From assembly GCA_016183985.1 (NCBI GenBank), contig JACPDN010000011.1, positions 1 to 64,000 on the forward strand: 64,000 nucleotides of DNA, given 5' to 3'. The translations under genes and the position numbers were made by a program. The first letter of the stretch is position 1. Each line of letters starts with the position of its first letter. This stretch comes from Pseudomonadota bacterium. Lineage in GTDB: Bacteria > Pseudomonadota > Alphaproteobacteria > Dongiales > Dongiaceae. Positions 1 to 64,000 of this stretch are shown one piece after another. Under the pieces are notes generated by a model that was given only the letters and a program-made list of their open reading frames with translations, did no database searches and was not told the origin of the DNA.

Positions 1-262
1 CCTCTGCCTCGCCCCCGGCATCCCCCACAACATCGTCGGCATCCGCCCGGGCGAGAAGCTCCATGAAGTGATGATCACCGAGGATGACAGCCGCTCCACC
101 GTCGAGCTCAAGGACCGCTATGTCATCGAGCCGGTGTTCAGTGCGTGGGGTCGCCGGTCCTTCGCCGAGGATGGCGCTAGCAAAGTGTCCGATGGCTTCC
201 GCTTCGCCAGCGACATCAACACGGAATGGCTTGACGCTGCATCCCTCAAGAAGATGCTCTGA
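1..262 (+). CDS. pseB: UDP-N-acetylglucosamine 4,6-dehydratase (inverting), C-terminal end
   Basis: Only the last 86 codons are present; the reading frame is open at the left edge (first full codon at base 2). The segment GIRPGEKLHEVMI is the hallmark C-terminal motif of the PseB/FlaA1 family of short-chain dehydrogenase-type sugar dehydratases. These cytoplasmic NADP-dependent enzymes carry out the first step of pseudaminic acid synthesis, converting UDP-GlcNAc to the 4-keto-6-deoxy-L-arabino sugar. The later genes of the same pathway (PseF, PseG, PseH and PseI functions) follow on the same strand, which supports the call. The partner aminotransferase PseC is not between this gene and the next, so it must lie further left or elsewhere. 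A related CapD-like dehydratase is the alternative. Confidence 0.85.
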   Translation, partial: LCLAPGIPHNIVGIRPGEKLHEVMITEDDSRSTVELKDRYVIEPVFSAWGRRSFAEDGASKVSDGFRFASDINTEWLDAASLKKML

Positions 263-423
263 GGGCAGTTCCTCGGGGTATTTGCCAGCGCCAGCAGCCA
301 CGTGGCGGGGGCGCGGGCTTTTTGTCCCTGCCGCCAGCGGCCCGGATATCGTAAATTGCCCCGAATCGGGTCGATCCGGCTTCATAAGGCGGACTTAACC
401 TATCGGAACAAAAGGGACTTTTT

Positions 424-1869
424 TTGATCACCAGCCTAGCTCCCACCGCCAACGGCCAGCCGCGCCCGACTTCCGGTCTGCGGCGCATGCTGTATATGCC
501 GATGGAGATCGCATCCCGGGAGCTGGATTCACGCCTTCTGCTGGCGGCCCTAGCCCTGGACCGAGGCTTTGAAGTTGTCATGGGTCAAAAGTGGCTGATC
601 GAACGCAATGTCGAGGCGATGCCACCCGGCATCTACCTGTCCAAGAGCCTGACCCAGCGCGATGCCCGGACGATCATGCGCGTCCAGGAACTGGGATATC
701 TGGTGGCGGCGATCGAAGAGGAAGTTCCGGGGCTTGTGACCAAGCCACATGAATTGCGCTGGATTGCCGCAGACGCCGTGCAGCATACCGATGCCATCTT
801 CATCGGCGGCGAGGTCAATACCCGGTCGATGCAAGAGCGTTTTCCCTTTGCCGCCGATCGCGTCCACATGACCATCAACCCTCGCTGGGATCTGCTGCGA
901 CCCGCCATGCGCAGCATTCATCAGAAGGAAGTCGAGTCCATTCGCAAGCGATTCGGCCGTTTCCTGCTGGTCAACACCAATCTTGGTTGGACCAATTCGG
1001 AAAAGGGTCCGGTCGAGTTCATGGTTCAGGATCAGGCACGCCAGGGCAAACTGGATTTGTCGGACCCTGTCGCCAAGGATTTCATCGAGAACTACCTGAT
1101 TATGGAAGGCGACAATCATCGCGCCGTGGTCAGCATCATTCAGCAGCTTCTGGAGAAGGCGCCGGACATCTCCATCGTCCTGCGGCCGCATCCCAGCGAA
1201 CGCATCGACACCTGGCTCAATCATTTCAAGGGCGCCGAACGCCTATCCGTGGTGCGCGAAGGTCCGTCGATCCCCTGGATTCTCGCCTCCGAGGCGCTGA
1301 TCCAGACGAATTGCACGACGGGTGTCGAAGCCATCGCCCTCGATCACCCGGCGCTCTGCGTCATGGATACAAAGAGCCCAGCTATCGGCCGCTACGTCGC
1401 CAATCGCGTCAACCCGGTCGCTCACACCGTCGCCGATGCTGTCGCGATGCTGCTCGACCATCTCTCGGGCAAGCCCGCCCTTGCCTATACCGACGAGATG
1501 CAGCGCGCCTTCGTTACCAGCATGAGCTACGACGCGGCGCATATGGGCGCGGAAGCGATCATCGATCGTCTCGAAGGCATGCTGGAGGCATATGCCGCTC
1601 CATCCGCCTCGGCCCACGGCCAGGCCAGCGACTGGCGTCCGGGCTGGAACTATCAATGGAGTCTGAAAGACAAGAACGTGCGCGGCACGCTCTTTCCGGA
1701 TTTCGATCACGACCAGATCATGGACCGGTTTGCACGCATCTCGCAGGCGATCGGCATCGATATCCGACCGACGATCCGCTCCTGCGGCTCCAAGGTGGCG
1801 CTGCTGACGCAGCGTCAGGTGAGCATGCCCATCCGTTTCCAACAATTCGTGCGCAGCAAATTGGCTTGA
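424..1869 (+). CDS. surface carbohydrate biosynthesis protein (GT-B/capsule transferase-like)
   Basis: A 481-aa cytoplasmic protein without signal peptide or membrane segments. The N-terminus (MLYMPMEIASREL) and the central parts resemble the 'surface carbohydrate biosynthesis protein' family. The C-terminal half carries LRPHPSER and a TNCTTGVEAI segment, like the donor-binding region of Kdo- and CDP-glycerol-type transferases of the GT-B fold. A role in transferring or processing the nonulosonic acid made by the neighbouring genes is inferred from context only. The TTG start at 424 was chosen because AGGG (413-416) lies about 7 bases upstream; the first in-frame ATG (487) has no ribosome binding site. 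The stop overlaps the next start (TGATG). Confidence 0.65.
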   Translation: MITSLAPTANGQPRPTSGLRRMLYMPMEIASRELDSRLLLAALALDRGFEVVMGQKWLIERNVEAMPPGIYLSKSLTQRDARTIMRVQELGYLVAAIEEEVPGLVTKPHELRWIAADAVQHTDAIFIGGEVNTRSMQERFPFAADRVHMTINPRWDLLRPAMRSIHQKEVESIRKRFGRFLLVNTNLGWTNSEKGPVEFMVQDQARQGKLDLSDPVAKDFIENYLIMEGDNHRAVVSIIQQLLEKAPDISIVLRPHPSERIDTWLNHFKGAERLSVVREGPSIPWILASEALIQTNCTTGVEAIALDHPALCVMDTKSPAIGRYVANRVNPVAHTVADAVAMLLDHLSGKPALAYTDEMQRAFVTSMSYDAAHMGAEAIIDRLEGMLEAYAAPSASAHGQASDWRPGWNYQWSLKDKNVRGTLFPDFDHDQIMDRFARISQAIGIDIRPTIRSCGSKVALLTQRQVSMPIRFQQFVRSKLA

Positions 1870-2714
1870 TGGCCCTTCCGATGACGATGGAACTCGAAGA
1901 TATCCGGCGGCACTGGCAGAACTGGGCGGTTTCGTTCGGTAAGGATTTGCGGGCGACAACCAAGGGCCAAACGGCCAAAATGATCGAGATCGCCGCGATC
2001 GGCCGGGTCGTGGATATGGCGCGAACAGCCCTGGCGAGGCCACTCCGGATCCTCGAAGTCGGCTGCGGCAACGGCTTCAATTGCAGTTGGGTGGCACAGA
2101 CCCATGCCGACTGCCACGTCACCGGTATCGACTACATTCCGGAGATGATCGAGGCGGCGAAGCAGCGGCAAGCGGAAGACGGCATTGATACGTCGAGGCT
2201 GACATATCTGGTCGGGAACGCGCTCGAGCTCGACAACCTGACCGAACAATTCGACGTCATTTTCACCGACCGCTGCCTGATCAATCTCAATAGCTGGGGC
2301 CTTCAGGAGCGGGCCTATCGGCGCATGGCATCCCTATTGGGCGACGGAGCATTCCTGGCAACGATCGAAAATTCGCTCGAAGCCCGCGAGCGGCAGTCGC
2401 AATTGCGCACAGCCATGAATCTCTCGGATCGACCGATCGACAAGTTCAATACCTTCATCGCCGATAGCCGCTTCGAACAGCTGGCGCGCGATCTTGGCCT
2501 ATCCGTCGTCACGACGCAGAACATCAGCACGCTGCACGACCTGCTGCTTTACGTCCTCCTTCCCATGATCAATGGCGGGACGGTCGACTATGAGCATCCG
2601 CTCATCGAGGCGGCAGCACGGCTCAACATCGCCTTGACCGGAGATCTCGGCCTGGATATGGGCCCGATCGGGCAAAACCGGCTGGTCGTTTGTCAGCGAG
2701 TGAAGCGGTTCTAG
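1869..2714 (+). CDS. class I SAM-dependent methyltransferase
   Basis: A 281-aa protein with the SAM-binding motif I LEVGCGNGFN at about residue 60, followed by an acidic residue ending strand 2 (GIDYIPEMIEAA) and the motif IV region FDVIFTDRCLINL, all typical of Rossmann-fold methyltransferases. Its substrate cannot be read from the sequence. It sits inside the pseudaminic acid operon and starts on the stop codon of the upstream carbohydrate gene, so methylation of a sugar intermediate or of a glycan cap is plausible inference. The frame is open far upstream to 987, but that part only shadows the previous gene; the ATG at 1869 is the natural, translationally coupled start. Confidence 0.75.
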   Translation: MALPMTMELEDIRRHWQNWAVSFGKDLRATTKGQTAKMIEIAAIGRVVDMARTALARPLRILEVGCGNGFNCSWVAQTHADCHVTGIDYIPEMIEAAKQRQAEDGIDTSRLTYLVGNALELDNLTEQFDVIFTDRCLINLNSWGLQERAYRRMASLLGDGAFLATIENSLEARERQSQLRTAMNLSDRPIDKFNTFIADSRFEQLARDLGLSVVTTQNISTLHDLLLYVLLPMINGGTVDYEHPLIEAAARLNIALTGDLGLDMGPIGQNRLVVCQRVKRF

Positions 2715-2716
2715 AC

Positions 2717-3400
2717 ATGCCTGCGCCCGAGGTCAGGCCACCCGCTCCCCCCCTTCGTGCACTCCTGCTGGATTTCGATGGGACTCTGGCGGACACGCTG
2801 CCGGGATTGCGTTCGGTCTACCATCTTTTCCTGGAGCGGATCGGCGCTGTGGGGCAGGCACCAGGCTTTGACAGCGTCAATGGTGCCGATCTCTCGGCTC
2901 TCATTCCGGATCTCTGTCGACAATTCGCCCCTGCAGATGACCCGGCACGCGCCTGGCGTGAATATTGGCGCCAAGTCGAGCAGGCGATCCTCTGCGCCGC
3001 ACCGGCTCCCGGCGCCGGCGCTCTCATGACCTGGGCACGCCAGCGAGGCTGGCATCTTGGCATAGCGACGGCGGGCCGCACGGGCCTTATTGCCGCCTGG
3101 CTTCAACGCCACGATCTGGCAGATTTCATCGACGGGATTGTCGGGGCGGACATCTGCGAACGCGGCAAGCCGGATCCGATGCCCTATCTCATGCTGATGG
3201 ACCGTTTGGGTGTCACCCCCCGGGGCAGCATCGCGATCGAGGACTCGGTGTCGGGAACTGCTTCCGCGCTTGCCGCCGGTGTCGAGGTCATCCGGCTCGG
3301 CGACGCTGGACCGGCCAGCGACGCCGTCTGTACCGTTGCCACATTGGAAGCCGCCCATCACTATCTGGCATCGCGCTTCAACCAGGCGAGGTCGTCTTGA
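2717..3400 (+). CDS. HAD-superfamily hydrolase, phosphoglycolate phosphatase-like
   Basis: A 227-aa haloacid dehalogenase-type phosphatase. Motif I is LLLDFDGTLADT near residue 18 (nucleophile Asp and acid/base Asp), motif II is the IATAG region, and motifs III and IV are RGKPDPMPYL and IEDSVSGTASA. A helical cap between motifs I and II fits the Gph/beta-phosphoglucomutase subclass. In this operon it may remove phosphate from a sugar intermediate, for example the 9-phosphate of a nonulosonic acid, although PseI itself gives an unphosphorylated product; the substrate is therefore open. The ATG at 2717 was preferred to the TTG at 2690, which would overlap the methyltransferase. The stop overlaps the next TTG start. 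Confidence 0.75.
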   Translation: MPAPEVRPPAPPLRALLLDFDGTLADTLPGLRSVYHLFLERIGAVGQAPGFDSVNGADLSALIPDLCRQFAPADDPARAWREYWRQVEQAILCAAPAPGAGALMTWARQRGWHLGIATAGRTGLIAAWLQRHDLADFIDGIVGADICERGKPDPMPYLMLMDRLGVTPRGSIAIEDSVSGTASALAAGVEVIRLGDAGPASDAVCTVATLEAAHHYLASRFNQARSS

Positions 3401-6400
3401 AACATTCGGTCTTGCTGACAAGAATCAATGAGACGCCGAGCTGCGTCCTCAGCGCCAACACGCTTGAAATTCCGGAGAAGATCGACGCCCTCTCCCACGA
3501 TATCTGGCGCGAGGAAGTGCAGCGCCGCGGTACCCATCTGTTTGATGGCGAAATCGTCTCGGTCGCATCGATCGACGCCAACCGGATCGTCGGCCGCCGC
3601 GCCGATTACCGCTGGCTGCTCGCCCAGTCGAAGGACAATTCCTTCTTCAAATGGTCGCAGGTGCGCCCGCTTGCCGTCACCGGCCTGCTCTTCTGCCGCG
3701 AAGGCGTCATCATCGGTCACCGCAGCAAGTCTGTTTACCAGTTTCCCGGTCTCGGCGAGTTGGCTCCTTCCGGCTCGGTCGACCTCAGCACGCTGGATAG
3801 CAGCGGCAACGTCAGCCTCAAGCAACAATTGATGCAAGAGCTGCGCGAGGAAATCGGCATCGATGCCGGGTCGGTGATCGAGGTCGAGCCGCTGGCGATT
3901 GTGAGCGACAGGGAAAGCCAGGTCTTCGACGTCTGCTTCACCGTCCGCACCTCGCTGCGATGGACCGAAATCCAGGCCATCTTCGGGCATAGCGGCAGCG
4001 CCGAATACGACCGGCTGGAACTCCTGCCGATCGCGGACATCCCGCGCTTCCTGCAGGCCAACCAGAGCACCATTACGCCGCTCACGCTCGCCCTGCTGCA
4101 GATGGTCGCAAACGAACAGACCATGCAGGCGACCACTACCGCCCTGCCCGTCGAGGTCCGCGGCCCGACACGCACGGCGATCATCGTGCAGGCGCGCAAG
4201 GGCTCGTCGCGCCTGCCCGGAAAGATCCTGCAGAAGCTCGGCACCAAGACAGTCCTGGAGCAGGTCATTGCACGCCTGCAGATGGTGGAGAACGCCGACA
4301 TGGTTGTTATCGCCACCACCACCCAGCGCAGCGATGACGAGGTTGCCGAGCTGGCAACGCGCTGTGGCGCCGTGGTCTTCCGGGGCGATGAACACGATGT
4401 TCTGGGGCGATATCTGGGAGCCGCACGCGCAGTCGATGCCGATGTCATCCTGCGCGTTACCAGTGATTGCCCGCTGATCGACCCAGCGCTATGCGCCACG
4501 GTCATCGCGGCGCGCGCGCAAACCGATGCCGACTACGTCGCCAACAACATGCCGCGCCTCTTCCCACACGGACTCGATTGCGAGGCGTTCACTCGCAATG
4601 CCCTGGAGCAAGCAGCACGGGATGCGACCGAGAGTTACGACCGGGAACACGTGACGCCGTGGCTGCGACGCCGCCCGGAGATTCACCGCGCCAATGTCGT
4701 CGGTCCGGGTTGGCCGGCCAACCAGCAACGCTGGACACTGGACTATCCAGACGACCTCGCCTTCTTCGCCCGCCTCTTTGCCGACATGCCCGCCGACCGC
4801 GTGCCGTCCTGGCAGGAGACCTTGTCCTTAATCCATCAGATTCCGCAGCTTGACATCGCCAACGCACAGCACCGCGTGCGCATCGCGATGGCGAATGACC
4901 CAGCGGCGGGCACTATCGTCTTCCGCTCGGTCGCCAATACCAGGATCGGTACCGGCCATGCCATGCGCTGCCAAGCCTTGCAAACCCGGCTGGAATTTCT
5001 CGGCTGGCGCTGCTATTGGGCGGCGACCAACGAGACATTCGATTTCCTTGGCAACAGTATTCCGGCACACAGCCGGATTGTGCTGCATGGCGACGATCCC
5101 ACTGCCCATGCCCGAACGATCGCCAGTGCCATCGGCTATTGCGACGTCGCCGTCATCGACGACTATGGTGTCGAGAAGACGTTCGCGACTGCGCTGCGGG
5201 CGTTCTGCGACAAGATCGTCTATTTCGACGACCTCGCCGACCGCGAGATGGATGCCGATATCATCGTCAATCCAACGCCCGGCGACTGGGCCCACCGCTA
5301 CGCCAGCATCAACAGCCATGCAGCGACGCTCCTGGTGGGGCCTGAAGCTGCCTTGCTGCGCCAGCAGTTTCACGCGCGGCGCGGCGCCCGGCTGCCCAAC
5401 CTCCAAAAGAACATCGCGCTGCCGCCCGTGCGGCACGTGCTCGTGGCCTTCGGCGGTGTAGACCCTCTGAATGGCACGGGCCTTGCCCTCGACATGCTCG
5501 CCGCCCATGACGACGTTGCGGTTGACGTTGTTCTCGGCGGCCGGGCACCGCATATCGACACTGTCCGGTCCCAAGTCGCGCGGATGGGAGAGCGCGTCCA
5601 TCTGTGGACCGATGTCGCCGACATGGCTGCGATCATGATGCAAGCGGATATTGTCATCGGCGCGCCGGGGACATCGACATGGGAGCGCGGTTGTCTGGGC
5701 CTTCCCTCGCTTCTAATAGGCATCGCCGAAAATCAGCGCGAGAACGCAGCCATCGTCGCGGCGGCCGGCGCCGGCGCCGTGGCCGGCTTCCTCACCAATG
5801 AGCCGCGCGACGACGTCGCTGCGCGCCTGGCTCAGCTGTTTGAGAAATTGCGAGCTTCTGCGGCGCAGCGTCAGGCGATGGCGCTCTCCGCCTTGGATTT
5901 GTGTGACGGACGGGGCACCCAGCGGGTGGTGGTTGCGCTGTTGCCGGCTCGGCCATTGCCCGGCGGGGGCAAGCTGAAATTGCGCATTGTCGAGGCGAGC
6001 GACGAAGCTCTGCTGATGGATTGGCAGCGCGAGCCGGAGACACGCCGATACGCCCTCAACCCCGCCATTCCATCGGCGGAAGAACACCATAACTGGCTGT
6101 TGGAGCGCCTCGCCTCGGTCGCGGACTGGTTCCTGATCGCCGAGGTGGAGGGGGAACCCGCCGCCTATGTCCGCCTGGACTGGATCGGCGAGGATAACGG
6201 CCGGCCCGAATACCTGATCTCAATCGCCACCGCCAGGTCGCATCACCGACAGGGCATTGCCGCGAACCTCCTGCGGGCCGTCCGGCAATTGGCGCCCGGC
6301 GCACATTTTTATGCAAAAATTCTGCCGGATAACCTAGCTTCACTGTCACTGTTCATTCGCGCGGATTACAGCCTGGCGGCGGATGGGTATTTCCATTCGT

Positions 6401-6426
6401 ATCCCGCCCAGCGCAAGGAGGCCTGA
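3397..6426 (+). CDS. four-domain fusion: Nudix-like / PseF(SpsF)-like cytidylyltransferase / PseG-like hydrolase / PseH-like N-acetyltransferase
   Basis: A 1009-aa single reading frame. Residues about 70-225 form a Nudix-like domain, with the Nudix box ending QELREEIGI at 147-155 (Gln replaces the usual Arg). Residues 259 to about 485 are a CMP-sugar synthetase of the SpsF/PseF type (IIVQARKGSSRLPGK, VTSDCPLIDP with Asp357). Residues about 507-850 match PseG, the UDP-sugar hydrolase (GTGHAMRC with His521 as likely catalytic base). Residues about 860-1005 are a GNAT acetyltransferase like PseH (HHRQGIAANLLRAV). Three separate pseudaminic acid steps, 4-N-acetylation, UDP removal and CMP activation, thus sit on one chain. 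The TTG start at 3397 overlaps the HAD stop; the frame reads further upstream but only as a shadow. The next gene starts on its stop codon. Confidence 0.85.
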   Translation: MKHSVLLTRINETPSCVLSANTLEIPEKIDALSHDIWREEVQRRGTHLFDGEIVSVASIDANRIVGRRADYRWLLAQSKDNSFFKWSQVRPLAVTGLLFCREGVIIGHRSKSVYQFPGLGELAPSGSVDLSTLDSSGNVSLKQQLMQELREEIGIDAGSVIEVEPLAIVSDRESQVFDVCFTVRTSLRWTEIQAIFGHSGSAEYDRLELLPIADIPRFLQANQSTITPLTLALLQMVANEQTMQATTTALPVEVRGPTRTAIIVQARKGSSRLPGKILQKLGTKTVLEQVIARLQMVENADMVVIATTTQRSDDEVAELATRCGAVVFRGDEHDVLGRYLGAARAVDADVILRVTSDCPLIDPALCATVIAARAQTDADYVANNMPRLFPHGLDCEAFTRNALEQAARDATESYDREHVTPWLRRRPEIHRANVVGPGWPANQQRWTLDYPDDLAFFARLFADMPADRVPSWQETLSLIHQIPQLDIANAQHRVRIAMANDPAAGTIVFRSVANTRIGTGHAMRCQALQTRLEFLGWRCYWAATNETFDFLGNSIPAHSRIVLHGDDPTAHARTIASAIGYCDVAVIDDYGVEKTFATALRAFCDKIVYFDDLADREMDADIIVNPTPGDWAHRYASINSHAATLLVGPEAALLRQQFHARRGARLPNLQKNIALPPVRHVLVAFGGVDPLNGTGLALDMLAAHDDVAVDVVLGGRAPHIDTVRSQVARMGERVHLWTDVADMAAIMMQADIVIGAPGTSTWERGCLGLPSLLIGIAENQRENAAIVAAAGAGAVAGFLTNEPRDDVAARLAQLFEKLRASAAQRQAMALSALDLCDGRGTQRVVVALLPARPLPGGGKLKLRIVEASDEALLMDWQREPETRRYALNPAIPSAEEHHNWLLERLASVADWFLIAEVEGEPAAYVRLDWIGEDNGRPEYLISIATARSHHRQGIAANLLRAVRQLAPGAHFYAKILPDNLASLSLFIRADYSLAADGYFHSYPAQRKEA

Positions 6427-7478
6427 TGCAACGCGTTACCATTGCCGGTCGGGAAATCGGTCGAGACCGGCCGCCTTATGTCATCGCCGAACTGTCGGCC
6501 AACCACAACGGCAGCTTGGAACGTGCCAAGGACATTGTGCGCGCCGCAAAGAAGGCCGGCGCAGATGCCCTGAAGCTGCAGAGCTACCGGGCCGACACAA
6601 TCACGATCGACCATGACGGGCCCGACTTTCGTGTGAAGGGCGGTCTATGGGATGGCGCACGCCTCTTCGACCTCTACAAGGAAGCGGCGATGCCCTGGGA
6701 GTGGCATGAGCCGCTCTTTGCGCTCGGCCGCGAGCTCGGCATCGCGGTCTTCAGCTCGCCTTTCGATCACACGGCGGTCGACATGCTGGAGCAGTTGGGG
6801 GCACCTGCCTATAAGATCGCCTCGCTGGAACTGTGCGACATTCCGCTCATCCAATATGTGGCGCGGACCGGCAAACCGATGATCATGTCGACCGGCGCCT
6901 CGGAACTCGGCGAGATTGCCGATGCAGTTGCGGCGGCGCGCGGCGCCGGGTGCAAGGAACTGATCCTCCTCAAATGCACCAGCGGCTATCCGACACCGCC
7001 GGCCGAAAGCTACCTCAGGACCATTCCGCATCTCACCGAGATGTTCGATTGCGTGGTCGGCCTTTCCGACCACACGATGGGGACGGCTGTCCCGGTGGCG
7101 GCAACCGCCTTGGGGTCGGCCCTGATCGAGAAGCATTTCACACTCGCCCGCGCCGATGGCGGCGTCGATTCCGCGTTCAGCCTGGAACCGGCCGAACTGA
7201 CGCAGATGATCGAGGACATCAATACTGCCTGGGCCGCGATGGGATCGGTGCATTATGGGCCAACGGCATCGGAAGCCGGCATCCGTCCGCTGCGTCGCTC
7301 ACTCTATATCGTCCGGGATGTGAAGGCCGGCGACGTCATCGGCCCTGAGAATGTGCGCTCGATCCGCCCTGGCAAGGGCCTGGCGCCGAAATATCTGCCC
7401 GATGTGGTCGGGCGCCGTGCCGCGCGCGACTTGAAACGCGGCAGCGCCGTCGATTGGACAATGCTGGCTGCCAACTGA
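6426..7478 (+). CDS. pseI: pseudaminic acid synthase
   Basis: A 350-aa NeuB-family enzyme that condenses phosphoenolpyruvate with 2,4-diacetamido-2,4,6-trideoxy-L-altrose to give pseudaminic acid in the cytoplasm. Family motifs include YVIAELSANHNG near residue 19, DALKLQSY, FSSPFDHTAVDML, YKIASLE and GLSDHTMG, with a C-terminal SAF/antifreeze-like domain from about residue 290 (RSLYIVRDVKAGDVI). The wording 'SANHNGS' and the spacing of these motifs favour PseI over sialic or legionaminic acid synthases, as does the operon. Its ATG overlaps the stop of the fused PseF/G/H gene, so synthesis of both proteins is probably coupled. Confidence 0.92.
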   Translation: MQRVTIAGREIGRDRPPYVIAELSANHNGSLERAKDIVRAAKKAGADALKLQSYRADTITIDHDGPDFRVKGGLWDGARLFDLYKEAAMPWEWHEPLFALGRELGIAVFSSPFDHTAVDMLEQLGAPAYKIASLELCDIPLIQYVARTGKPMIMSTGASELGEIADAVAAARGAGCKELILLKCTSGYPTPPAESYLRTIPHLTEMFDCVVGLSDHTMGTAVPVAATALGSALIEKHFTLARADGGVDSAFSLEPAELTQMIEDINTAWAAMGSVHYGPTASEAGIRPLRRSLYIVRDVKAGDVIGPENVRSIRPGKGLAPKYLPDVVGRRAARDLKRGSAVDWTMLAAN

Positions 7479-7493
7479 GATTGGAGTAAACAG

Positions 7494-8840
7494 ATGCCGG
7501 ATACCAGTGTGACATCGAACAACTGGCTTCCGGCGGAAGTTGCCACCTTCATCGCCCGGCATGAAGCGCGTTATGGCGCCATGCCGCTGCTGGCACTCGA
7601 TGGTGAGCTCGACCGGTTGGTGACGGATCATGAGCGGCTGGTCGACTGCGACTGCATCAACCTCTATGCCGGCACGAACATCCCCAATCCGCGAGCAACC
7701 GCCCTGCTCGGTTCGACGCTAGGAAGCCGCCCCAATCTCGGTGCCCCGGGCGCCAAGTACAACAAGGGCATGGTCCATGCCGAGCAGCTGGAGATCATGC
7801 TCTCCATGTTGCTCAAGAAACTCTTCAAGGCGGATTTCGTCGAGCACCGTGTGGGCAGCGGATCTCTTGCCAATCTCTATGCCTATATGGCGACCTGCAA
7901 GCCGGGCGATGCCATCATGGCTTTCTCGGATGCGGCGGCCGGCCATCCGACGCATCACGAGATCGGTGCCGCCGGCCTCTATGGCTTGAAGGTGCATGAG
8001 GTGCCGTTCGACACCGCGAAGATGGATGTCAACGTCGATGCCCTGCGCGATGTCGCCAAGCGCATTCGGCCCCGGCTCATCATCGTTGCCGGCAGCATGT
8101 GCCTGTTCCCCTACAACGTCGCCGCCGTGCGCGCTGTTGCCGACGAGATTGGCGCTTATGTGCTCTATGACGCGGCGCATATGGGTGGATTGATCGCCGG
8201 TGGTGCCTTCCAGCGCCCGCTCGTCGAGGGCGCCCACCTGATGACGGGCTCGACCTATAAATCCTTCGGTGGCCCGCCATCAGGCGTCGTCCTCACCAAT
8301 TCGCCCGAGCTTGCCGAGAAGCTGGACAAGATCGCCTTTCCCGGCCTCACCGCCAATTTCGATCTCAGCCGCACGGCGGCCATGATCGTGGCGGTCATGG
8401 ATTTGCTGGAATTCGGTTCGACCTATGCGAAGGCCTGCGTCGCCAATGCGCAAGCACTGGCGATCGCCCTGGACAAGATCGGCATCGCGGTTTTCAAACC
8501 GAGCGGCCGCGACCAATTCACAACGTCGCAGCATGTGGCGCTCGATGCGCGGTCCTATGGTGGCGGCAATGCTGCTAGCGCCCGGATTGAACCAGCCAAC
8601 ATCCTTTTCACCAGCATCGGCCTGCCCCTGCCCGCGATGCCGGGCGATGCCAATGGTATCCGTATCGGCACACAGGAGATCACCCGCTGGGGCTTCAAAC
8701 CCACTGACATGGCCGATATTGCCGCCCTGATCGCCCGGGTTCTGGTGAAAGGTGAGCTGGCCGCAAGCGTACGCCCGGACGCGATGGCACTACGCCATCG
8801 CTTCCAGGACATCCATTTTATTCGCAAAGGCGCTGTCTAG
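7494..8840 (+). CDS. serine hydroxymethyltransferase-like PLP enzyme
   Basis: A 448-aa fold-type I PLP enzyme related to GlyA: NLYAGTNIPNPRA near the N-terminus, GAKYNKGMV, the YDAAHMGGLIAGG segment that carries the PLP-binding Asp, and the lysine motif GSTYKSFGGP with Lys256. True SHMT has His directly before the lysine (THKT); here it is Tyr255, and other folate-site segments diverge. It therefore looks like a specialised paralogue, not the housekeeping enzyme. It starts 15 bases after pseI with AATTGGAG-like pairing upstream (GGAG at 7482-7485 region), so it belongs to the nonulosonic acid operon. A one-carbon or aldol modification linked to the sugar is inference. Its stop shares a CTAG with the convergent regulator. 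Confidence 0.7.
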   Translation: MPDTSVTSNNWLPAEVATFIARHEARYGAMPLLALDGELDRLVTDHERLVDCDCINLYAGTNIPNPRATALLGSTLGSRPNLGAPGAKYNKGMVHAEQLEIMLSMLLKKLFKADFVEHRVGSGSLANLYAYMATCKPGDAIMAFSDAAAGHPTHHEIGAAGLYGLKVHEVPFDTAKMDVNVDALRDVAKRIRPRLIIVAGSMCLFPYNVAAVRAVADEIGAYVLYDAAHMGGLIAGGAFQRPLVEGAHLMTGSTYKSFGGPPSGVVLTNSPELAEKLDKIAFPGLTANFDLSRTAAMIVAVMDLLEFGSTYAKACVANAQALAIALDKIGIAVFKPSGRDQFTTSQHVALDARSYGGGNAASARIEPANILFTSIGLPLPAMPGDANGIRIGTQEITRWGFKPTDMADIAALIARVLVKGELAASVRPDAMALRHRFQDIHFIRKGAV

Positions 8841-9292
8841 CGCGGGGCGTAGTCCATCGAGGCGGCCCAGAAGCGCTCCAGGCGCCGCAGGGTGAGATTG
8901 ACGCCGTCCAGCTCGCCTTCCTTGAAAGTCTCGCTGTTGAGCGCGTTAAGGTGCTTGTCGTACATGTCGTGCATCTTCTGCACGACGCTCAGCGCCTTTT
9001 CCGACAGCTTCACATGAACCGCGCGACGGTCATGGGGCGAGCGTTCCTGGATGAGATAGCCGTTTTCGACCATCTTCTTGACGTTGTAGGAGACGTTGGA
9101 CCCCAGATAATAGCCCCGGTTGGTCAGTTCACCTACCGACAGCACGTCGCTGCCGATGTTGAACAGGATCATGGCCTGGACGTTGTTAAGATCCCGAATG
9201 CCCTGCCGATCAAGGTCAGCCTTGATCACTTCAAGACATTCGCGATGCAGGCGCTCAACCAGCGCGATCGTTTCCAAATAAGCTTTTTTCAC
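8837..9292 (-). CDS. MarR-family winged-helix transcriptional regulator
   Basis: A 151-aa regulator. Helix-turn-helix and wing are visible in VGELTNRGYYLGSNVSYNVKKMVENGYL and RSPHDRRAVHVKL, the latter being the DxRxxxV wing signature of MarR proteins. The unusual GYYLGSN recognition region resembles the LdtR-type branch known from alphaproteobacteria. The start is a GTG (9290-9292); a GGGG stretch lies about 7 bases upstream and the first internal Met is at residue 42, inside the fold. It converges on the SHMT-like gene with a 4-base overlap. Its targets are unknown; the 159-base gap upstream, shared with the end of the hydrolase gene at 9452, should contain its promoter. Confidence 0.8.
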   Translation of the reverse strand: MKKAYLETIALVERLHRECLEVIKADLDRQGIRDLNNVQAMILFNIGSDVLSVGELTNRGYYLGSNVSYNVKKMVENGYLIQERSPHDRRAVHVKLSEKALSVVQKMHDMYDKHLNALNSETFKEGELDGVNLTLRRLERFWAASMDYAPR

Positions 9293-9451
9293 CGCTAATC
9301 CCCAGTAGCGCAGCGCGCCCAGAAATGGTCGCGAGTCGATTCCAAGCTAGCTACCCATCGTAAAGCAATGGTTAATCCGGCGCCAGTCCGGTCACACTCG
9401 ATACATACATTTTCGCATTCCACCCGGCGCTTAGGTGGGATGCAGCCTCCG

Positions 9452-10477
9452 TTAGCGCCCCGGCGCCACCCAATCCTTAACGCCCGGCATGGGCTGGAAA
9501 TAGGTTTCGACGGCGGCCGCCGACACCTTGCCAAGGTCCGCGGGCTGCCATTTGGGCGCACCATCCTTGTCGACCAGCTGGGCGCGGACGCCTTCGAAGA
9601 AGTCCGGCGCCACCATGAAATGCTGCACCAGGCGGAAGTCCATTTTCAGTACCTCGGCAAGATCCTGGCCGCGCGACTTGGCGATATGGGCGAAAGTCAC
9701 CCGCAGACTGGTCGGCGAATGGCTTTTGAGCGCCTTCACGGTCTCGACAGCCCAGGGATCGCGCCGGGCGCTCAGAACCGTGACAATCTCCTCCAGGGTT
9801 TTCAGCCCGAAGACGGCTTCGATATTGGGGAGCATCTGCTCGATCCCGGCGGCATCGACGGGGAGCTGAAGCTCGTCGAGCTTGTCGATGTCGATCTCCC
9901 CCACCCGGCCGCTACCGATAAAGTACTTGGCGAGCCCTAAGCGCACGACGCCCGGCCCGCGCAGGGCCAAACCGGTGAGGGCCAGGATCTGAGCGACAGC
10001 CGGTGACGCTCGGTTGAGAAAATGCGCCGCCCCGACATCGGGAAAGAGGCCGATGCGGCATTCCGGCATCGCAAAAACGGTCTTATGCGTCACCACGGGG
10101 TGCGAGCAATTGAGGGCGATGCCGGCCCCACCACCCATGACGATGCCGTCCATCACGGCGATGATCGGCTTCTTATAGGTCGCGAGACGGTAGTTGAATG
10201 TGTATTCGCGGCGATAGAAGTCCTCCAAAAGGCCCATATCGCCCCGCAGCTTGGCCTCGCGCACGGCTTTCACGTCGCCGCCGGCGCAAAACGCCTTGTC
10301 ACCGGCACCGGTGATGATGACGGCCTTGATATCGGCCCGCATCTCCCAGGCGGCGAGTTGTGCTGCCATGGCATCGATCATCTCCAGCGTCAGCGCATTC
10401 AAGGCCTGCGGCCGGTTCAGCACGATGCGGCCATGGCCGTTCTCGATGGAAAAAAGGACGTCTTGAAATGCGCTCAT
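9452..10477 (-). CDS. 3-hydroxyisobutyryl-CoA hydrolase / enoyl-CoA hydratase family
   Basis: A 341-aa crotonase-fold protein. The oxyanion-hole segments GAGDKAFCAGGDVKAV and DGIVMGGGAGIAL, plus PECRIGLFPDVG, match the HIBCH branch (valine degradation: hydrolysis of 3-hydroxyisobutyryl-CoA), in which Glu and Asp of the PE..IGLFPDVG motif are catalytic. The long C-terminal extension is also typical of HIBCH and absent from ordinary 260-aa hydratases. It is a single cytoplasmic gene on the minus strand with its promoter region shared with the divergent met operon. A simple enoyl-CoA hydratase is less likely. Confidence 0.85.
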   Translation of the reverse strand: MSAFQDVLFSIENGHGRIVLNRPQALNALTLEMIDAMAAQLAAWEMRADIKAVIITGAGDKAFCAGGDVKAVREAKLRGDMGLLEDFYRREYTFNYRLATYKKPIIAVMDGIVMGGGAGIALNCSHPVVTHKTVFAMPECRIGLFPDVGAAHFLNRASPAVAQILALTGLALRGPGVVRLGLAKYFIGSGRVGEIDIDKLDELQLPVDAAGIEQMLPNIEAVFGLKTLEEIVTVLSARRDPWAVETVKALKSHSPTSLRVTFAHIAKSRGQDLAEVLKMDFRLVQHFMVAPDFFEGVRAQLVDKDGAPKWQPADLGKVSAAAVETYFQPMPGVKDWVAPGR

Positions 10478-10545
10478 CGGTTACTGCCGCCAGGAGTTCG
10501 TCGGGCAGGTTTCATCGGCCATGCAGCGGGCCGCGTCAAGCCGCC

Positions 10546-10575
10546 TTGACAGGAGCCCGTCATCGGGACCATTCT
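10546..10575 (+). promoter_or_regulatory. sigma-70-type promoter of the metY operon
   Basis: A perfect -35 box TTGACA (10546-10551) is followed after 18 bases by CATTCT (10570-10575), a weak -10 box. The predicted start, about 7 bases further, falls at the first base pair of the SAM-II aptamer, which is why this promoter is believed. Confidence 0.55.
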
Positions 10576-10577
10576 CC

Positions 10578-10636
10578 GCCCGCGCCGATTTGAAGCTCAG
10601 CTTGCGGGCGCGATATAAATGCAGCTAAAGCGCGGT
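10578..10636 (+). ncRNA. SAM-II riboswitch (metA/metZ-type RNA)
   Basis: The conserved SAM-II layout is visible. P1 is formed by CGCGCC (10581-10586) and GGCGCG (10607-10612), a perfect 6-bp stem. Its loop starts with the A/U-rich GAUUUGAA and contains AGCUUGC (10599-10605), which can form the H-type pseudoknot with GCAGCU (10621-10626) in the strongly conserved tail AAAUGCAGCUAAAG. The class is known in front of methionine genes of alphaproteobacteria, matching metY downstream. A terminator hairpin 28 bases later points to transcriptional control: SAM binding should favour termination. Confidence 0.85.
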
Positions 10637-10663
10637 TTCTAAATAGAAATCTCGTTTTGGTTG

Positions 10664-10698
10664 CCCGCCCGTTGATGACGCGGCGGGTTTTGTTTTTT
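10664..10698 (+). terminator. intrinsic terminator of the SAM-II leader
   Basis: CCCGCC (10664-10669) pairs with GGCGGG (10682-10687), with a short internal GU/AC pairing in the loop, followed by a T-rich run TTTTGTTTTTT. It lies between the SAM-II aptamer and the first gene of the operon, so it is the likely expression platform. Confidence 0.75.
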
Positions 10699-10821
10699 GG
10701 CCTGGTCCACCCCGACGGACCCGCGGGATTTGAGGGGCAGCTTGCACCGCGTCACCAAGAGCTAAAGCGCTTCGATGCCATGGCCCCAGGCAGAAATGTT
10801 GCCTTTTGGAGGGCTTGTGCG

Positions 10822-11289
10822 ATGACGACCGAGACTGACACCACCATTCCCCGCCTGCAGGACGAGATCCGCCGCGATCCGCACCGCGCGCAGATCACCT
10901 TGAAGGCCCGTGCCGGCACGACGACCGAAACCGCCCGACCCGAAGTCGGCCATGTGCAACGGGTGCTCGAAGCACTGGCCGGCAGCCTTGCCGCCACCTA
11001 TCGGCACTTCGCGGCGGCCCTCGATATTCCCCTGACCGACATCGAAATCCGGGTCGAGGCCGGGCTGGACCTTAACGGCCTCGCCGCTGCGGCCGAAGGC
11101 GTGCGTGCCGGCCCCGGCAGCATCCGCGCCGAGGCACGGCTCACCAGCACGGCAGATATTTATGCCTTGGAGCGCCTGCGTATCACGGTCGAGAGACACG
11201 ATCCGATCCTGGATCTGCTACGCCAAGCCACACCGACGCGACTTGAGATTTCGATAAACCTACGGGACAGTAATTCACTCGCTGCCTGA
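10822..11289 (+). CDS. OsmC-like fold protein lacking both catalytic cysteines
   Basis: A 155-aa protein whose layout follows the OsmC/Ohr family: the first central helix region VLEALAGSLAATYRHF and the second ERHDPILDLL correspond to the two peroxidase helices. In active members each carries a cysteine (ALASCL and HCPV); here they are Ser55 and Asp127, and the protein has no cysteine at all, so thiol peroxidase activity is not expected. GGAGGG (10807-10812) precedes the ATG at 10822. A longer in-frame start at 10657 is rejected because it would run through the leader terminator. It is the first gene behind the SAM-II riboswitch and 24 bases before metY, implying a role in sulfur amino acid metabolism (inference). 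Confidence 0.7.
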   Translation: MTTETDTTIPRLQDEIRRDPHRAQITLKARAGTTTETARPEVGHVQRVLEALAGSLAATYRHFAAALDIPLTDIEIRVEAGLDLNGLAAAAEGVRAGPGSIRAEARLTSTADIYALERLRITVERHDPILDLLRQATPTRLEISINLRDSNSLAA

Positions 11290-11313
11290 AATAATACACT
11301 AGGGAGAAGTATA

Positions 11314-12627
11314 ATGACTGCCAGCAAACATCCTGAAACGATCGTGCTCCACGTCGGCCACCGCCGCGATGCCGCGACCAATGCCGTGGCCGTGCCGATC
11401 TATCAGACGACGTCCTATCAATTCGACGACAGCGCACACGCAGCCGATCTCTTCGGCCTCAAGCGCTTCGGCAATATCTATACCCGCATCATGAACCCGA
11501 CCACGGCCGTGCTCGAAGAGCGTCTGGCAGCGCTCGAAGGCGGCGTGGCGGCATTGGCGGTCGCGTCCGGCCAGGCGGCCTCGGCCTTTGCCATCCAGAA
11601 CATCGCCAAGGTCGGCGACAATATCGTTTCCTCGACCGATCTTTATGGCGGTACCTGGAATCTCTTCGCCAACACGCTCAAGGACCAGGGCATCGAGGTG
11701 CGCTTCGTCGACCCGAAGGATCCGGAAGCCTTTGCAAAGGCCACCGACGACAAGACCCGCGCCTATTACGCCGAGACGCTGCCCAATCCGAAACTGCGCG
11801 TCTTCCCGATCAAGGAAGTGGCCGATATCGGCCGCAAGCTCGGCGTACCGCTGATCATGGACAACACGGCGGCCCCCATCATCAGCCGGCCGTTCGACCA
11901 TGGTGCTGCCATCATCGTCTATTCAACCACCAAATATATCGGTGGCCACGGCACCTCGATCGGCGGTGCCATCATCGATGGTGGCAATTTCGACTGGGAG
12001 GCCAATGCGGCCCGCTTCCCCGGGCTCAACCAGCCGGATCCCTCCTATCACGGCGCGGTCTGGACCCAGGCCGTGAAACCCTTGGGCCCCATCGCCTATA
12101 TCATCAAGGCCCGCGTCACATTGCTGCGCGATCTCGGCGCCGCCATGAGCCCGTTCAATGCCTTCATGTTCATCCAGGGTCTTGAGACCCTGCCTTTGCG
12201 CATGCGCGAGCATGTGAAGAACGCACAGGCGGTGGCGGATTATCTCAACAGCCACCCGTCGGTCACAAAGGTGATCCATCCGAGCGTCGCCTCAGGGGAG
12301 GACAAGCGCCGGGCCGATACCTATCTCAAGGGCGGCTATGGTGCCATGGTCGGCTTCGAGATCAAGGGCGGGCTCGACGCCGGCCGTCGCTTCATTGACT
12401 CGCTGAAGCTGCTCTATCACGTTGCCAATATCGGTGACGCCCGCAGCCTCGCCATCCACCCGGCCTCGACCACCCATTCGCAGCTCTCGCCCGAGGAGCA
12501 ACTCTCGAGCGGCGTGTCGGACTCTTATGTCCGCCTGGCGATCGGCCTTGAACATATCGACGACATCCTCGCCGATATCGCCCAGGCCCTCGACGTGGCA
12601 AACGGCACGGCGAAGGCCGCTGAGTAA
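11314..12627 (+). CDS. metY: O-acetylhomoserine aminocarboxypropyltransferase (sulfhydrylase)
   Basis: A 437-aa Cys/Met-metabolism PLP enzyme. Typical motifs are YTRIMNPTTAVLEERLAALE (55-74), the SSTDLYGGTWNLF segment, MDNTAAPII and the PLP lysine motif YSTTKYIGGHG with Lys207. The length, about 40 residues above cystathionine gamma-lyases, fits the OAH/OAS sulfhydrylase branch. The enzyme makes homocysteine (or methionine) directly from O-acetylhomoserine and sulfide or methanethiol. It is downstream of a SAM-II riboswitch and its terminator, which fits feedback by SAM. A strong hairpin terminator follows the gene. Confidence 0.9.
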   Translation: MTASKHPETIVLHVGHRRDAATNAVAVPIYQTTSYQFDDSAHAADLFGLKRFGNIYTRIMNPTTAVLEERLAALEGGVAALAVASGQAASAFAIQNIAKVGDNIVSSTDLYGGTWNLFANTLKDQGIEVRFVDPKDPEAFAKATDDKTRAYYAETLPNPKLRVFPIKEVADIGRKLGVPLIMDNTAAPIISRPFDHGAAIIVYSTTKYIGGHGTSIGGAIIDGGNFDWEANAARFPGLNQPDPSYHGAVWTQAVKPLGPIAYIIKARVTLLRDLGAAMSPFNAFMFIQGLETLPLRMREHVKNAQAVADYLNSHPSVTKVIHPSVASGEDKRRADTYLKGGYGAMVGFEIKGGLDAGRRFIDSLKLLYHVANIGDARSLAIHPASTTHSQLSPEEQLSSGVSDSYVRLAIGLEHIDDILADIAQALDVANGTAKAAE

Positions 12628-12641
12628 GGTCAAAGACGACA

Positions 12642-12675
12642 CCTGGACCGGCCCCCTGGCCGGTCCAGGCATTTT
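12642..12675 (+). terminator. intrinsic terminator after metY
   Basis: A perfect 12-bp stem, CCTGGACCGGCC (12642-12653) with GGCCGGTCCAGG (12658-12669), closes a 4-base loop and is followed by CATTTTC. It ends the met operon. Confidence 0.75.
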
Positions 12676-12748
12676 CAGGCCAACCGAATAGACTCGCTAC
12701 TTGCGGGTTTTGTGGCCTATATGCGCGATCAACCCATGGGGTCCGATC

Positions 12749-12967
12749 ATGCGCTACGACATCTATCGCCGCGACAACCTGATGCTGGTGTTCGAAACCG
12801 GCAAGCCACCGACCGAGATGAACCTCAGCGGCTGGAAAAGACTGCATATCGGCGTAAATGAGCAGCTTCTGGCCAATGGGACGAAGCCCATCAGCCAAAT
12901 CGACCGGGAAATCTCGCAAAACGGCATGACGACCGTGCCTGTCAAGCACGTCGTCCGCCAGACTTGA
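12749..12967 (+). CDS. small conserved-type hypothetical protein, copy 1 of a tandem pair
   Basis: A 72-aa protein of unknown function, beginning MRYDIYRRDNLMLVFE and lacking signal or membrane segments. It shares its opening YDIYRR motif, a central WK, a KPxxQI block and exact length with the next gene, so the two are paralogues. The ATG at 12749 was taken because it aligns with the start of the second copy; the frame reads upstream to 12701 without a better start. It lies between the met terminator and hemB and may have its own promoter in 12676-12748. No family is recognised. Confidence 0.6.
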   Translation: MRYDIYRRDNLMLVFETGKPPTEMNLSGWKRLHIGVNEQLLANGTKPISQIDREISQNGMTTVPVKHVVRQT

Positions 12968-12985
12968 TCCGGTGCAGGAGTGAAT

Positions 12986-14330
<1,345 letters not shown>

Positions 14331-14346
14331 CAGCCCAACTCTCCAC

Positions 14347-14425
14347 CGTCATGCCCGGGCGTGACCCGGGCATCCAGTCTATCAACGGTGAGAGTAGATC
14401 CCCGGGTCTTCGCCCGGGAATGACG
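14347..14425. repeat. GC-rich intergenic palindromic repeat (CCCGGGC type)
   Basis: CGTCATGCCCGGGCG at the left end and CGCCCGGGAATGACG at the right end are inverted copies differing at one base. Each arm is itself a hairpin built on CCCGGG (CCCGGGCGTGACCCGGG; CCCGGGTCTTCGCCCGGG). Elements of this look are dispersed in many alphaproteobacterial genomes between convergent genes. Here it lies between convergent hemB and the beta-lactamase gene, where it may also stop transcription from both sides. Confidence 0.7.
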
Positions 14426-14433
14426 AGCTTGGC

Positions 14434-15243
14434 TTACAGCTTTCCGAGCTGCGCCGGCAGCCACTCAAGCGTGCCTTTCTTGGCACGCATCCCGGCGAAG
14501 GTCTTCTGTTTCTTCTTATCGTCGATAAGGCGCACGAAGACGATCTTACGTCCCGCTTTCTCCGCCCAGCCGACATACCAGCCGAGTTGCCGCTTCTTCG
14601 CGTCAGGAGAGCCGTCGGCGTTGCTGAGGAAGCTGGTGCCGGTCTTACCCTTCACTACCCAGCCATTGTCGAGCGTCGTCTGCGGCATAGCCGCATCCGT
14701 CATGTCCATAGCCTTAGGCGACACGGAAAGCGTGCGGTCGACCAGTTTTGTCAGAAAGGCGGCTTCCTGGCGCGGCGTGATCTTCAGCGACGAGCGCAGC
14801 CAGGCCTGGGTCAGACCGTCATTCTTGCCGGGATTGCCGCTGACATCCTTGTTGCCATAATCGAATGCCTCGACATAACCGCGGAATTTCTCCATGCCCA
14901 TCTTCTTGGTGAGTTCCTGGCTGTACCAGACAACCGATTTGTCGAGCCAATAGCGTGGCGTAACGGTCGTTTTCCAGTTGTCTACCCAATCGGCAAAGCC
15001 CGGCTGGAAGTCCCAGGCAGGACGCTCGGCGTCGATAAGGATGCCGGAATCGTAACCCATGACAGCGAGCGGCACTTTGAAGGTCGAGGCCGGCGTCACC
15101 GCCTTGTCGCAATCGCCTTCGCGCAACACTTCCTTGCCGCTTGCCGCATCAACCAGCAGCGAACAGGTGACGTCGGCATGCGCCGATGTCGCGGCAACAC
15201 CGGCAGCCGCCACAAACAGCAAGGCGGAAATTCGGATGAACAT
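14434..15243 (-). CDS. class D (OXA-type) beta-lactamase
   Basis: A 269-aa secreted serine beta-lactamase with a Sec signal peptide of about 23 residues ending SAHA. All class D motifs are intact: S53-T-F-K56 (nucleophile Ser and the Lys that becomes carboxylated), S103-V-V, Y129-G-N and K200-T-G. It should hydrolyse penicillins in the periplasm; its spectrum cannot be judged. It is 69 bases downstream of a yheT-like gene on the same strand and probably the last gene of that operon, with no sign of a mobile element, so it is an intrinsic chromosomal enzyme. The ATG at 15243 follows AAAGGGG; the preceding TTG was not used. Confidence 0.9.
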   Translation of the reverse strand: MFIRISALLFVAAAGVAATSAHADVTCSLLVDAASGKEVLREGDCDKAVTPASTFKVPLAVMGYDSGILIDAERPAWDFQPGFADWVDNWKTTVTPRYWLDKSVVWYSQELTKKMGMEKFRGYVEAFDYGNKDVSGNPGKNDGLTQAWLRSSLKITPRQEAAFLTKLVDRTLSVSPKAMDMTDAAMPQTTLDNGWVVKGKTGTSFLSNADGSPDAKKRQLGWYVGWAEKAGRKIVFVRLIDDKKKQKTFAGMRAKKGTLEWLPAQLGKL

Positions 15244-15315
15244 CAATCGTCCCCTTTGTGATCAAGGGCTGCTTCAATAAGGATGGGTTTGGGCAAAATT
15301 GTGGCGCGCCGGGCG

Positions 15316-16299
15316 TCAATGCGCCTTATGGCGCAGGATGTCGAGGAAGCGCAGCAGCGCCATATCGTACCAGGGACGATCGAGGCCGATGCCGTGGAAA
15401 CCCACATGGCCGCCCGACACCGGCAGCTTCAGCTGGAGATAGGGGTTGTCATCCCAGCGCACTTGGCCGTAGCACGCAATCGGTATCCAGGGATCGTCCG
15501 ATGCATGAATGACCAGCGTCGGCACGCGGATGCTGCCCAGGCGCGGCGCCGACGAGCAGTCGGCGTAATATTCCTCCGCATCGCGATAGCCCGCCTCGGG
15601 TGCCACGATGCGATTGTCGTATTCGGTGATGGTGCGGATATCCTTGGCGTCGTGGCCACGTTCCTGGCGCATGCCGTCGATAAGATGAGCGTGGTAAAGG
15701 CGGTTGCGTTTCGAGGTGATGCAATGCGCCGTCGCACGCAGATCGATCGGCGCCGAGATCGTGACCGCACCCAGCAGGTCGGCATTGGCGCCGATCTCGC
15801 TCAAATATTTCAGCAGCACATTGCCGCCCAGCGAAAAGCCAATGGCGACGATACCGTGGCGTTTCAGCTTGGGATCGAGATCTGCGATGACCGAGGCCAC
15901 ATCCTCGCTGCGGCCGGCATGATAGGTCGTCTTGGCAAAATCACGCCCCGGCCCCGCGCCACGGAGATTGAGGCGCATCACCGGATAGCCGGCCGCCAGC
16001 AGGTGCCCCGCGCTGACACGGACATAGTAGCTGTCCTCGCTGCCGGACAGGCCATGAATGAGCAGCACCAGCGGCCGGCGGCCGGGATGCGCCGGTCGAT
16101 GCAGCTTGGCAATGAGACGATCGCCGCTGCCGTCATGGCAGGTAAAGATATGCCCCTCTGCCGGCCATTGATCGAGATTGTCCTTGGGCGGTCGCAGCCA
16201 GTTGCGCAAGGTCTGCAGATCGCCGCCCCGCCACAACCGCAAGGGTCGGAACGGCGGCAACTCGATTTTCTGCAATATCCTCAGTTCGCCGTCAGCCAT
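15316..16299 (-). CDS. YheT-family alpha/beta hydrolase
   Basis: A 327-aa hydrolase of the YheT/ABHD1-3 family. The N-terminus is short (PPFRPLRLWRGGDLQTL, the family's opening block). The nucleophile elbow GFSLGGN gives Ser156, the acid is in LVIHASDDPWIP, and the histidine in GGHVGFHG. The family handles ester substrates, perhaps lipids, at the membrane; the natural substrate is not known. The ATG at 16299 lies 19 bases inside the end of the upstream hydrolase, so the two are co-translated. A longer frame to 16494 only shadows that gene. Confidence 0.82.
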   Translation of the reverse strand: MADGELRILQKIELPPFRPLRLWRGGDLQTLRNWLRPPKDNLDQWPAEGHIFTCHDGSGDRLIAKLHRPAHPGRRPLVLLIHGLSGSEDSYYVRVSAGHLLAAGYPVMRLNLRGAGPGRDFAKTTYHAGRSEDVASVIADLDPKLKRHGIVAIGFSLGGNVLLKYLSEIGANADLLGAVTISAPIDLRATAHCITSKRNRLYHAHLIDGMRQERGHDAKDIRTITEYDNRIVAPEAGYRDAEEYYADCSSAPRLGSIRVPTLVIHASDDPWIPIACYGQVRWDDNPYLQLKLPVSGGHVGFHGIGLDRPWYDMALLRFLDILRHKAH

Positions 16300-17129
16300 T
16301 CCTCGATCAGGCCTATCTGGTCGGGCGCCATCAGTGCCGGCGCGTGCCCGATGCCGGGCCAAGTCACCAGCCTCGCGCGCGGCCCGCGCTGCGTCATATC
16401 CTCGGCCGTCTGTGGCAGCAGCAGATCTGAGTCCGCGCCGCGCAGCAGCAAAGTTGGCACGGCAAGGCGATCCCAGACCGGCCACAGATCCCAATCCTGC
16501 ACGGCCATCTTTACGTTGACGGCAATCGCCGGATCATAGGCCAAGCCAAAGGTGCCATCCGGCCGCTGCCGATGACCGTGGGCGACGAGATGCTGCCATT
16601 GCGCGTCGGTCAAAGGTCCGAACGGCGCCAGCACTTTGCGAAGATGCGTCTCGACCGCTGCCAGCGATGAGAAGCGATTGTCGAGGCCGACATAATCGGA
16701 GATGCGCAACAATGCCGCTTTGGGCACGAACGGCCCCACATCATTGATGACAAGGTGCCGGATTGGCGTGCCGGCCTGTGCCGCCAAGGTCATGCCGATG
16801 AGGCCGCCCATGGAAGTACCGATCCAATCGAGCTCGGCAACATCAAGGCGCGCGATCAGTGCGTTCATGTCGGCGCAATATTGTGGATAGCCATAATGTG
16901 TGGGATCGCGCAACCAGTCGCTGCGTCCCCGGCCGACGATATCCGGGCAGATCACCCGCGCATGTTTGGCGAGCCGCCCCGCCAGCACATCAAAATCGCG
17001 GCCATTTCGGGTGAGGCCATGGCAACAGACGATCGTGCGGGATGCCGTCGGATCGCCCCATTCGGTATAGGCAATATTATGAAAGCCGGCGGGGCTGAGT
17101 CCTTGAAAGGATTTCTGCCGCATCACCAT
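16281..17129 (-). CDS. alpha/beta-fold hydrolase
   Basis: A 282-aa soluble hydrolase. The oxyanion segment CCHGLTRNGRDFD, the nucleophile elbow WIGTSMGGLIG (Ser106), a late acid in LLLRGADSDLL and the histidine in PGIGHAP are in the usual order. The overall sequence resembles esterases and haloperoxidase-like hydrolases; the substrate is unclear. Its start overlaps the stop of the ornithine decarboxylase gene (TGATG on the minus strand), so a link with polyamine metabolism is possible but unproven. An alternative ATG two codons further in (17123) is equally placed. Confidence 0.8.
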   Translation of the reverse strand: MVMRQKSFQGLSPAGFHNIAYTEWGDPTASRTIVCCHGLTRNGRDFDVLAGRLAKHARVICPDIVGRGRSDWLRDPTHYGYPQYCADMNALIARLDVAELDWIGTSMGGLIGMTLAAQAGTPIRHLVINDVGPFVPKAALLRISDYVGLDNRFSSLAAVETHLRKVLAPFGPLTDAQWQHLVAHGHRQRPDGTFGLAYDPAIAVNVKMAVQDWDLWPVWDRLAVPTLLLRGADSDLLLPQTAEDMTQRGPRARLVTWPGIGHAPALMAPDQIGLIEEWLTAN

Positions 17130-18280
17130 CAGCGTACGGATCCGATCGACTGATCGTGAACGACCACCAATGTCTCCGGCGTGAAGCCGTTGAAACGGGT
17201 GGCGAGCGCATTGGAATAGGCGCCGACGCGGTCGATCTCGATCCAGTCGCCTTCATCGATATCCGAGGGCAGCGAGAAGGTCGATGGCAACACATCCAGA
17301 GAATCGCAGGTCGGGCCGTTGAGGATGAAATCCTTTGGCGCGCCCGTGAGGGCGCCGTTCAGACGATGCGCCCGGGCCGGCAATTTCACGCCAGCATCAA
17401 CAGTCTCGGATAGCGAGCCGTAGACGCCATCATTGATATAGAGCTGGTCGTCCTTCCTGAGTTGAACCTGCGTCACCACGGAAATCGCATGGGCCACCAG
17501 CGCGCGTCCGGGCTCGCACATCAGCACGCAATCGCGGCGCAGTTTGAGCTTCTTCACGCCCTCCTCGATTTCACGGATGAAATCTTCGAAGGGCGGCATG
17601 TTGGTACCGAGATATTCCGCCGGAAAGCCACCGCCGACGTCGAGGCCGACGATATCGACCTTGGCCTTCTCCAGGACTTCGCCCACGATCTTCAGCGCAT
17701 CGCCATAAGCGCCGGGTACCAGGCATTGCGAACCGACATGGAAAGCGAGGCCGACACGGCAACCACGCGACGCCGCGTCACGCAGCATCGCCGCCGCATC
17801 GTCGATATCGGCACCGAATTTGGAAGCGAGGTGATAGAAAGCGCCGTCGACCGGCGGCGTCTTCAGGCGTACATAGATGGTGAGACCCTCGGCACCGCCG
17901 AGTTCCTGCAGGATTTTGTTGAGTTCGCTCGGATGGTCGACGATGTATGTATCGATCTCGTAGACCTTGGCGGCCGTACCGATGACGGCGCGCCCCTTCA
18001 CCGGGTGCATGAAATAGCAGGCCGCATCGGGGAAGCTCTCACGCACCTGCGCGATTTCCGGCAGCGACGCGGTATCGAAATGACGGATACCGCCCTTGTG
18101 CAGGGCGCGCAGCACTTCGGGATGTGGGTTGCATTTCACGGCATAGAGTACGCGGCCCGGGAACTGCTCCAGGAAGCGCCCGGCGGCCTGATGGATGATG
18201 TCCGGCCGTAGGCAATAGACGGGATAGCTGGGTTTGAGCGCCTCGATCATGCTGCGAACGCTGTCGAATTCCTTGGCCAT
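17129..18280 (-). CDS. ornithine/lysine decarboxylase, alanine-racemase fold (group IV)
   Basis: A 383-aa PLP-dependent decarboxylase. PLP lysine Lys49 is in YAVKCNPHPEVL, the phosphate/glycine loop in DVGGGFPAEY, EPGRALV binds PLP, and the catalytic Cys325-Asp326 pair is in GPTCDSLDVL. These features place it with eukaryotic-type ODC and bacterial ODC/LDC rather than with arginine or diaminopimelate decarboxylases. It makes putrescine (or cadaverine) in the cytoplasm. It heads a minus-strand operon with two hydrolases and a beta-lactamase. Putrescine-type transporters and a carbamoylputrescine amidase homologue lie further right in the window. Confidence 0.9.
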   Translation of the reverse strand: MAKEFDSVRSMIEALKPSYPVYCLRPDIIHQAAGRFLEQFPGRVLYAVKCNPHPEVLRALHKGGIRHFDTASLPEIAQVRESFPDAACYFMHPVKGRAVIGTAAKVYEIDTYIVDHPSELNKILQELGGAEGLTIYVRLKTPPVDGAFYHLASKFGADIDDAAAMLRDAASRGCRVGLAFHVGSQCLVPGAYGDALKIVGEVLEKAKVDIVGLDVGGGFPAEYLGTNMPPFEDFIREIEEGVKKLKLRRDCVLMCEPGRALVAHAISVVTQVQLRKDDQLYINDGVYGSLSETVDAGVKLPARAHRLNGALTGAPKDFILNGPTCDSLDVLPSTFSLPSDIDEGDWIEIDRVGAYSNALATRFNGFTPETLVVVHDQSIGSVR

Positions 18281-18426
18281 AACGCACTCCCGGGGCTGAA
18301 TTCCGCACTTTTCTGGCTTCTAGCCCATAGCCTTGCAGTTGTCACCCACCCCTGGGATCAGCTATCTAAATGCCTAATGAACAAGTCATATTAATGACAG
18401 CTGGGAAGAACAGGGGGAAAGAGATC

Positions 18427-19599
18427 ATGGCGCATAGTGGCGCGGGCACCGTGGCCGTCGAGGGGCCGCTGGCCGGTATTGTTGTGGTCGATCTGACACG
18501 CGTCCTCGCCGGCCCATTCTGTACCATGCTGCTCGCCGACCTCGGCGCCCGGGTCATCAAGGTGGAAAATCCCAAAGGTGGCGACGATTCTCGCGCCTAT
18601 GGCCCGTTCATCAACGGCAAATCCGGTTATTTCATCGCCCAGAATCGCGGCAAGGAATCGATCGCGCTCGATCTCAAGAATCCAGACGATCAGGCCATCC
18701 TGCACCGGTTGCTGAAGCGCGCCGATGTGCTGATCGAGAATTTCCGCCCCGGCACCATGGCGCGCCTCGGCCTCGGGCCGGAGGAATTGAAGAAGCTTTA
18801 TCCGCAACTCATTTTCGCCTCGACCTCCGGCTTTGGGCAGACCGGCCCCTACGCCGACCGCCCTGCCTACGACATCATCGCCCAGGCGATGGGCGGCATC
18901 ATGAGCATCACCGGTCATGAAGGCAACGAACCGACCCGCGTCGGCGCTTCGATCGGCGACCTCGGGGCGGGCCTGTTCACCGCCCTCGGCATCGTTTCGG
19001 CGCTACATCACCGCAACCGATCCGGCGAAGGCATCACGGTGGACGTCGCCATGCTGGATAGCCAGCTGGCCCTGCTGGAAAATGCCATCGCCCGCTATTA
19101 CTCGACCGGCAAGGCACCCAAGCCCATGGGTGCCAGGCATCCATCGATCGCGCCGTTCGAGGCCTATCGTACACAGGACGGCCATGTGGTCATCGCCTGT
19201 GGGAACGATTCCCTCTTCCGCACTTTCTGCGGCGTCATCGAGCATCCGCATCTGGCCGACGATCCCCGCTTTGCCACCAATGTGAAGCGGTCCGAGAATG
19301 TCACGGCGCTGAAGGCGGCGCTTGAGGCATTCCTCACCGAAAAGCCATCGGCGCATTGGCTGGAGCTTTTCAACCGCACCGGCATTCCCTCGGCGCCGAT
19401 CAACGATGTGGAGCAGGCAATCCACGACCCGCAGGTTCAGCATCGGCGCGTCGTGCTGCCGGTCGCAGATGAGCGCGTGGCACCCCTGGCCGTCGCTGGT
19501 TCGCCGATCAAATTCTCGACCTTCCCGACGCCCGAGAGCAGACCGGCGGCACCTGAGCTCGATCAGGACCGCGCGCGCATCCTGGCCGATTTCCCCTGA
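18427..19599 (+). CDS. class III CoA-transferase (CaiB/BaiF family)
   Basis: A 390-aa CoA transferase. DLTRVLAGPFCTMLLADLGARVIKVE near the N-terminus is the family's CoA-binding start, and the catalytic aspartate is Asp149 in RPAYDIIAQAMGG. It moves CoA between carboxylic acids, as formyl-CoA or carnitine-CoA transferases do; the acid partners are not evident. The ATG at 18427 follows GGGGGAAAGAG; the frame's earlier ATG at 18370 would add 19 atypical residues and has no ribosome binding site. It is divergent from the ornithine decarboxylase gene and 45 bases ahead of the penicillin acylase homologue, which may be co-transcribed. Confidence 0.85.
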   Translation: MAHSGAGTVAVEGPLAGIVVVDLTRVLAGPFCTMLLADLGARVIKVENPKGGDDSRAYGPFINGKSGYFIAQNRGKESIALDLKNPDDQAILHRLLKRADVLIENFRPGTMARLGLGPEELKKLYPQLIFASTSGFGQTGPYADRPAYDIIAQAMGGIMSITGHEGNEPTRVGASIGDLGAGLFTALGIVSALHHRNRSGEGITVDVAMLDSQLALLENAIARYYSTGKAPKPMGARHPSIAPFEAYRTQDGHVVIACGNDSLFRTFCGVIEHPHLADDPRFATNVKRSENVTALKAALEAFLTEKPSAHWLELFNRTGIPSAPINDVEQAIHDPQVQHRRVVLPVADERVAPLAVAGSPIKFSTFPTPESRPAAPELDQDRARILADFP

Positions 19600-19644
19600 A
19601 GCGGTTAATCTCCGCCCGTCACTACGGATCGGGGTAGAGAAAGA

Positions 19645-21963
19645 ATGTCCAAAGCGTTGCGCTGGACCTTGCGCATCATCGGCAGCATCCTGTGCCTGCT
19701 CATCATCGGCCTTGTCGGCGGATATCTCTTTCTGCGCAGCGGATTGCCGCAGATCGACGGCGAGATCACGCTGAAAGGCGTCAGCGCCGCGGTCTCGATC
19801 ACGCGTGACGAACGCGGCGTTCCGACGATCAGCGCACAATCGAGCGACGACGCCTATTTCGCGCTAGGCTTCGTGCATGCGCAGGATCGGCTGTTCCAGA
19901 TGGATGCGATGCGGCGCCTCGGTGCCGGCCGCCTATCCGAGATTCTCGGCGATACCGCGCTGGAGACGGATCGACTGATGCGCACGCTCGGCCTCTACGC
20001 TTCAGCCGAGGATCAGGTCAACGCGGCGAGCCCCGCGCTCAAGGCGGCGCTGACTGCCTATGCCGCCGGCGTCAACGCCTTCATTGCGAATCACAGCGGC
20101 GCCTGGCCGCCCGAATTCTATCTGCTGAATTACCGACCAGAGGCCTGGCAGCCCGCGGATTCCCTGGTCTGGGGCCGATTGATGGCGCTCGATCTTTCCA
20201 ACAATTGGCAAGCGGAGGCCAGCAATCGGTCGATGAAACGCGGTGTGCCAGCCTATCTCTATGATCTCCTTGTGACGGCGCCCTCGCCCAGGGCCGCCAG
20301 CAATGATGGCGGCAACCTGCCGCTCTTGCGCCAGCCTTTGAGCGAAGCGTCGAACAGCTGGGTGGTTGGACCGCAGCAAAGCGCCAGCGGCAAGCCGCTT
20401 ATCGCCAATGACCCGCATCTCGGTCTCGCTTTGCCTTCGACCTGGTATCTAGCGCGGATCGAGACGCCGGAAATGACCTGGACCGGTGCCACTGCACCCG
20501 GCATGCCCTTCATCATCATCGGGACCAATCAACTTGTCGCCTGGACCTTCACGACCACCCATGGCGATACCCAGGATCTCTTTGAAGAGAAGCTGGTTGC
20601 CGGGCGTGCCAACCAATACGAAACGCCGGATGGTCCGCAGCCCTTCGTCACGCATCAGGAGAAAATTCGCGTCAAAGGCGCCGACGATACCGAGATCACC
20701 ATACGCAGCACCCGGCATGGCCCCGTCGTTTCCGACCTCGGTGGCGATCCCGGCACCCCCGATACCGTGCTGGCGCTGAGTTGGACGGCGCTGCTGCCGG
20801 ATGACCGCACCCCCGAAGCCATCCTGGCAATTAACAAGGCGCGTGACGCGGCGGCATTGGAAGTTGCCCTTATCGATTTCCATGCGCCGGAGCAAAATGT
20901 CGTCTATGCCGATGCGGAGGGCATTACCGGCTTCATCGCTGCGGGTCGCGTGCCACAGCGCCGGACCATTTTCGAAGGCAGCCGACTGCCGGCGCCGGGC
21001 TGGAGCGGTGCCTATGACTGGATTGGCACCTTGCCGATGTCGTCGCTGCCGCAGCTACGCGGGGATAGCATTGATTTCCTCGTCACGGCGAATAATGACA
21101 TCCGGCCACTGGGTTACCGGCCGTTTATCACAGCCGACTGGCCCGATGACGCCCGCGCCCGGCGTATCCGCGAATTGCTGAGAGCCGGTGCCCTGCACAC
21201 GCTGGATCGTTTGAAATCCATCCAGCTCGACAGTCATTCGGCTCCGCTCCTCGCTTTCGTGCGGCACTGGCAGAGCGAAGCTGCCAAAGCCGATCCCGAC
21301 CTTGCCGCCAATCTCATCGACTGGGACGGCTCAATGGACCGCAACGCGGCGGCACCACTCATTGCCACGATCTGGGTCGACCGCGTGGCCAAGCGCCTGC
21401 TCGCCGATGAAATGCGCGGGCATTTTTCCGATTGGTGGTTCTGGCAGATCGACCGGCTGGAGCTCCTCCTCGCCGATGGCCGCGCCTGCGACGATGTGGA
21501 AAGTCCGGCCAAGGACAGCTGCGCGGATATCCTCGCCGCCGCCTTCGCCGATACGCGGCGCGACCTCACGGCGGCCTATGGCAGCGATCCCACCCATTGG
21601 CATTGGGGCGACAGCCATCGTGCGCCGTTCAATCACCCGGTCTATAGCCATATCCCTCTTCTCAAGGATTGGCTCTCAGCCGACCTTGCAACCGACGGTG
21701 ACTTCTTCTCGGTCAACCGCGGCACCACGCTGCCACCGCGAAACGGCGTGGCGCTGCCTCATATCCACGGCCCCAGCTTGCGCTTTCTCATGGACTTCGC
21801 GGACCCGGATGGGGCCTTGTTCGTGCTGGCCGGCGGGCAATCCGGGAACCCCCTATCGCCCCATTTCACCGACGGCTTGGCGGATTGGCGCGACGGGAGC
21901 TACCGCTTGCTCAAGGAAGGCGGCAGCAATCAACTTGTCCTGGAGCCCGTATCGACTCCTTGA
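19645..21963 (+). CDS. penicillin acylase-family Ntn-hydrolase
   Basis: A 772-aa precursor of the penicillin G acylase/AHL acylase type. A single N-terminal membrane segment (about 7-29) anchors or exports it. The alpha-chain motif ERGVPTISAQSSDDAYFALGFVHAQDRLFQMD is present, and autocleavage is expected before Ser236 in SNSWVVG, which becomes the N-terminal nucleophile of the beta chain; NDPHLG follows as in the family. It hydrolyses amide bonds of acylated amines, for example beta-lactams or acyl-homoserine lactones, in the periplasm; the substrate is not predictable. A class D beta-lactamase lies nearby on the other strand but in a separate operon. Confidence 0.87.
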   Translation: MSKALRWTLRIIGSILCLLIIGLVGGYLFLRSGLPQIDGEITLKGVSAAVSITRDERGVPTISAQSSDDAYFALGFVHAQDRLFQMDAMRRLGAGRLSEILGDTALETDRLMRTLGLYASAEDQVNAASPALKAALTAYAAGVNAFIANHSGAWPPEFYLLNYRPEAWQPADSLVWGRLMALDLSNNWQAEASNRSMKRGVPAYLYDLLVTAPSPRAASNDGGNLPLLRQPLSEASNSWVVGPQQSASGKPLIANDPHLGLALPSTWYLARIETPEMTWTGATAPGMPFIIIGTNQLVAWTFTTTHGDTQDLFEEKLVAGRANQYETPDGPQPFVTHQEKIRVKGADDTEITIRSTRHGPVVSDLGGDPGTPDTVLALSWTALLPDDRTPEAILAINKARDAAALEVALIDFHAPEQNVVYADAEGITGFIAAGRVPQRRTIFEGSRLPAPGWSGAYDWIGTLPMSSLPQLRGDSIDFLVTANNDIRPLGYRPFITADWPDDARARRIRELLRAGALHTLDRLKSIQLDSHSAPLLAFVRHWQSEAAKADPDLAANLIDWDGSMDRNAAAPLIATIWVDRVAKRLLADEMRGHFSDWWFWQIDRLELLLADGRACDDVESPAKDSCADILAAAFADTRRDLTAAYGSDPTHWHWGDSHRAPFNHPVYSHIPLLKDWLSADLATDGDFFSVNRGTTLPPRNGVALPHIHGPSLRFLMDFADPDGALFVLAGGQSGNPLSPHFTDGLADWRDGSYRLLKEGGSNQLVLEPVSTP

Positions 21964-22085
21964 GCAGGGTCTCGCAATGATTGATTTGAACCGCAATTCA
22001 AGCCCTTGCCCCGACTCTTAAACCAAGTGTTAACTAAAACCGGCGATCTTGGGCCAGAATCAAGAGGGGCGGGTTTCGGCATTCC

Positions 22086-22946
22086 ATGCTGGTCATCGTA
22101 GGTATCGTCGTTGTCTTCGGCTGCGTCTTTGGCGCCTATGCGGTGCATGGCGGCCATCTCGGTGTCCTTTGGCAGCCATCGGAATTCGTCATCATTCTGG
22201 GCGCCGCCATCGGCGCCCTGATCATTTCCAGCACCAAGACCGGGCTTAAAGCGGTCGGCGCCGCGTTCAAGCGCTCCGTCAAAGGGCCCCACTACAAGAA
22301 GCCGGACTATATCGAGCTTCTGTCGGTGCTGTACCAGATCTTCCGTCTCGCCAAGACCAAGGGCATGCTGGCCCTGGAACAGCATGTGGAAAAACCGGAC
22401 GAGAGCACGCTCTTCGCACAATTCCCGAAGTTCCAGCACGACCATCACGCCGTCGAGTTTCTGTGTGATTATTTGCGCATGATGACGCTGGGTACCGAGA
22501 ACCCGAACGAGGTCGAAACGCTGATCGACGCCGAACTCGAAACGCATCACGCCGAACTACATGTCGGTAGCCACGCTATCCAGAATACCGCCGACGCAAT
22601 GCCGGCGCTCGGTATCGTTGCCGCGGTGCTCGGCGTCATTCACACCATGGGCTCGATCACGGAGCCGCCGGAGATCCTGGGGCATCTTATTGGCGCCGCG
22701 TTGGTCGGTACGTTCTTCGGTATCTTGATGTCCTATGGCGTGTTCGCGCCGATCGCCAATTCCGTCAGCGCGACGGACACGGCGGACGCCAAGTATTTCC
22801 AATGCATCAAGGCCGGCCTGCTGGCCCATATGCAGGGCTATCCGCCAGCCGTGTCGGTAGAGTTCGCCCGCAAAGTACTGTGGTCGACGGAACGACCCAG
22901 CTTCTACGAAGTCGAGCAGGCCGTGAGCGCCTTGTCGGCGCCCTGA
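22086..22946 (+). CDS. motA: flagellar motor stator protein MotA
   Basis: A 286-aa inner-membrane protein with four hydrophobic segments (two near residues 1-50, two near 170-220) and the long cytoplasmic loop that contacts the rotor. The start MLVIVGIVVVFGCVFGAYAVHGG and the motif WQPSEFVIILGAAIGALI are characteristic of the MotA/TolQ/ExbB family's flagellar branch, as is PALGIVAAVLGVIHTMG. With MotB it forms the proton-driven stator. motB follows after 37 bases. The rest of the flagellar genes are not in this window. Confidence 0.93.
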   Translation: MLVIVGIVVVFGCVFGAYAVHGGHLGVLWQPSEFVIILGAAIGALIISSTKTGLKAVGAAFKRSVKGPHYKKPDYIELLSVLYQIFRLAKTKGMLALEQHVEKPDESTLFAQFPKFQHDHHAVEFLCDYLRMMTLGTENPNEVETLIDAELETHHAELHVGSHAIQNTADAMPALGIVAAVLGVIHTMGSITEPPEILGHLIGAALVGTFFGILMSYGVFAPIANSVSATDTADAKYFQCIKAGLLAHMQGYPPAVSVEFARKVLWSTERPSFYEVEQAVSALSAP

Positions 22947-22983
22947 CCTGTTGATATCGGTAACGCGCTGAAAGGTCTGCCAG

Positions 22984-24003
22984 ATGGCGGATGAAAGACC
23001 AATCATCATCAAGCGCATCAAGAAGTCGGGCGGTGGCCATCACGGCGGCGCCTGGAAGGTCGCTTATGCCGATTTCGTGACGGCGATGATGGCGTTCTTC
23101 CTCCTGCTCTGGCTGCTCGGCAACACGACCGATGAGCAGAAGAAGGCCATCGGCAACTATTTCAATCCGACCATCGCGATCTCCTCCTCTTCTACGACCG
23201 TCGCCGTCATGGATGGCCAGCCGCAGGTGATGGAGACGACGGCCGGCGGTGCTGCTGCCGAGATCGATGCCGAGGAAGACGGTACCGGCCAGACTGGCGA
23301 TGGCACGGGCAATACCAATGAGCAGGAAGCAGCGACCGCAACCAGCCAAGGTGAAAAGCCGATCGACGAGAAGGAAGCGGAAGCTGCCATGAAGGCGGCC
23401 GAAACAAAGCGCTTTGAGCAGGTCAAGGAACAGATCAAGCAGGTCATCGATCAATCGCCGGATCTTTCCGGTCTCAAAGACAATCTTCAGATCGACCAGA
23501 CGCCCGAAGGCTTGCGCATCCAACTGCTCGACAAGGAAAAGGAATCGATGTTCGCCTCCGGCAGCGCCGAGATGGCGGATAAGAGTCGCAAGCTCTTGAG
23601 CCTCGTCGCCCACGCGGTGAAAGACCTGCCGAACAAATTGGCGATTTCCGGACACACCGATGCCACGCCCTATGTCGGCACCGACGGCCGCTCCAATTGG
23701 GAATTGTCATCCGATCGCGCCAATGCCGCGCGGCGCGTTCTGGTGCAAAACGGTGTCGATCCAGTTCATGTGCGGAACGTTGTCGGACGGGCAGATACTG
23801 ATCCATTCCTTAAGGAAAATCCCAACGACCCGCAGAACCGGCGCATCTCCATCGTGCTGCTCAGCGAAGTACACGACAATCCCGGTGACCAGAGTCAGGG
23901 TGCGGCCGCGGCGCCGGTACCTGCCGCTGCTCCTGCCGAGCCGATGACACCGCCTGCCGAAATCGTCCCGCCCAGCGGTACCGAGGGCCAGGCCAGTCAC
24001 TGA
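22984..24003 (+). CDS. motB: flagellar motor stator protein MotB
   Basis: A 339-aa protein with a single N-terminal membrane segment containing the proton-accepting Asp (AYADFVTAMMAFFLLLWLLG, residues about 22-41). A long Thr/Glu/Gly-rich linker (about 75-130) precedes the OmpA-like peptidoglycan-binding domain (LAISGHTDATPYVG, SSDRANAARRVL). The tail after residue 305 is rich in Pro and Ala. This matches MotB, which anchors the MotA ring to the cell wall. The linker is longer and more acidic than in enteric MotB, as often seen in alphaproteobacteria. Confidence 0.93.
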   Translation: MADERPIIIKRIKKSGGGHHGGAWKVAYADFVTAMMAFFLLLWLLGNTTDEQKKAIGNYFNPTIAISSSSTTVAVMDGQPQVMETTAGGAAAEIDAEEDGTGQTGDGTGNTNEQEAATATSQGEKPIDEKEAEAAMKAAETKRFEQVKEQIKQVIDQSPDLSGLKDNLQIDQTPEGLRIQLLDKEKESMFASGSAEMADKSRKLLSLVAHAVKDLPNKLAISGHTDATPYVGTDGRSNWELSSDRANAARRVLVQNGVDPVHVRNVVGRADTDPFLKENPNDPQNRRISIVLLSEVHDNPGDQSQGAAAAPVPAAAPAEPMTPPAEIVPPSGTEGQASH

Positions 24004-24090
24004 CAATCCCGTGAGATGCCGTTGCCGGCCCTTGCAACCGGCAGCATTTCAGCACATATCGCCGGAGCATCCCCAAAAGGAATCCGGCTC

Positions 24091-24624
24091 GTGACTGAAC
24101 GCAAGCTTCCCTCGATTGAACTGGCGCGATTGGACAATCCGCGAAACCGGCATCAACCGGACGAGGGTTTCACCCCTCAATCCTCAGTCGATCTTACCGA
24201 CGGCCGCCTTTACGACGGCGTGCTGCTGCGTCGCTCCTGTGCCGCGCTGCTGGATTTTCTGATCGTTTCGGTGATTGCGACGGTGCTGTGGTTGGCCAAT
24301 TGCGCAGCGACCATCGGCACGCTGGGGCTCATTTCATTGCCAGCCTTCGTCCTGGCTCCGGTCGTGATTCATCTCCTGATGTGCACCTATCTGCTGGCCG
24401 GCTCGCGAGGGGCCAGTTTCGGCATGCGCGCCTGTGGCATCCGGGTGGTTAACACGGAGGGAAAGCCGATCGATCACGTCCAGGCATTCCTGACCACGGC
24501 AATGTTCTTTGCCACAGTCCCGATTTTCTTTCCCATTTTGATGCTCGGTTTCTTTACCGAACGGTCTCGCCTGCTCCACGACATCGTGGTCGGGACTGTC
24601 GTCCTGCGTTCCGACCGAGACTGA
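24091..24624 (+). CDS. RDD-family membrane protein
   Basis: A 177-aa protein with a soluble N-terminus of about 45 residues and three to four membrane segments. The RDD signature is modified: DGVLLRRSCAALLDFLIVSV starts the domain, and SRLLHDIVVGTVVL ends it. RDD proteins are small inner-membrane proteins, some of which act in sodium or proton exchange, but most are uncharacterised. The GTG at 24091 was chosen because AAGGA (24077-24081) precedes it by about 9 bases; the in-frame ATG at 24016 has no such site. It follows motB on the same strand but need not be functionally linked. Confidence 0.75.
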   Translation: MTERKLPSIELARLDNPRNRHQPDEGFTPQSSVDLTDGRLYDGVLLRRSCAALLDFLIVSVIATVLWLANCAATIGTLGLISLPAFVLAPVVIHLLMCTYLLAGSRGASFGMRACGIRVVNTEGKPIDHVQAFLTTAMFFATVPIFFPILMLGFFTERSRLLHDIVVGTVVLRSDRD

Positions 24625-24719
24625 CCGAAGGGGACTGACCGACGGGTACGGGCCAATGTGGACCGGCCGGCACGGTTGCACCACTGGCAACCTAGCCGGA
24701 ATTGCCCTAAAATGCCGCT

Positions 24720-25448
24720 ATGAGCGTGCTAAGCCGCAATTTTCCGATCAGCTTCATGGTAACCACCGAGGTGCCATGTCCCTATTTGCCTGACCGGATG
24801 GAGCGGAAGATCATTACGGAGCTGTCGGGCAGCCAAGCCAATGATCTTTTCGAGTTGCTCTCCCGCGCCGGTTTTCGCCGCAGTCACTCGATCGCTTATC
24901 GTCCTGCCTGCGCCGGCTGCCAGGCCTGCGTGCCGGTCCGTATCGATATCGCCAATTTCCACGCCTCGCGGTCGCTGCGGAAGGTTCTCGCGCGCAATGC
25001 CGATCTGGTTGCCGAGATTCGCCCGGCGCATCCGACGCAGGAGCAATATCAGCTGTTCAGCCGCTATTTGGATCTACGGCACAACGATGGCGAGATGGTC
25101 GGCATGGGGCCACAAGACTATGCCAGCATGATCGCCGACAGCCCAATCGACACGCGGATGATTGAGTACCGGGATGGCGCGCGCAATTTGATCGCGGCCT
25201 GCCTCACCGATTGGAGCTCGGATGGCATATCGGCCGTCTACAGCTTCTTTGCCGCCGACCGCGCGCGGAACAGCCTCGGCAGCCTCGTGGTGTTACGCTT
25301 GATCGAACTCGCCCGTCAGACGGGCCTGCCTTACCTCTATCTCGGCTATTGGGTGAAAAACAGCCAGAAGATGGATTACAAGCGTCGCTTCCAGCCTCTT
25401 GAGCGGTATGGCTCGGATGGTTGGCAACCGCTGCAACTAGAGCCCTGA
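24720..25448 (+). CDS. bpt: aspartate/glutamate leucyltransferase
   Basis: A 242-aa transferase that adds leucine from Leu-tRNA to N-terminal Asp or Glu, feeding proteins into the ClpS/ClpAP N-degron pathway. Family signatures are CPYLPDRMERKIITEL, the cysteine cluster CAGCQACVPVRI, and GYWVKNSQKMDYKRRFQPLE at the C-terminus; these are shared by bacterial Bpt and eukaryotic ATE1. The length matches bacterial Bpt. The gene stands alone after the RDD gene with a 95-base gap. Confidence 0.92.
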   Translation: MSVLSRNFPISFMVTTEVPCPYLPDRMERKIITELSGSQANDLFELLSRAGFRRSHSIAYRPACAGCQACVPVRIDIANFHASRSLRKVLARNADLVAEIRPAHPTQEQYQLFSRYLDLRHNDGEMVGMGPQDYASMIADSPIDTRMIEYRDGARNLIAACLTDWSSDGISAVYSFFAADRARNSLGSLVVLRLIELARQTGLPYLYLGYWVKNSQKMDYKRRFQPLERYGSDGWQPLQLEP

Positions 25449-25604
25449 GCGACCTTTTTTCGCGCCTCCGGGTCGGTTGAGGCGGCTTTTCTTGCCGATT
25501 GTGACCTGATAGTTTCCGGCCCGAGACAGATTGACGGGCGCGCGCCGTATTCCCCGACAAAGAACCGGTGCAGCGCCCAAAATGACCAGATCGAGGATTG
25601 CCTT

Positions 25605-26717
25605 ATGCGACGTCGTCGCTTTCTGACCGGTGCCCTGACGGCCGGAGCCGCAGGCGCTGCCACTTTGGGCAGCAGCTTCCCGAAGCCTGCACTGGCGCAG
25701 GACCGCATCGAATGGAAGATGGTAACGGCCTGGCCCAAAGGCTTGCCAGGCCTTGGCTCAAGCGCCGAGCGATTGGCCGAGCGCATCAACCAGCTTTCCG
25801 GCGGCCGCCTGACGGTGAAAGTCTTCGCTGGCGGCGAGTTGGTGTCGCCGTTGCAGGGCTTTGCCGCCGTCTCGCAAGGCACGGCCGAGATGGCGCATGA
25901 TTTCTCGCTCTATCATATCGGCCAGATGCCGGCAGCGGGCTTCTTCAGCGCCGTGCCGTTCGGCTTGATCCCCAATGAATTCAATGGCTGGATCAATTTC
26001 GCCGGCGGCCAGGAATTGTGGGACGAACTCTATGACGCTGCCGGCGTCAAACCCTTCCTGGCCGGCAATACCGGCGTGCAAATGGGTGGCTGGTTTCTTA
26101 AGGAAGTGAACTCGGTTGCCGATCTCAAGGGCCGCAAGTTCAGCATTCCCGGCTATGGCGGCGAGGCTTTGAAGAAGCTCGGCGTCGACGTCCAGCCGAT
26201 GGCCAGCGGTGAGCTCTTCGCCAAGCTCCAGGATGGTGCCATTGATGGCGCCGAATGGGTCGGCCCCTATAATGACCTGTCGCTCGGCCTCTACAAAATC
26301 ACCAAATTCTATTATTGGCCCGGCTTCCAGGAGCCCGGCACCGGCCTCGAATGTATCGTCAACAAGGGCAAGTTCTCGGCCCTCCCCGACGATTTGAAGC
26401 AGATCGTGGCGGCCGCCTGCATGGCCGAAAATGGCCTGACCGCCGCCGAATACAGCGGCCGCAGCCCGGCCGCTCTCGCGACCTTGGTCAACGAGCACGA
26501 CGTGCAGCTCAAGAAATTCTCGCGCGACGTTCTCATCGCCTTCGGCAATGCATCGAGCGAGGTGGTGAAATCCGTCTTGGACAATGGCGATGACGTGACC
26601 AAGCGGATCGTCGCCTCCTATCTCAAATATCGCAAGACGACGCTGACTTGGACCCGGATCAGTGAGAGCGGGTATCTGGCGGCGCGCGACCTTGGTTTTG
26701 ATTATCCGACGGGATAA
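25605..26717 (+). CDS. TRAP transporter substrate-binding protein (DctP/TakP-like), copy 1
   Basis: A 370-aa periplasmic protein exported by the Tat route: RRRRFLTGAL, a hydrophobic stretch, and a probable cleavage after ALAQ. The body follows the TakP/DctP family: EWKMVTAWPKG at the start of the mature part, GGWFLKEVNSVADLKGRKF and DGAEWVGPYNDL in the ligand-binding region. This branch commonly binds keto acids or other carboxylates, with a large organic-acid pocket. It lies upstream of a LysE exporter and the TRAP membrane genes, all on the plus strand. A paralogue is encoded convergently at 29939. Confidence 0.87.
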   Translation: MRRRRFLTGALTAGAAGAATLGSSFPKPALAQDRIEWKMVTAWPKGLPGLGSSAERLAERINQLSGGRLTVKVFAGGELVSPLQGFAAVSQGTAEMAHDFSLYHIGQMPAAGFFSAVPFGLIPNEFNGWINFAGGQELWDELYDAAGVKPFLAGNTGVQMGGWFLKEVNSVADLKGRKFSIPGYGGEALKKLGVDVQPMASGELFAKLQDGAIDGAEWVGPYNDLSLGLYKITKFYYWPGFQEPGTGLECIVNKGKFSALPDDLKQIVAAACMAENGLTAAEYSGRSPAALATLVNEHDVQLKKFSRDVLIAFGNASSEVVKSVLDNGDDVTKRIVASYLKYRKTTLTWTRISESGYLAARDLGFDYPTG

Positions 26718-26815
26718 TATAACTAAATCAATACATTAATTTAGTCACCGAGGGGCTGGACAGCGCCCCTTCGGCTGTGGCTTGCTGACTTCATATTCAA
26801 TGAGGGAGGCGGTCG

Positions 26816-27442
26816 ATGGCTTGGGAAACGTGGCTTGCTTTCAGCGCGGCATCGGCCTTGCTGATGATCATTCCGGGACCGACCATCCTTCTGGTGATCT
26901 CCTATGCCTTGGGCCAGGGATGGCGCGCCGCGCTGCCGATGGCCATCGGCGTGGCACTTGGTGATTTTACCGCGATGACTCTGTCGATGCTGGGTCTGGG
27001 CGCCCTCCTCGCCACTTCGGCCACGATTTTCACGATCCTCAAATGGATGGGTGCGGCCTACATGGTCTGGCTCGGGATCAAATTGTGGCGCGCTGGCGGA
27101 TCGCTCAATGCCAGCCCGCGCAGCGACGGAACATCAATGGTTCGAATGTTGGGGCACGCTTGGCTCGTCACGGCCTTGAACCCCAAGAGCATCATCTTCT
27201 TCGTCGCCTTCCTGCCCCAGTTTCTGGATCCGCATGGCGATTTCCTAACCCAAATGCTGATCTTCGAGAGCACTTTCCTGGTACTCGCCTTTGGCAATGC
27301 CCTGGGTTACGCGGCCGTTGCCTCCCGCGCCCGGCAGGCCATCCGGAATGAGCGGCTGGTGAGCACTGCCAATAAGGTCGGCGGATCGCTGTTGATCGGC
27401 GCCGGCATCCTGACCGCGACCGCCCGCGCCGGCCAAGGATAA
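26816..27442 (+). CDS. LysE/RhtB-family amino acid exporter
   Basis: A 208-aa inner-membrane protein with about six hydrophobic segments. The family start PGPTILLVISYALGQGWRAALPMAIGVALGD and the late motif LNPKSIIFFVAFLPQFLDP are typical of LysE/RhtB translocators, which export amino acids and similar compounds. GGGAGG precedes the ATG. It lies between the first TRAP binding protein and the TRAP membrane genes, so its expression may be tied to the same compound, though the substrate is unknown. The 98-base gap in front contains a GGGGC/GCCCC hairpin and an ACTAAAT/ATTTAGT inverted repeat. Confidence 0.87.
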   Translation: MAWETWLAFSAASALLMIIPGPTILLVISYALGQGWRAALPMAIGVALGDFTAMTLSMLGLGALLATSATIFTILKWMGAAYMVWLGIKLWRAGGSLNASPRSDGTSMVRMLGHAWLVTALNPKSIIFFVAFLPQFLDPHGDFLTQMLIFESTFLVLAFGNALGYAAVASRARQAIRNERLVSTANKVGGSLLIGAGILTATARAGQG

Positions 27443-27596
27443 GGGGTGGCATATCGGCCACAGACCTGACCCCAGACTAAAGTCGACCTTTGCGCCAGAT
27501 CAGGAATGATTGCGTCTCATCAAGGCTTTAGGTAGCCTCGACCGCAACATAACCCGCAGGTCAATGCGGGGCGCTATTATCCAGGGAGGAAGTTGC

Positions 27597-28202
27597 ATGC
27601 GGACTATTCTCGCCGCTTGTCGTTTGATCGACGCGGTGACGGCATTCATTGGCCGCCAGGTGAAGTGGCTCATCCTAGCCGCCATCATCGTCAGCGCCGT
27701 CAACGCAATCATACGCAAAGCATTCGACAATAGCTCCAATGCCTGGCTCGAACTGCAATGGTACCTGTTCGGGGCCGTCTTCATGCTCGCTGCGGCTTAC
27801 ACGTTGCAGCGCAACGCCCACATTCGCATTGACGTCATCTCTTCGCATCTCAAGAAGCGCACGCGCGATTGGATCGATCTGTTCTGCCACGTCGTCTTTC
27901 TTCTTCCCTTCGTACTGATGATGCTGTGGCTGTGCTGGCCCTTCTTCCTGGAATCATACCAATCACAGGAAATGTCGATGAATTCGGGCGGCCTGATCAT
28001 CTGGCCGGCCAAGGCCATCATTCTGGCGGGCTTCATACTCCTGTTCTTTCAGGCCCTATCGGAAATAGCCAAGAGAATAGCGATCCTGATCGGCATCATG
28101 CCCGACCCGGACGATCACGGCACCATGCACGCCACCGTCGCTAGTGAGTTGGCTGCTGCTGGCATGGATCATCCGCACGGCACCAGGGAGGGCGATCGAT
28201 GA
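27597..28202 (+). CDS. TRAP transporter small membrane subunit (DctQ)
   Basis: A 201-aa inner-membrane protein with four hydrophobic segments. WLELQWYLFGAVFMLAAAYTLQRNAHIRIDV is the DctQ signature (E-x-Q-x-Y-x-F, then RxxxHVRxD-like). It forms the membrane complex with DctM. GGGAGG precedes the ATG at 27597; the frame is open further upstream but without a site. Its stop overlaps the dctM start by 4 bases (ATGA). The C-terminal tail after residue 175 is polar and His/Asp-rich. Confidence 0.88.
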   Translation: MRTILAACRLIDAVTAFIGRQVKWLILAAIIVSAVNAIIRKAFDNSSNAWLELQWYLFGAVFMLAAAYTLQRNAHIRIDVISSHLKKRTRDWIDLFCHVVFLLPFVLMMLWLCWPFFLESYQSQEMSMNSGGLIIWPAKAIILAGFILLFFQALSEIAKRIAILIGIMPDPDDHGTMHATVASELAAAGMDHPHGTREGDR

Positions 28203-29887
28203 TCGAGCTCATCGCCCATAACCTTGCGCCGATCATGTTCGCGGCCCTGGTCATTTTTCTGATCTCGGGATATCCAGTCGCATTCGCCCTGGCCGCTAAC
28301 GGCCTCTTCTTTTTCTTTATCGGCGTCGAACTTGCTCCCCTATCGGGTGGCGAAATCACACTGTCGTGGCCTCTTCTACAGGCATCGCCCGGCCGACTGC
28401 TCGGTGTGATGAACAATGAGACCCTGCTCGCCATTCCATTTTTCACCTTCATGGGCATCATTCTGGAAAAATCCGGGATGGCGGAGGATCTGCTCGACAC
28501 CGTCGGTCAGCTATTCGGGCCAATCCGTGGCGGCCTCGCCTATGCCGTTGTTCTGGTGGGCGCCGTCCTGGCGGCCACAACAGGCGTCGTCGCCGCATCA
28601 GTCATGGCGATGGGCCTCATCTCCCTGCCGATCATGCTGCGCTATGGTTACGACCGGTCGTTGGCTACCGGCGTCATTGCCGCGTCCGGCACACTGGCGC
28701 AGATCATTCCACCCTCGCTCGTTCTGATCGTTCTTGCGGATCAGCTCGGTCGATCAGTTGGCGACATGTATGCAGGCGCGATCGTGCCGGGGCTGATGCT
28801 GACTGCTATCTACTGCCTCTATATCTTCGTCATAACGCTCATTCGGCCGCATGCGGCGCCCGCTTTGCCGCCTGCCGCGCGAACTTTGGGCAGCGGGGCG
28901 ACGTCGCTGCTTGTGATCGCTGTGCTGGGTGTCGCCGTCGCCTTTGGGGTCAACCACCTGCTAGCGAGCAGCAATCCCAACGGTGCCGGCATCTGGGGTG
29001 CGACCATAGGCGCACTGCTGACTTACGCACTTGCAGTCGCCAACAAAATCTTAAATCTCAAGCTTCTTTCGCGGCTCGCACAGGAAGTCGTCATCACGCT
29101 GATCCCGCCGCTGGCACTCATCTTTCTTGTGCTGGGCACAATCTTTCTCGGCATCGCCACGCCGACCGAGGGTGGCGCGATGGGCGCCAGCGGGGCCCTC
29201 GTGATGGCTTTGGCCAAGCGACGCATTTCCTGGACTTCACTGCGAGAGGCACTGGATTCCACGACGCGTCTTTCCTGCTTCGTGCTTTTCATCCTGATAG
29301 GCGCACGCGTGTTCTCGCTCACCTTCTACGGGGTCAATGGCCACGTCTGGGTGGAAGAATTGATGTCGTCCCTGCCCGGTGGTGAATGGGGCTTCCTCAT
29401 CGCGGTCAACATCCTTGTCTTTATTCTCGGATGCTTCATCGATTTCTTCGAGATCGCTTTCATCATCATTCCGCTTCTTGCGCCTGTCGCGGCCAAGCTT
29501 GGGATCGATCTCATCTGGTTCGGCGTCCTGCTCGGCGTCAATATGCAAACGAGCTTTCTGACACCACCCTTCGGCTTCGCGCTCTTCTACATGCGATCGG
29601 TCGCACCGACAGGCAACTGGGTAGACAAGGTGACTGGACGGACTCTCGCAGGTGTCAAAACGACCGAGATCTATCGCGGCGCCGTCATGTTTATCTTTCT
29701 ACAGCTGATTATGGTGGCGTCCGTCATGATGGCTCCCTGGCTGGTAACGCATTACCGGGATGACACGACCGACGTCGACCCCAGCAAGATTGAGATCACG
29801 CTGCCAGGCGACGATGAAGGCGGCGGCGCCTTGGAGCAGCTGCCGGACCTCGATCTCTCGCAACCACCGACGATCGAAAGCAACTAA
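28199..29887 (+). CDS. TRAP transporter large membrane subunit (DctM)
   Basis: A 562-aa ion-coupled permease subunit with about 12-14 hydrophobic segments. Features of the DctM family include PVAFALAANGLFFFF, a FFTFMGIILEKSGMAEDLLD segment, TGVVAASVMAMGLISLP and MQTSFLTPPFGFALFYMR. At 562 aa it is longer than the usual 430; the extra length includes an added pair of membrane segments in the middle (about 230-290) and a polar acidic tail, typical of the TakP-associated subtype. It transports the ligand delivered by DctP using the sodium or proton gradient. Confidence 0.9.
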   Translation: MIELIAHNLAPIMFAALVIFLISGYPVAFALAANGLFFFFIGVELAPLSGGEITLSWPLLQASPGRLLGVMNNETLLAIPFFTFMGIILEKSGMAEDLLDTVGQLFGPIRGGLAYAVVLVGAVLAATTGVVAASVMAMGLISLPIMLRYGYDRSLATGVIAASGTLAQIIPPSLVLIVLADQLGRSVGDMYAGAIVPGLMLTAIYCLYIFVITLIRPHAAPALPPAARTLGSGATSLLVIAVLGVAVAFGVNHLLASSNPNGAGIWGATIGALLTYALAVANKILNLKLLSRLAQEVVITLIPPLALIFLVLGTIFLGIATPTEGGAMGASGALVMALAKRRISWTSLREALDSTTRLSCFVLFILIGARVFSLTFYGVNGHVWVEELMSSLPGGEWGFLIAVNILVFILGCFIDFFEIAFIIIPLLAPVAAKLGIDLIWFGVLLGVNMQTSFLTPPFGFALFYMRSVAPTGNWVDKVTGRTLAGVKTTEIYRGAVMFIFLQLIMVASVMMAPWLVTHYRDDTTDVDPSKIEITLPGDDEGGGALEQLPDLDLSQPPTIESN

Positions 29888-29888
29888 A

Positions 29889-29921
29889 AAAAGCCCGGCA
29901 ATCGCAAGATTGCCGGGCTTT
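29889..29921. terminator. bidirectional intrinsic terminator between TRAP genes
   Basis: AAAGCCCGGCAATC (29890-29903) and GATTGCCGGGCTTT (29908-29921) form a perfect stem around the loop GCAA, with A-runs on one side and T-runs on the other. It stops both the dctM transcript and the convergent dctP transcript. Confidence 0.88.
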
Positions 29922-29938
29922 CAGCTTCAACGCGAAAT

Positions 29939-31120
<1,182 letters not shown>

Positions 31121-31335
31121 TCATCAAGTCGGTTTTAGACCGGGCGCATGCCACCTTGCTGCAAAGACAAACCTAGACATTGCAGCCGCTTGACGCGCCG
31201 CCCAGGACACAATGTGACGATTCCGGAAAAACGCGCAAGTGCTCCAAAAGGAGGGGAAGCCTATTGACGAGGGACTTGATCGGCAGCCGGCAACGGCTAT
31301 GAATCAAGCAAGGGAGACATGTCGGGGATGACTGG

Positions 31336-32214
31336 ATGACTAGGACGGTGACCGTCGCGGCCACACAATTCGCCTGCCGGCCGGACCCTGACCAAAATGT
31401 GGACCGGGCCGAGGCGCTGGTTCGCCAGGCCGCCAAGCGCGGCGCGCAGATCGTCCAGCTGCAGGCTTTGTTCGAGACTCCCTATTTCTGCAAGGACCAG
31501 CTTGCCGAATTGTTCGACCTGGCGCAGCCGGCGGAAGATCATCCGACCATCAGGCGCATGCAGGATCTCGCACGCGAATTGGAAGTCGTTCTGCCGATTT
31601 CATTCTTCGAGGCCGCCAACAACGCCTATTACAGCTCCCTCGCGATCATTGATGCGGATGGAGAGATGTTGGGTGTTTATCGAAAATCTCACATCCCGGA
31701 TGGTGTCGGATACCAGGAAAAGTTCTACTTCAATCCGGGAGATACGGGCTTCAAGGTCTGGGATACGGCCTATGCCCGCATCGGCTGCGGCATCTGCTGG
31801 GACCAGTGGTTTCCCGAATGTGCCCGCGCCATGGCGGTGATGGGGGCGGAAATTCTGCTCTATCCGACCGCCATCGGCAATGAGCCCAATGACCCCGAAT
31901 ACAGCAGCGCCGATCACTGGCAGCGAACCATGCAGGGGCATGCCGCCGCCAACATGATTCCAGTGGTCGCCTCGAATCGCATCGGTCGCGAGGATGGTGC
32001 TACCTGCTCCCTCGATTTTTACGGACACTCGTTCATCGCCGGCGCACGCGGCGAACTCATCGCGACCGCCGGTACGGATGAGGCGATCTTGACGGCGGAT
32101 TTCGATTTCGAGTCCCTGCGCCGCCAGCGCGCTGGCTGGGGGCTGTTCCGGGACCGCCGCCCCGACCTCTATACCGTATTGATGACCTTGGACGGCCAGA
32201 ATTGGAGCGAATGA
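31336..32214 (+). CDS. N-carbamoylputrescine amidase homologue with altered catalytic site
   Basis: A 292-aa nitrilase-superfamily protein that aligns along its whole length with AguB, which hydrolyses N-carbamoylputrescine to putrescine. YRKSHIPDG (Lys117) and CGICWDQWFPE (Cys154) supply two of the three catalytic residues. The third, the Glu of the family's QELFETPYFC, is replaced: the sequence reads QALFETPYFC with Ala44 (codon GCT; two bases differ from GAG). It may therefore be inactive or act differently. It sits upstream of polyamine-type binding proteins and transporter genes, in keeping with a polyamine role. The annotation as AguB would be standard but overlooks this change. Confidence 0.82.
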   Translation: MTRTVTVAATQFACRPDPDQNVDRAEALVRQAAKRGAQIVQLQALFETPYFCKDQLAELFDLAQPAEDHPTIRRMQDLARELEVVLPISFFEAANNAYYSSLAIIDADGEMLGVYRKSHIPDGVGYQEKFYFNPGDTGFKVWDTAYARIGCGICWDQWFPECARAMAVMGAEILLYPTAIGNEPNDPEYSSADHWQRTMQGHAAANMIPVVASNRIGREDGATCSLDFYGHSFIAGARGELIATAGTDEAILTADFDFESLRRQRAGWGLFRDRRPDLYTVLMTLDGQNWSE

Positions 32215-32253
32215 ACCGGTCGAATGGCCGCAGCGTCCCATCACGGGCATTTG

Positions 32254-32284
32254 TTGACAACACCACCCGCCAGAGTGCGACAAT
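32254..32284 (+). promoter_or_regulatory. possible promoter of the potF-type operon
   Basis: TTGACA (32254-32259) is followed after 19 bases by GACAAT (32279-32284). The spacing is long by two bases, so this is only a candidate. It lies in the 164-base gap upstream of the first binding-protein gene. Confidence 0.35.
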
Positions 32285-32378
32285 GCCGTCATTCGAGGGT
32301 AACGGTCGAAATTAACGAATCTCGTCCGGGCGCCAAGCCCGGCCTTGCCAGAACATTATCAACAGCACTCAGGAGGCC

Positions 32379-33596
32379 ATGGTGCAAAAATCGAGACTGA
32401 TTGGGGTTGCCTTTATTTCGGCGCTGCTGCTTGCGGGCTGCGGCGAAGAGAAGAAGGAAGCCGAACAGCAATCTTCCGCGGCGACGACCGCGACATCAGA
32501 AGCGGCCAGCACCGCGACCTCTGAAGCTGCCAGCACGGCTACCTCGGAAGCCGCTGCGGCACCCGCCAGCGATGGCGGCAAGCTCAATATCTACAACTGG
32601 TCGGACTATATCGCCGAAGAGACGGTGCCGAATTTCGAGAAAGAAACCGGCATCAAGGTGCAGTACGACGTCTACGATTCGAACGAGATGCTGGAAGCCA
32701 AGCTGATGGCTGGCGGCACCGGCTATGACCTCGTGCATCCGTCCGGCGCCTTCCTCGGCCGCCAGATCGTCGCCGGCATCTACCAGCCGATCGATCCGGC
32801 CAAGATTCCGAACTATAAAAATCTCGATCCGAAGATCATGAAGCTGCTGGCCGCCTTCGACCCGGGCAACAAATATGCCGTGCCATGGTTCTGGGGCACG
32901 ACCGGCGTCGGCTATAACGTCGCTGAAATCAAGAAGCGCATGCCGGATGCCCCGGTGAACAGCCTCGACATCATCTTCAAGCCCGAACTGGCGCAGAAGT
33001 TCGCCGATTGCGGCATCTCAATGCTGGATGCACCGAGCGAAGTGCTGCAGATCGCCCTCAACTATCTCGGCAAGGATCCCTATACCGCCAGCGCCGATGA
33101 TTACGCCGCTGCCGAAAAGCTGTTGATGGGCGTGCGTCCCTATGTGAAGTACTTCCACAGCTCCAGCTACATCAACGACATCGCCAGTGGCAGCATCTGC
33201 CTGTCGCTCGGTTGGTCGGGTGACTTCAGCATCGCTGCGGCGCGCGCTGAAGAAGCCAAGAACAACATCGAGATCTCCTATTCCATCCCGAAAGAAGGCA
33301 CGATCATCTGGATGGACACGATCGCGATGCCGACCGATGCGGTGAATATCGACCAGGCTTATAAGTGGATCAACTACAACCTCGATCCCAAGGTCGCGGC
33401 GGCGAATGCCAATTACGTCGCTTATGGCAGCCCGGTTGCAGCGGCTCTGCCGATGGTCGACAAGGAACTGCTCGACAACCCGAACATCTATCCGCCGGAA
33501 GACGTGCAGGCGCATCTCTTCCCGGACAAGGTGGCGACGCCGGAAGTCGAGCGTTTGCGGACCCGCACTTGGACGAAGATCAAGACCGGCCAATAA
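32379..33596 (+). CDS. polyamine-type ABC transporter substrate-binding lipoprotein (PotF-like), copy 1
   Basis: A 405-aa binding protein. The signal peptide ends in the lipobox LLLAGC (Cys21), so the protein is lipid-anchored. Residues 37-60 are three copies of the 8-residue unit TATSEAAS (last copy ending AAA), from a 24-base tandem repeat at 32487-32558, forming a flexible tether. The binding domain begins with LNIYNWSDYIAEETVPNFEKE and has MEAKLMAGG-like and DLVHPSG segments of PotD/PotF proteins. It delivers putrescine- or spermidine-like ligands to the PotGHI complex downstream. Lipid anchoring is unusual for PotF of Gram-negative bacteria. A terminator follows it. Confidence 0.85.
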   Translation: MVQKSRLIGVAFISALLLAGCGEEKKEAEQQSSAATTATSEAASTATSEAASTATSEAAAAPASDGGKLNIYNWSDYIAEETVPNFEKETGIKVQYDVYDSNEMLEAKLMAGGTGYDLVHPSGAFLGRQIVAGIYQPIDPAKIPNYKNLDPKIMKLLAAFDPGNKYAVPWFWGTTGVGYNVAEIKKRMPDAPVNSLDIIFKPELAQKFADCGISMLDAPSEVLQIALNYLGKDPYTASADDYAAAEKLLMGVRPYVKYFHSSSYINDIASGSICLSLGWSGDFSIAAARAEEAKNNIEISYSIPKEGTIIWMDTIAMPTDAVNIDQAYKWINYNLDPKVAAANANYVAYGSPVAAALPMVDKELLDNPNIYPPEDVQAHLFPDKVATPEVERLRTRTWTKIKTGQ

Positions 33597-33642
33597 GGCA
33601 TCGGTCCTTCAATCTCCAAGTAAGCGATAACATTTTACTTTT

Positions 33643-33677
33643 AACCCCCGCGGATCATTCCGCGGGGGTTCTTTTAT
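33643..33677 (+). terminator. intrinsic terminator after potF-like copy 1
   Basis: AACCCCCGCGG (33643-33653) and CCGCGGGGGTT (33660-33670) pair perfectly around a 6-base loop and are followed by CTTTTATTT. It separates the two binding-protein genes into separate or attenuated transcripts. Confidence 0.85.
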
Positions 33678-33883
33678 TTCGCGACGACCTGTTAATGACG
33701 CTTTGAATCATGAGTCTGACGCTTTGTCTCGCATCCCCATAGCCGCCGAGGGTTGACAGCCAAGGCATCGGCGGGGTCAGATATGAAAAAAATTTAACGA
33801 TGCATAAGCAGGGATGAATCGCGCAAAAAAAGACCGGCGAAACGCTGGCATGTGCGCAGGTTGGGCGTGACGATAAGGGAGTG

Positions 33884-35002
33884 ATGATTGTGCGGAAATC
33901 CGAAGTGACCCGCTTCGCCCTGATGGGTGCGGCGATGGTTTTGGTTGGCTCGATCGCGACCGCCAAGGCCGACGAAGAGAAGCAACTCAACGTCTACAAC
34001 TGGTCCGATTACATCGGCGAGAACACGATCGCTGATTTCGAGAAAGAGACCGGGATCAAGGTCCAGTACGACACCTTCGATGGCAACGAGACACTCGAAG
34101 CCAAGCTGATGACCGGCGGTACCGGCTACGACATCGTCTTCCCGTCTTCGTCTTTCTTTGCCCGCCAGATCAAGATCGGCCTCTTCCACCCGCTCGATAA
34201 AAGCCTGCTGCCGAACCTGAAGAACATGGACCCCAAGATCATGGAGATCTTGTCCAAGGAAGCAGATCCCGGCAATCAGTATGCGCTCCCCTATATGTGG
34301 GGCACCAATGGCTTCTCCTATAACGTCGACGTGATCAAGAAGCTCATGCCGGATGCGCCGCTCGACAGCCTCGCCATGCTTTTCGATCCGAATGTCGTTT
34401 CGAAATTCAAGGAATGCGGCGTCACCTTCCTCGATTCCCCTGAGGACGTCTTCCCGCTGGCACTCGCCTATATGGGGAAAGATCCAACGTCCCAGAAGGA
34501 AGAAGATATCGTCGCCGCCGCGGACATGATCATGAAGGTCCGTCCCTACATCAAGAATTTCGACTCGCAGCAATATCTGACGGCTTTGCCGAATGGCGAG
34601 TATTGCATGTCGATGAGCTGGTCCGGCGACTATGCGACCGCCGCCGCCCGTGCTGAAGAAGCCGGCATCAAGATCAACCTCGCCTATACGATCCCGAAGG
34701 AAGGTACCAACGTCTGGTTCGACGGCATGCTGATCCCGGCTGATGCACCGCACGTAAAGAACGCGCATCTCTTCCTGGATTACATGATGCGGCCAAAGGT
34801 CATTGCCGACGCGACGAACTACACCAACTATGCCAATGCCAACGTCCCGGCGAAGGAATTCGTCAGCAAGGATATCCTTGAGGATCCGGCCGTCTATCCG
34901 ACGGAAGAAGTGATGAAGCGCAGTTTCCCGTCGGTGGTTCGCGACGATAAACTCAGTCGCGTCATCACCCGGGAATGGACACGGGTGAAAACCGGACAGT
35001 AA
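33884..35002 (+). CDS. polyamine-type ABC transporter substrate-binding protein (PotF-like), copy 2
   Basis: About 372 aa with a cleavable Sec signal (FALMGAAMVLVGSIATAKA) and no lipobox. The mature part opens LNVYNWSDYIGENTIADFEKE and is closely similar to the preceding gene over the whole binding domain, including the LEAKLMTGGTGYD and MWGTNGFSYNVD segments. It is the likely cognate partner of the potGHI genes that follow. Start choice is open: AGGGAG (33876-33881) is too near the ATG at 33884 but ideally spaced for the GTG at 33890, two codons in. Confidence 0.88.
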   Translation: MIVRKSEVTRFALMGAAMVLVGSIATAKADEEKQLNVYNWSDYIGENTIADFEKETGIKVQYDTFDGNETLEAKLMTGGTGYDIVFPSSSFFARQIKIGLFHPLDKSLLPNLKNMDPKIMEILSKEADPGNQYALPYMWGTNGFSYNVDVIKKLMPDAPLDSLAMLFDPNVVSKFKECGVTFLDSPEDVFPLALAYMGKDPTSQKEEDIVAAADMIMKVRPYIKNFDSQQYLTALPNGEYCMSMSWSGDYATAAARAEEAGIKINLAYTIPKEGTNVWFDGMLIPADAPHVKNAHLFLDYMMRPKVIADATNYTNYANANVPAKEFVSKDILEDPAVYPTEEVMKRSFPSVVRDDKLSRVITREWTRVKTGQ

Positions 35003-35008
35003 AAAAAC

Positions 35009-35045
35009 GGGGCAGCACAATTTCCATGTGCTGCCCCTTCTCTTT
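35009..35045 (+). terminator. intrinsic terminator or attenuator before potG
   Basis: GGGGCAGCACA (35009-35019) pairs perfectly with TGTGCTGCCCC (35027-35037), followed by TTCTCTTT. Lying between the binding protein and the ATPase gene, it may reduce downstream transcription so that the binding protein is made in excess. Confidence 0.8.
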
Positions 35046-35110
35046 AGGAATTTGGCCTCTATACGAGGCAAAAGCATCGGCCCTTCGGGGTAATCACAAC
35101 AGGACGCATC

Positions 35111-36259
35111 ATGGCGGCTGAACGAGCAAGAGCAGAAACGACGACTCAGGTCTGGAACGACCCGAACGCCAAGCCTTATATTCGCATCGAGAACGTCACC
35201 AAGAAGTTCGGCGATTTCGTCGCCGTCAACGACGTCTCGTTGAATATCTACCGTGGCGAACTCTTTGCGCTCCTCGGTGGATCGGGCTGCGGCAAGACCA
35301 CGTTGCTGCGCATGCTCGCCGGCTTCGAACAACCGACCTCCGGCAAGATCTATATCGATGACGTCGACATGGCGGACATCCCGCCCTATGAGCGTCCGAC
35401 AAACATGATGTTCCAGTCATATGCCCTCTTTCCGCATATGACGGTGGAGCAGAACGTCGCCTTCGGCCTGAAGCAGGACAAGACGCCGGCAGAGCAGGTG
35501 AAGACCCGTGTTGGCTCCATTCTCGATATGGTGCAGATGCGCCAATTTGCCCACCGCAAACCGCATCAGCTCTCAGGCGGCCAGCGCCAACGCGTGGCCC
35601 TCGCCCGCTCGCTGGTGAAGGAACCGAAGCTTCTGCTCCTCGACGAACCGCTGGGTGCCCTCGACAAGAAGCTGCGCGAAGCGACCCAGTTCGAAATCAT
35701 GAACATCCAGGACCGCCTCGGCATCACTTTCATCGTCGTGACTCACGACCAGGAAGAAGCGATGACGCTGTCGACCCGGATCGGCGTCATGAACAGCGGC
35801 CAGATCGTTCAGGTCGGCACGCCCAAGGAAATCTACGAATATCCCAACACCAAATTCGTCGCCGACTTCATCGGCTCGGTGAACCTGTTTGAGGGGCACA
35901 TTGTCGAGGACGAGCCCGGCCATGTGCTGATCAGCGCGCCAGAAGCCGGAACGGAGATCTATATCGACCACGGCATTTCATCCGCCCCCGGCGCCAAGGT
36001 CTGGGTCGCGATCCGGCCCGAGAAGATGGATCTCACCAAGAATCGCCCCGACGACAGCGACCGCAACTCGGCGCCCGGTATCGTCAAAGGCATCGCTTAT
36101 ATGGGCAACCTTTCCGTCTATCTGATCAAGCTGGATAGCGGCAAGGAAGTCAAAGTGACCATGTCGAACCAGCGGCGTGCTGCCGAACACGCGATCGATT
36201 GGGATGACCGGGTCTACGTCACCTGGCATGCCAACAGCCCCGTCGCCTTGCTGAGCTGA
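35111..36259 (+). CDS. potG: putrescine-type ABC transporter ATP-binding protein
   Basis: A 382-aa ATPase with all motifs intact: Walker A GGSGCGKTT (about 58-66), Q-loop MMFQSYALFPHMT, signature LSGGQRQRVALARS, Walker B LLLLDEPLGALD and switch His in VVTHDQEEAM. The C-terminal TOBE region follows (VWVAIRPEKMDL), as in PotG/PotA. It powers the PotH/PotI permease. It provides a direct contrast to the degenerate ATPase encoded at 43137. potH starts 9 bases after its stop. Confidence 0.92.
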   Translation: MAAERARAETTTQVWNDPNAKPYIRIENVTKKFGDFVAVNDVSLNIYRGELFALLGGSGCGKTTLLRMLAGFEQPTSGKIYIDDVDMADIPPYERPTNMMFQSYALFPHMTVEQNVAFGLKQDKTPAEQVKTRVGSILDMVQMRQFAHRKPHQLSGGQRQRVALARSLVKEPKLLLLDEPLGALDKKLREATQFEIMNIQDRLGITFIVVTHDQEEAMTLSTRIGVMNSGQIVQVGTPKEIYEYPNTKFVADFIGSVNLFEGHIVEDEPGHVLISAPEAGTEIYIDHGISSAPGAKVWVAIRPEKMDLTKNRPDDSDRNSAPGIVKGIAYMGNLSVYLIKLDSGKEVKVTMSNQRRAAEHAIDWDDRVYVTWHANSPVALLS

Positions 36260-36268
36260 GGCGGCATC

Positions 36269-37216
36269 ATGGCATCTGATATTCCTTATCAAACCTCGCT
36301 ACCGCTGGGCGCGCAGCTGCATAGGCTGCTGGCGGCGATCGGGTTGCGGCCACGCGCGGCCGTCATCCTAGTTCCCTATCTGTGGCTGACGATCTTTTTC
36401 GTCGTGCCCTGCTTCATCATTCTGAAAATCAGCCTGGCACAGACGCTGATCGCGCAACCGCCTTATACGCCCATGCTCGGGCCCGACAGTGTGCCGCACG
36501 AGCAGATCTTCGACAACTTCAAGCGTCTTGGCAACGATCTCCTCTACATCGTCGCATACGGCAATTCGCTGAAACTGGCGGCGATCTCGACCGTGTTGTG
36601 CCTGCTCATCGGTTATCCGATGGCCTATGGCATCGCTCGCTGTTCACCGTCGACGCGGTCGCTGCTGTTGCTCGCGATCATCCTGCCGTTCTGGACCTCG
36701 TTTCTGATCCGGGTCTATGCCTGGATGAGCATCCTGGGCAAAGAAGGCGTGCTCAACGACTTCCTGCTGGCCATCGGCGTCATCAATGAGCCGTTGCAGA
36801 TCCTTTATACGCCAACGGCCATGTATATCGGCATCGTCTACGCCTATCTGCCATTCATGATCTTGCCGCTCTATTCAAATCTTGAGAAGATGGATATGTC
36901 GTTGCTCGAGGCTGCGGCGGATCTTGGTTGCCGGCCATTCAAGGCGTTCTGTGTCATCACCATACCGCTGTCATTGCCGGGCATCATCGCCGGTTCGCTG
37001 CTGGTCTTCATTCCGGCCGTCGGCGAATACGTCATCCCGGAACTGCTGGGCGGTCCCGATGCGCTGATGATCGGTCGCGTCGTCTATAACGAGTTCTCGC
37101 AGAACCGCGATTGGCCGATGTCCTCGGCGGTGGCGGTCGCCATCCTGCTCGCCCTCGTCATCCCGATCATGCTGTTCCAATACTTCCAGAACAAAGCCCA
37201 GGAGGCGCCGAAATGA
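36269..37216 (+). CDS. potH: putrescine-type ABC transporter permease
   Basis: A 315-aa inner-membrane protein with six to seven hydrophobic segments. The coupling EAA loop is seen in LLEAAADLGCRPFKAFCVITIPLSLPGI. The soluble loop between the first two membrane segments is long, as in PotH/PotB. ALLEVIPEL-type closing (EYVIPELLGGPDALMIGRVV) is another PotH hallmark. Its stop overlaps the potI start by 4 bases (ATGA). Confidence 0.9.
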   Translation: MASDIPYQTSLPLGAQLHRLLAAIGLRPRAAVILVPYLWLTIFFVVPCFIILKISLAQTLIAQPPYTPMLGPDSVPHEQIFDNFKRLGNDLLYIVAYGNSLKLAAISTVLCLLIGYPMAYGIARCSPSTRSLLLLAIILPFWTSFLIRVYAWMSILGKEGVLNDFLLAIGVINEPLQILYTPTAMYIGIVYAYLPFMILPLYSNLEKMDMSLLEAAADLGCRPFKAFCVITIPLSLPGIIAGSLLVFIPAVGEYVIPELLGGPDALMIGRVVYNEFSQNRDWPMSSAVAVAILLALVIPIMLFQYFQNKAQEAPK

Positions 37217-38055
37217 CCAATCGGCTTTCCTGGTTCGTTATCGCCGCCCTCGTTCTCGGCTTCATCTTCCTCTATGGGCCGATGGCGGTGCTTGTCACCT
37301 ATTCCTTCAACGCCAACAAGCTTATGACGCTGTGGGGCGGCTTCTCGGCGAAGTGGTACCCCATCCTTTTGGATGATGCGGCGGTCCTCACGGCGGCGAA
37401 GAACAGCTTCATCGTCGCCAGTGTCAGCGCCACTTTCGCTACCGTCCTCGGCACGATGGCGGGCTACGTTCTGGCCCGCTACCGGAAGTTCCACGGCCGT
37501 ACCGCCTTCAGCGGCATGGTCACCGCACCGCTGGTCATGCCTGAGGTCATCACCGGCCTTTCCATGCTGCTGCTCTTCAAGGAGATGGGCTATTGGTTCG
37601 GCTGGCCGAAGGCCATGGGCTTCTCGACGGTGATCCTCGCTCACATCACCTTCTCCATGTCTTACGTGACGGTGGTGATGCAGTCGCGCTTCTCGGTCTT
37701 CGATATGTCGCTCGAAGAAGCCGCCCTGGATCTCGGGGCCAAACCGTTGAAGACCTTCATGGTGATCACTTTGCCGATCGTGGCACCTGCCGTCATTTCC
37801 GGCTGGTTGCTCGCCTTCACCATCTCACTCGACGATCTGGTGATCACGATCTACAACAACGGTCCCGGCTCGGGCACCTTGCCGCAGCTGATCTTCTCCA
37901 AGGTCCGGCGTGGCGTGGATCCCACCATCAACGCCTTGGCCACGATCATCATCACGGTGGTTGCGACTGGCGTCATCACCTCGCATATCTTGATGACACG
38001 CCAGGAAAAGCGCAAACAGCGCGACATCCAGGCCGCTCTGCAGTCCAACAAGTAG
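37213..38055 (+). CDS. potI: putrescine-type ABC transporter permease
   Basis: A 280-aa inner-membrane protein with six hydrophobic segments and the EAA loop LEEAALDLGAKPLKTFMVITLPIVAP. FTISLDDLVITIYNNGPGSGTLPQLIFS is a typical PotI/PotC segment. Its ATG overlaps the potH stop; the frame is open back to 37111 but this only shadows potH. A terminator follows immediately, closing the polyamine operon. Confidence 0.9.
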   Translation: MTNRLSWFVIAALVLGFIFLYGPMAVLVTYSFNANKLMTLWGGFSAKWYPILLDDAAVLTAAKNSFIVASVSATFATVLGTMAGYVLARYRKFHGRTAFSGMVTAPLVMPEVITGLSMLLLFKEMGYWFGWPKAMGFSTVILAHITFSMSYVTVVMQSRFSVFDMSLEEAALDLGAKPLKTFMVITLPIVAPAVISGWLLAFTISLDDLVITIYNNGPGSGTLPQLIFSKVRRGVDPTINALATIIITVVATGVITSHILMTRQEKRKQRDIQAALQSNK

Positions 38056-38061
38056 CGAAAT

Positions 38062-38098
38062 GGCGCCGCCCGATCGGCTCGGGCGGCGCCGATCTTTC
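38062..38098. terminator. intrinsic terminator after potI
   Basis: GGCGCCGCCCG (38062-38072) pairs perfectly with CGGGCGGCGCC (38080-38090), followed by GATCTTTCT. It lies between the convergent potI and EAL-protein genes and could serve both. Confidence 0.75.
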
Positions 38099-38111
38099 TC
38101 ACCGATCTGAT

Positions 38112-40181
38112 TTAGCGGGCGACGCGCTTATTGGCGCCAGTATTCTGCGACTGCAGCAACTCAAGGCACGCATCGACGGCAAGCGGCTTCCCATAGCGCC
38201 AGCCCTGTCCGAACTCGCAGCCGCGCTCTTTCAGCAGCCGCTCCTCCTCTTCATGCTCGATGCCCTCGGCAACGACCTTGAGATCGAACAGCCGTGCCAG
38301 CTGCAGGATGGCTTCAACCATCTTGACGCCACTGGCATCCATCGTCATGGCAGTCACGAAGGAACGATCGACCTTCAACGTGTCGACCGGCAACCGGCGC
38401 AGCAAGCTGAGGCTGGAATACCCCGTGCCGAAATCGTCGAGCGACAGGCCGACACCGATTTCCTTCAACCGTTTCAGCAGCTTCATCGTTAGCTCGAAGT
38501 CACGCATAACGGCGCTCTCGGTGATCTCCAGCTTGAGATGAGCGGGCGACAGGCCGGTCTGACGCAGTGCCTGGCGCACGATTTCCGGCAATGCCGGGCC
38601 ATCAAGCTGGCGCGACGAAACGTTGACGCTGATGAAGAGGTTGGGCGCCAGATCCTGTGCCAGCCAGGCCTGAGCCTGCCGGCAGGCTTCCTGTACGACC
38701 CAGGTGCCAATGGGGACGATAAGGCCGGTTTCCTCCGCGATCGGAATGAACTCCATCGGCGCAATCATGCCGCGCTGCGCGTGCTGCCAGCGGACCAGCG
38801 CCTCGAAGCCCGCCAGGTGCCCGGTACGCAAATCGATAATCGGCTGGTAGAGCAGCCGCAGTTCGTCGCGCTTCAGCGCCAAGTGCAGCTCTGCCTCGAT
38901 CCGCAGGCGGTCGCGGGCGCGGCGCTGCATGTCCGGATCGAAGACGACCTCCTGCCCGCCACCCTCTGCCCGCGCCTTGTTCAGCGCCGCCGTGGCGTCG
39001 CGAATGAGATCCTCGGCGCTTTGATGATGCGCCTGCGCCTGGGCCATCCCGATGGAAAGGCTCAAGAGGACGCTTTCGTCGCCCAATGTGATCGGCTCCT
39101 CGGCCGCCGCGCGCACGCGGTGCGACACGCGCACCAGATCGGTATCGTCGCGCATCACATCGAGCAGGATGCACATCGTGTTTTCGCCCATGATGGTGAG
39201 CGTATCGGTCGTCCGCAATGTGCCGACCAGTCGCTGGGCGACGACCTTCTGCACGGCATCGCAGAATACCTGGCCATAGGCTTCGCGCATCGTCTCGTAA
39301 CGATCGATCTGCAGCAGAATGATGCCAAAATTGGCATTCTGCTTGCGCCGGTTCTTGACGATCGTCTGGTTGAGACGGTCGTAAAGGACAATACGATTGG
39401 GCAAGCCCGTCATCGCATCGGTGAGCTTCCGTTCGCTGATGTCGGTAAGCGAACCGGCAATGCGGATCGCTTTGCTCGCGCTGTTACGCTGCCCGGTGCC
39501 CCGCACCAGGAACCAGCGATAGGTCTGGTTCTTGTGCAGCATGCGACATTCCATCTGCAGAGACAGCGTGATGCCTTCCAGGTGGTTGCGCAATTCGACC
39601 TGGAACTGATCGACGTCATCCGGATGGATGATGGCGATCCAGTCCTCCAGCTGCTTGAAGCCGTCCTCACCGGTGCGACCCAACAGGTCGAAACAGCGCG
39701 CGGACATGAAAAGCGCGTCGTTTTCCAGCGTCAGATCCCAGATACCGTCACTGGAACCTGCAACCGCCAAAGCGAAACGTTCCCGCTCCAGCCGGCTGGC
39801 GGCCACGGCGCGGGCCCGGGTCAGCTGGCTGCGCACGCGTGCCAGCAACTCCGCCCCGTAAACGGGAACTGTCAGGAAATCATCGGCGCCACATTCCAGG
39901 CAATGCTCGACCAGTGCCTCGGCACCGGCATCGACCAGGAACACGATCGGCAACTGCTCGGTCCCAAAGAGGGTACGCACGCTTCGGATGAAATCCCCAT
40001 CGGACGGCCGGCGCACGCGCACAAGCAGCAGGTCCGCAGGGGCGTCCGCTCCCTTGACGAGTGGGATTTCCGTCCGGTCCCCTGTGTATTCGACCAGGTA
40101 TCCGCCGACGTCAAAAGCCTGCCGCACGGCCGCACGTTCGGCATCGTCATCGAGGAGACAGAGGATGTGACCATCCAGCAT
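38112..40181 (-). CDS. pseudo-receiver / PAS / degenerate GGDEF / EAL protein, probable c-di-GMP phosphodiesterase
   Basis: A 689-aa cytoplasmic signalling protein. Residues 1-120 look like a receiver domain but the phospho-acceptor position is Arg55 (DLLLVRV). A PAS domain spans about 133-250 (GSSDGIWDL, YRWFLVRGTG). The GGDEF domain (about 253-412) keeps LTDAMTGLPNR but its active loop reads MGENT at 331-335, so it should not make c-di-GMP. The EAL domain (about 430-675) retains E460-A-L, N520, E552, DDFGTGYSS (582-590), K603 and E639, so hydrolysis of c-di-GMP is expected. The ATG at 40181 is preferred over an upstream TTG. A yajQ gene, whose family binds c-di-GMP, is 1.6 kb away. Confidence 0.85.
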   Translation of the reverse strand: MLDGHILCLLDDDAERAAVRQAFDVGGYLVEYTGDRTEIPLVKGADAPADLLLVRVRRPSDGDFIRSVRTLFGTEQLPIVFLVDAGAEALVEHCLECGADDFLTVPVYGAELLARVRSQLTRARAVAASRLERERFALAVAGSSDGIWDLTLENDALFMSARCFDLLGRTGEDGFKQLEDWIAIIHPDDVDQFQVELRNHLEGITLSLQMECRMLHKNQTYRWFLVRGTGQRNSASKAIRIAGSLTDISERKLTDAMTGLPNRIVLYDRLNQTIVKNRRKQNANFGIILLQIDRYETMREAYGQVFCDAVQKVVAQRLVGTLRTTDTLTIMGENTMCILLDVMRDDTDLVRVSHRVRAAAEEPITLGDESVLLSLSIGMAQAQAHHQSAEDLIRDATAALNKARAEGGGQEVVFDPDMQRRARDRLRIEAELHLALKRDELRLLYQPIIDLRTGHLAGFEALVRWQHAQRGMIAPMEFIPIAEETGLIVPIGTWVVQEACRQAQAWLAQDLAPNLFISVNVSSRQLDGPALPEIVRQALRQTGLSPAHLKLEITESAVMRDFELTMKLLKRLKEIGVGLSLDDFGTGYSSLSLLRRLPVDTLKVDRSFVTAMTMDASGVKMVEAILQLARLFDLKVVAEGIEHEEEERLLKERGCEFGQGWRYGKPLAVDACLELLQSQNTGANKRVAR

Positions 40182-40445
40182 CACGCCAACCAATCTCGAT
40201 TGCAGTGCCCAGAGGCGCCTACGCGACAAGTGTCATAGATATAGTCGCTGCCCCGGACGACCACATTCAATCGCGAAAATAGTCCTCGTTAACTAGAGTG
40301 AATTGTTTAAGGATATCTTACCATCGCCCTAGATAGCTGAAATAGTGAGAAAAATTGGCGTAATTCCACAATATTTCCTGGCCACCTTTGCTTGCCAGCT
40401 TGCGCCTGCCCTGCCTATATTGCGCCGCCCATCAGCCAGCAGCCA

Positions 40446-41777
40446 ATGACCGACACCCTCCTCTCCGCTCCCCGGGTTACCCACAGCCGCATCCTCGCCG
40501 TGGCGATCCCGGCGATTCTTGCCAACTTCGCGACCGTCCTGCCCAATCTGGTCGACACCGCGTTGATCGGCCAGACTGGCGATGCGGTGGCGCTGGGCGG
40601 GATTTCGGTCGGCGCATCGCTATCGACCTTCGTGCTCTGGGCCTTCGCCTTTCTGCGCTTAGGGACCGCGGGCTTCACCGCCCAGGCCTATGGCGCCGAG
40701 GACGGCGACGAGATCAAGGCGACGCTCAATCGCGCTCTATCGCTGGCCTGGATCTTCGGCTTCATCATCCTCCTGATCATGGTGCCGCTCGCCTTTGTCG
40801 CCGTTCCCATGTTCGGCTCCTCGGAAGCGGTGGCCGACCTCGCCTCGCGCTATTTCCACTACCGGCTGTTCAGCGCACCCTTCGACCTTACCAACTATGT
40901 CATCTTCGGCTGGCTGATCGGATTGCAGCGCATGGGGCGGGCGCTGGGGCTGCAATTGCTGCTCAACGGCCTCAATGTGGTTCTGTGTTGGCTCTTCGTC
41001 TACCAGCTTCACCTTGGCGTCGACGGCGCAGCGATCGCGACAGCGATCGCACAGGTTATCACGGCCGTCGCCGGCTTTATCGTGGCACGCCGCCTGCTGC
41101 GGATCGTTCCGTTGAGCGATGAATCGGGCTCGCTTATCGACCTCGACAAGCTTTTCGTTCTGGTCTCCGTCAATTTCGATATCTTCCTGCGCACGCTCGC
41201 CATCATGTTCGTCATGGTCTATTTCGTCGGCCTCGGCGCGCGCATGGGCGATGCCACGCTCGCTGCCAACCAGGTGCTTTTCGCGCTGCTGGCCACAATC
41301 GCACAGACTCTCGACGGCTTTGCGCAATCGGCCGAAACGCTGACCGGACAGGCGGTGGGCCAGCGCGACCGCAGCCAGTTGCGCCGCGCGGTCGGTGGAT
41401 CCTTGCTCTGGGCTTTCGTGCTGGCCCTCGGCCTCTCCATTCTACTGGAACGCGAAGGCGGCGCCATTATAGGTCTCTTCAGCGACGACCCCGCCGTGCT
41501 CGCGGCCGCGGCACCTTATCTTCCCTGGCTGGTAGCGACCCCATTGGTCGCCCTCTGGTGCTACATCCTCGACGGTGTCTTCATTGGCGCCACGCGCGGG
41601 CGCGAAATGCGCAACGGCATGGCGATCGCGGCCCTTGGCGCCATCATCGCCCAGTATTTCGCTATTCCCGCTTTCGGCAATCACGGCCTCTGGGGTTCGC
41701 TAATGCTGTTCTTTGTCCTGCGGGCTGCGACACTTTATCTATGGTATCCGCGCATCGCCCGGGCGCTGGCACATTGA
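40446..41777 (+). CDS. MATE-family efflux transporter (DinF-like)
   Basis: A 443-aa inner-membrane protein with 12 hydrophobic segments in two repeated halves. AIPAILANFATVLPNLVDTALIGQTGDAVALGG is the MATE/DinF N-terminal half motif, and LAANQVLFALLATIAQTLDGFAQSAETLTGQAVGQRD matches the corresponding C-terminal region. These pumps export cationic drugs or metabolites in exchange for protons or sodium. The ATG at 40446 was used; 18 further codons are open. The 264-base gap upstream (40182-40445) is AT-rich in 40270-40390 and holds the divergent promoters; no further gene is seen. Confidence 0.88.
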   Translation: MTDTLLSAPRVTHSRILAVAIPAILANFATVLPNLVDTALIGQTGDAVALGGISVGASLSTFVLWAFAFLRLGTAGFTAQAYGAEDGDEIKATLNRALSLAWIFGFIILLIMVPLAFVAVPMFGSSEAVADLASRYFHYRLFSAPFDLTNYVIFGWLIGLQRMGRALGLQLLLNGLNVVLCWLFVYQLHLGVDGAAIATAIAQVITAVAGFIVARRLLRIVPLSDESGSLIDLDKLFVLVSVNFDIFLRTLAIMFVMVYFVGLGARMGDATLAANQVLFALLATIAQTLDGFAQSAETLTGQAVGQRDRSQLRRAVGGSLLWAFVLALGLSILLEREGGAIIGLFSDDPAVLAAAAPYLPWLVATPLVALWCYILDGVFIGATRGREMRNGMAIAALGAIIAQYFAIPAFGNHGLWGSLMLFFVLRAATLYLWYPRIARALAH

Positions 41778-41819
41778 GGCCGCCTGTGGCAGATTTCGTA
41801 AGAGTTTGAGGAGGTTCCG

Positions 41820-42305
41820 ATGCCGTCATTTGACATCGTTTCAAAGACCGAACTGGCCGAGGTCGAGAATGCCGTGCAAGGCGTCGTGCGCGAGGTTTCC
41901 ACGCGCTTCGATTTCAAGGGCTCGCACTGCACGATCGAGCGCAAGGAGGCGGTCATCACCATCAATGCCGATGACGATCTCAAGCTGAAGCAGATGCAGG
42001 AATTGCTCAAGGTCCACATCACGCGCCGCAAACTGGATCCCGGCTGCCTCGAATTCAAGGACGAGCAGAAGGCAACCGGCAATTCGCGCCGCCAGGACGT
42101 GGTGGTGAAGCAAGGCATCGAGCAGACCTTGGCCAAGAAGATTGTCAAGGACATCAAGGACGCCAAGCTCAAGGTCCAGGTTTCGATCCAGGGCGAAGAG
42201 TTGCGCGTCACCGGCAAGAAGCGTGATGAGCTGCAGGACGCCATCGCCTTCGTCAAAGGCCTGAAAATCGAGCAACCGCTCCAGTTCACCAATTTCCGCG
42301 ATTGA
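41820..42305 (+). CDS. YajQ-family nucleotide-binding protein
   Basis: A 161-aa cytoplasmic protein matching the YajQ family from end to end: MPSFDIVSKTELAEVENAV, TRFDFKGSHCTIERKE and GCLEFKDEQKATGNSRRQDVVVKQGI are all diagnostic. Some members, for example in Xanthomonas, bind cyclic di-GMP and affect transcription; others bind nucleotides. GAGGAGG precedes the start. It opens a run of seven closely spaced genes up to the amidase at 47288, with 10 bases to the next gene. Confidence 0.92.
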   Translation: MPSFDIVSKTELAEVENAVQGVVREVSTRFDFKGSHCTIERKEAVITINADDDLKLKQMQELLKVHITRRKLDPGCLEFKDEQKATGNSRRQDVVVKQGIEQTLAKKIVKDIKDAKLKVQVSIQGEELRVTGKKRDELQDAIAFVKGLKIEQPLQFTNFRD

Positions 42306-42315
42306 GGTTTCGATC

Positions 42316-42777
42316 TTGCAGACGCCAATCATCCGTATCGAGAACCCGGACCAGCCCGAGATCCGTGCCATGCTGGCCGAAGGCGACGCTTATTACGCGA
42401 CGCTCTATCCAGCTGAGAGCAACCACCTTGTCGATGTCTCCACACTGCAGACGCCGGAGACGAGCTTTTACGTCGCCCGCGTCGATGGTGCCTTGCGCGG
42501 CATCGGTGCCATCCTGCGCCAGCAAGGCTATGGCGAGATCAAGCGCATGTATGTTGACCCCAAGGCGCGCGGCCTGAAGCTCGGCAGCCGCCTGCTGGCG
42601 GCACTGGAAGGTGACGCACGCGCTGTCGGCATCACATGCCTCCGCCTTGAGACTGGCGTCAAACAGCCCGAAGCCATCGCGCTCTATCGCAAGGCGGGAT
42701 ACCGGGAGATCGCACCCTTCGGTGCGTATCGGCTCGACCCGCATTCGCTCTTCATGGAAAAGAACCTGGACGCATAG
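42316..42777 (+). CDS. GNAT-family N-acetyltransferase
   Basis: A 153-aa acetyltransferase. Motif A (acetyl-CoA binding) is KRMYVDPKARGLKLGSRLLAALE, preceded by the YVARVDGALRGIGAI strand and followed by LRLETGVKQPEAIALYRKAGYREI, typical of GNAT enzymes acting on small molecules or peptides. The TTG start at 42316 follows GAGG (42304-42307). It is within the yajQ-to-amidase gene run, 10 bases before the next gene. Confidence 0.82.
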   Translation: MQTPIIRIENPDQPEIRAMLAEGDAYYATLYPAESNHLVDVSTLQTPETSFYVARVDGALRGIGAILRQQGYGEIKRMYVDPKARGLKLGSRLLAALEGDARAVGITCLRLETGVKQPEAIALYRKAGYREIAPFGAYRLDPHSLFMEKNLDA

Positions 42778-42786
42778 GATAGTCAC

Positions 42787-43134
42787 ATGCCGCCGAAGAA
42801 GAACCCGCTCAACCTCAATGCGCTGCAATTGAAGACCCTGACACTGTTCCAGGCGCTCTCGGGTCTCGAAGGCTATGCCGTGCCGGCTGAAGAGGCTGGC
42901 CACACGCTGATCCAGCGCCTGCCACATGCCCATGGCGATCATTTCCATCTCGGCCCCTGGGTGCTCTCAGCCGCCGATTCCACGGGCCTTGCCAACGAAG
43001 CCGCCTGGAAGGCGCTGGAGCGCAAGGGCCTCATCAAGTCAGCGTTCCCGCGCGCCTGCATCCTGACGCCCGAGGGTCACGCTTACGACACGGGCCTCCG
43101 CCAGTCGATGCTGCACGAAGCGCATCATCACTGA
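42787..43134 (+). CDS. conserved hypothetical protein, winged-helix-like
   Basis: A 115-aa soluble protein of unrecognised family. NPLNLNALQLKTLTLFQAL and NEAAWKALERKGLIKSAFPRACILTPEGHAYDTGL give a helix-turn-wing outline, but no diagnostic residues. The tail is His-rich (EAHHH), and an internal LPHAHGDHFHLG is also His-rich, so metal binding is conceivable. It starts 9 bases after the GNAT gene and ends 2 bases before the degenerate ATPase gene, so all are co-expressed. Of note, conserved coupling to the transporter genes has not been tested. Confidence 0.65.
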   Translation: MPPKKNPLNLNALQLKTLTLFQALSGLEGYAVPAEEAGHTLIQRLPHAHGDHFHLGPWVLSAADSTGLANEAAWKALERKGLIKSAFPRACILTPEGHAYDTGLRQSMLHEAHHH

Positions 43135-43136
43135 GT

Positions 43137-44231
43137 ATGTCGGCACCGAGCCATCTCGACCTGCGCGATCTGACGGCGGGAGAAGCCGCTGCGGCACTTG
43201 ATGGCTACTCGGCACAGCTCGCGCGTGGGTCTTTCTTTGCACTCGTCGCAAGCGCGCCGGAGGTGCTCGGCACTGCCGTCAATCTCATCGCCGGTTTTGC
43301 GCGGCCGCGCCATGGCCGCATCCTGATCGACGGCAAGGATCTGGGCCTGCGCACCCCTGGCGAGCGCGGTGTCATGACGGTGCGGGCGCATCTTGCCCTC
43401 TTTCCCCACCTCACTTTGCGCGCCAACATCGCCTTTCCGCTGGAACAGCGCGGCCATGATCGGTCCGAGATCGCGGCAAGGGTCGACCGCCTAGCGGAGG
43501 AATGCGGCCTCGCCACTGAGCTCCTCGGCCGTCTACCAGCAAACCTCACCGCCGAGCAGAAATTGCGCGGTGCCCTCGCCCGCGCCATCGCCGGGGAGCC
43601 CGAAATCCTGGTGCTCGAACGCCCGTTGCAGGCGCTGCCTCCCGCCGCACGCCATGCCTTCCTGCCGGAACTAAAACGGCTCCATCGCCAATTCAACCTC
43701 ACGACGCTGTTTGCGACCGACGACCTTTCAGAGGCGATGGCCGTCGCCGATACCATCTCCGTCATTGCCGATGGCCGCGAAGTCCAGCTCGGCAAGGCGG
43801 AGGAATTGTTCGGTCGGCCCGCAAGCGCTGCGGTAGCGCGGCTCGCCGGCCCCTGCAACCTGCTGCCGGTCGAGGCCGACATGCAAGAGAGCAAGGCCCT
43901 CCTTCGTTCACCCTTGCTGCAATCCGGCGGCGGCGAATTGGGGCGCGAGCGTTGCCATCCGCAGCTCACAAGCGGCCCGGCCCTGCTGCTGATACGCCCC
44001 GAGGTCGTGCGTCCCTTTCTCGGCATCCGCCGCTTCGATCTCCTCACCGACGGCACGATCGCCGACGTCATGCCGCACGGCACCAACACGCGCATCCATG
44101 TCACCGTCGAAGGCTTTGCCCCGGGCATCATCGCCGAGATCCCATCGCCGGCACCCTTTCCACTCGAAAGCGGCAGACGCGTGACGCTAGGCTGGAATCG
44201 TGCCGATTCTTATTTGCTGCCGGTATCATGA
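43137..44231 (+). CDS. degenerate ABC transporter ATP-binding protein (pseudo-ATPase) with TOBE-like domain
   Basis: A 364-aa protein with the full length and layout of a PotA/PotG-type ATPase but no ATP-site motif intact. The Walker A region after FFAL is VASAPEVLGTA (37-47) instead of GPSGCGKTT. The signature is NLTAEQKLRGALARA (136-150) instead of LSGGQ. Walker B is ILVLERPLQAL (157-167), losing the DE pair. The switch His is Asp195 (ATDDLSEAM). The aromatic D-loop and Q-loop are also altered. The TOBE part with LLIRPEVVRPF survives. The frame is open and ATGA-coupled to two permease genes, so it is probably maintained as a structural or regulatory subunit, not a pseudogene. The neighbouring potG could supply ATPase activity (inference). 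Confidence 0.8.
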   Translation: MSAPSHLDLRDLTAGEAAAALDGYSAQLARGSFFALVASAPEVLGTAVNLIAGFARPRHGRILIDGKDLGLRTPGERGVMTVRAHLALFPHLTLRANIAFPLEQRGHDRSEIAARVDRLAEECGLATELLGRLPANLTAEQKLRGALARAIAGEPEILVLERPLQALPPAARHAFLPELKRLHRQFNLTTLFATDDLSEAMAVADTISVIADGREVQLGKAEELFGRPASAAVARLAGPCNLLPVEADMQESKALLRSPLLQSGGGELGRERCHPQLTSGPALLLIRPEVVRPFLGIRRFDLLTDGTIADVMPHGTNTRIHVTVEGFAPGIIAEIPSPAPFPLESGRRVTLGWNRADSYLLPVS

Positions 44232-45064
44232 CGGCAAGCGGCGACAACACCGCCTTGCCGCTGCGCGGACCACTTGCTGGTCTCGCCTGGACCTCGCTGC
44301 TCCTTCAGGTCGCTATCTTCGCCGCACCCTTGGCTCTTGTCCTCTGGCTGAGCCTCCTTGCCGCCACAGAGGCACCGGGCGATCTGTCGCTGACGGCTTG
44401 GACCAGCCTGCTCGCCTCGCCCCAGGCGCGCGCCGCATTGTTCAGCAGCATCCTGCTGGCAGCCCTGACAGCATTGGGGGCGACGTTGCTCGCAACGCCT
44501 CTCGCCTTTCTCATCGCGGTTCGCGGCCGCGTTCTCGGTCGCGTGGCGCTCGGCTTCGTTATCGTCATGTGGTTCTTCGATCCCGGCCTGCGCATCCTGG
44601 GTTGGATGCAGGCTTTCAAGGATCTGGCGATGCTGGAGATCCTGCCCGCATCGATTCTCGGTGGCTTCGTCGCCGAACTGATCGCCAGCGTCCATGCCTG
44701 GCTCCCGCTTGGCATCCTGGTTCTCGCCCTCGCCTTCGGCCAAGTCGATACCGAGCTGTTGCGTACCGCGCGAGAATGCGGCGCCACCAGCATCACTTTG
44801 CTTCGCCGCATTTTGTGGCCGCTTTGCCACCGTGCCGTTGCCCTTTCGGCGGTGCTGGTCTTCAGTGGTGCGATCGGCAGTTTCCTGGAGCCCCGCCTCC
44901 TCGGCACCGGTGAGTTCGAACAGGCCAGCGAATGGCTGCAGCGTGCCTTGGAAAGTGAGACCGGCTGGCCTTACGCCGCCGCCATGTTGATCCTCATGCT
45001 TGTACTCGCCGCGCTCCCGCTCGTCGCACTGACGCTCCTCCATCAGCGAAAGGCGCGCCGATGA
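44228..45064 (+). CDS. ABC transporter permease, PotB/PotH-like
   Basis: A 278-aa inner-membrane protein with about six hydrophobic segments. The EAA coupling loop is TELLRTARECGATSITLLRRILWPLCH, with the conserved Gly and Pro. ILGWMQAFKDLAML is a PotB-like periplasmic stretch. Its ATG overlaps the stop of the degenerate ATPase gene, and its own stop overlaps the next permease start, so the three are translated together. The upstream open frame from 43952 is a shadow. No substrate-binding protein gene is in this operon. Confidence 0.82.
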   Translation: MTASGDNTALPLRGPLAGLAWTSLLLQVAIFAAPLALVLWLSLLAATEAPGDLSLTAWTSLLASPQARAALFSSILLAALTALGATLLATPLAFLIAVRGRVLGRVALGFVIVMWFFDPGLRILGWMQAFKDLAMLEILPASILGGFVAELIASVHAWLPLGILVLALAFGQVDTELLRTARECGATSITLLRRILWPLCHRAVALSAVLVFSGAIGSFLEPRLLGTGEFEQASEWLQRALESETGWPYAAAMLILMLVLAALPLVALTLLHQRKARR

Positions 45065-45861
45065 TCCGCCGCGTCAATCGCTTTTCCGGTGCACTGCTCC
45101 ACTTTGCCTCGTCATTGCTGGTACTGTTCCTGCTGCTGCCGGTCGGCGCCATCTTCGGTCTCGGCCTCTATTACACACTGGGCATTTTCCTTGTCGCGGA
45201 CACGAGCCAGATGATGGCGGCGCTCGGCAAGGAATCCGGCATCGCACCGGCACTCGCGGAAACGCCGCTCATCGCGCTTGCCGTCATGATCCTGGCTAGC
45301 GCCTGGGGCCTCGCCTTGTCGCTGTTGTGGCGACGCTGGATCCGCAACCGTCGCTACCTGCCGCTGCTCGCATCGGCATTGCCATTCCTGCTGCCGCGCT
45401 TTGGCCTTGGGGCACTCTTCCTCCTCGCCTGTCTCAAGCTTGCGCAATGGGGCGGCAATGCACTGGGCCTGACACTGGTGGCGCTCGCCCAAGCAGCCGT
45501 CGCGGCACCGCTTGTGGCGGCGATCCTGTGCCTGGGTTGGCAGCGTGTCGATCCTGCCTGGCGCGCCGCAGCACGCGAAGCCGGCGCCGATGAGGTGACG
45601 GTATTCCGCCGCCTCACATGGCCGGTCTTGAAGCCCTATATGATGTTCGGCGCCCTCATCGCTTTCATCCTGTCGCTGGGTGATTTTTACCTTGGCAACA
45701 GCCTCTCCGGCGATGCCGTGCTTCTGCCCGGCGCCATCCTCTCCGGGGTCGCCCAGAACGCCTCACCGCTCTATCATGCGCTGGTCGCCCTGATGGTTCT
45801 GGTCGACATCGCCCTCTTCATTTTTGTTACCCGCAGCCTCAAACGGCTTAACCTGATCTAG
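45061..45861 (+). CDS. ABC transporter permease, PotC/PotI-like
   Basis: A 266-aa inner-membrane protein with six hydrophobic segments. The EAA loop is AWRAAAREAGADEVTVFRRLTWPVLKP, and the closing segment LSLGDFYLGNSLSGDAVLLPGAIL matches the PotC SLDDF-type region. It forms a heterodimer with the preceding permease (inference from the standard architecture). The amidase gene starts 14 bases after its stop. Confidence 0.82.
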   Translation: MIRRVNRFSGALLHFASSLLVLFLLLPVGAIFGLGLYYTLGIFLVADTSQMMAALGKESGIAPALAETPLIALAVMILASAWGLALSLLWRRWIRNRRYLPLLASALPFLLPRFGLGALFLLACLKLAQWGGNALGLTLVALAQAAVAAPLVAAILCLGWQRVDPAWRAAAREAGADEVTVFRRLTWPVLKPYMMFGALIAFILSLGDFYLGNSLSGDAVLLPGAILSGVAQNASPLYHALVALMVLVDIALFIFVTRSLKRLNLI

Positions 45862-45875
45862 AATGGATTCACGCT

Positions 45876-47288
45876 GTGACTGATCTTGATCTCTGCTTCA
45901 CGCCCGCCACGGAGCTTGCCGCTCGCATCCGCGCCGGCACGCTCTCGCCGGTCACCATCGTCGAGAATGCACTGGTACGCATTGCCGAGGTGAACCCGGC
46001 GCTCAATTGCTTCTGCTTCGTCTATGCCGATGAAGCGCGGGCGCTGGCAAAGCAGATGGAGGCGGAAGCCAAGGCCGGCCACTTCCGCGGGCCGCTGCAC
46101 GGCGTGCCCTATGCCTTGAAGGATCTCACGCCGACCAAGGGCAAGCGCACGACCCTCGGCTCCTATGCCTATGAACATTGGGTGCCCGATCACGACGCGC
46201 CGATTGCCGAGGCGCTGGCGGGTGCCGGCGGCATCCTCATCGGCAAGACGACGACGCCCGAATTCGCCTATTCGAGCTTTACCGAGAGTCCGCTTTGGGG
46301 CATCACCCGCAACCCCTGGAACAAGGAGCGCACGGCCGGCGGCTCTTCCGGCGGGTCGGGGGCCGCTGTCGCCAGTGGCTGCGTGCCTTTTGCCGAAGGC
46401 TCCGACATGGGCGGCTCGGTGCGCATTCCGGCAAGCTTCTGCGGCATCGTCGGCCTGAAACCGAGCTTCGGCCGCATCCCCTTCACCATCCTGCCCAGCC
46501 AATACGACCAGCTGTCGCATTTCGGCCCCCTCGCCCGCACCATCGGCGACGCCTGCCTCTTCATGCAGATCACGCAAGGGCCGGATGATCGCGACATCCA
46601 ATCGCTCACCACGCCGCTCGACTTCACCGGCCCGCTGCCCAGCGATGTCAAAGGCAAGCATCTCGCTTTGCTGCTCAAGGTCGGCAATCACATATGGCAC
46701 CCGGAAGTCGAAGCTGCCGTGCGCCGTGCCGCCGACACCTTCGCCAAGGCTGGTGCCATCATCGAGGAAGTCGAGCTTCCCTGGGGCAAGGACGAAGACG
46801 AGTTGTGGTCGGCGCATTGGGGGGTCTATCTCGCCACCTTCTTCGGCCATGTGCTGAAAGATTATCGCGCCAAGATGGATCCCAATGTCGTGCGCCTCAT
46901 CGAAAACGGCTTCGCCATGAATGCGGTCGAATTCAAGAAGATCGAGATCGTGCGCACGCGTATGTGGGGTGAGATCCAGCCGATCCTCGCCCGCAACGAC
47001 GCGATCCTCACCGGCACCATGTGCCAGCCGGCGGCCAAGGTCGGCCGCAACGACGCCGAATACTGGCAGCTCGATGCCCAAGGCGGCTACCGCGCCCTCG
47101 ACTTCACCTCCGTCTGGAACTTCGTCAGCCCCTGCCCGGCGTTGTCCGTACCGGCGGGCCTTACGTCAGACAAATTGCCGATCGGCCTCCAAATGATCGG
47201 CCGCCGCCATGACGATCTCGGCGTTCTCGGCCTCGGCGCCGCTCTGGAAAAGCTGCAGCCCTGGTGGGATCAGCGCCCGCCCGTCTGA
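45876..47288 (+). CDS. amidase-signature family hydrolase
   Basis: A 470-aa serine amidase. The Ser-cisSer-Lys triad is in place: Lys82 in PYALKDLTPTKG, the cis-Ser in GGSSGGSGAAVASG (155-168) and nucleophile Ser181 in DMGGSVRIPASFCG. It resembles the stand-alone amidases that cleave small amides rather than GatA, because there are no gatB/gatC genes nearby. The start is a GTG at 45876. It is the last gene of the run that includes the pseudo-ATPase and two permeases, so its substrate may be what that membrane complex handles (inference). Confidence 0.85.
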   Translation: MTDLDLCFTPATELAARIRAGTLSPVTIVENALVRIAEVNPALNCFCFVYADEARALAKQMEAEAKAGHFRGPLHGVPYALKDLTPTKGKRTTLGSYAYEHWVPDHDAPIAEALAGAGGILIGKTTTPEFAYSSFTESPLWGITRNPWNKERTAGGSSGGSGAAVASGCVPFAEGSDMGGSVRIPASFCGIVGLKPSFGRIPFTILPSQYDQLSHFGPLARTIGDACLFMQITQGPDDRDIQSLTTPLDFTGPLPSDVKGKHLALLLKVGNHIWHPEVEAAVRRAADTFAKAGAIIEEVELPWGKDEDELWSAHWGVYLATFFGHVLKDYRAKMDPNVVRLIENGFAMNAVEFKKIEIVRTRMWGEIQPILARNDAILTGTMCQPAAKVGRNDAEYWQLDAQGGYRALDFTSVWNFVSPCPALSVPAGLTSDKLPIGLQMIGRRHDDLGVLGLGAALEKLQPWWDQRPPV

Positions 47289-47390
47289 GGCGCCCCGCCC
47301 ACTTGCCAAGGCAGGGCAAAAGGCGCTAGCCCTAGCCCCGCGTTTTCGTCCCATTTTCCGTCCTGACCTTTTATTCCTGGGTGCCCGTCA

Positions 47391-49082
47391 ATGAGCAAGA
47401 ATGTGAAGCCGCGCAATGGCGGCCGGATCCTGATCGATGCCCTGATTGGACATGGCGTCGACCTCGCCTTCTGCGTGCCGGGCGAAAGCTATCTGGCAGC
47501 GCTCGACGCGCTCCACGATTCGCAAGGTCAGATCAAGCTGGTCGTCTGCCGCCAAGAAGGTGGGGCCGCCTATATGGCTGAAGCCTATGGCAAGCTGACC
47601 GGCAAGCCCGGCATCTGCTTCGTGACCCGCGGCCCCGGCGCTACGAATGCGTCGGTTGGCGTCCACACTGCCTTCCAGGATTCGACGCCGATGATTCTCT
47701 TCATCGGCCAGGTTGCCCGCGACCAGGTCGAGCGCGAAGCTTTTCAGGAAATCGACTTCCGTCGCATGTATGGCCCGATGGTGAAATGGGTCGCCGAGAT
47801 CGAGGATGCCGCGCGCATTCCCGAACTGGTGAGCCAGGCCTTCCACCGCGCCGTCAATGGTCGCCCCGGTCCGGTCGTGCTCGCACTCCCGGAGGACATG
47901 CTGACCGATATCGCCGAAGTGGGCGATGCGATGCACTATAAGGTCAGCCGCGCTCATCCGGGCGAGGAGCAGATCAGCGACTTCCGCGCCCTGCTCGCCA
48001 AGGCGCAGCGCCCGCTTGTCATCCTGGGTGGCGGCGGTTGGGATGCCGAGGCAGTGGCCGACATCCGTGCCTTTGCCGAAGCCAATAATCTGCCCGTCGG
48101 CTGCTCGTTCCGCTGCCAGGATCTCTTCGACAACACGCTGCCCAATTACGTCGGCGATGTCGGCATCGGCATCAATCCGAAACTCGCGCAGCGCGTCAAG
48201 GAAAGCGACCTCCTCATCGCCATCGGCCCGCGTCTCGGCGAAATGACCACCTCCGGCTACACGTTGATCGATATTCCGGTGCCGGCGCAGAAACTCATCC
48301 ATGTGCATGCCAGCGTCGAAGAGTTGGGCCGCGTCTATCAGGCAACCTTGCCGATCAATAGCGGCATGGGCGCTTTCGCGCGCGCGGCGCGCAAGATGAC
48401 GCCAGTTGATCACAAGGCCTGGGATTCCTGGACCTCCGGCGCTCGCAATGATTATCTCGAGAACATCAAGCACAGCCCGGTGCCGGGCGATCTGCAGATG
48501 GGCGATATCATGGCCTGGCTGCGCCAGCGTCTGCCCGATGACGCAATCCTCACCAATGGCGCTGGCAATTACGCGACCTGGAGCCACCGTTTCTATCAGT
48601 ACCGCAAGTTCCGCACCCAGCTCGGCCCCACCAATGGCTCGATGGGTTACGGCGTTCCTGCAGCAGTGGCGGCAAAGATCGCGGCACCTAACCGTGTCGT
48701 CGTCTCCTTCAACGGCGATGGCTGCTTCATGATGAACGGCCAGGAACTGGCGACGGCCGTGCAATACGGCGCCAATGTCGTGTTCCTGGTCATCAATAAT
48801 GGCATGTACGGCACCATCCGCATGCATCAGGAAAAAACCTATCCCGGCCGCATCAGCGGGACGGAACTGCACAACCCGGATTTCGTGGCGCTCGGTAAAG
48901 CCTATGGCGCCCATGCCGAGCTGGTCGAGAAGACGGCGGATTTCGCGCCGGCCTTCGAGCGCGCGCTGGCGGCGGGCAAACCAGCATTGCTGGAGCTGCG
49001 CCTCGATCCGGAGGCGATTACGCCCAAGGCCTCGCTCACCGATCTCCGGAATGCGGCACTCAAGGCCCAGGGCAAGGCGTGA
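47391..49082 (+). CDS. thiamine diphosphate-dependent enzyme, acetolactate synthase-like
   Basis: A 563-aa ThDP enzyme of the AHAS/POX family: N-terminal Pyr domain with the catalytic Glu in CRQEGGAAYMAEAYG, central domain, and C-terminal PP domain with NGDGCFMMNGQELATAVQYGANVVFLVINN (the GDG...NN diphosphate-binding motif). It is not a clear IlvB because the FAD-site region and the quinone end are divergent and no ilvN small subunit follows. It may be a carboligase or decarboxylase of small 2-oxo acids. Its stop overlaps the next gene by 4 bases (GTGA). Confidence 0.85.
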   Translation: MSKNVKPRNGGRILIDALIGHGVDLAFCVPGESYLAALDALHDSQGQIKLVVCRQEGGAAYMAEAYGKLTGKPGICFVTRGPGATNASVGVHTAFQDSTPMILFIGQVARDQVEREAFQEIDFRRMYGPMVKWVAEIEDAARIPELVSQAFHRAVNGRPGPVVLALPEDMLTDIAEVGDAMHYKVSRAHPGEEQISDFRALLAKAQRPLVILGGGGWDAEAVADIRAFAEANNLPVGCSFRCQDLFDNTLPNYVGDVGIGINPKLAQRVKESDLLIAIGPRLGEMTTSGYTLIDIPVPAQKLIHVHASVEELGRVYQATLPINSGMGAFARAARKMTPVDHKAWDSWTSGARNDYLENIKHSPVPGDLQMGDIMAWLRQRLPDDAILTNGAGNYATWSHRFYQYRKFRTQLGPTNGSMGYGVPAAVAAKIAAPNRVVVSFNGDGCFMMNGQELATAVQYGANVVFLVINNGMYGTIRMHQEKTYPGRISGTELHNPDFVALGKAYGAHAELVEKTADFAPAFERALAAGKPALLELRLDPEAITPKASLTDLRNAALKAQGKA

Positions 49083-49414
49083 CGGATCGGCTCGCAACCG
49101 AACTCTACGTCAAGGCGCATCTACGCCAGTGCTTTGCCAAGGGCCTCACTGCCATCGTCGCCCATAAAGGCGACGATTGGGGCGGAGCCATTCTGGTGAA
49201 ACTCAATCTACTGGGACCGGGCTGCCGCCTGCTCAACCAGACACGCGACGCCGACGGCGAAATCGCGTGGCTGCCGGTGCAAGCGGGCGCCTTGCTCCCC
49301 GAGCGTGATGCTGACGATTACATCGCCAAGGCCGTGGGCCGCGATCCCGATCTCTGGGTCGTCGAGATCGAAGATCGCAGCGGCACCAATCCGTTTCCGG
49401 GGAAAGTGCTTTAA
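49079..49414 (+). CDS. DUF1491-family protein
   Basis: A 111-aa small protein with the family pattern: TELYVKAHLRQCFAKGLTAIVAHKGDDWGGAILVKLNLL, then a C-terminal DPDLWVVEIEDRSG. DUF1491 is a conserved alphaproteobacterial family of unknown function. It starts with GTG inside the end of the ThDP enzyme gene and is probably co-translated with it. The 141-base gap downstream, before the convergent psp genes, has no clear terminator. Confidence 0.75.
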   Translation: MTDRLATELYVKAHLRQCFAKGLTAIVAHKGDDWGGAILVKLNLLGPGCRLLNQTRDADGEIAWLPVQAGALLPERDADDYIAKAVGRDPDLWVVEIEDRSGTNPFPGKVL

Positions 49415-49555
49415 GCCGATAGATCAACCGCAGCTCAGCCCCTTACCCTTGTGTGTAAGAAGAAGGTGAGTCGAAATGAGCCGGCTCGATTGAGATCTGG
49501 GTCGACCCCGTCCAAACCCCAGGTCGCCAAGTGAAAGTGACGGGTCTAGCGTGCC

Positions 49556-49978
49556 TCAAGCTCCGCCCATCTGCCTGAAGTCACGACGCAGATGAAATTC
49601 GTGTGACGTCACTTGCGCCTCCATGGCACCTGCGCGCTCTTCCAATTCCTTGAACTTCGCGCGCAAAGCCGGGAAACTCAGATCCGGCGGCAACCCCGCA
49701 GCCCATTCGTCCTTCGCTGTTGCCGCAGCCTTCGGCTCTGCCGGCACCTCGTCAACCGGTTTCATGAAGAATGTGCCGAGGCCGTAAGCGATCAGCGTGA
49801 ACATCGGCGCGAAGATCAGGCAGAGCACGGCCGCCACGCGCACCCATTTCAGGCGCACACCCCAATGCTGCGCGATGCCGGCGCAGATGCCGCTCACCTT
49901 TCCTTTTTCCGGAATGCGGCGCAGGCCCTGAAAGGCCCAGAACGGCCGATTGCGCCCCGCTTGTTCGTCCCAGTTCAT
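49556..49978 (-). CDS. pspC: phage shock protein C
   Basis: A 140-aa inner-membrane protein with the PspC domain: LRRIPEKGKVSGICAGIAQHWGVRLKWVRVAAVLCLIFAP followed by a second hydrophobic stretch and an unusually long Lys/Glu/Ala-rich C-terminal tail with a coiled-coil (about 105-130, FKELEERAGAMEAQV). PspC senses envelope stress with PspB and binds PspA. It overlaps pspB by 4 bases. Confidence 0.88.
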   Translation of the reverse strand: MNWDEQAGRNRPFWAFQGLRRIPEKGKVSGICAGIAQHWGVRLKWVRVAAVLCLIFAPMFTLIAYGLGTFFMKPVDEVPAEPKAAATAKDEWAAGLPPDLSFPALRAKFKELEERAGAMEAQVTSHEFHLRRDFRQMGGA

Positions 49979-50211
49979 CGACTTGTCTCCCGCCAGCCCG
50001 GCGCTTCGGCGTCGAGCAGTTTTTCCAGATTGGCAACGCGGCTCTCAAGCCGCTGTGCCACTCCCCACATTTCCTTCACTGTCTTCTCGTCGGCGCTGCC
50101 ATTGGCCTTCTGGTCCTTCCACCGGGTCTTGTAGTGGAAGATCAGCCATAGCGGCGCCACGATCACCATGAAGAGGATCGCGGGCACGGACATGAACTCG
50201 AGGAAACTCAT
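49975..50211 (-). CDS. pspB: phage shock protein B
   Basis: A 78-aa protein with one N-terminal membrane segment (FLEFMSVPAILFMVIVAPLWLIFHY) and a C-terminal leucine-zipper-like helix (LESRVANLEKLLDAEAPGWR), the standard PspB plan. With PspC it relays envelope stress to the PspA-PspF switch. It lies 60 bases downstream of pspA. Confidence 0.88.
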   Translation of the reverse strand: MSFLEFMSVPAILFMVIVAPLWLIFHYKTRWKDQKANGSADEKTVKEMWGVAQRLESRVANLEKLLDAEAPGWRETSR

Positions 50212-50271
50212 AGACGGTCCCTTTGGGCGGATGCGCGGTTGCGACGAGATTGCTCAGCCAGAACATGAGCC

Positions 50272-50943
50272 TTAGCCCTTGTGTTCGGTGCGGAGCTTTT
50301 CCTTGAGCGCCGCCAACTCTGCATCAAGGCCGGTCTCGGCTTCAAGATTGGCAAACTCCTGCTCCAGGGTCTTACCCTGCCCCATATCGTAAACCTCGGC
50401 CCGGCCTTCAAGCTCGTCGATCTTCTGGTGCAAAGTTTCATACCGCGCCAGCGCGTCGTCGACCCGGCCATCGGCCAGGGTCCGGCGCACCTGGACCCGC
50501 TTCTGGGCGGCGTTGAGGCGGATGAGGAGCGCCTTCTGCTTGGCCTTGGCCTCCTGCAATTTGGACTGCAGGCGCGCCAGATCCTCGTCATGGCGGGCCA
50601 GCGCCTCGTCAACGGCCTTCAATTCGCCCTGCAGCACCGTGGCGCTTTCGCTGAGCTTCCGCCTCGCGAGCAGGGCGCCCTTGGCCAGGTCGTCGCGGCC
50701 CTTGGAGATGGCGAACTCCGCCTTCTGCGCCCAATCGGTCTCGGCCGCTGCCAGTTGCTCCAGGCGGCGCTGGATTTCCTTCTTTTCCGAGATGTTCTTG
50801 ACCGCCGCCGAGCGTACCTCGACCAGCGTGTCCTCCATCTCCTGGATCATCAGCTTCGCCATCTTTTCCGGATCCTCGGCGCGGTCGAGCAGCGCGTTGA
50901 GGTTGGCGTTCACGATGTCACTGAGGCGCGAGAAAATACCCAT
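50272..50943 (-). CDS. pspA: phage shock protein A
   Basis: A 223-aa PspA/IM30 (ESCRT-III-like) protein, almost entirely coiled coil. GIFSRLSDIVNANLNALLDRAEDPEKMAKLMIQEME is the N-terminal amphipathic helix plus first hairpin, and the FAAxxxDMGQGKTLEQEFANLEAETGLDAELAALK-type C-terminus is present. PspA binds and inhibits PspF in unstressed cells and is sent to the membrane under stress. The ATG at 50943 was chosen as GIF-starting forms are universal; the frame open to 51102 is a shadow. Confidence 0.92.
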   Translation of the reverse strand: MGIFSRLSDIVNANLNALLDRAEDPEKMAKLMIQEMEDTLVEVRSAAVKNISEKKEIQRRLEQLAAAETDWAQKAEFAISKGRDDLAKGALLARRKLSESATVLQGELKAVDEALARHDEDLARLQSKLQEAKAKQKALLIRLNAAQKRVQVRRTLADGRVDDALARYETLHQKIDELEGRAEVYDMGQGKTLEQEFANLEAETGLDAELAALKEKLRTEHKG

Positions 50944-50986
50944 GTTGCTGTCCTTTATCGAAATCTGATGTGCAGGAGGAGAAGGG

Positions 50987-51151
50987 CTAGAAGAGGAAAT
51001 GGCCGAGGGCGATGCCGCAGCCGAAGAACACCCAGTCGGACGCCGTGCGGCTCCGGAGATAGCTGCGGATCCAATCGACCGCCCGGTCGAGATCGGCGGC
51101 AACGCCGCGGCGGAAGCTGGGGCCAGGGTTGGAATGGATATCGTCGGTCAT
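50987..51151 (-). CDS. small membrane protein encoded first in the psp operon
   Basis: A 54-aa protein not recognised as a known Psp subunit. Residues 14-34 can form an amphipathic helix (RRGVAADLDRAVDWIRSYLR) and residues 39-54 form a single C-terminal hydrophobic segment ending at the last residue. GAGGAG lies 9 bases before the ATG at 51151. It is 43 bases ahead of pspA and behind the sigma-54 promoter, so it is expressed with the phage-shock genes. PspD of E. coli is a small membrane protein, but it lies after pspC and does not look alike. Confidence 0.7.
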   Translation of the reverse strand: MTDDIHSNPGPSFRRGVAADLDRAVDWIRSYLRSRTASDWVFFGCGIALGHFLF

Positions 51152-51184
51152 GTGGCAACTCCTCAAGGGAAGATGCCCTCTAAC

Positions 51185-51201
51185 AGCACACACCGTGCCA
51201 A
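51185..51201 (-). promoter_or_regulatory. sigma-54 (-24/-12) promoter of the psp operon
   Basis: On the minus strand the site reads TTGGCACGGTGTGTGCT. The GG and GC doublets are 10 bases apart and the -24 box TTGGCACG is perfect; the -12 box differs from TTGCT in its first base. It lies 34 bases upstream of the first psp gene and 99 bases from the divergent pspF start. Sigma-54 promoters driven by PspF are the rule for psp operons. Confidence 0.82.
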
Positions 51202-51249
51202 AGTATGTTTTTATATATTTCAATTGGTTAGCGCGCTGTTACTCAATAA

Positions 51250-51268
51250 GATAGCGATATTCGCTATC
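51250..51268. promoter_or_regulatory. palindromic operator/enhancer candidate for PspF
   Basis: GATAGCGA (51250-51257), TAT, then TCGCTATC (51261-51268) form a perfect inverted repeat. It lies about 50 bases upstream of the sigma-54 promoter and 32 bases before the pspF start, where an upstream activating sequence is expected. It could also control pspF itself. Confidence 0.6.
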
Positions 51269-51299
51269 AAATTTCGCCATCTATATCTATAATCGCTAC

Positions 51300-52295
51300 A
51301 TGGAAATCGTCACCAACCCCGATACGGCAGGCACGACACCCCTGCTTGGCTCCGACCCGGCCTTTCTGGAAGCGCTGGAGCACGTCTCGCGCCTTGCCCA
51401 GCTCGATCGCCCCGCCTTGGTCATCGGCGAGCGCGGCACCGGCAAGGAGCTGGCGGCCGAGCGCCTGCACTATCTCTCTCCCCGCTGGCATGGGCCGTTT
51501 GCCAAGGTGAATTGCGCGGCGCTCACCGAGACGCTGCTGGAAAGCGAGCTCTTCGGCCATGAAGCTGGCGCTTTCACCGGTGCTAGGCAGCGGCGGCGCG
51601 GGCGCTTTGAGCGTGCCGATGGCGGCACCCTCTTCCTCGACGAAATCGCCACCGCTTCGCCGCGCCTGCAGGAGCAGATCCTGCGCGTCATCGAATATGG
51701 CGAGTTCGAGCGCGTCGGCGGTGAGCAGACCTTGAAGGTCGATGTCCGCGTCGTCGGTGCCACCAATGCCGATCTCCCGGCATGCGTCGAAGCCGGCAAG
51801 TTCCGCGCCGATCTGCTCGATCGGCTTTCATTCGATGTCGTGACCCTGCCGCCCTTGCGGGCGCGCCCTGTCGATATTCTCGAGCTTGGCGAAGCCTTCG
51901 GGATTCGCATGGCGAAGACCCTTGGCCACCCGCTGTTCCCTGGCTTCACCACAGCATGCCAACAGGCGCTCCTCGACTATCACTGGCCGGGCAATGTGCG
52001 CGAACTTCGGAACGTTATTGAGCGCGCGGTCTACCGCGCCGGCCCCACGGAATTGCCGATTGATGCGATCCAGGTCGATCCGTTCGAAAGCCCGTGGCGG
52101 CCGGGGCCGGAACGCAAGAGCGCCGCACCTCACGCGGCACCGCTTGGCGATTTCACAGCCAATGTCGCAGCGTTTGAGGCGGATCTATTGCGACGCGCGC
52201 TTGCCGCCGGCAATGGTAGTCAAACCCAGGCGGCACAGCAGCTGGGCCTTGGCTATCACCAGTTCCGGCGGCTGCTGAAGAAATACAAACTATAG
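51300..52295 (+). CDS. pspF: phage shock transcriptional activator, sigma-54-dependent
   Basis: A 331-aa AAA+ activator lacking an N-terminal sensing domain, as PspF does. Walker A is GERGTGKE (43-50), the sigma-54 contact loop GAFTGA is at 90-95, Walker B is GGTLFLDEI, and sensor II is LDYHWPGNVRELRNVIERA. The C-terminal Fis-type HTH (SQTQAAQQLGLGYHQFRRLLKKYKL) recognises upstream sites. It is held inactive by PspA. Its gene is divergent from the psp operon, with the shared gap holding a sigma-54 promoter and a palindrome. Confidence 0.9.
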   Translation: MEIVTNPDTAGTTPLLGSDPAFLEALEHVSRLAQLDRPALVIGERGTGKELAAERLHYLSPRWHGPFAKVNCAALTETLLESELFGHEAGAFTGARQRRRGRFERADGGTLFLDEIATASPRLQEQILRVIEYGEFERVGGEQTLKVDVRVVGATNADLPACVEAGKFRADLLDRLSFDVVTLPPLRARPVDILELGEAFGIRMAKTLGHPLFPGFTTACQQALLDYHWPGNVRELRNVIERAVYRAGPTELPIDAIQVDPFESPWRPGPERKSAAPHAAPLGDFTANVAAFEADLLRRALAAGNGSQTQAAQQLGLGYHQFRRLLKKYKL

Positions 52296-53261
52296 CCAGC
52301 CAGAACGCTTGAAGCGCCAGAACAGCACGCCGCAGATAACGATGATAAAGGCGATGATCCCAAAATAGCCATATTTCCACGTCAGTTCCGGCATGTTCTG
52401 AAAATTCATGCCATAGATGCCGGCAACCGCCGTCGGCACGGCGAGCATGGCAGCCCAGGCCGCCAATTGGCGCATCACTTCGTTCTGCTTCATGGCGCTC
52501 ATCAGCATCTTGGTATCGACCACCGTCTTGATGAGTTCGCGCAAGTTTTCGATGCGGTCGAGCAGGATCGTGGTGTGGTCGAACACGTCGCGGAAGTATG
52601 GGTGCGTGTTGCGGTCAACGAGCGCCATATCATAACGCATCAGGCGCTGGCAGATTTCAGGGAGTGGCGCCACGGCATGGCGCATATGCAGAAGGTCGCG
52701 CCGTAGCACGACGATCTCTTCCAGCACATCCAGCGTGCTGCGGCCATCGAGCACGGCTTCCTCCAGCCGCTCGATATCATCTTCGACACTCTCGACGATC
52801 GGGAAATAGCGGTCGACGATGAAATCCATCAGGGCGTAGAGGATGAAATCCTCGCCCTTCTTGAAGTTCTCGGGCGAATGCTCGCAGCGTGTACGGACGT
52901 CGGCGTAGCTCACTGACGGTCCGTGCCGCACCGTGATGACATAACCGCGGCCGATGAAGAAGCTGGTCTCGCCCATGGCCACATGCGTGCCGTCGAGCTG
53001 CGCCGTCTTCATCACCACGAACATGGTCTCGCCATAGAGTTCCAGCTTCGGGCGCTGATGGGCGCGATAGGCGTCCTCGATGGAGAGCTCGTGAAGGCCG
53101 AAATAGCGCTGGAGCTTGGCAAGCTCCTCCTGCCCCGGCTCATAGAGGCCGATCCAGATCACCCGCCCCGGCTGGACCCGCATCTGGTCCGGGTCGTTGA
53201 TGTCCAGGCTGCCGAGACGCTGGCCACCCTCATAAATTGCGCAATCTACGACACGACCCAT
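52290..53261 (-). CDS. corA: CorA-family magnesium/cobalt channel
   Basis: A 323-aa protein with a cytoplasmic N-terminal domain and two C-terminal membrane segments. The pore signature is GIYGMNFQNMPEL, just after the first membrane segment, and the C-terminus ends in KRSGWL. The soluble domain contains EDAYRAHQRPKLELY, typical of CorA. It takes up Mg2+ (or Co2+). The ATG at 53261 follows GGAG; an upstream TTG is also open. It converges on pspF with a 6-base overlap. Confidence 0.9.
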   Translation of the reverse strand: MGRVVDCAIYEGGQRLGSLDINDPDQMRVQPGRVIWIGLYEPGQEELAKLQRYFGLHELSIEDAYRAHQRPKLELYGETMFVVMKTAQLDGTHVAMGETSFFIGRGYVITVRHGPSVSYADVRTRCEHSPENFKKGEDFILYALMDFIVDRYFPIVESVEDDIERLEEAVLDGRSTLDVLEEIVVLRRDLLHMRHAVAPLPEICQRLMRYDMALVDRNTHPYFRDVFDHTTILLDRIENLRELIKTVVDTKMLMSAMKQNEVMRQLAAWAAMLAVPTAVAGIYGMNFQNMPELTWKYGYFGIIAFIIVICGVLFWRFKRSGWL

Positions 53262-53471
53262 CTGTGGTTGCTCCGGCAAGGGGCCAAATCGGGGCTCTTA
53301 ACGTACCCCTTTTCGACCCGATTAGCCCACAGACTGGATCCTGGCAAGCGGCCTATACAAGGCTGGGCCGGCAGACTACCTTCGCCGCCAGTAGCCGGCC
53401 GCTTCCGGCGCATGTGGCGTGAACCTTTTCACCGGACTGGGCGACAGATAGATGACCATGGCAGACGCTTC

Positions 53472-54047
53472 ATGAGACTGGACGCGGGCAGCACCGTTCC
53501 CGACGGAAAGCTACTTGACGGCATTGCCAAGGGGGATCGGGCCGCTTTCACCGAATTCTACCAGCGGCATAATCGCTCCCTGTTCGCGTTTCTGGTCAAA
53601 ATGGTGCGCGACCGCGAATTGGCAGAAGAAGTCTTGAGCGAAACCATGCTCGACGTCTGGCGCCAGGCGGGTCGGTTCGAGGGCAAATCCTCGGTCACGA
53701 CCTGGCTCTTCTCGATCGGCCACCACAAGGCCGTGAGCCGCCTGCGCCGGATGCGCGAAGTGGCGCTGGATGAAGAAGTAGCGGCCAATATCGAGGATAG
53801 CGGTCCGACGCCGGACATGCAGGCCTCGGACAAGGACATGTCGCGCCTGCTGGCGCGGCTCATCGAATGCCTGTCGCTGGATCACCGCGAGATCCTGCAA
53901 CTGGCCTATTACCAGGAGTTTTCGGTCCAGGAGATCGCAGAAGTGCTGGATCTGCCGGAGAACACGGTCAAGACGCGCATGTTCTATGCCCGGCAGCGTT
54001 TGAAGGCGCTGCTGGAGCAAGCAGGGGTGAAAGGAGCGGTGGCATGA
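53472..54047 (+). CDS. ECF-type RNA polymerase sigma factor
   Basis: A 191-aa ECF sigma factor. Region 2 (-10 recognition and core binding) is YQRHNRSLFAFLVKMVRDRELAEEVLSETMLDVWRQ, followed by a short linker and region 4 (HREILQLAYYQEFSVQEIAEVLDLPENTVKTRMFYARQRLKALL), a -35-binding HTH. It is RpoE-like in size, and no N- or C-terminal sensing extension is seen. The ATG at 53472 was selected; the large open frame upstream only overlaps the divergent corA gene. Its stop overlaps the start of the anti-sigma gene (ATGA), the usual sigma/anti-sigma pairing. The 210-base gap upstream holds the divergent corA and ECF promoters; no autoregulatory box was identified. Confidence 0.88.
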   Translation: MRLDAGSTVPDGKLLDGIAKGDRAAFTEFYQRHNRSLFAFLVKMVRDRELAEEVLSETMLDVWRQAGRFEGKSSVTTWLFSIGHHKAVSRLRRMREVALDEEVAANIEDSGPTPDMQASDKDMSRLLARLIECLSLDHREILQLAYYQEFSVQEIAEVLDLPENTVKTRMFYARQRLKALLEQAGVKGAVA

Positions 54048-54724
54048 CGGTCCATAAAGACGATAGGCACCCGCTCAGCCTGGAAGATGCGCAGGAGCTG
54101 TTGCCCTGGTACCTCACCGGCAAACTCAGCCGTGTCGAAAGCGACGCGATCGACCACATGCTGAAAGGCTCGGCGGATTTGCGCGATCAGCTGCAGACCG
54201 CCCGCAGCCAGCAGCGCGCGGTCGCCGAAAGCAACGACAATGTCGGCGCGCCCTCGGCTGCCAACCTCACCAAATTGCTGCAGCAGATCGAAACGACCAA
54301 GCAGCGGCGCTATATGATCGCCAACGAACCCGGCTTCTTCGAACGCCTGCTAGGCTCCTGGGCGGCCCCCCGCCCAGCGCTCCAATTCGCCCTTGTCGCC
54401 GCTTGCGCACTCATCGTCGCACAAGGTGCGTTCCTCTATCAGCTCGGCGCCTTTTCGCCCAAGAGCAGCGGCGAGAGCTATGCCACCGCGAGCGACGGCG
54501 CGCAGGCGACTGTGGCAGCAGCGAGCCTGATCGTGTCATTCCGCCCTGACGTGACAGCGGCGCAGTTCACGCAGATGCTCAGCGAAATCGACGCCAAGGT
54601 GATTGATGGCCCGAAACCGGGCCAGACCTTTATCCTCGGTGTAGCCGATGACGCAGCTGCCGAAGCCGCCATTGCCAAGCTGCAATCGCGGCCGGATCTG
54701 GTCGCCTCGGCGCAGCGGCGCTGA
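54044..54724 (+). CDS. membrane-bound anti-sigma factor with protease-propeptide-like C-terminal domain
   Basis: A 226-aa type II membrane protein. Residues 12-35 (LSLEDAQELLPWYLTGKLS) match the LPWYxNGxL core of cytoplasmic anti-sigma domains. A single membrane segment covers about 112-136. The periplasmic part (about 160-226, SLIVSFRPDVTAAQFTQMLSEI, then AAEAAIAKLQSRPDLV) resembles the small alpha/beta inhibitor I9-type fold of subtilase propeptides. The downstream gene encodes a subtilase, so the periplasmic domain may contact it (inference). It begins inside the sigma gene stop and ends 14 bases before the protease gene. Confidence 0.72.
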   Translation: MTVHKDDRHPLSLEDAQELLPWYLTGKLSRVESDAIDHMLKGSADLRDQLQTARSQQRAVAESNDNVGAPSAANLTKLLQQIETTKQRRYMIANEPGFFERLLGSWAAPRPALQFALVAACALIVAQGAFLYQLGAFSPKSSGESYATASDGAQATVAAASLIVSFRPDVTAAQFTQMLSEIDAKVIDGPKPGQTFILGVADDAAAEAAIAKLQSRPDLVASAQRR

Positions 54725-54738
54725 AGATCGGCAGGGCC

Positions 54739-56031
54739 ATGCGCACGGCGTTTCATATCGCCGTTCTCATCCTGGCGGTCGCTGCCGGCACAGCACCCGT
54801 TTTGGCGCAGACGGCACCGCCCCCGCGCGGCAATACGCCGACCGTTAACCTGCCAGGCCAAGGGCCTGATGCCTCGGTCCCGGACATCCTCAACGGCCCG
54901 CCCAAGGACCAAACCGACAAACGCAAGAAAGCGGGTGGCGGTAACGCCGTGCCCAACGAGCTTTGCGTCATTTTCGCCCCATCGACGGATGAAGGAATCC
55001 CGCAACGCTTCGCTGGCGATTTCGACCTGAAGCCGACGCGCAACTTCGTCATGACCGGCCTGGGCTTGCGCGTGCATCTGATGCAGATCGCCGACGGAGC
55101 CGATATCGACAAGGTGTTCGAACGCGCCTCGGCCGATGAGCGGCCGCTCTGGATCCAGAAGAATTTCGTCTATCACAGCAGTGTCGGCGATGCCGGCGGT
55201 CAGCAATATGCACTCCAGCAGATCCACGCCGATGCCGCAGCAGCGGCGGCCGCAGGCGGCGCCGGCGTCACCATCGGGCTGGTCGATAGCGGCGTCGATC
55301 TCAGCCACGAATCCCTGCGTGGTGCCCATATCAAGGGGATCGACGTCGTCGACGGCGACGCTGTCGATGCAGAAACCCACGGCACGGTGATCGCCAGCAT
55401 CCTGGTGGGGCAAGGCCCGCTGCATGGTGTGGCACCAGCTGCCAATCTGGTGGCCGTGCGCGCGTTCCGCGAAGTCGACGCGAGGGTGGGTGCCGCTGAA
55501 AGCTCATCTTTCCTGCTCTCGCTCGGCATCGACACGGCTGTCCGCAACGGCGCCCAAGTCGTGAATCTCAGTCTCACCGGCCCGCAGGACAAACTGGTTT
55601 CGCAGATGGTCAATGAGGCGCTGCTGCACAAGGTCGCCATCATCGCTGCCGCCGGCAACGAGGGTCCGAAGGCAAAGCCGGCCTATCCCGGCGCGCAGGA
55701 CGGTGTCATCGCCGTCACCGCGACCGATGCCAAGGACCGGCTTTATAAACAGGCCAATCAAGGCGATTACATCTCGGTGGCAGCACCCGGCGTGGATATT
55801 TTGGGCGCCAAACCGGGCGGCACCTATGACTTCTTCAGCGGAACCTCTATGGCGACCGGGTACGTGACGGGCGTTGCCGCCCTCCTCATGGCGCGGGATA
55901 CCAGCCTCAGCGTCACGCAGCTGCGAAAGGCTGTGGAAGGATCGGCCGTCGATCTGGGGCCGCCGTCGCGCGACCCCGAGTTTGGTGCCGGCCGCATTGA
56001 CGCGGCTTCGGCCATCAACCAATTGCCGTAA
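54739..56031 (+). CDS. S8 subtilisin-like serine protease
   Basis: A 430-aa exported protease. A signal peptide of about 23 residues ends VLAQ. A Pro/Gly-rich stretch and a propeptide-like domain (about 72-145) follow. The catalytic domain holds the triad: Asp183 in GLVDSGVD, His214 in THGTVIAS and Ser370 in FSGTSMATGY, with the oxyanion Asn in AAGNEGP. It has no C-terminal anchor, so it acts in the periplasm or outside the cell. It is the third gene in a sigma/anti-sigma operon, which suggests that it is a target of the sigma factor and perhaps acts on the anti-sigma protein. Confidence 0.87.
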   Translation: MRTAFHIAVLILAVAAGTAPVLAQTAPPPRGNTPTVNLPGQGPDASVPDILNGPPKDQTDKRKKAGGGNAVPNELCVIFAPSTDEGIPQRFAGDFDLKPTRNFVMTGLGLRVHLMQIADGADIDKVFERASADERPLWIQKNFVYHSSVGDAGGQQYALQQIHADAAAAAAAGGAGVTIGLVDSGVDLSHESLRGAHIKGIDVVDGDAVDAETHGTVIASILVGQGPLHGVAPAANLVAVRAFREVDARVGAAESSSFLLSLGIDTAVRNGAQVVNLSLTGPQDKLVSQMVNEALLHKVAIIAAAGNEGPKAKPAYPGAQDGVIAVTATDAKDRLYKQANQGDYISVAAPGVDILGAKPGGTYDFFSGTSMATGYVTGVAALLMARDTSLSVTQLRKAVEGSAVDLGPPSRDPEFGAGRIDAASAINQLP

Positions 56032-56112
56032 GCCGCCCGCTCAAGCTGACCCCATCAAAAGACAGATGCTGGCCTTCCGGCGATGGACCGGCTCGGCTAG
56101 AGTGCGCGTCGC

Positions 56113-56883
56113 ATGATCGACACACTCCTTGGCTACGCCACCGACAATTGGCAGACCCTTGCCGTCAGCAGCGCCGCCATCTTCCTGGCGGCGATCGTGC
56201 GCGGCTTTTCCGGCTTCGGCTTTTCTCTGCTCAGCATCACCGCCATTTCGCTGCTGTTGCCGCCGCGCGAGATCGTGCCGTCGATCTTCCTGCTGGAGGT
56301 CGCCGCCTCGATCAATCTCATTCCCAGCATCTGGCGCGAGATCGATTGGCGGTCGCTGCGCTGGCTGCTGCTGGGCTATGTCATCGCCCTTCCCTTCGGC
56401 GTCTATGCCCTGGCGCGCTTCCCCGAACCGCCGATGCAGCTTGCCATGTCGATCTTCGTGCTGTGGACGGCGATCATGATGCTGCGCGGCTTCCGCTTGG
56501 CAAGGACACCCGGCGCTGCCGCGACGACGGCCACGGGCGCTGCTTCAGGCATCTTCAACGGCGCCTTCGGCATCGGTGGGCCACCGGTCGTCCTGTTCTT
56601 CTTTTCGACGCCGGCCGCCGCTGCAGTCAGTCGCGCCTCGGTCATCGCCTTCTTCCTGTCGACCGATGTCCTGGGCCTTGCCGGCCACTATGTCGAAGGC
56701 CTGCTGACGGCACAGAGCTTCGCCCAGTTCTTGGCCTGGCTGCCGGCACTCCTCATCGGCGTCTGGGTGGGCGCCCATGGCTTCCGCCGCATCAATCAGG
56801 CCCTCTTCCGCCGCATGGTGCTGTTCATCCTGATCGTGCTTGCCGTACTGACGCTGGGCAAGGCGCTTTATGAATTGATATAG
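56113..56883 (+). CDS. TauE/SafE-family sulfite or sulfonate exporter
   Basis: A 256-aa inner-membrane protein with about eight hydrophobic segments. The repeat motif VRGFSGFGFSLLSI and the second-half copy GAASGIFNGAFGIGGPPVVLFF are the TauE/SafE signature. Family members export sulfite or take up small anions. The neighbour xsc releases sulfite from sulfoacetaldehyde, so an exporter of that sulfite fits, though the two genes are convergent and separated by a palindromic repeat. Confidence 0.82.
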   Translation: MIDTLLGYATDNWQTLAVSSAAIFLAAIVRGFSGFGFSLLSITAISLLLPPREIVPSIFLLEVAASINLIPSIWREIDWRSLRWLLLGYVIALPFGVYALARFPEPPMQLAMSIFVLWTAIMMLRGFRLARTPGAAATTATGAASGIFNGAFGIGGPPVVLFFFSTPAAAAVSRASVIAFFLSTDVLGLAGHYVEGLLTAQSFAQFLAWLPALLIGVWVGAHGFRRINQALFRRMVLFILIVLAVLTLGKALYELI

Positions 56884-56896
56884 GTGGGCGCGACCG

Positions 56897-57005
56897 CCCC
56901 CTCACCCCAACCCTCTCCCCGCAAGCGGGGCGAGGGAGTTTCGACCGAACTCCGCCCTTAAGCCCCTCGCCCCACGTCAGTGGGGAGAGGAGTTAGGGTG
57001 AGGGG
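56897..57005. repeat. intergenic palindromic repeat (CCCTCACCCCAACCCTCTCCCC type)
   Basis: The left arm (56897-56920) begins CCCCCTCACCCCAACCCT, and the right arm (56982-57005) is its near-perfect inverted copy ending GGTGAGGGG. Inner hairpins (CCCCGCAAGCGGGG; CCCCACGTCAGTGGGG) are also present. Elements of this sequence are widespread in alphaproteobacteria and other proteobacteria between genes. It lies between convergent genes. Confidence 0.75.
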
Positions 57006-57013
57006 ATTTTCGC

Positions 57014-58789
57014 TTAGGCGCCCTTTTGCGGGCGCATGTCCTTGGGGTCGATGCCGGCGACGACGACCGGCTTCTTCATAGCATCGCGGCGGAAGGGTTC
57101 GCCGAGTTCCTGGTTGAGGATCACTTCGATGAAGGTGGTGACGCCCTTCTTCTGCGCCTCGCAGGATTCCTTCAGAGCCGCGGTGAGTTCAGCTTGGGTG
57201 CGAGCCTGGACGCCCTTCAGGCCGCAGGCTTCCGCGAGCTTGGCGTAAGAGAGCTCGGGGTCGAGCTCGGTGCCGACGAAGTTGTTGTCGTACCAGAGCG
57301 TCGTGTTGCGCTTTTCTGCACCCCATTGGTAGTTGCGGAAGACAACCATGGTGATGCCCGGCCATTCCTTGCGACCGACCGAGGTCATCTCGTTCATGCT
57401 GATGCCGAAGGCGCCGTCACCAGCAAAGCCCACGACCGGCGTGTCCGGGCAGCCGATCTTGGCACCGATGATCGACGGGAAGCCGTAGCCGCAGGGGCCG
57501 AAGAGACCCGGCGCCAGATATTTCCGGCCCTTCTCGAAGGTCGGATAGGCATTGCCGATGGCGCAGTTGTTGCCGATGTCGCTGGAAATGATGGCGTCCT
57601 TCGGCAGGCCCGCCTGAATGGCGCGCCAGGCTTTGCGCGGTGACAGGCGTTCCGGCTGGCGCGTGCGGGCATCGTGGTTCCACGAGGTGCCGACGTCGTC
57701 GTCCTCATGATCCATGCTGGAGAGTGTCTGCAGCCAGGCCGATTTGGTCTGATGGATGAGCGCCTTGCGTTCGGCGCGGCCGGCATTGCCGGCGTCGGCC
57801 GAGAGCTGCTTGAGGATCGCGACGGCCACCTGCTTCGCGTCACCGGCAATGGCAACACTCACTTTCTTGGTGAGGCCGATGCGATCCGGGTTGATGTCGA
57901 CCTGGATGATGCTGGCATTCTTCGGCCAGTAGTCGATGCCGTAGCCCGGCAGGGTCGAGAACGGGTTGAGACGCGTGCCCAGCGCAAGCACGACGTCAGC
58001 CTTGGAGATGAGCTCCATAGCGGCCTTCGAGCCGTTGTAGCCCAAGGGGCCGGCCGCCAGCGGATGCGAGCCGGGGAAGCTGTCATTGTGCTGATAGGAG
58101 GAACAGACCGGCGCATCGAGACGTTCAGCGAGCGCCTGGCATTCAGGAATGGCGCCGCCGATGACGACACCCGCACCCGACAGGATCACCGGGAATTTTG
58201 CGCTGGAGAGGAGTTTCGCGGCATTCGAGATGGCTTCGGCACCACCGGCCGGCTTTTCGATCGGATAGATCTGCGGCAGATCGACATCGATGACCTGGGT
58301 GAAGAGATCGCGTGGAACGTTGATCTGGGCCGGCGCGGAATTGCGCAACGCCTTCAGGATGACGCGGTTGAGGACTTCGGCCATGCGGCTCGCGTCGCGC
58401 ACTTCTTCCTGGTAGCAGACCATGTCCTTGAAAAGGGCCATCTGCTCGACTTCCTGGAAGCCGCCCTGGCCGATGGTCTTGTTGGCAGCCTGCGGCGTCA
58501 CCAGCAGCATCGGCGTGTGGTTCCAATAAGCGGTCTTGATGCAGGTCACGAAATTGGTGATACCCGGGCCGTTCTGGGCGATGCACATCGCGATCTTGCC
58601 GGTCGAGCGGGTGTAGCCGTCGGCGATGTAGCCGCCATTGCATTCATGGGCCACGTCCCAGAATTTGATGCCGGCCTTGGGGAAGAGATCAGAGATCGGC
58701 ATGAAGGCCGAGCCGATGATGCCGAAGACATGCTCGATGCCGTGCATCTGCATGACCTTTACGAAGGCCTCTTCCGTCGTCATTTTCAT
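57014..58789 (-). CDS. xsc: sulfoacetaldehyde acetyltransferase
   Basis: A 591-aa ThDP enzyme that converts sulfoacetaldehyde and phosphate to acetyl phosphate and sulfite, the key step of taurine and isethionate catabolism. Features are the MKMTTEEAFVKVMQMHGIEHVFGIIGSAFMPISDLFP start, the HECNGGYIADGYTR and NGPGITNFVT segments, and the C-terminal ThDP motif GDGAFGISMNEMTSVGR...NYQWGAEKRN. These fit Xsc rather than acetolactate synthase. The MocR regulator lies directly upstream on the same strand. No pta, tpa or tauXY is in the window. Confidence 0.92.
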   Translation of the reverse strand: MKMTTEEAFVKVMQMHGIEHVFGIIGSAFMPISDLFPKAGIKFWDVAHECNGGYIADGYTRSTGKIAMCIAQNGPGITNFVTCIKTAYWNHTPMLLVTPQAANKTIGQGGFQEVEQMALFKDMVCYQEEVRDASRMAEVLNRVILKALRNSAPAQINVPRDLFTQVIDVDLPQIYPIEKPAGGAEAISNAAKLLSSAKFPVILSGAGVVIGGAIPECQALAERLDAPVCSSYQHNDSFPGSHPLAAGPLGYNGSKAAMELISKADVVLALGTRLNPFSTLPGYGIDYWPKNASIIQVDINPDRIGLTKKVSVAIAGDAKQVAVAILKQLSADAGNAGRAERKALIHQTKSAWLQTLSSMDHEDDDVGTSWNHDARTRQPERLSPRKAWRAIQAGLPKDAIISSDIGNNCAIGNAYPTFEKGRKYLAPGLFGPCGYGFPSIIGAKIGCPDTPVVGFAGDGAFGISMNEMTSVGRKEWPGITMVVFRNYQWGAEKRNTTLWYDNNFVGTELDPELSYAKLAEACGLKGVQARTQAELTAALKESCEAQKKGVTTFIEVILNQELGEPFRRDAMKKPVVVAGIDPKDMRPQKGA

Positions 58790-58890
58790 GGTGGTGCGTC
58801 CGTTCCGTTGAAAGGTGGAAGTCGAATTGCTGCCACGATAGGCAGGGTGCTGGCCCCTTCATAGGCCCAGCCATGGGCACAGATTTGGGC

Positions 58891-58940
58891 CAGGCTGGAT
58901 TGGTCAGGCTGGATTGGTCAGGCTGGATTGGTCAGGCTGG
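58891..58940. repeat. tandem 14-bp direct repeats upstream of xsc
   Basis: CAGGCTGGATTGGT is repeated exactly three times (58891-58932) and followed by a partial fourth copy (CAGGCTGG, 58933-58940). The array lies 102-151 bases upstream of the xsc start in the gap between xsc and the MocR gene. TauR of Rhodobacter capsulatus binds direct repeats beginning CTGGAC; these contain CTGGAT, so they may be the regulator's operator. Confidence 0.8.
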
Positions 58941-58945
58941 TCCAG

Positions 58946-60445
58946 CTAGGCCGAGACTTCCCGCGCCGCCTCCGCCAGCAGGCGAATGCCGGTTTCAATC
59001 CGGTCGGTCTGGATCGAGGAAACACCCAGGCGGCAGAAATTGGCCGGACCCGGCTGGTTGAGGAAATGGACGGCGCCGGGTTCGATGACCACGCCGCGCT
59101 TTTCTGCGGCGGCAGCGATGGCGGTCATGTCGCAATCCTTCGGTCCCTTGATCCAGAGAGCCGTACCGCCCGCCGTGAGATTGACGGTGAATTCCGGGAG
59201 ATGCCGGGCAAGGGCCGTGACGGCCGCCGCCAATCGCTCGCGATAGACATTGCACAGGCGCCTCAGCAGCGTGTCGTGATGCCCGTCGGCGAGGAACAGC
59301 GCCACCGTGCGCTGGTTGTTGGCGGCGGGGTGGCGGATCATCAGGCGGCGGAGCGCTCGAAGCTCGGCGACGAGCGGCTTGGGGGCTACCAGGAAACCCA
59401 TGCGCAGGCCCGGCGCCAGCGTCTTCGACAAGCTGGAGACGAAAATGACGCGGCCGTGCCGATCGAGCGATTTCAACGCCGGCTGCGGTGAGCCGGCGTG
59501 GGTGAGTTCGCTTTCGTAATCGTCCTCAATGAGGAGGAAATCCTTTTCCGCCGCGCGTTCGAGCAGCGCATGGCGGCGCTCCAGCGACATGGTGACCGTG
59601 GTCGGAAACTGATGACTGGGTGTGACGTAGACATAGTCGCAACCATCGAGATGAGATCCGAGCGTCAGCCCCTGCTCGTCGACGGGAAGCGAGACCAAGC
59701 GGCAATTGCGCAGACCGCCAATATTGCGGGCATCGGTATAGCCGGGATCTTCGAGGCCGAAGGTCGTCTTGTGATCGAACAGCAAGGCCGAGAGCAGATA
59801 GAGCGCTTGCTGTGCACCCACCGTTACCAGGATCTCCTCGGCACTGACGCGGACACCGCGACGCGGCAGCAGGCGCGTGCGGATCTGCTCGATAAGCAGA
59901 GGATCGTCCTCGGCAAAACGATCGTTGGCCCATTCCTTGACCGCGTTGACGCTCAAGGCCTGGCGCGAACATTCGCGCCAGGCGGCCAGCGGAAAGAGAG
60001 TCTGGTCGATCTGGCCATAGATGAAGGGATAGGGGTAGTCCTGCCAATTGGCCGGCTTCACGATGTTGCGCTGTGCCGTCGGGCGACATTTGAAGCGAGT
60101 GAGCCAATCCGGTTCATCGGTGCTGGCCGGTGCCTCACCGCCCCCTTCTGCGCTACGGACAGCCTCCTTCGGGCGCGCCGACAACACGTCCGGATTGACG
60201 AAGAAGCCACTGCGCTCCTTGGCGATGAGGAAGCCTTCTTCGGTGAGATCCTGATAGGCCAGCACCACCGTGTTGCGGGCAATTTTGAGGGATTGGGCGA
60301 GTGCCCGACAGGACGGCAAGGGACTGCCGGCCGGGATCTGGCCGTCGAGGATGGCGGAAACCAGCATGCGCCGGAGCTGCGCCTGGAGCGTCGTCGTCCG
60401 GTCATGTTCCAAGTGAAACAAAATTGCGCGACTATCGTGGCCCAC
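58946..60445 (-). CDS. MocR/TauR-type GntR regulator with aminotransferase-like domain
   Basis: A 499-aa regulator. The N-terminal winged helix (about 12-80) includes ILDGQIPAGSPLPSCRALAQSLKIARNTVVLAYQDL, and the C-terminal aminotransferase fold has the PLP lysine in VSSLSKTLAPGLRMGF. MocR proteins bind PLP and an amino acid effector; TauR responds to taurine and activates taurine genes. The GTG start (60443-60445) follows AGGGG; the frame stays open into the neighbouring GMC gene, which is rejected. Its position next to xsc supports a TauR-like role (inference). Confidence 0.85.
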   Translation of the reverse strand: MGHDSRAILFHLEHDRTTTLQAQLRRMLVSAILDGQIPAGSPLPSCRALAQSLKIARNTVVLAYQDLTEEGFLIAKERSGFFVNPDVLSARPKEAVRSAEGGGEAPASTDEPDWLTRFKCRPTAQRNIVKPANWQDYPYPFIYGQIDQTLFPLAAWRECSRQALSVNAVKEWANDRFAEDDPLLIEQIRTRLLPRRGVRVSAEEILVTVGAQQALYLLSALLFDHKTTFGLEDPGYTDARNIGGLRNCRLVSLPVDEQGLTLGSHLDGCDYVYVTPSHQFPTTVTMSLERRHALLERAAEKDFLLIEDDYESELTHAGSPQPALKSLDRHGRVIFVSSLSKTLAPGLRMGFLVAPKPLVAELRALRRLMIRHPAANNQRTVALFLADGHHDTLLRRLCNVYRERLAAAVTALARHLPEFTVNLTAGGTALWIKGPKDCDMTAIAAAAEKRGVVIEPGAVHFLNQPGPANFCRLGVSSIQTDRIETGIRLLAEAAREVSA

Positions 60446-60542
60446 TGACTTGCCCCTGCTGGTCCCATTCGCCGGATCTGGCTGCAACTGGCACCACGTC
60501 ACCACAAGCCAGGGGGTCCTGGCAATGGTTTCTGGGAGGGCC

Positions 60543-62153
60543 TTATGAAGCGCCAAGGATGAATTCGGCCGCCCGCTCACCCACCATGATGGCCGGCGCA
60601 TTGGTGTTGCCGGAGGTAATGATGGGGAAAATCGAGGCGTCTGCGACCCGGAGCCCCGCGAGACCATGGACCCGGAGCTCAGGGTCGACGACTGCTGCGG
60701 CAGGATCCGGCCCCATGCGGCAGGTGCCGACGGGGTGAAAGACCGAATAGCTGCGTTCCCGTATGTCGGCGATAAGGTCGTCGTCGGATTGGGCCGCCTG
60801 CCCCGGCTTCATCTCATTGTCGATGATGGCGGCGAGGCTCGGCGTCGCGGCGAGGCGCCTGAGATAGCGGGCACCACCCAGCAGCTGCTCGAGGTCGAAA
60901 GGATCACTGAGGTAATTGGGATGGATCTCCGGCACCGCGCGCCAATCCGGGGATGTGATGGCGAGATGCCCGACGCTCTTAGGCTTGCAGGGCGAGACGC
61001 TGGCGCTGAAGCCCGAGAACGGATCGGGGCTCATCAGCGCCCGCACGCGCGGCGCACTCGCACGCTCATAGGAGAGCGGTGAAAAATAGAGCTGGATGTC
61101 CGGTGCCGTCAGATCGGGGCGCGACCGATAATACCCGCCGCCTTGATTGAGGCTGAGCGCCAGCGGCCCCTTGCGGAAGAGCAGGTATTGGAGCCCCACC
61201 TTCAGCTTGCCCGTCCACGGGCCCAGATCGTCATTGAGGCTGCGCCGGCGACTTTTATAGATGTGGTCGTAACAAAGATGATCCTGCAGGTTCCGGCCCA
61301 CTGCCGCGACGTCGAGAACAACATCGATATCGAACTGCCGGAGGAGTGCCGCCGGGCCGATTCCGGAAAGCTGCAACAGCTGGGGCGAACCGATGCTGCC
61401 GGCGCAAAGAACGACCTCCTTCGCGGCTCGGATCTCACTGGCTCCGGCTTTGCCCATGACTGCGACGCCGACAACCTGGCGCCCGTCGAAGAGGAGGCGT
61501 GTCGCATGGGTCTCGGTAAGGATATGGAGGTTCGGCCGAGGTTTCAGATAGGCGGTTGCCGCGGATTCGCGGAAACCCTTGCGGGTCGTGATCTGGTAGT
61601 AGCCCGCACCTTCAATGCTGGCGCCGTTGAGGTCCGACGTGATCGCCAACCCCATTTCAGTGGCAGCCTTGAGAAATTCGGCCGTCAGCGGATGCGCATC
61701 ATGCTCGATGGTCGTGACGTGGAGCGGCCCGCCGACACCATGCCAGGGCCCCGGCCCCAGATCGTGATCCTCCATCCGGCGATAGGCAGCGAGCACGTCG
61801 GGCCATCCCCAGCCCGCATTGCCGAGCGCTGCCCATTCATCGAAATCGGCCGGCTGTCCTCGGGAATAGACCATCGCATTGATGGCAGAAGACCCGCCCA
61901 GCACCTTGCCGCGCGGCCAATAGCTGGTGCGGCCGCCGAAGCCCGGCACCGGCGCGGTCTGGTACATCCAGTTGACGCGCGGTTCGTAGAACGTCTTGCC
62001 ATAGCCGATCGGCATGCGCGTCCACAGGCCGTAGCCGCGCGGCCCCGCTTCCAGCAAGGCGACGCGGTGACGTCCATTCTCGGCAAGGCGTCCGGCCACG
62101 GCACAGCCCGCCGAACCGGCGCCGATGACAATGTAATCGAACGCCGGTTCCAT
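60543..62153 (-). CDS. GMC-family FAD-dependent alcohol dehydrogenase/oxidase
   Basis: A 536-aa flavoprotein. The FAD-binding start is YIVIGAGSAGCAVAGRLAE, GMC signature 1 is GKVLGGSSAINAMVYSRG, signature 2 is GSIGSPQLLQLSGIG, and the catalytic His-Asn pair is in SVFHPVGTCRMG...GNTNAPAIMVGERAAEFIL. Such enzymes oxidise choline, alcohols or, in some bacteria, isethionate. The context with xsc makes isethionate-to-sulfoacetaldehyde oxidation attractive, but choline dehydrogenase-like roles are equally possible. It lies 97 bases from the MocR gene. Confidence 0.85.
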   Translation of the reverse strand: MEPAFDYIVIGAGSAGCAVAGRLAENGRHRVALLEAGPRGYGLWTRMPIGYGKTFYEPRVNWMYQTAPVPGFGGRTSYWPRGKVLGGSSAINAMVYSRGQPADFDEWAALGNAGWGWPDVLAAYRRMEDHDLGPGPWHGVGGPLHVTTIEHDAHPLTAEFLKAATEMGLAITSDLNGASIEGAGYYQITTRKGFRESAATAYLKPRPNLHILTETHATRLLFDGRQVVGVAVMGKAGASEIRAAKEVVLCAGSIGSPQLLQLSGIGPAALLRQFDIDVVLDVAAVGRNLQDHLCYDHIYKSRRRSLNDDLGPWTGKLKVGLQYLLFRKGPLALSLNQGGGYYRSRPDLTAPDIQLYFSPLSYERASAPRVRALMSPDPFSGFSASVSPCKPKSVGHLAITSPDWRAVPEIHPNYLSDPFDLEQLLGGARYLRRLAATPSLAAIIDNEMKPGQAAQSDDDLIADIRERSYSVFHPVGTCRMGPDPAAAVVDPELRVHGLAGLRVADASIFPIITSGNTNAPAIMVGERAAEFILGAS

Positions 62154-62156
62154 GCC

Positions 62157-63029
62157 TTAAGCGACGGCTTCCTGTCGCTCCGCCAGGACCGCCTCGCGCT
62201 GCGCCAGATCCGCCTTCTGCTGCTCACGGCGCTTCAGGATCTCATAGATGATGGCACCACCGAGCGAGATGCCGATGATGATGACGGCAAGCGCCGAGAG
62301 GGCCGGGTTCGTGCCCTGCCGCACTTCGCCCGCCAGCACCGTCACCAATGTCTTGTCGGCAAGGATGGCGAAGGTCGTCGTGTTGTAGTTTTCGAAGGAG
62401 GACAGGAAGCCGATCACGATCGCCGAGACCACTGCCGGTTTGAGGAACGGCAGCAGGATGTGCCAGAAGACCTGCGGATAAGAGGCACCGAGATCGAGCG
62501 CCGCCTCTTCCTGCGAGCGGTCAAAGCGCGTCAAGCGCGCCATGAAGATCAGCAGGCAATAGGCGGAAATGAAGCTCGCCTGGCCGAAGATGGTCAGGAT
62601 GATGCCTTTGTAGAAGGTTGCCTTGGTGAAGTCGGTGAGGCCCAGCATGTCCTTCCAGAAGATCACCGTCGAAATGCCGATGATAACGCCCGGTGTCAGC
62701 AACGGCGAGATGGTGACGAGGTAATAGAGCCCCCGCGCCCGGTGATAGATCTGGTTCATGATGATCGCGGCGGAGAGCCCGATCGGCACGGCGAGGCTCA
62801 CGACGCCAAGGCCGATGATGACCGAGTTCTTCAAGCCGTCCATCATTGCCCGGTGATTCCAGAGCTTGACGAACCAATCGAGCGTAAAGCCCTCGAATGG
62901 ATAGGCCTGCGGATAGGACGGCGTGTTGAAGGCCGTGATGCTCATGACGATGAGTGGGCCGAACAGATAGAAGAAGAAAAGGAAGATGTAGAACCCGATC
63001 ATCCCCCTCATGACTGACTTCGAGTTCAT
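62157..63029 (-). CDS. ABC transporter permease, PotC-like
   Basis: A 290-aa inner-membrane protein with six hydrophobic segments and the EAA loop SQEEAALDLGASYPQVFWHILLPFLKPAV. The tail after residue 265 is a Glu/Gln/Arg-rich coiled segment. It pairs with the next permease. The ATG at 63029 overlaps the stop of that gene by 4 bases; the longer open frame to 63308 is a shadow. It is only 3 bases upstream of the GMC gene, so all three share a transcript. Confidence 0.87.
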   Translation of the reverse strand: MNSKSVMRGMIGFYIFLFFFYLFGPLIVMSITAFNTPSYPQAYPFEGFTLDWFVKLWNHRAMMDGLKNSVIIGLGVVSLAVPIGLSAAIIMNQIYHRARGLYYLVTISPLLTPGVIIGISTVIFWKDMLGLTDFTKATFYKGIILTIFGQASFISAYCLLIFMARLTRFDRSQEEAALDLGASYPQVFWHILLPFLKPAVVSAIVIGFLSSFENYNTTTFAILADKTLVTVLAGEVRQGTNPALSALAVIIIGISLGGAIIYEILKRREQQKADLAQREAVLAERQEAVA

Positions 63030-63970
63030 CGGATCGTCTCCCCCAGCGACACTTTGAAGAGACGCAGCAGGAGCATCACCAAAGCGATACAAACGGCAAG
63101 CAGGATGAAGGAATAGGCCGCACCGCGCGCCCAGTTGAAGTTCTGGAAGAAAAAGTCGTAGATGATGGCGGTAAACCACAACATGCGCGGCCCGCCCAGG
63201 AACTGCGGTGCCGCCAAGGATCCTGCCGACAGCATGAAGACCATGGTGCAGCCGGAAGCGATACCTGGCTTGGCGTAGGGAATCACCACATCCTTGTGGA
63301 TGCGCCACCAGGGGGCGCCCAGATCACGCGCCGCCTCGATCTGGTTCTTGTCCAGGCTCTCGATCGCGTTATAGAGCGGGAACATCATCACCAGCAGATA
63401 GGCGTAGGAAAGGCCGACATAGAGGCCGGTATTGTTGCCGAGGAAATCGATCGGCACATCGGTGAAGCCGACCCACATCAGGATCTGGTTGATGAGGCCC
63501 TTTGAGGCCAGCAGCAGACGCAGCGAGAAAGCGCGCAAAATCTCATTCACCCAGTAAGGGACAATGAGACAGAGCATCAGCAACCGTACTTTCTGCGTGG
63601 CGCCCGTCTGCGCCATGTAATAGGCCAGCGGATAGCAGATGCAGAAATTGAGCGCCGTCACGACGATCGACACGAAGATCGTGAAGCCCAATGAGCTGAT
63701 ATGGAGCCAGTTGATGGAATCCGTGTGCTTGCTCAGCAGGAAGGATTGGTACTGCGCAATCGTCAGGATGTCGTCCGGCCCGCCACGCTTGATCGGCGGC
63801 AATTGCGGATGAAAGCTCTCGACCACCATGTAGAGATATGGCAGGCCCACCAGGAACAGGGTCCAGAACGCCACCAGCGCGATGAAAGCGATGCCGAGGA
63901 CTTTGCCGTTGCGCTCGAAATAGCCTTTGCGGGTGGGGTCATTGTTGTTGCGGTACTCGAACTTCGCCAT
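63026..63970 (-). CDS. ABC transporter permease, PotB-like (5' end uncertain)
   Basis: A 314-aa inner-membrane protein with six hydrophobic segments; the EAA loop is QIEAARDLGAPWWRIHKDVVIPYAKPG. Its first soluble region (FHPQLPPIKRGGPDDILTIAQY) is long, as in PotB. From the ATG at 63970 the frame stays open to the window edge and would add a hydrophobic stretch (IIVIAIFWA), so the true start may lie beyond 64000. ATPase and binding-protein genes should follow upstream, outside the window. Confidence 0.8.
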   Translation of the reverse strand: MAKFEYRNNNDPTRKGYFERNGKVLGIAFIALVAFWTLFLVGLPYLYMVVESFHPQLPPIKRGGPDDILTIAQYQSFLLSKHTDSINWLHISSLGFTIFVSIVVTALNFCICYPLAYYMAQTGATQKVRLLMLCLIVPYWVNEILRAFSLRLLLASKGLINQILMWVGFTDVPIDFLGNNTGLYVGLSYAYLLVMMFPLYNAIESLDKNQIEAARDLGAPWWRIHKDVVIPYAKPGIASGCTMVFMLSAGSLAAPQFLGGPRMLWFTAIIYDFFFQNFNWARGAAYSFILLAVCIALVMLLLRLFKVSLGETIR

Positions 63971-64000
63971 CGCCCAGAAAATGGCGATGACGATGATCGG

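Follow-up and report, generated by a model that had tools for sequence, protein, structure and literature searches.

The window, that is, the whole stretch of 64,000 nucleotides analysed here, comes from a genome of the genus Dongia and carries a forward-strand operon in which the gene for a protein of the ABC ATPase fold is followed by two permease genes (permA and permB) and, close downstream, by an amidase gene (Table 1). The first-pass annotation of this DNA had described the transporter genes as coupled by overlaps, and these are present at both junctions of the window, the stop and start sharing 4 bases between ATPase and permA and another 4 between permA and permB. A 4-base permA/permB overlap is possible in all six genomes that carry the operon, and the ATPase/permA overlap amounts to 1 or 4 bases in five of them; in the sixth (G006), the two genes either overlap by 4 bases with a TTG start or lie 2 bases apart with an ATG start. 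The annotation had also stated that no binding protein accompanies the operon. Indeed, the interval from yajQ to the TPP-enzyme gene showed none, and three binding-protein queries run over the neighbourhoods matched only the genes ahead of PotG, the nearest being at 32379-35002; a cognate binding protein might be encoded at an unlinked site. The region at 32379-35002 encodes a tandem of two PotF-like binding proteins, of which the first begins like a lipoprotein. A specific link of the operon to this lipoprotein-type protein was ruled out, as operon-less relatives have the same tandem pair. PotG itself (35111-36259) is intact, with 11 of 11 catalytic residues.

Table 1. Positions in the window of the transporter and amidase genes and of segments of the pseudo-ATPase.
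Feature	Coordinates	Strand	Observations
Pseudo-ATPase gene, 364 aa	43137..44231	+	MalK/PotA-type fold (predicted); every ATP-site motif degenerate
Former Walker A, residues 38-45	43248..43271	+	canonical G..G.GK[ST] gone in 6/6; invariant positions 0/8
Former Q-loop Phe-Gln, residues 83-84	43383..43388	+	Arg83 invariant in 6/6; Gln gone in 6/6
Residues 86-90 (LALFP)	43392..43406	+	kept hydrophobic part of cleft; MalK equivalent takes permease coupling helix
Former signature, residues 137-141 (LTAEQ)	43545..43559	+	Glu140 invariant in 6/6
Former Walker B Asp-Glu, residues 161-162 (E-R)	43617..43622	+	Glu161 invariant in 6/6
Former switch His, residue 195	43719..43721	+	Asp in 5 orthologues, Asn in 1
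Residues 291-313, C-terminal (TOBE) part	44007..44075	+	18/23 invariant in six; 6/23 in six intact paralogues
permA, 278 aa, type I importer membrane domain	44228..45064	+	EAA-type loop ARECGA; conserved stretch 219-250
permB, 266 aa	45061..45861	+	BPD_transp_1; EAA-type loop
Amidase gene, close downstream	45876..47288	+	adjoins in all six carriers; also present without the operon

The residues that the first-pass annotation had given for the degenerate ATP site were right, namely VASAPEVLGTA at 37-47, LTAEQ at 137-141, LVLERP at 158-163 and Asp195, and the reading frame is open over all 364 codons, as had been claimed. Beyond that list, the protein also lacks the Q-loop Gln (A84) and the D-loop Asp (P168). 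When Walker A, Q-loop, signature, Walker B, D-loop and H-switch were scored together as 11 catalytic residues, the six orthologues kept 0, 1, 0, 0, 1 and 0 of them, compared with 11 of 11 in each of 29 intact homologues, which were picked from best matches and include the top match of each of 11 operon-less genomes. The Pfam profile ABC_tran matched the pseudo-ATPase with 37.2 bits, the match not beginning until profile position 26, and a TOBE_2 match of 28.5 bits bears out the earlier statement that the TOBE part is kept. None of the NCBIfam cut-offs was reached (best TIGR01187, 162.7 bits against a cut-off of 355.6), and by curated score the protein therefore falls outside the PotA/PotG polyamine ATPase family. 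The window's own genome contains 135 ABC_tran matches (150 of 199 candidates scored), only two of which start beyond profile position 12: the pseudo-ATPase (26) and one in a 977-aa frame (76). Given this rarity and the recurrence of the losses in five other genomes, the truncated match is not due to chance. The AlphaFold model of the pseudo-ATPase (pLDDT 91.9, pTM 0.85) aligned with MalK (3puz_A) over 350 residues with a Z score of 37.5 and an rmsd of 2.1; on the strength of this confidence and alignment the fold is judged complete, the model comprising a RecA-like domain, a helical domain and a C-terminal OB/TOBE domain, i.e. the predicted fold is the whole of MalK/PotA.

Orthologues were sought in a sample of the order consisting of 17 genomes, 7 of Dongia and 10 of other genera. 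The pseudo-ATPase is present in 6 of the 7 Dongia genomes, the window's own included, with identities of 83, 71, 69, 56 and 54%; the seventh (G005) lacks the operon, and the 10 genomes of other genera likewise have no orthologue. A class-wide search of 289 genomes at E 1e-60 matched in 4 only, all Dongia, and left the other 285 without an orthologue at that threshold. The search with permease B (385 class genomes, 1e-26) also gave 4 matches, in the same four Dongia genomes. A pattern scan of GTDB 220 contigs returned 76 loci, 4 of them at more than 50% identity and all of these in the same genus set; among the other 72, motifs were checked in 4. No intact orthologue was found in other genera, the top hits in the 11 genomes of the order that lack the operon being intact homologues at 30-36% identity. 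The first-pass annotation had proposed looking for orthologues with the same losses and neighbours, and had named orthologues with intact motifs as the finding that would speak against it. All six orthologues proved degenerate, none with intact motifs was found, and the same two permeases and the amidase accompany each of them. The ATPase is dead yet conserved in most sequenced members of Dongia.

Over the six genomes, dN/dS (omega) of the pseudo-ATPase gene was 0.128, with 0.127 and 0.160 for two pairs (dS about 0.8), and none of the six frames contained an internal stop. The corresponding six-genome values were 0.168 for permA, 0.108 for permB, 0.072 for the amidase and 0.084 for the intact paralogue. 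The check on dN/dS that had been suggested for this gene thus gave a value not near 1. By domain, omega of the nucleotide-binding domain (NBD) was 0.110 in the pseudo-ATPase versus 0.045 in the intact paralogue, and that of the C-terminal part 0.157 versus 0.143; the NBD is relaxed about 2.4-fold, which is still well short of neutral evolution, and constraint on the C-terminal part equals that in its intact counterpart. A value of 0.034 obtained for just the 18 catalytic codons carries no weight, the tree length of 37 indicating saturation. Decay in one lineage is ruled out by omega and the open frames, and these also refute, in the main, the broader reading of a former importer in the process of being lost. 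What could be cited for such decay is the loss of all motifs, the higher omega of the NBD relative to the intact paralogue and the one Dongia genome without the operon; the overall omega, the persistence of open frames across six genomes with identities down to 54%, the kept synteny and overlaps and the appearance of new invariant residues count against it, and we consider it very improbable.

Constraint within the protein has moved: the P-loop drifts, and ALFP, R83, E140, E161 and residues 291-313 are conserved. The most conserved 20-residue windows of the pseudo-ATPase lie in 291-313, plus one at 338, as opposed to the NBD in the six intact paralogues. Three positions are substituted and yet invariant in all six orthologues, R83 (the Phe of the Q-loop pair), E140 (the second Gly of the signature) and E161 (the Asp of Walker B). 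Their invariance, set against the drifting P-loop, would be expected if these residues formed a new ligand site on the old frame, but it may also be structural, and the lack of a single invariant position among the eight of Walker A argues against a phosphate or ligand site there; a rebuilt site is accordingly regarded as quite unlikely.

Both permeases matched BPD_transp_1, permA with 38.7 bits and permB with 27.4 bits, just over the cut-off of 26.4. The permA model, of middling confidence (pLDDT 70), matched SugB (Z 17.5), ModB (Z 16.7) and PotC (Z 16.1), and permA is predicted on this basis to have the type I importer fold. Counts of hydropathy spans vary among orthologues (permA 4 to 7, permB 5 to 6) and prove nothing. 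The EAA loops noted in the first-pass annotation were confirmed as a conserved feature, an EAA-type loop with Gly and a W-P pair being kept by both permeases in all six genomes, and 26 of the 32 positions of permA 219-250 are invariant (five sequences). On the ATPase side, all six orthologues share residues 87-90 (ALFP), which are nearly invariant in the intact set too. The permease coupling helix is taken up by F81-Y87 of MalK, according to an excerpt of PMC7658222, and this segment corresponds to residues 83-89 of the pseudo-ATPase. The dock is not wholly conserved, since the invariant Arg83 replaces MalK Phe81 within the cleft.

With their EAA-type loops kept, the permeases might take their power from an intact ATPase of another locus (PotG at 35111, the contig 13 paralogue described below, or a further one), as in MsmX systems, the pseudo-ATPase then modulating that motor or competing with it for the dock. 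Candidates are plentiful: the genome has 135 ABC_tran matches, PotG is encoded 8 kb from the operon, and contig 13 carries a paralogous operon that is complete. Moreover, type I importers are known to share ATPases (part of PMC7658222). However, the pseudo-ATPase and permease genes overlap, so that the docks should be filled by the pseudo-ATPase, and neither site of a mixed dimer would be complete: the intact partner would give Walker A and Walker B, but the facing signature is gone. A borrowed motor is considered unlikely.

The gene order in the six carriers is 115-aa gene, pseudo-ATPase, permA, permB, amidase and TPP-enzyme gene; a GNAT gene was found in 4 of the 6 (in G006 the contig begins downstream of the GNAT position). 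The 115-aa gene (42787-43134), next to yajQ, encodes a His-rich protein without a Pfam or NCBIfam match that occurs in each of the 17 genomes sampled from the order and is thus a conserved unknown. In the 11 operon-less genomes of the order, the stretch around this gene gave no match to the three operon genes at 1e-10. The distance from the 115-aa gene to the amidase is 20-34 bases (between match ends) in four of these, all of one genus; in six, other genes intervene, and in G016 there is no amidase in the stretch. Among the intervening genes, which were scanned in four genomes, G005, G012 and G014 have PhyH, G014 also has the alpha and beta genes of nitrile hydratase, and G015 has an amine oxidase; for G001 and G013 the coverage is limited to ORF lists. 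The PhyH-family dioxygenase genes lie at L154 6885-7700, L155 3937-4851 and L161 9937-10809, and the nitrile hydratase beta and alpha genes of G014 at L161 11278-12576, all of them in the interval from the 115-aa gene to the amidase. The latter arrangement hints that the amidase acts after nitrile hydratase in relatives. The proposal that the flanking genes point to a joint complex found no support, because the 115-aa gene and the amidase are joined without the operon in 4 of 11 genomes and GNAT is found in only 4 of 6 carriers; a functional link to yajQ, GNAT or the 115-aa gene is likewise unsupported, given the joined flanks of operon-less genomes and the patchy GNAT. Judging from the arrangements in operon-less relatives, the flanks predate the operon or are independent of it, and since they adjoin without it, the transporter genes entered, or stayed in, an older neighbourhood.

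The closest intact relatives of the ATPase (35% identity) and of the permeases (29% for permB) within the same genome make up one complete operon, on contig 13 (L036), which has an intact ATPase and a binding protein (SBP_bac_8). The pseudo-ATPases form a monophyletic clade with support of 100 and a stem of 1.50 substitutions per site in an unrooted tree. The same three genome pairs are recovered in the pseudo clade and in the paralogue clade, which fits vertical descent within the genus. The unrooted, long-stem tree does not pin down the parent of the pseudo clade.

The idea of a dedicated pseudo-ATPase, put forward in the first-pass annotation, is supported by motifs gone in 6 of 6 orthologues, by omega and by the open frames. 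The operon encodes a subunit with a dead site and a kept fold, under purifying selection and coupled to its permease genes; we infer from this that a complex forms and does ATP-independent work, probably without ATP power of its own. In the form considered here, the pseudo-ATPase clamps and sets a PotBC-like permease pair and hydrolyses no ATP of its own, a reading that we hold to be just short of an even call. Two copies would dock beneath the permease pair via the kept part of the coupling-helix cleft and might stay paired through their C-terminal domains, by analogy with MalK, whose dimer, when free of nucleotide, is joined by these domains alone (PMC3150292). Neither binding nor hydrolysis of ATP is expected at this site, so the assembly would have no ATP-switch cycle, and the pseudo-ATPase would serve as a fixed clamp. 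The newly conserved segment 291-313 could then set the state of the pore through binding of a small ligand or partner, and the complex would act not as a pump but as a receptor or as a gated route of entry driven by a gradient. More specifically, and tentatively, the importer may have turned into an ATP-independent gated channel or receptor with a pseudo-ATPase homodimer, in which the C-terminal domain, not the nucleotide site, controls the permeases. An ATP-less type I importer is expected to rest inward-facing, closed to the outside, and gradient-driven flow would for this reason need a change in the membrane part. Counting against the clamp are the relaxed NBD (about 2.4-fold), the Dongia genome without the operon (G005) and R83 in the dock.

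The MalK C-terminal domain has regulatory partners, and this precedent, together with the constraint in the C-terminal segment and in permA 219-250, is consistent with a complex that senses a periplasmic compound and signals via the C-terminal domain to a cytosolic partner. ABC proteins turned receptor (ABCC8/9) or channel (ABCC7) exist, as an excerpt of PMC7756269 sets out. Such a role in sensing is nevertheless doubtful, with no regulator or binding-protein gene adjoining.

ABC importers are defined by ATP-driven switching. The Dongia lineage provides a natural separation-of-function test of what an importer ATPase does besides hydrolysis, and opens the parts played by docking and by the C-terminal domain to experiment in soil bacteria that are harmless. 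No earlier description of a type I importer with an ATPase of its own devoid of all motifs turned up in a limited search of open-licence papers. The operon resembles the type I importers PotABCD and MalEFGK2 in its two BPD_transp_1 permeases, in the predicted MalK/PotA fold with TOBE, and in its order and coupling of genes, and differs from them in that the ATPase lacks all nucleotide-site motifs and the operon has no binding-protein gene. The closest intact relative in the same genome, the paralogous operon on contig 13, is set apart by its binding protein (SBP_bac_8) and intact ATPase. MsmX-type shared ATPases, as presented in part of PMC7658222, demonstrate that permeases can be served by an ATPase encoded at another locus, but those systems have no ATPase gene of their own, whereas the Dongia operon has one, which is dead. 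Solitary BioY transport is cited in a section of PMC4820897. A degenerate nucleotide site in a structural role is also found in heterodimeric ABC exporters (excerpt of PMC7756269); unlike the Dongia subunit, which keeps neither half, these retain one active site. ABCC7 (a channel) and ABCC8/9 (receptors), covered in the same excerpt, likewise use the ABC architecture for purposes other than pumping, but they are eukaryotic, of exporter type and still bind ATP, whereas the Dongia system is bacterial and of importer type.
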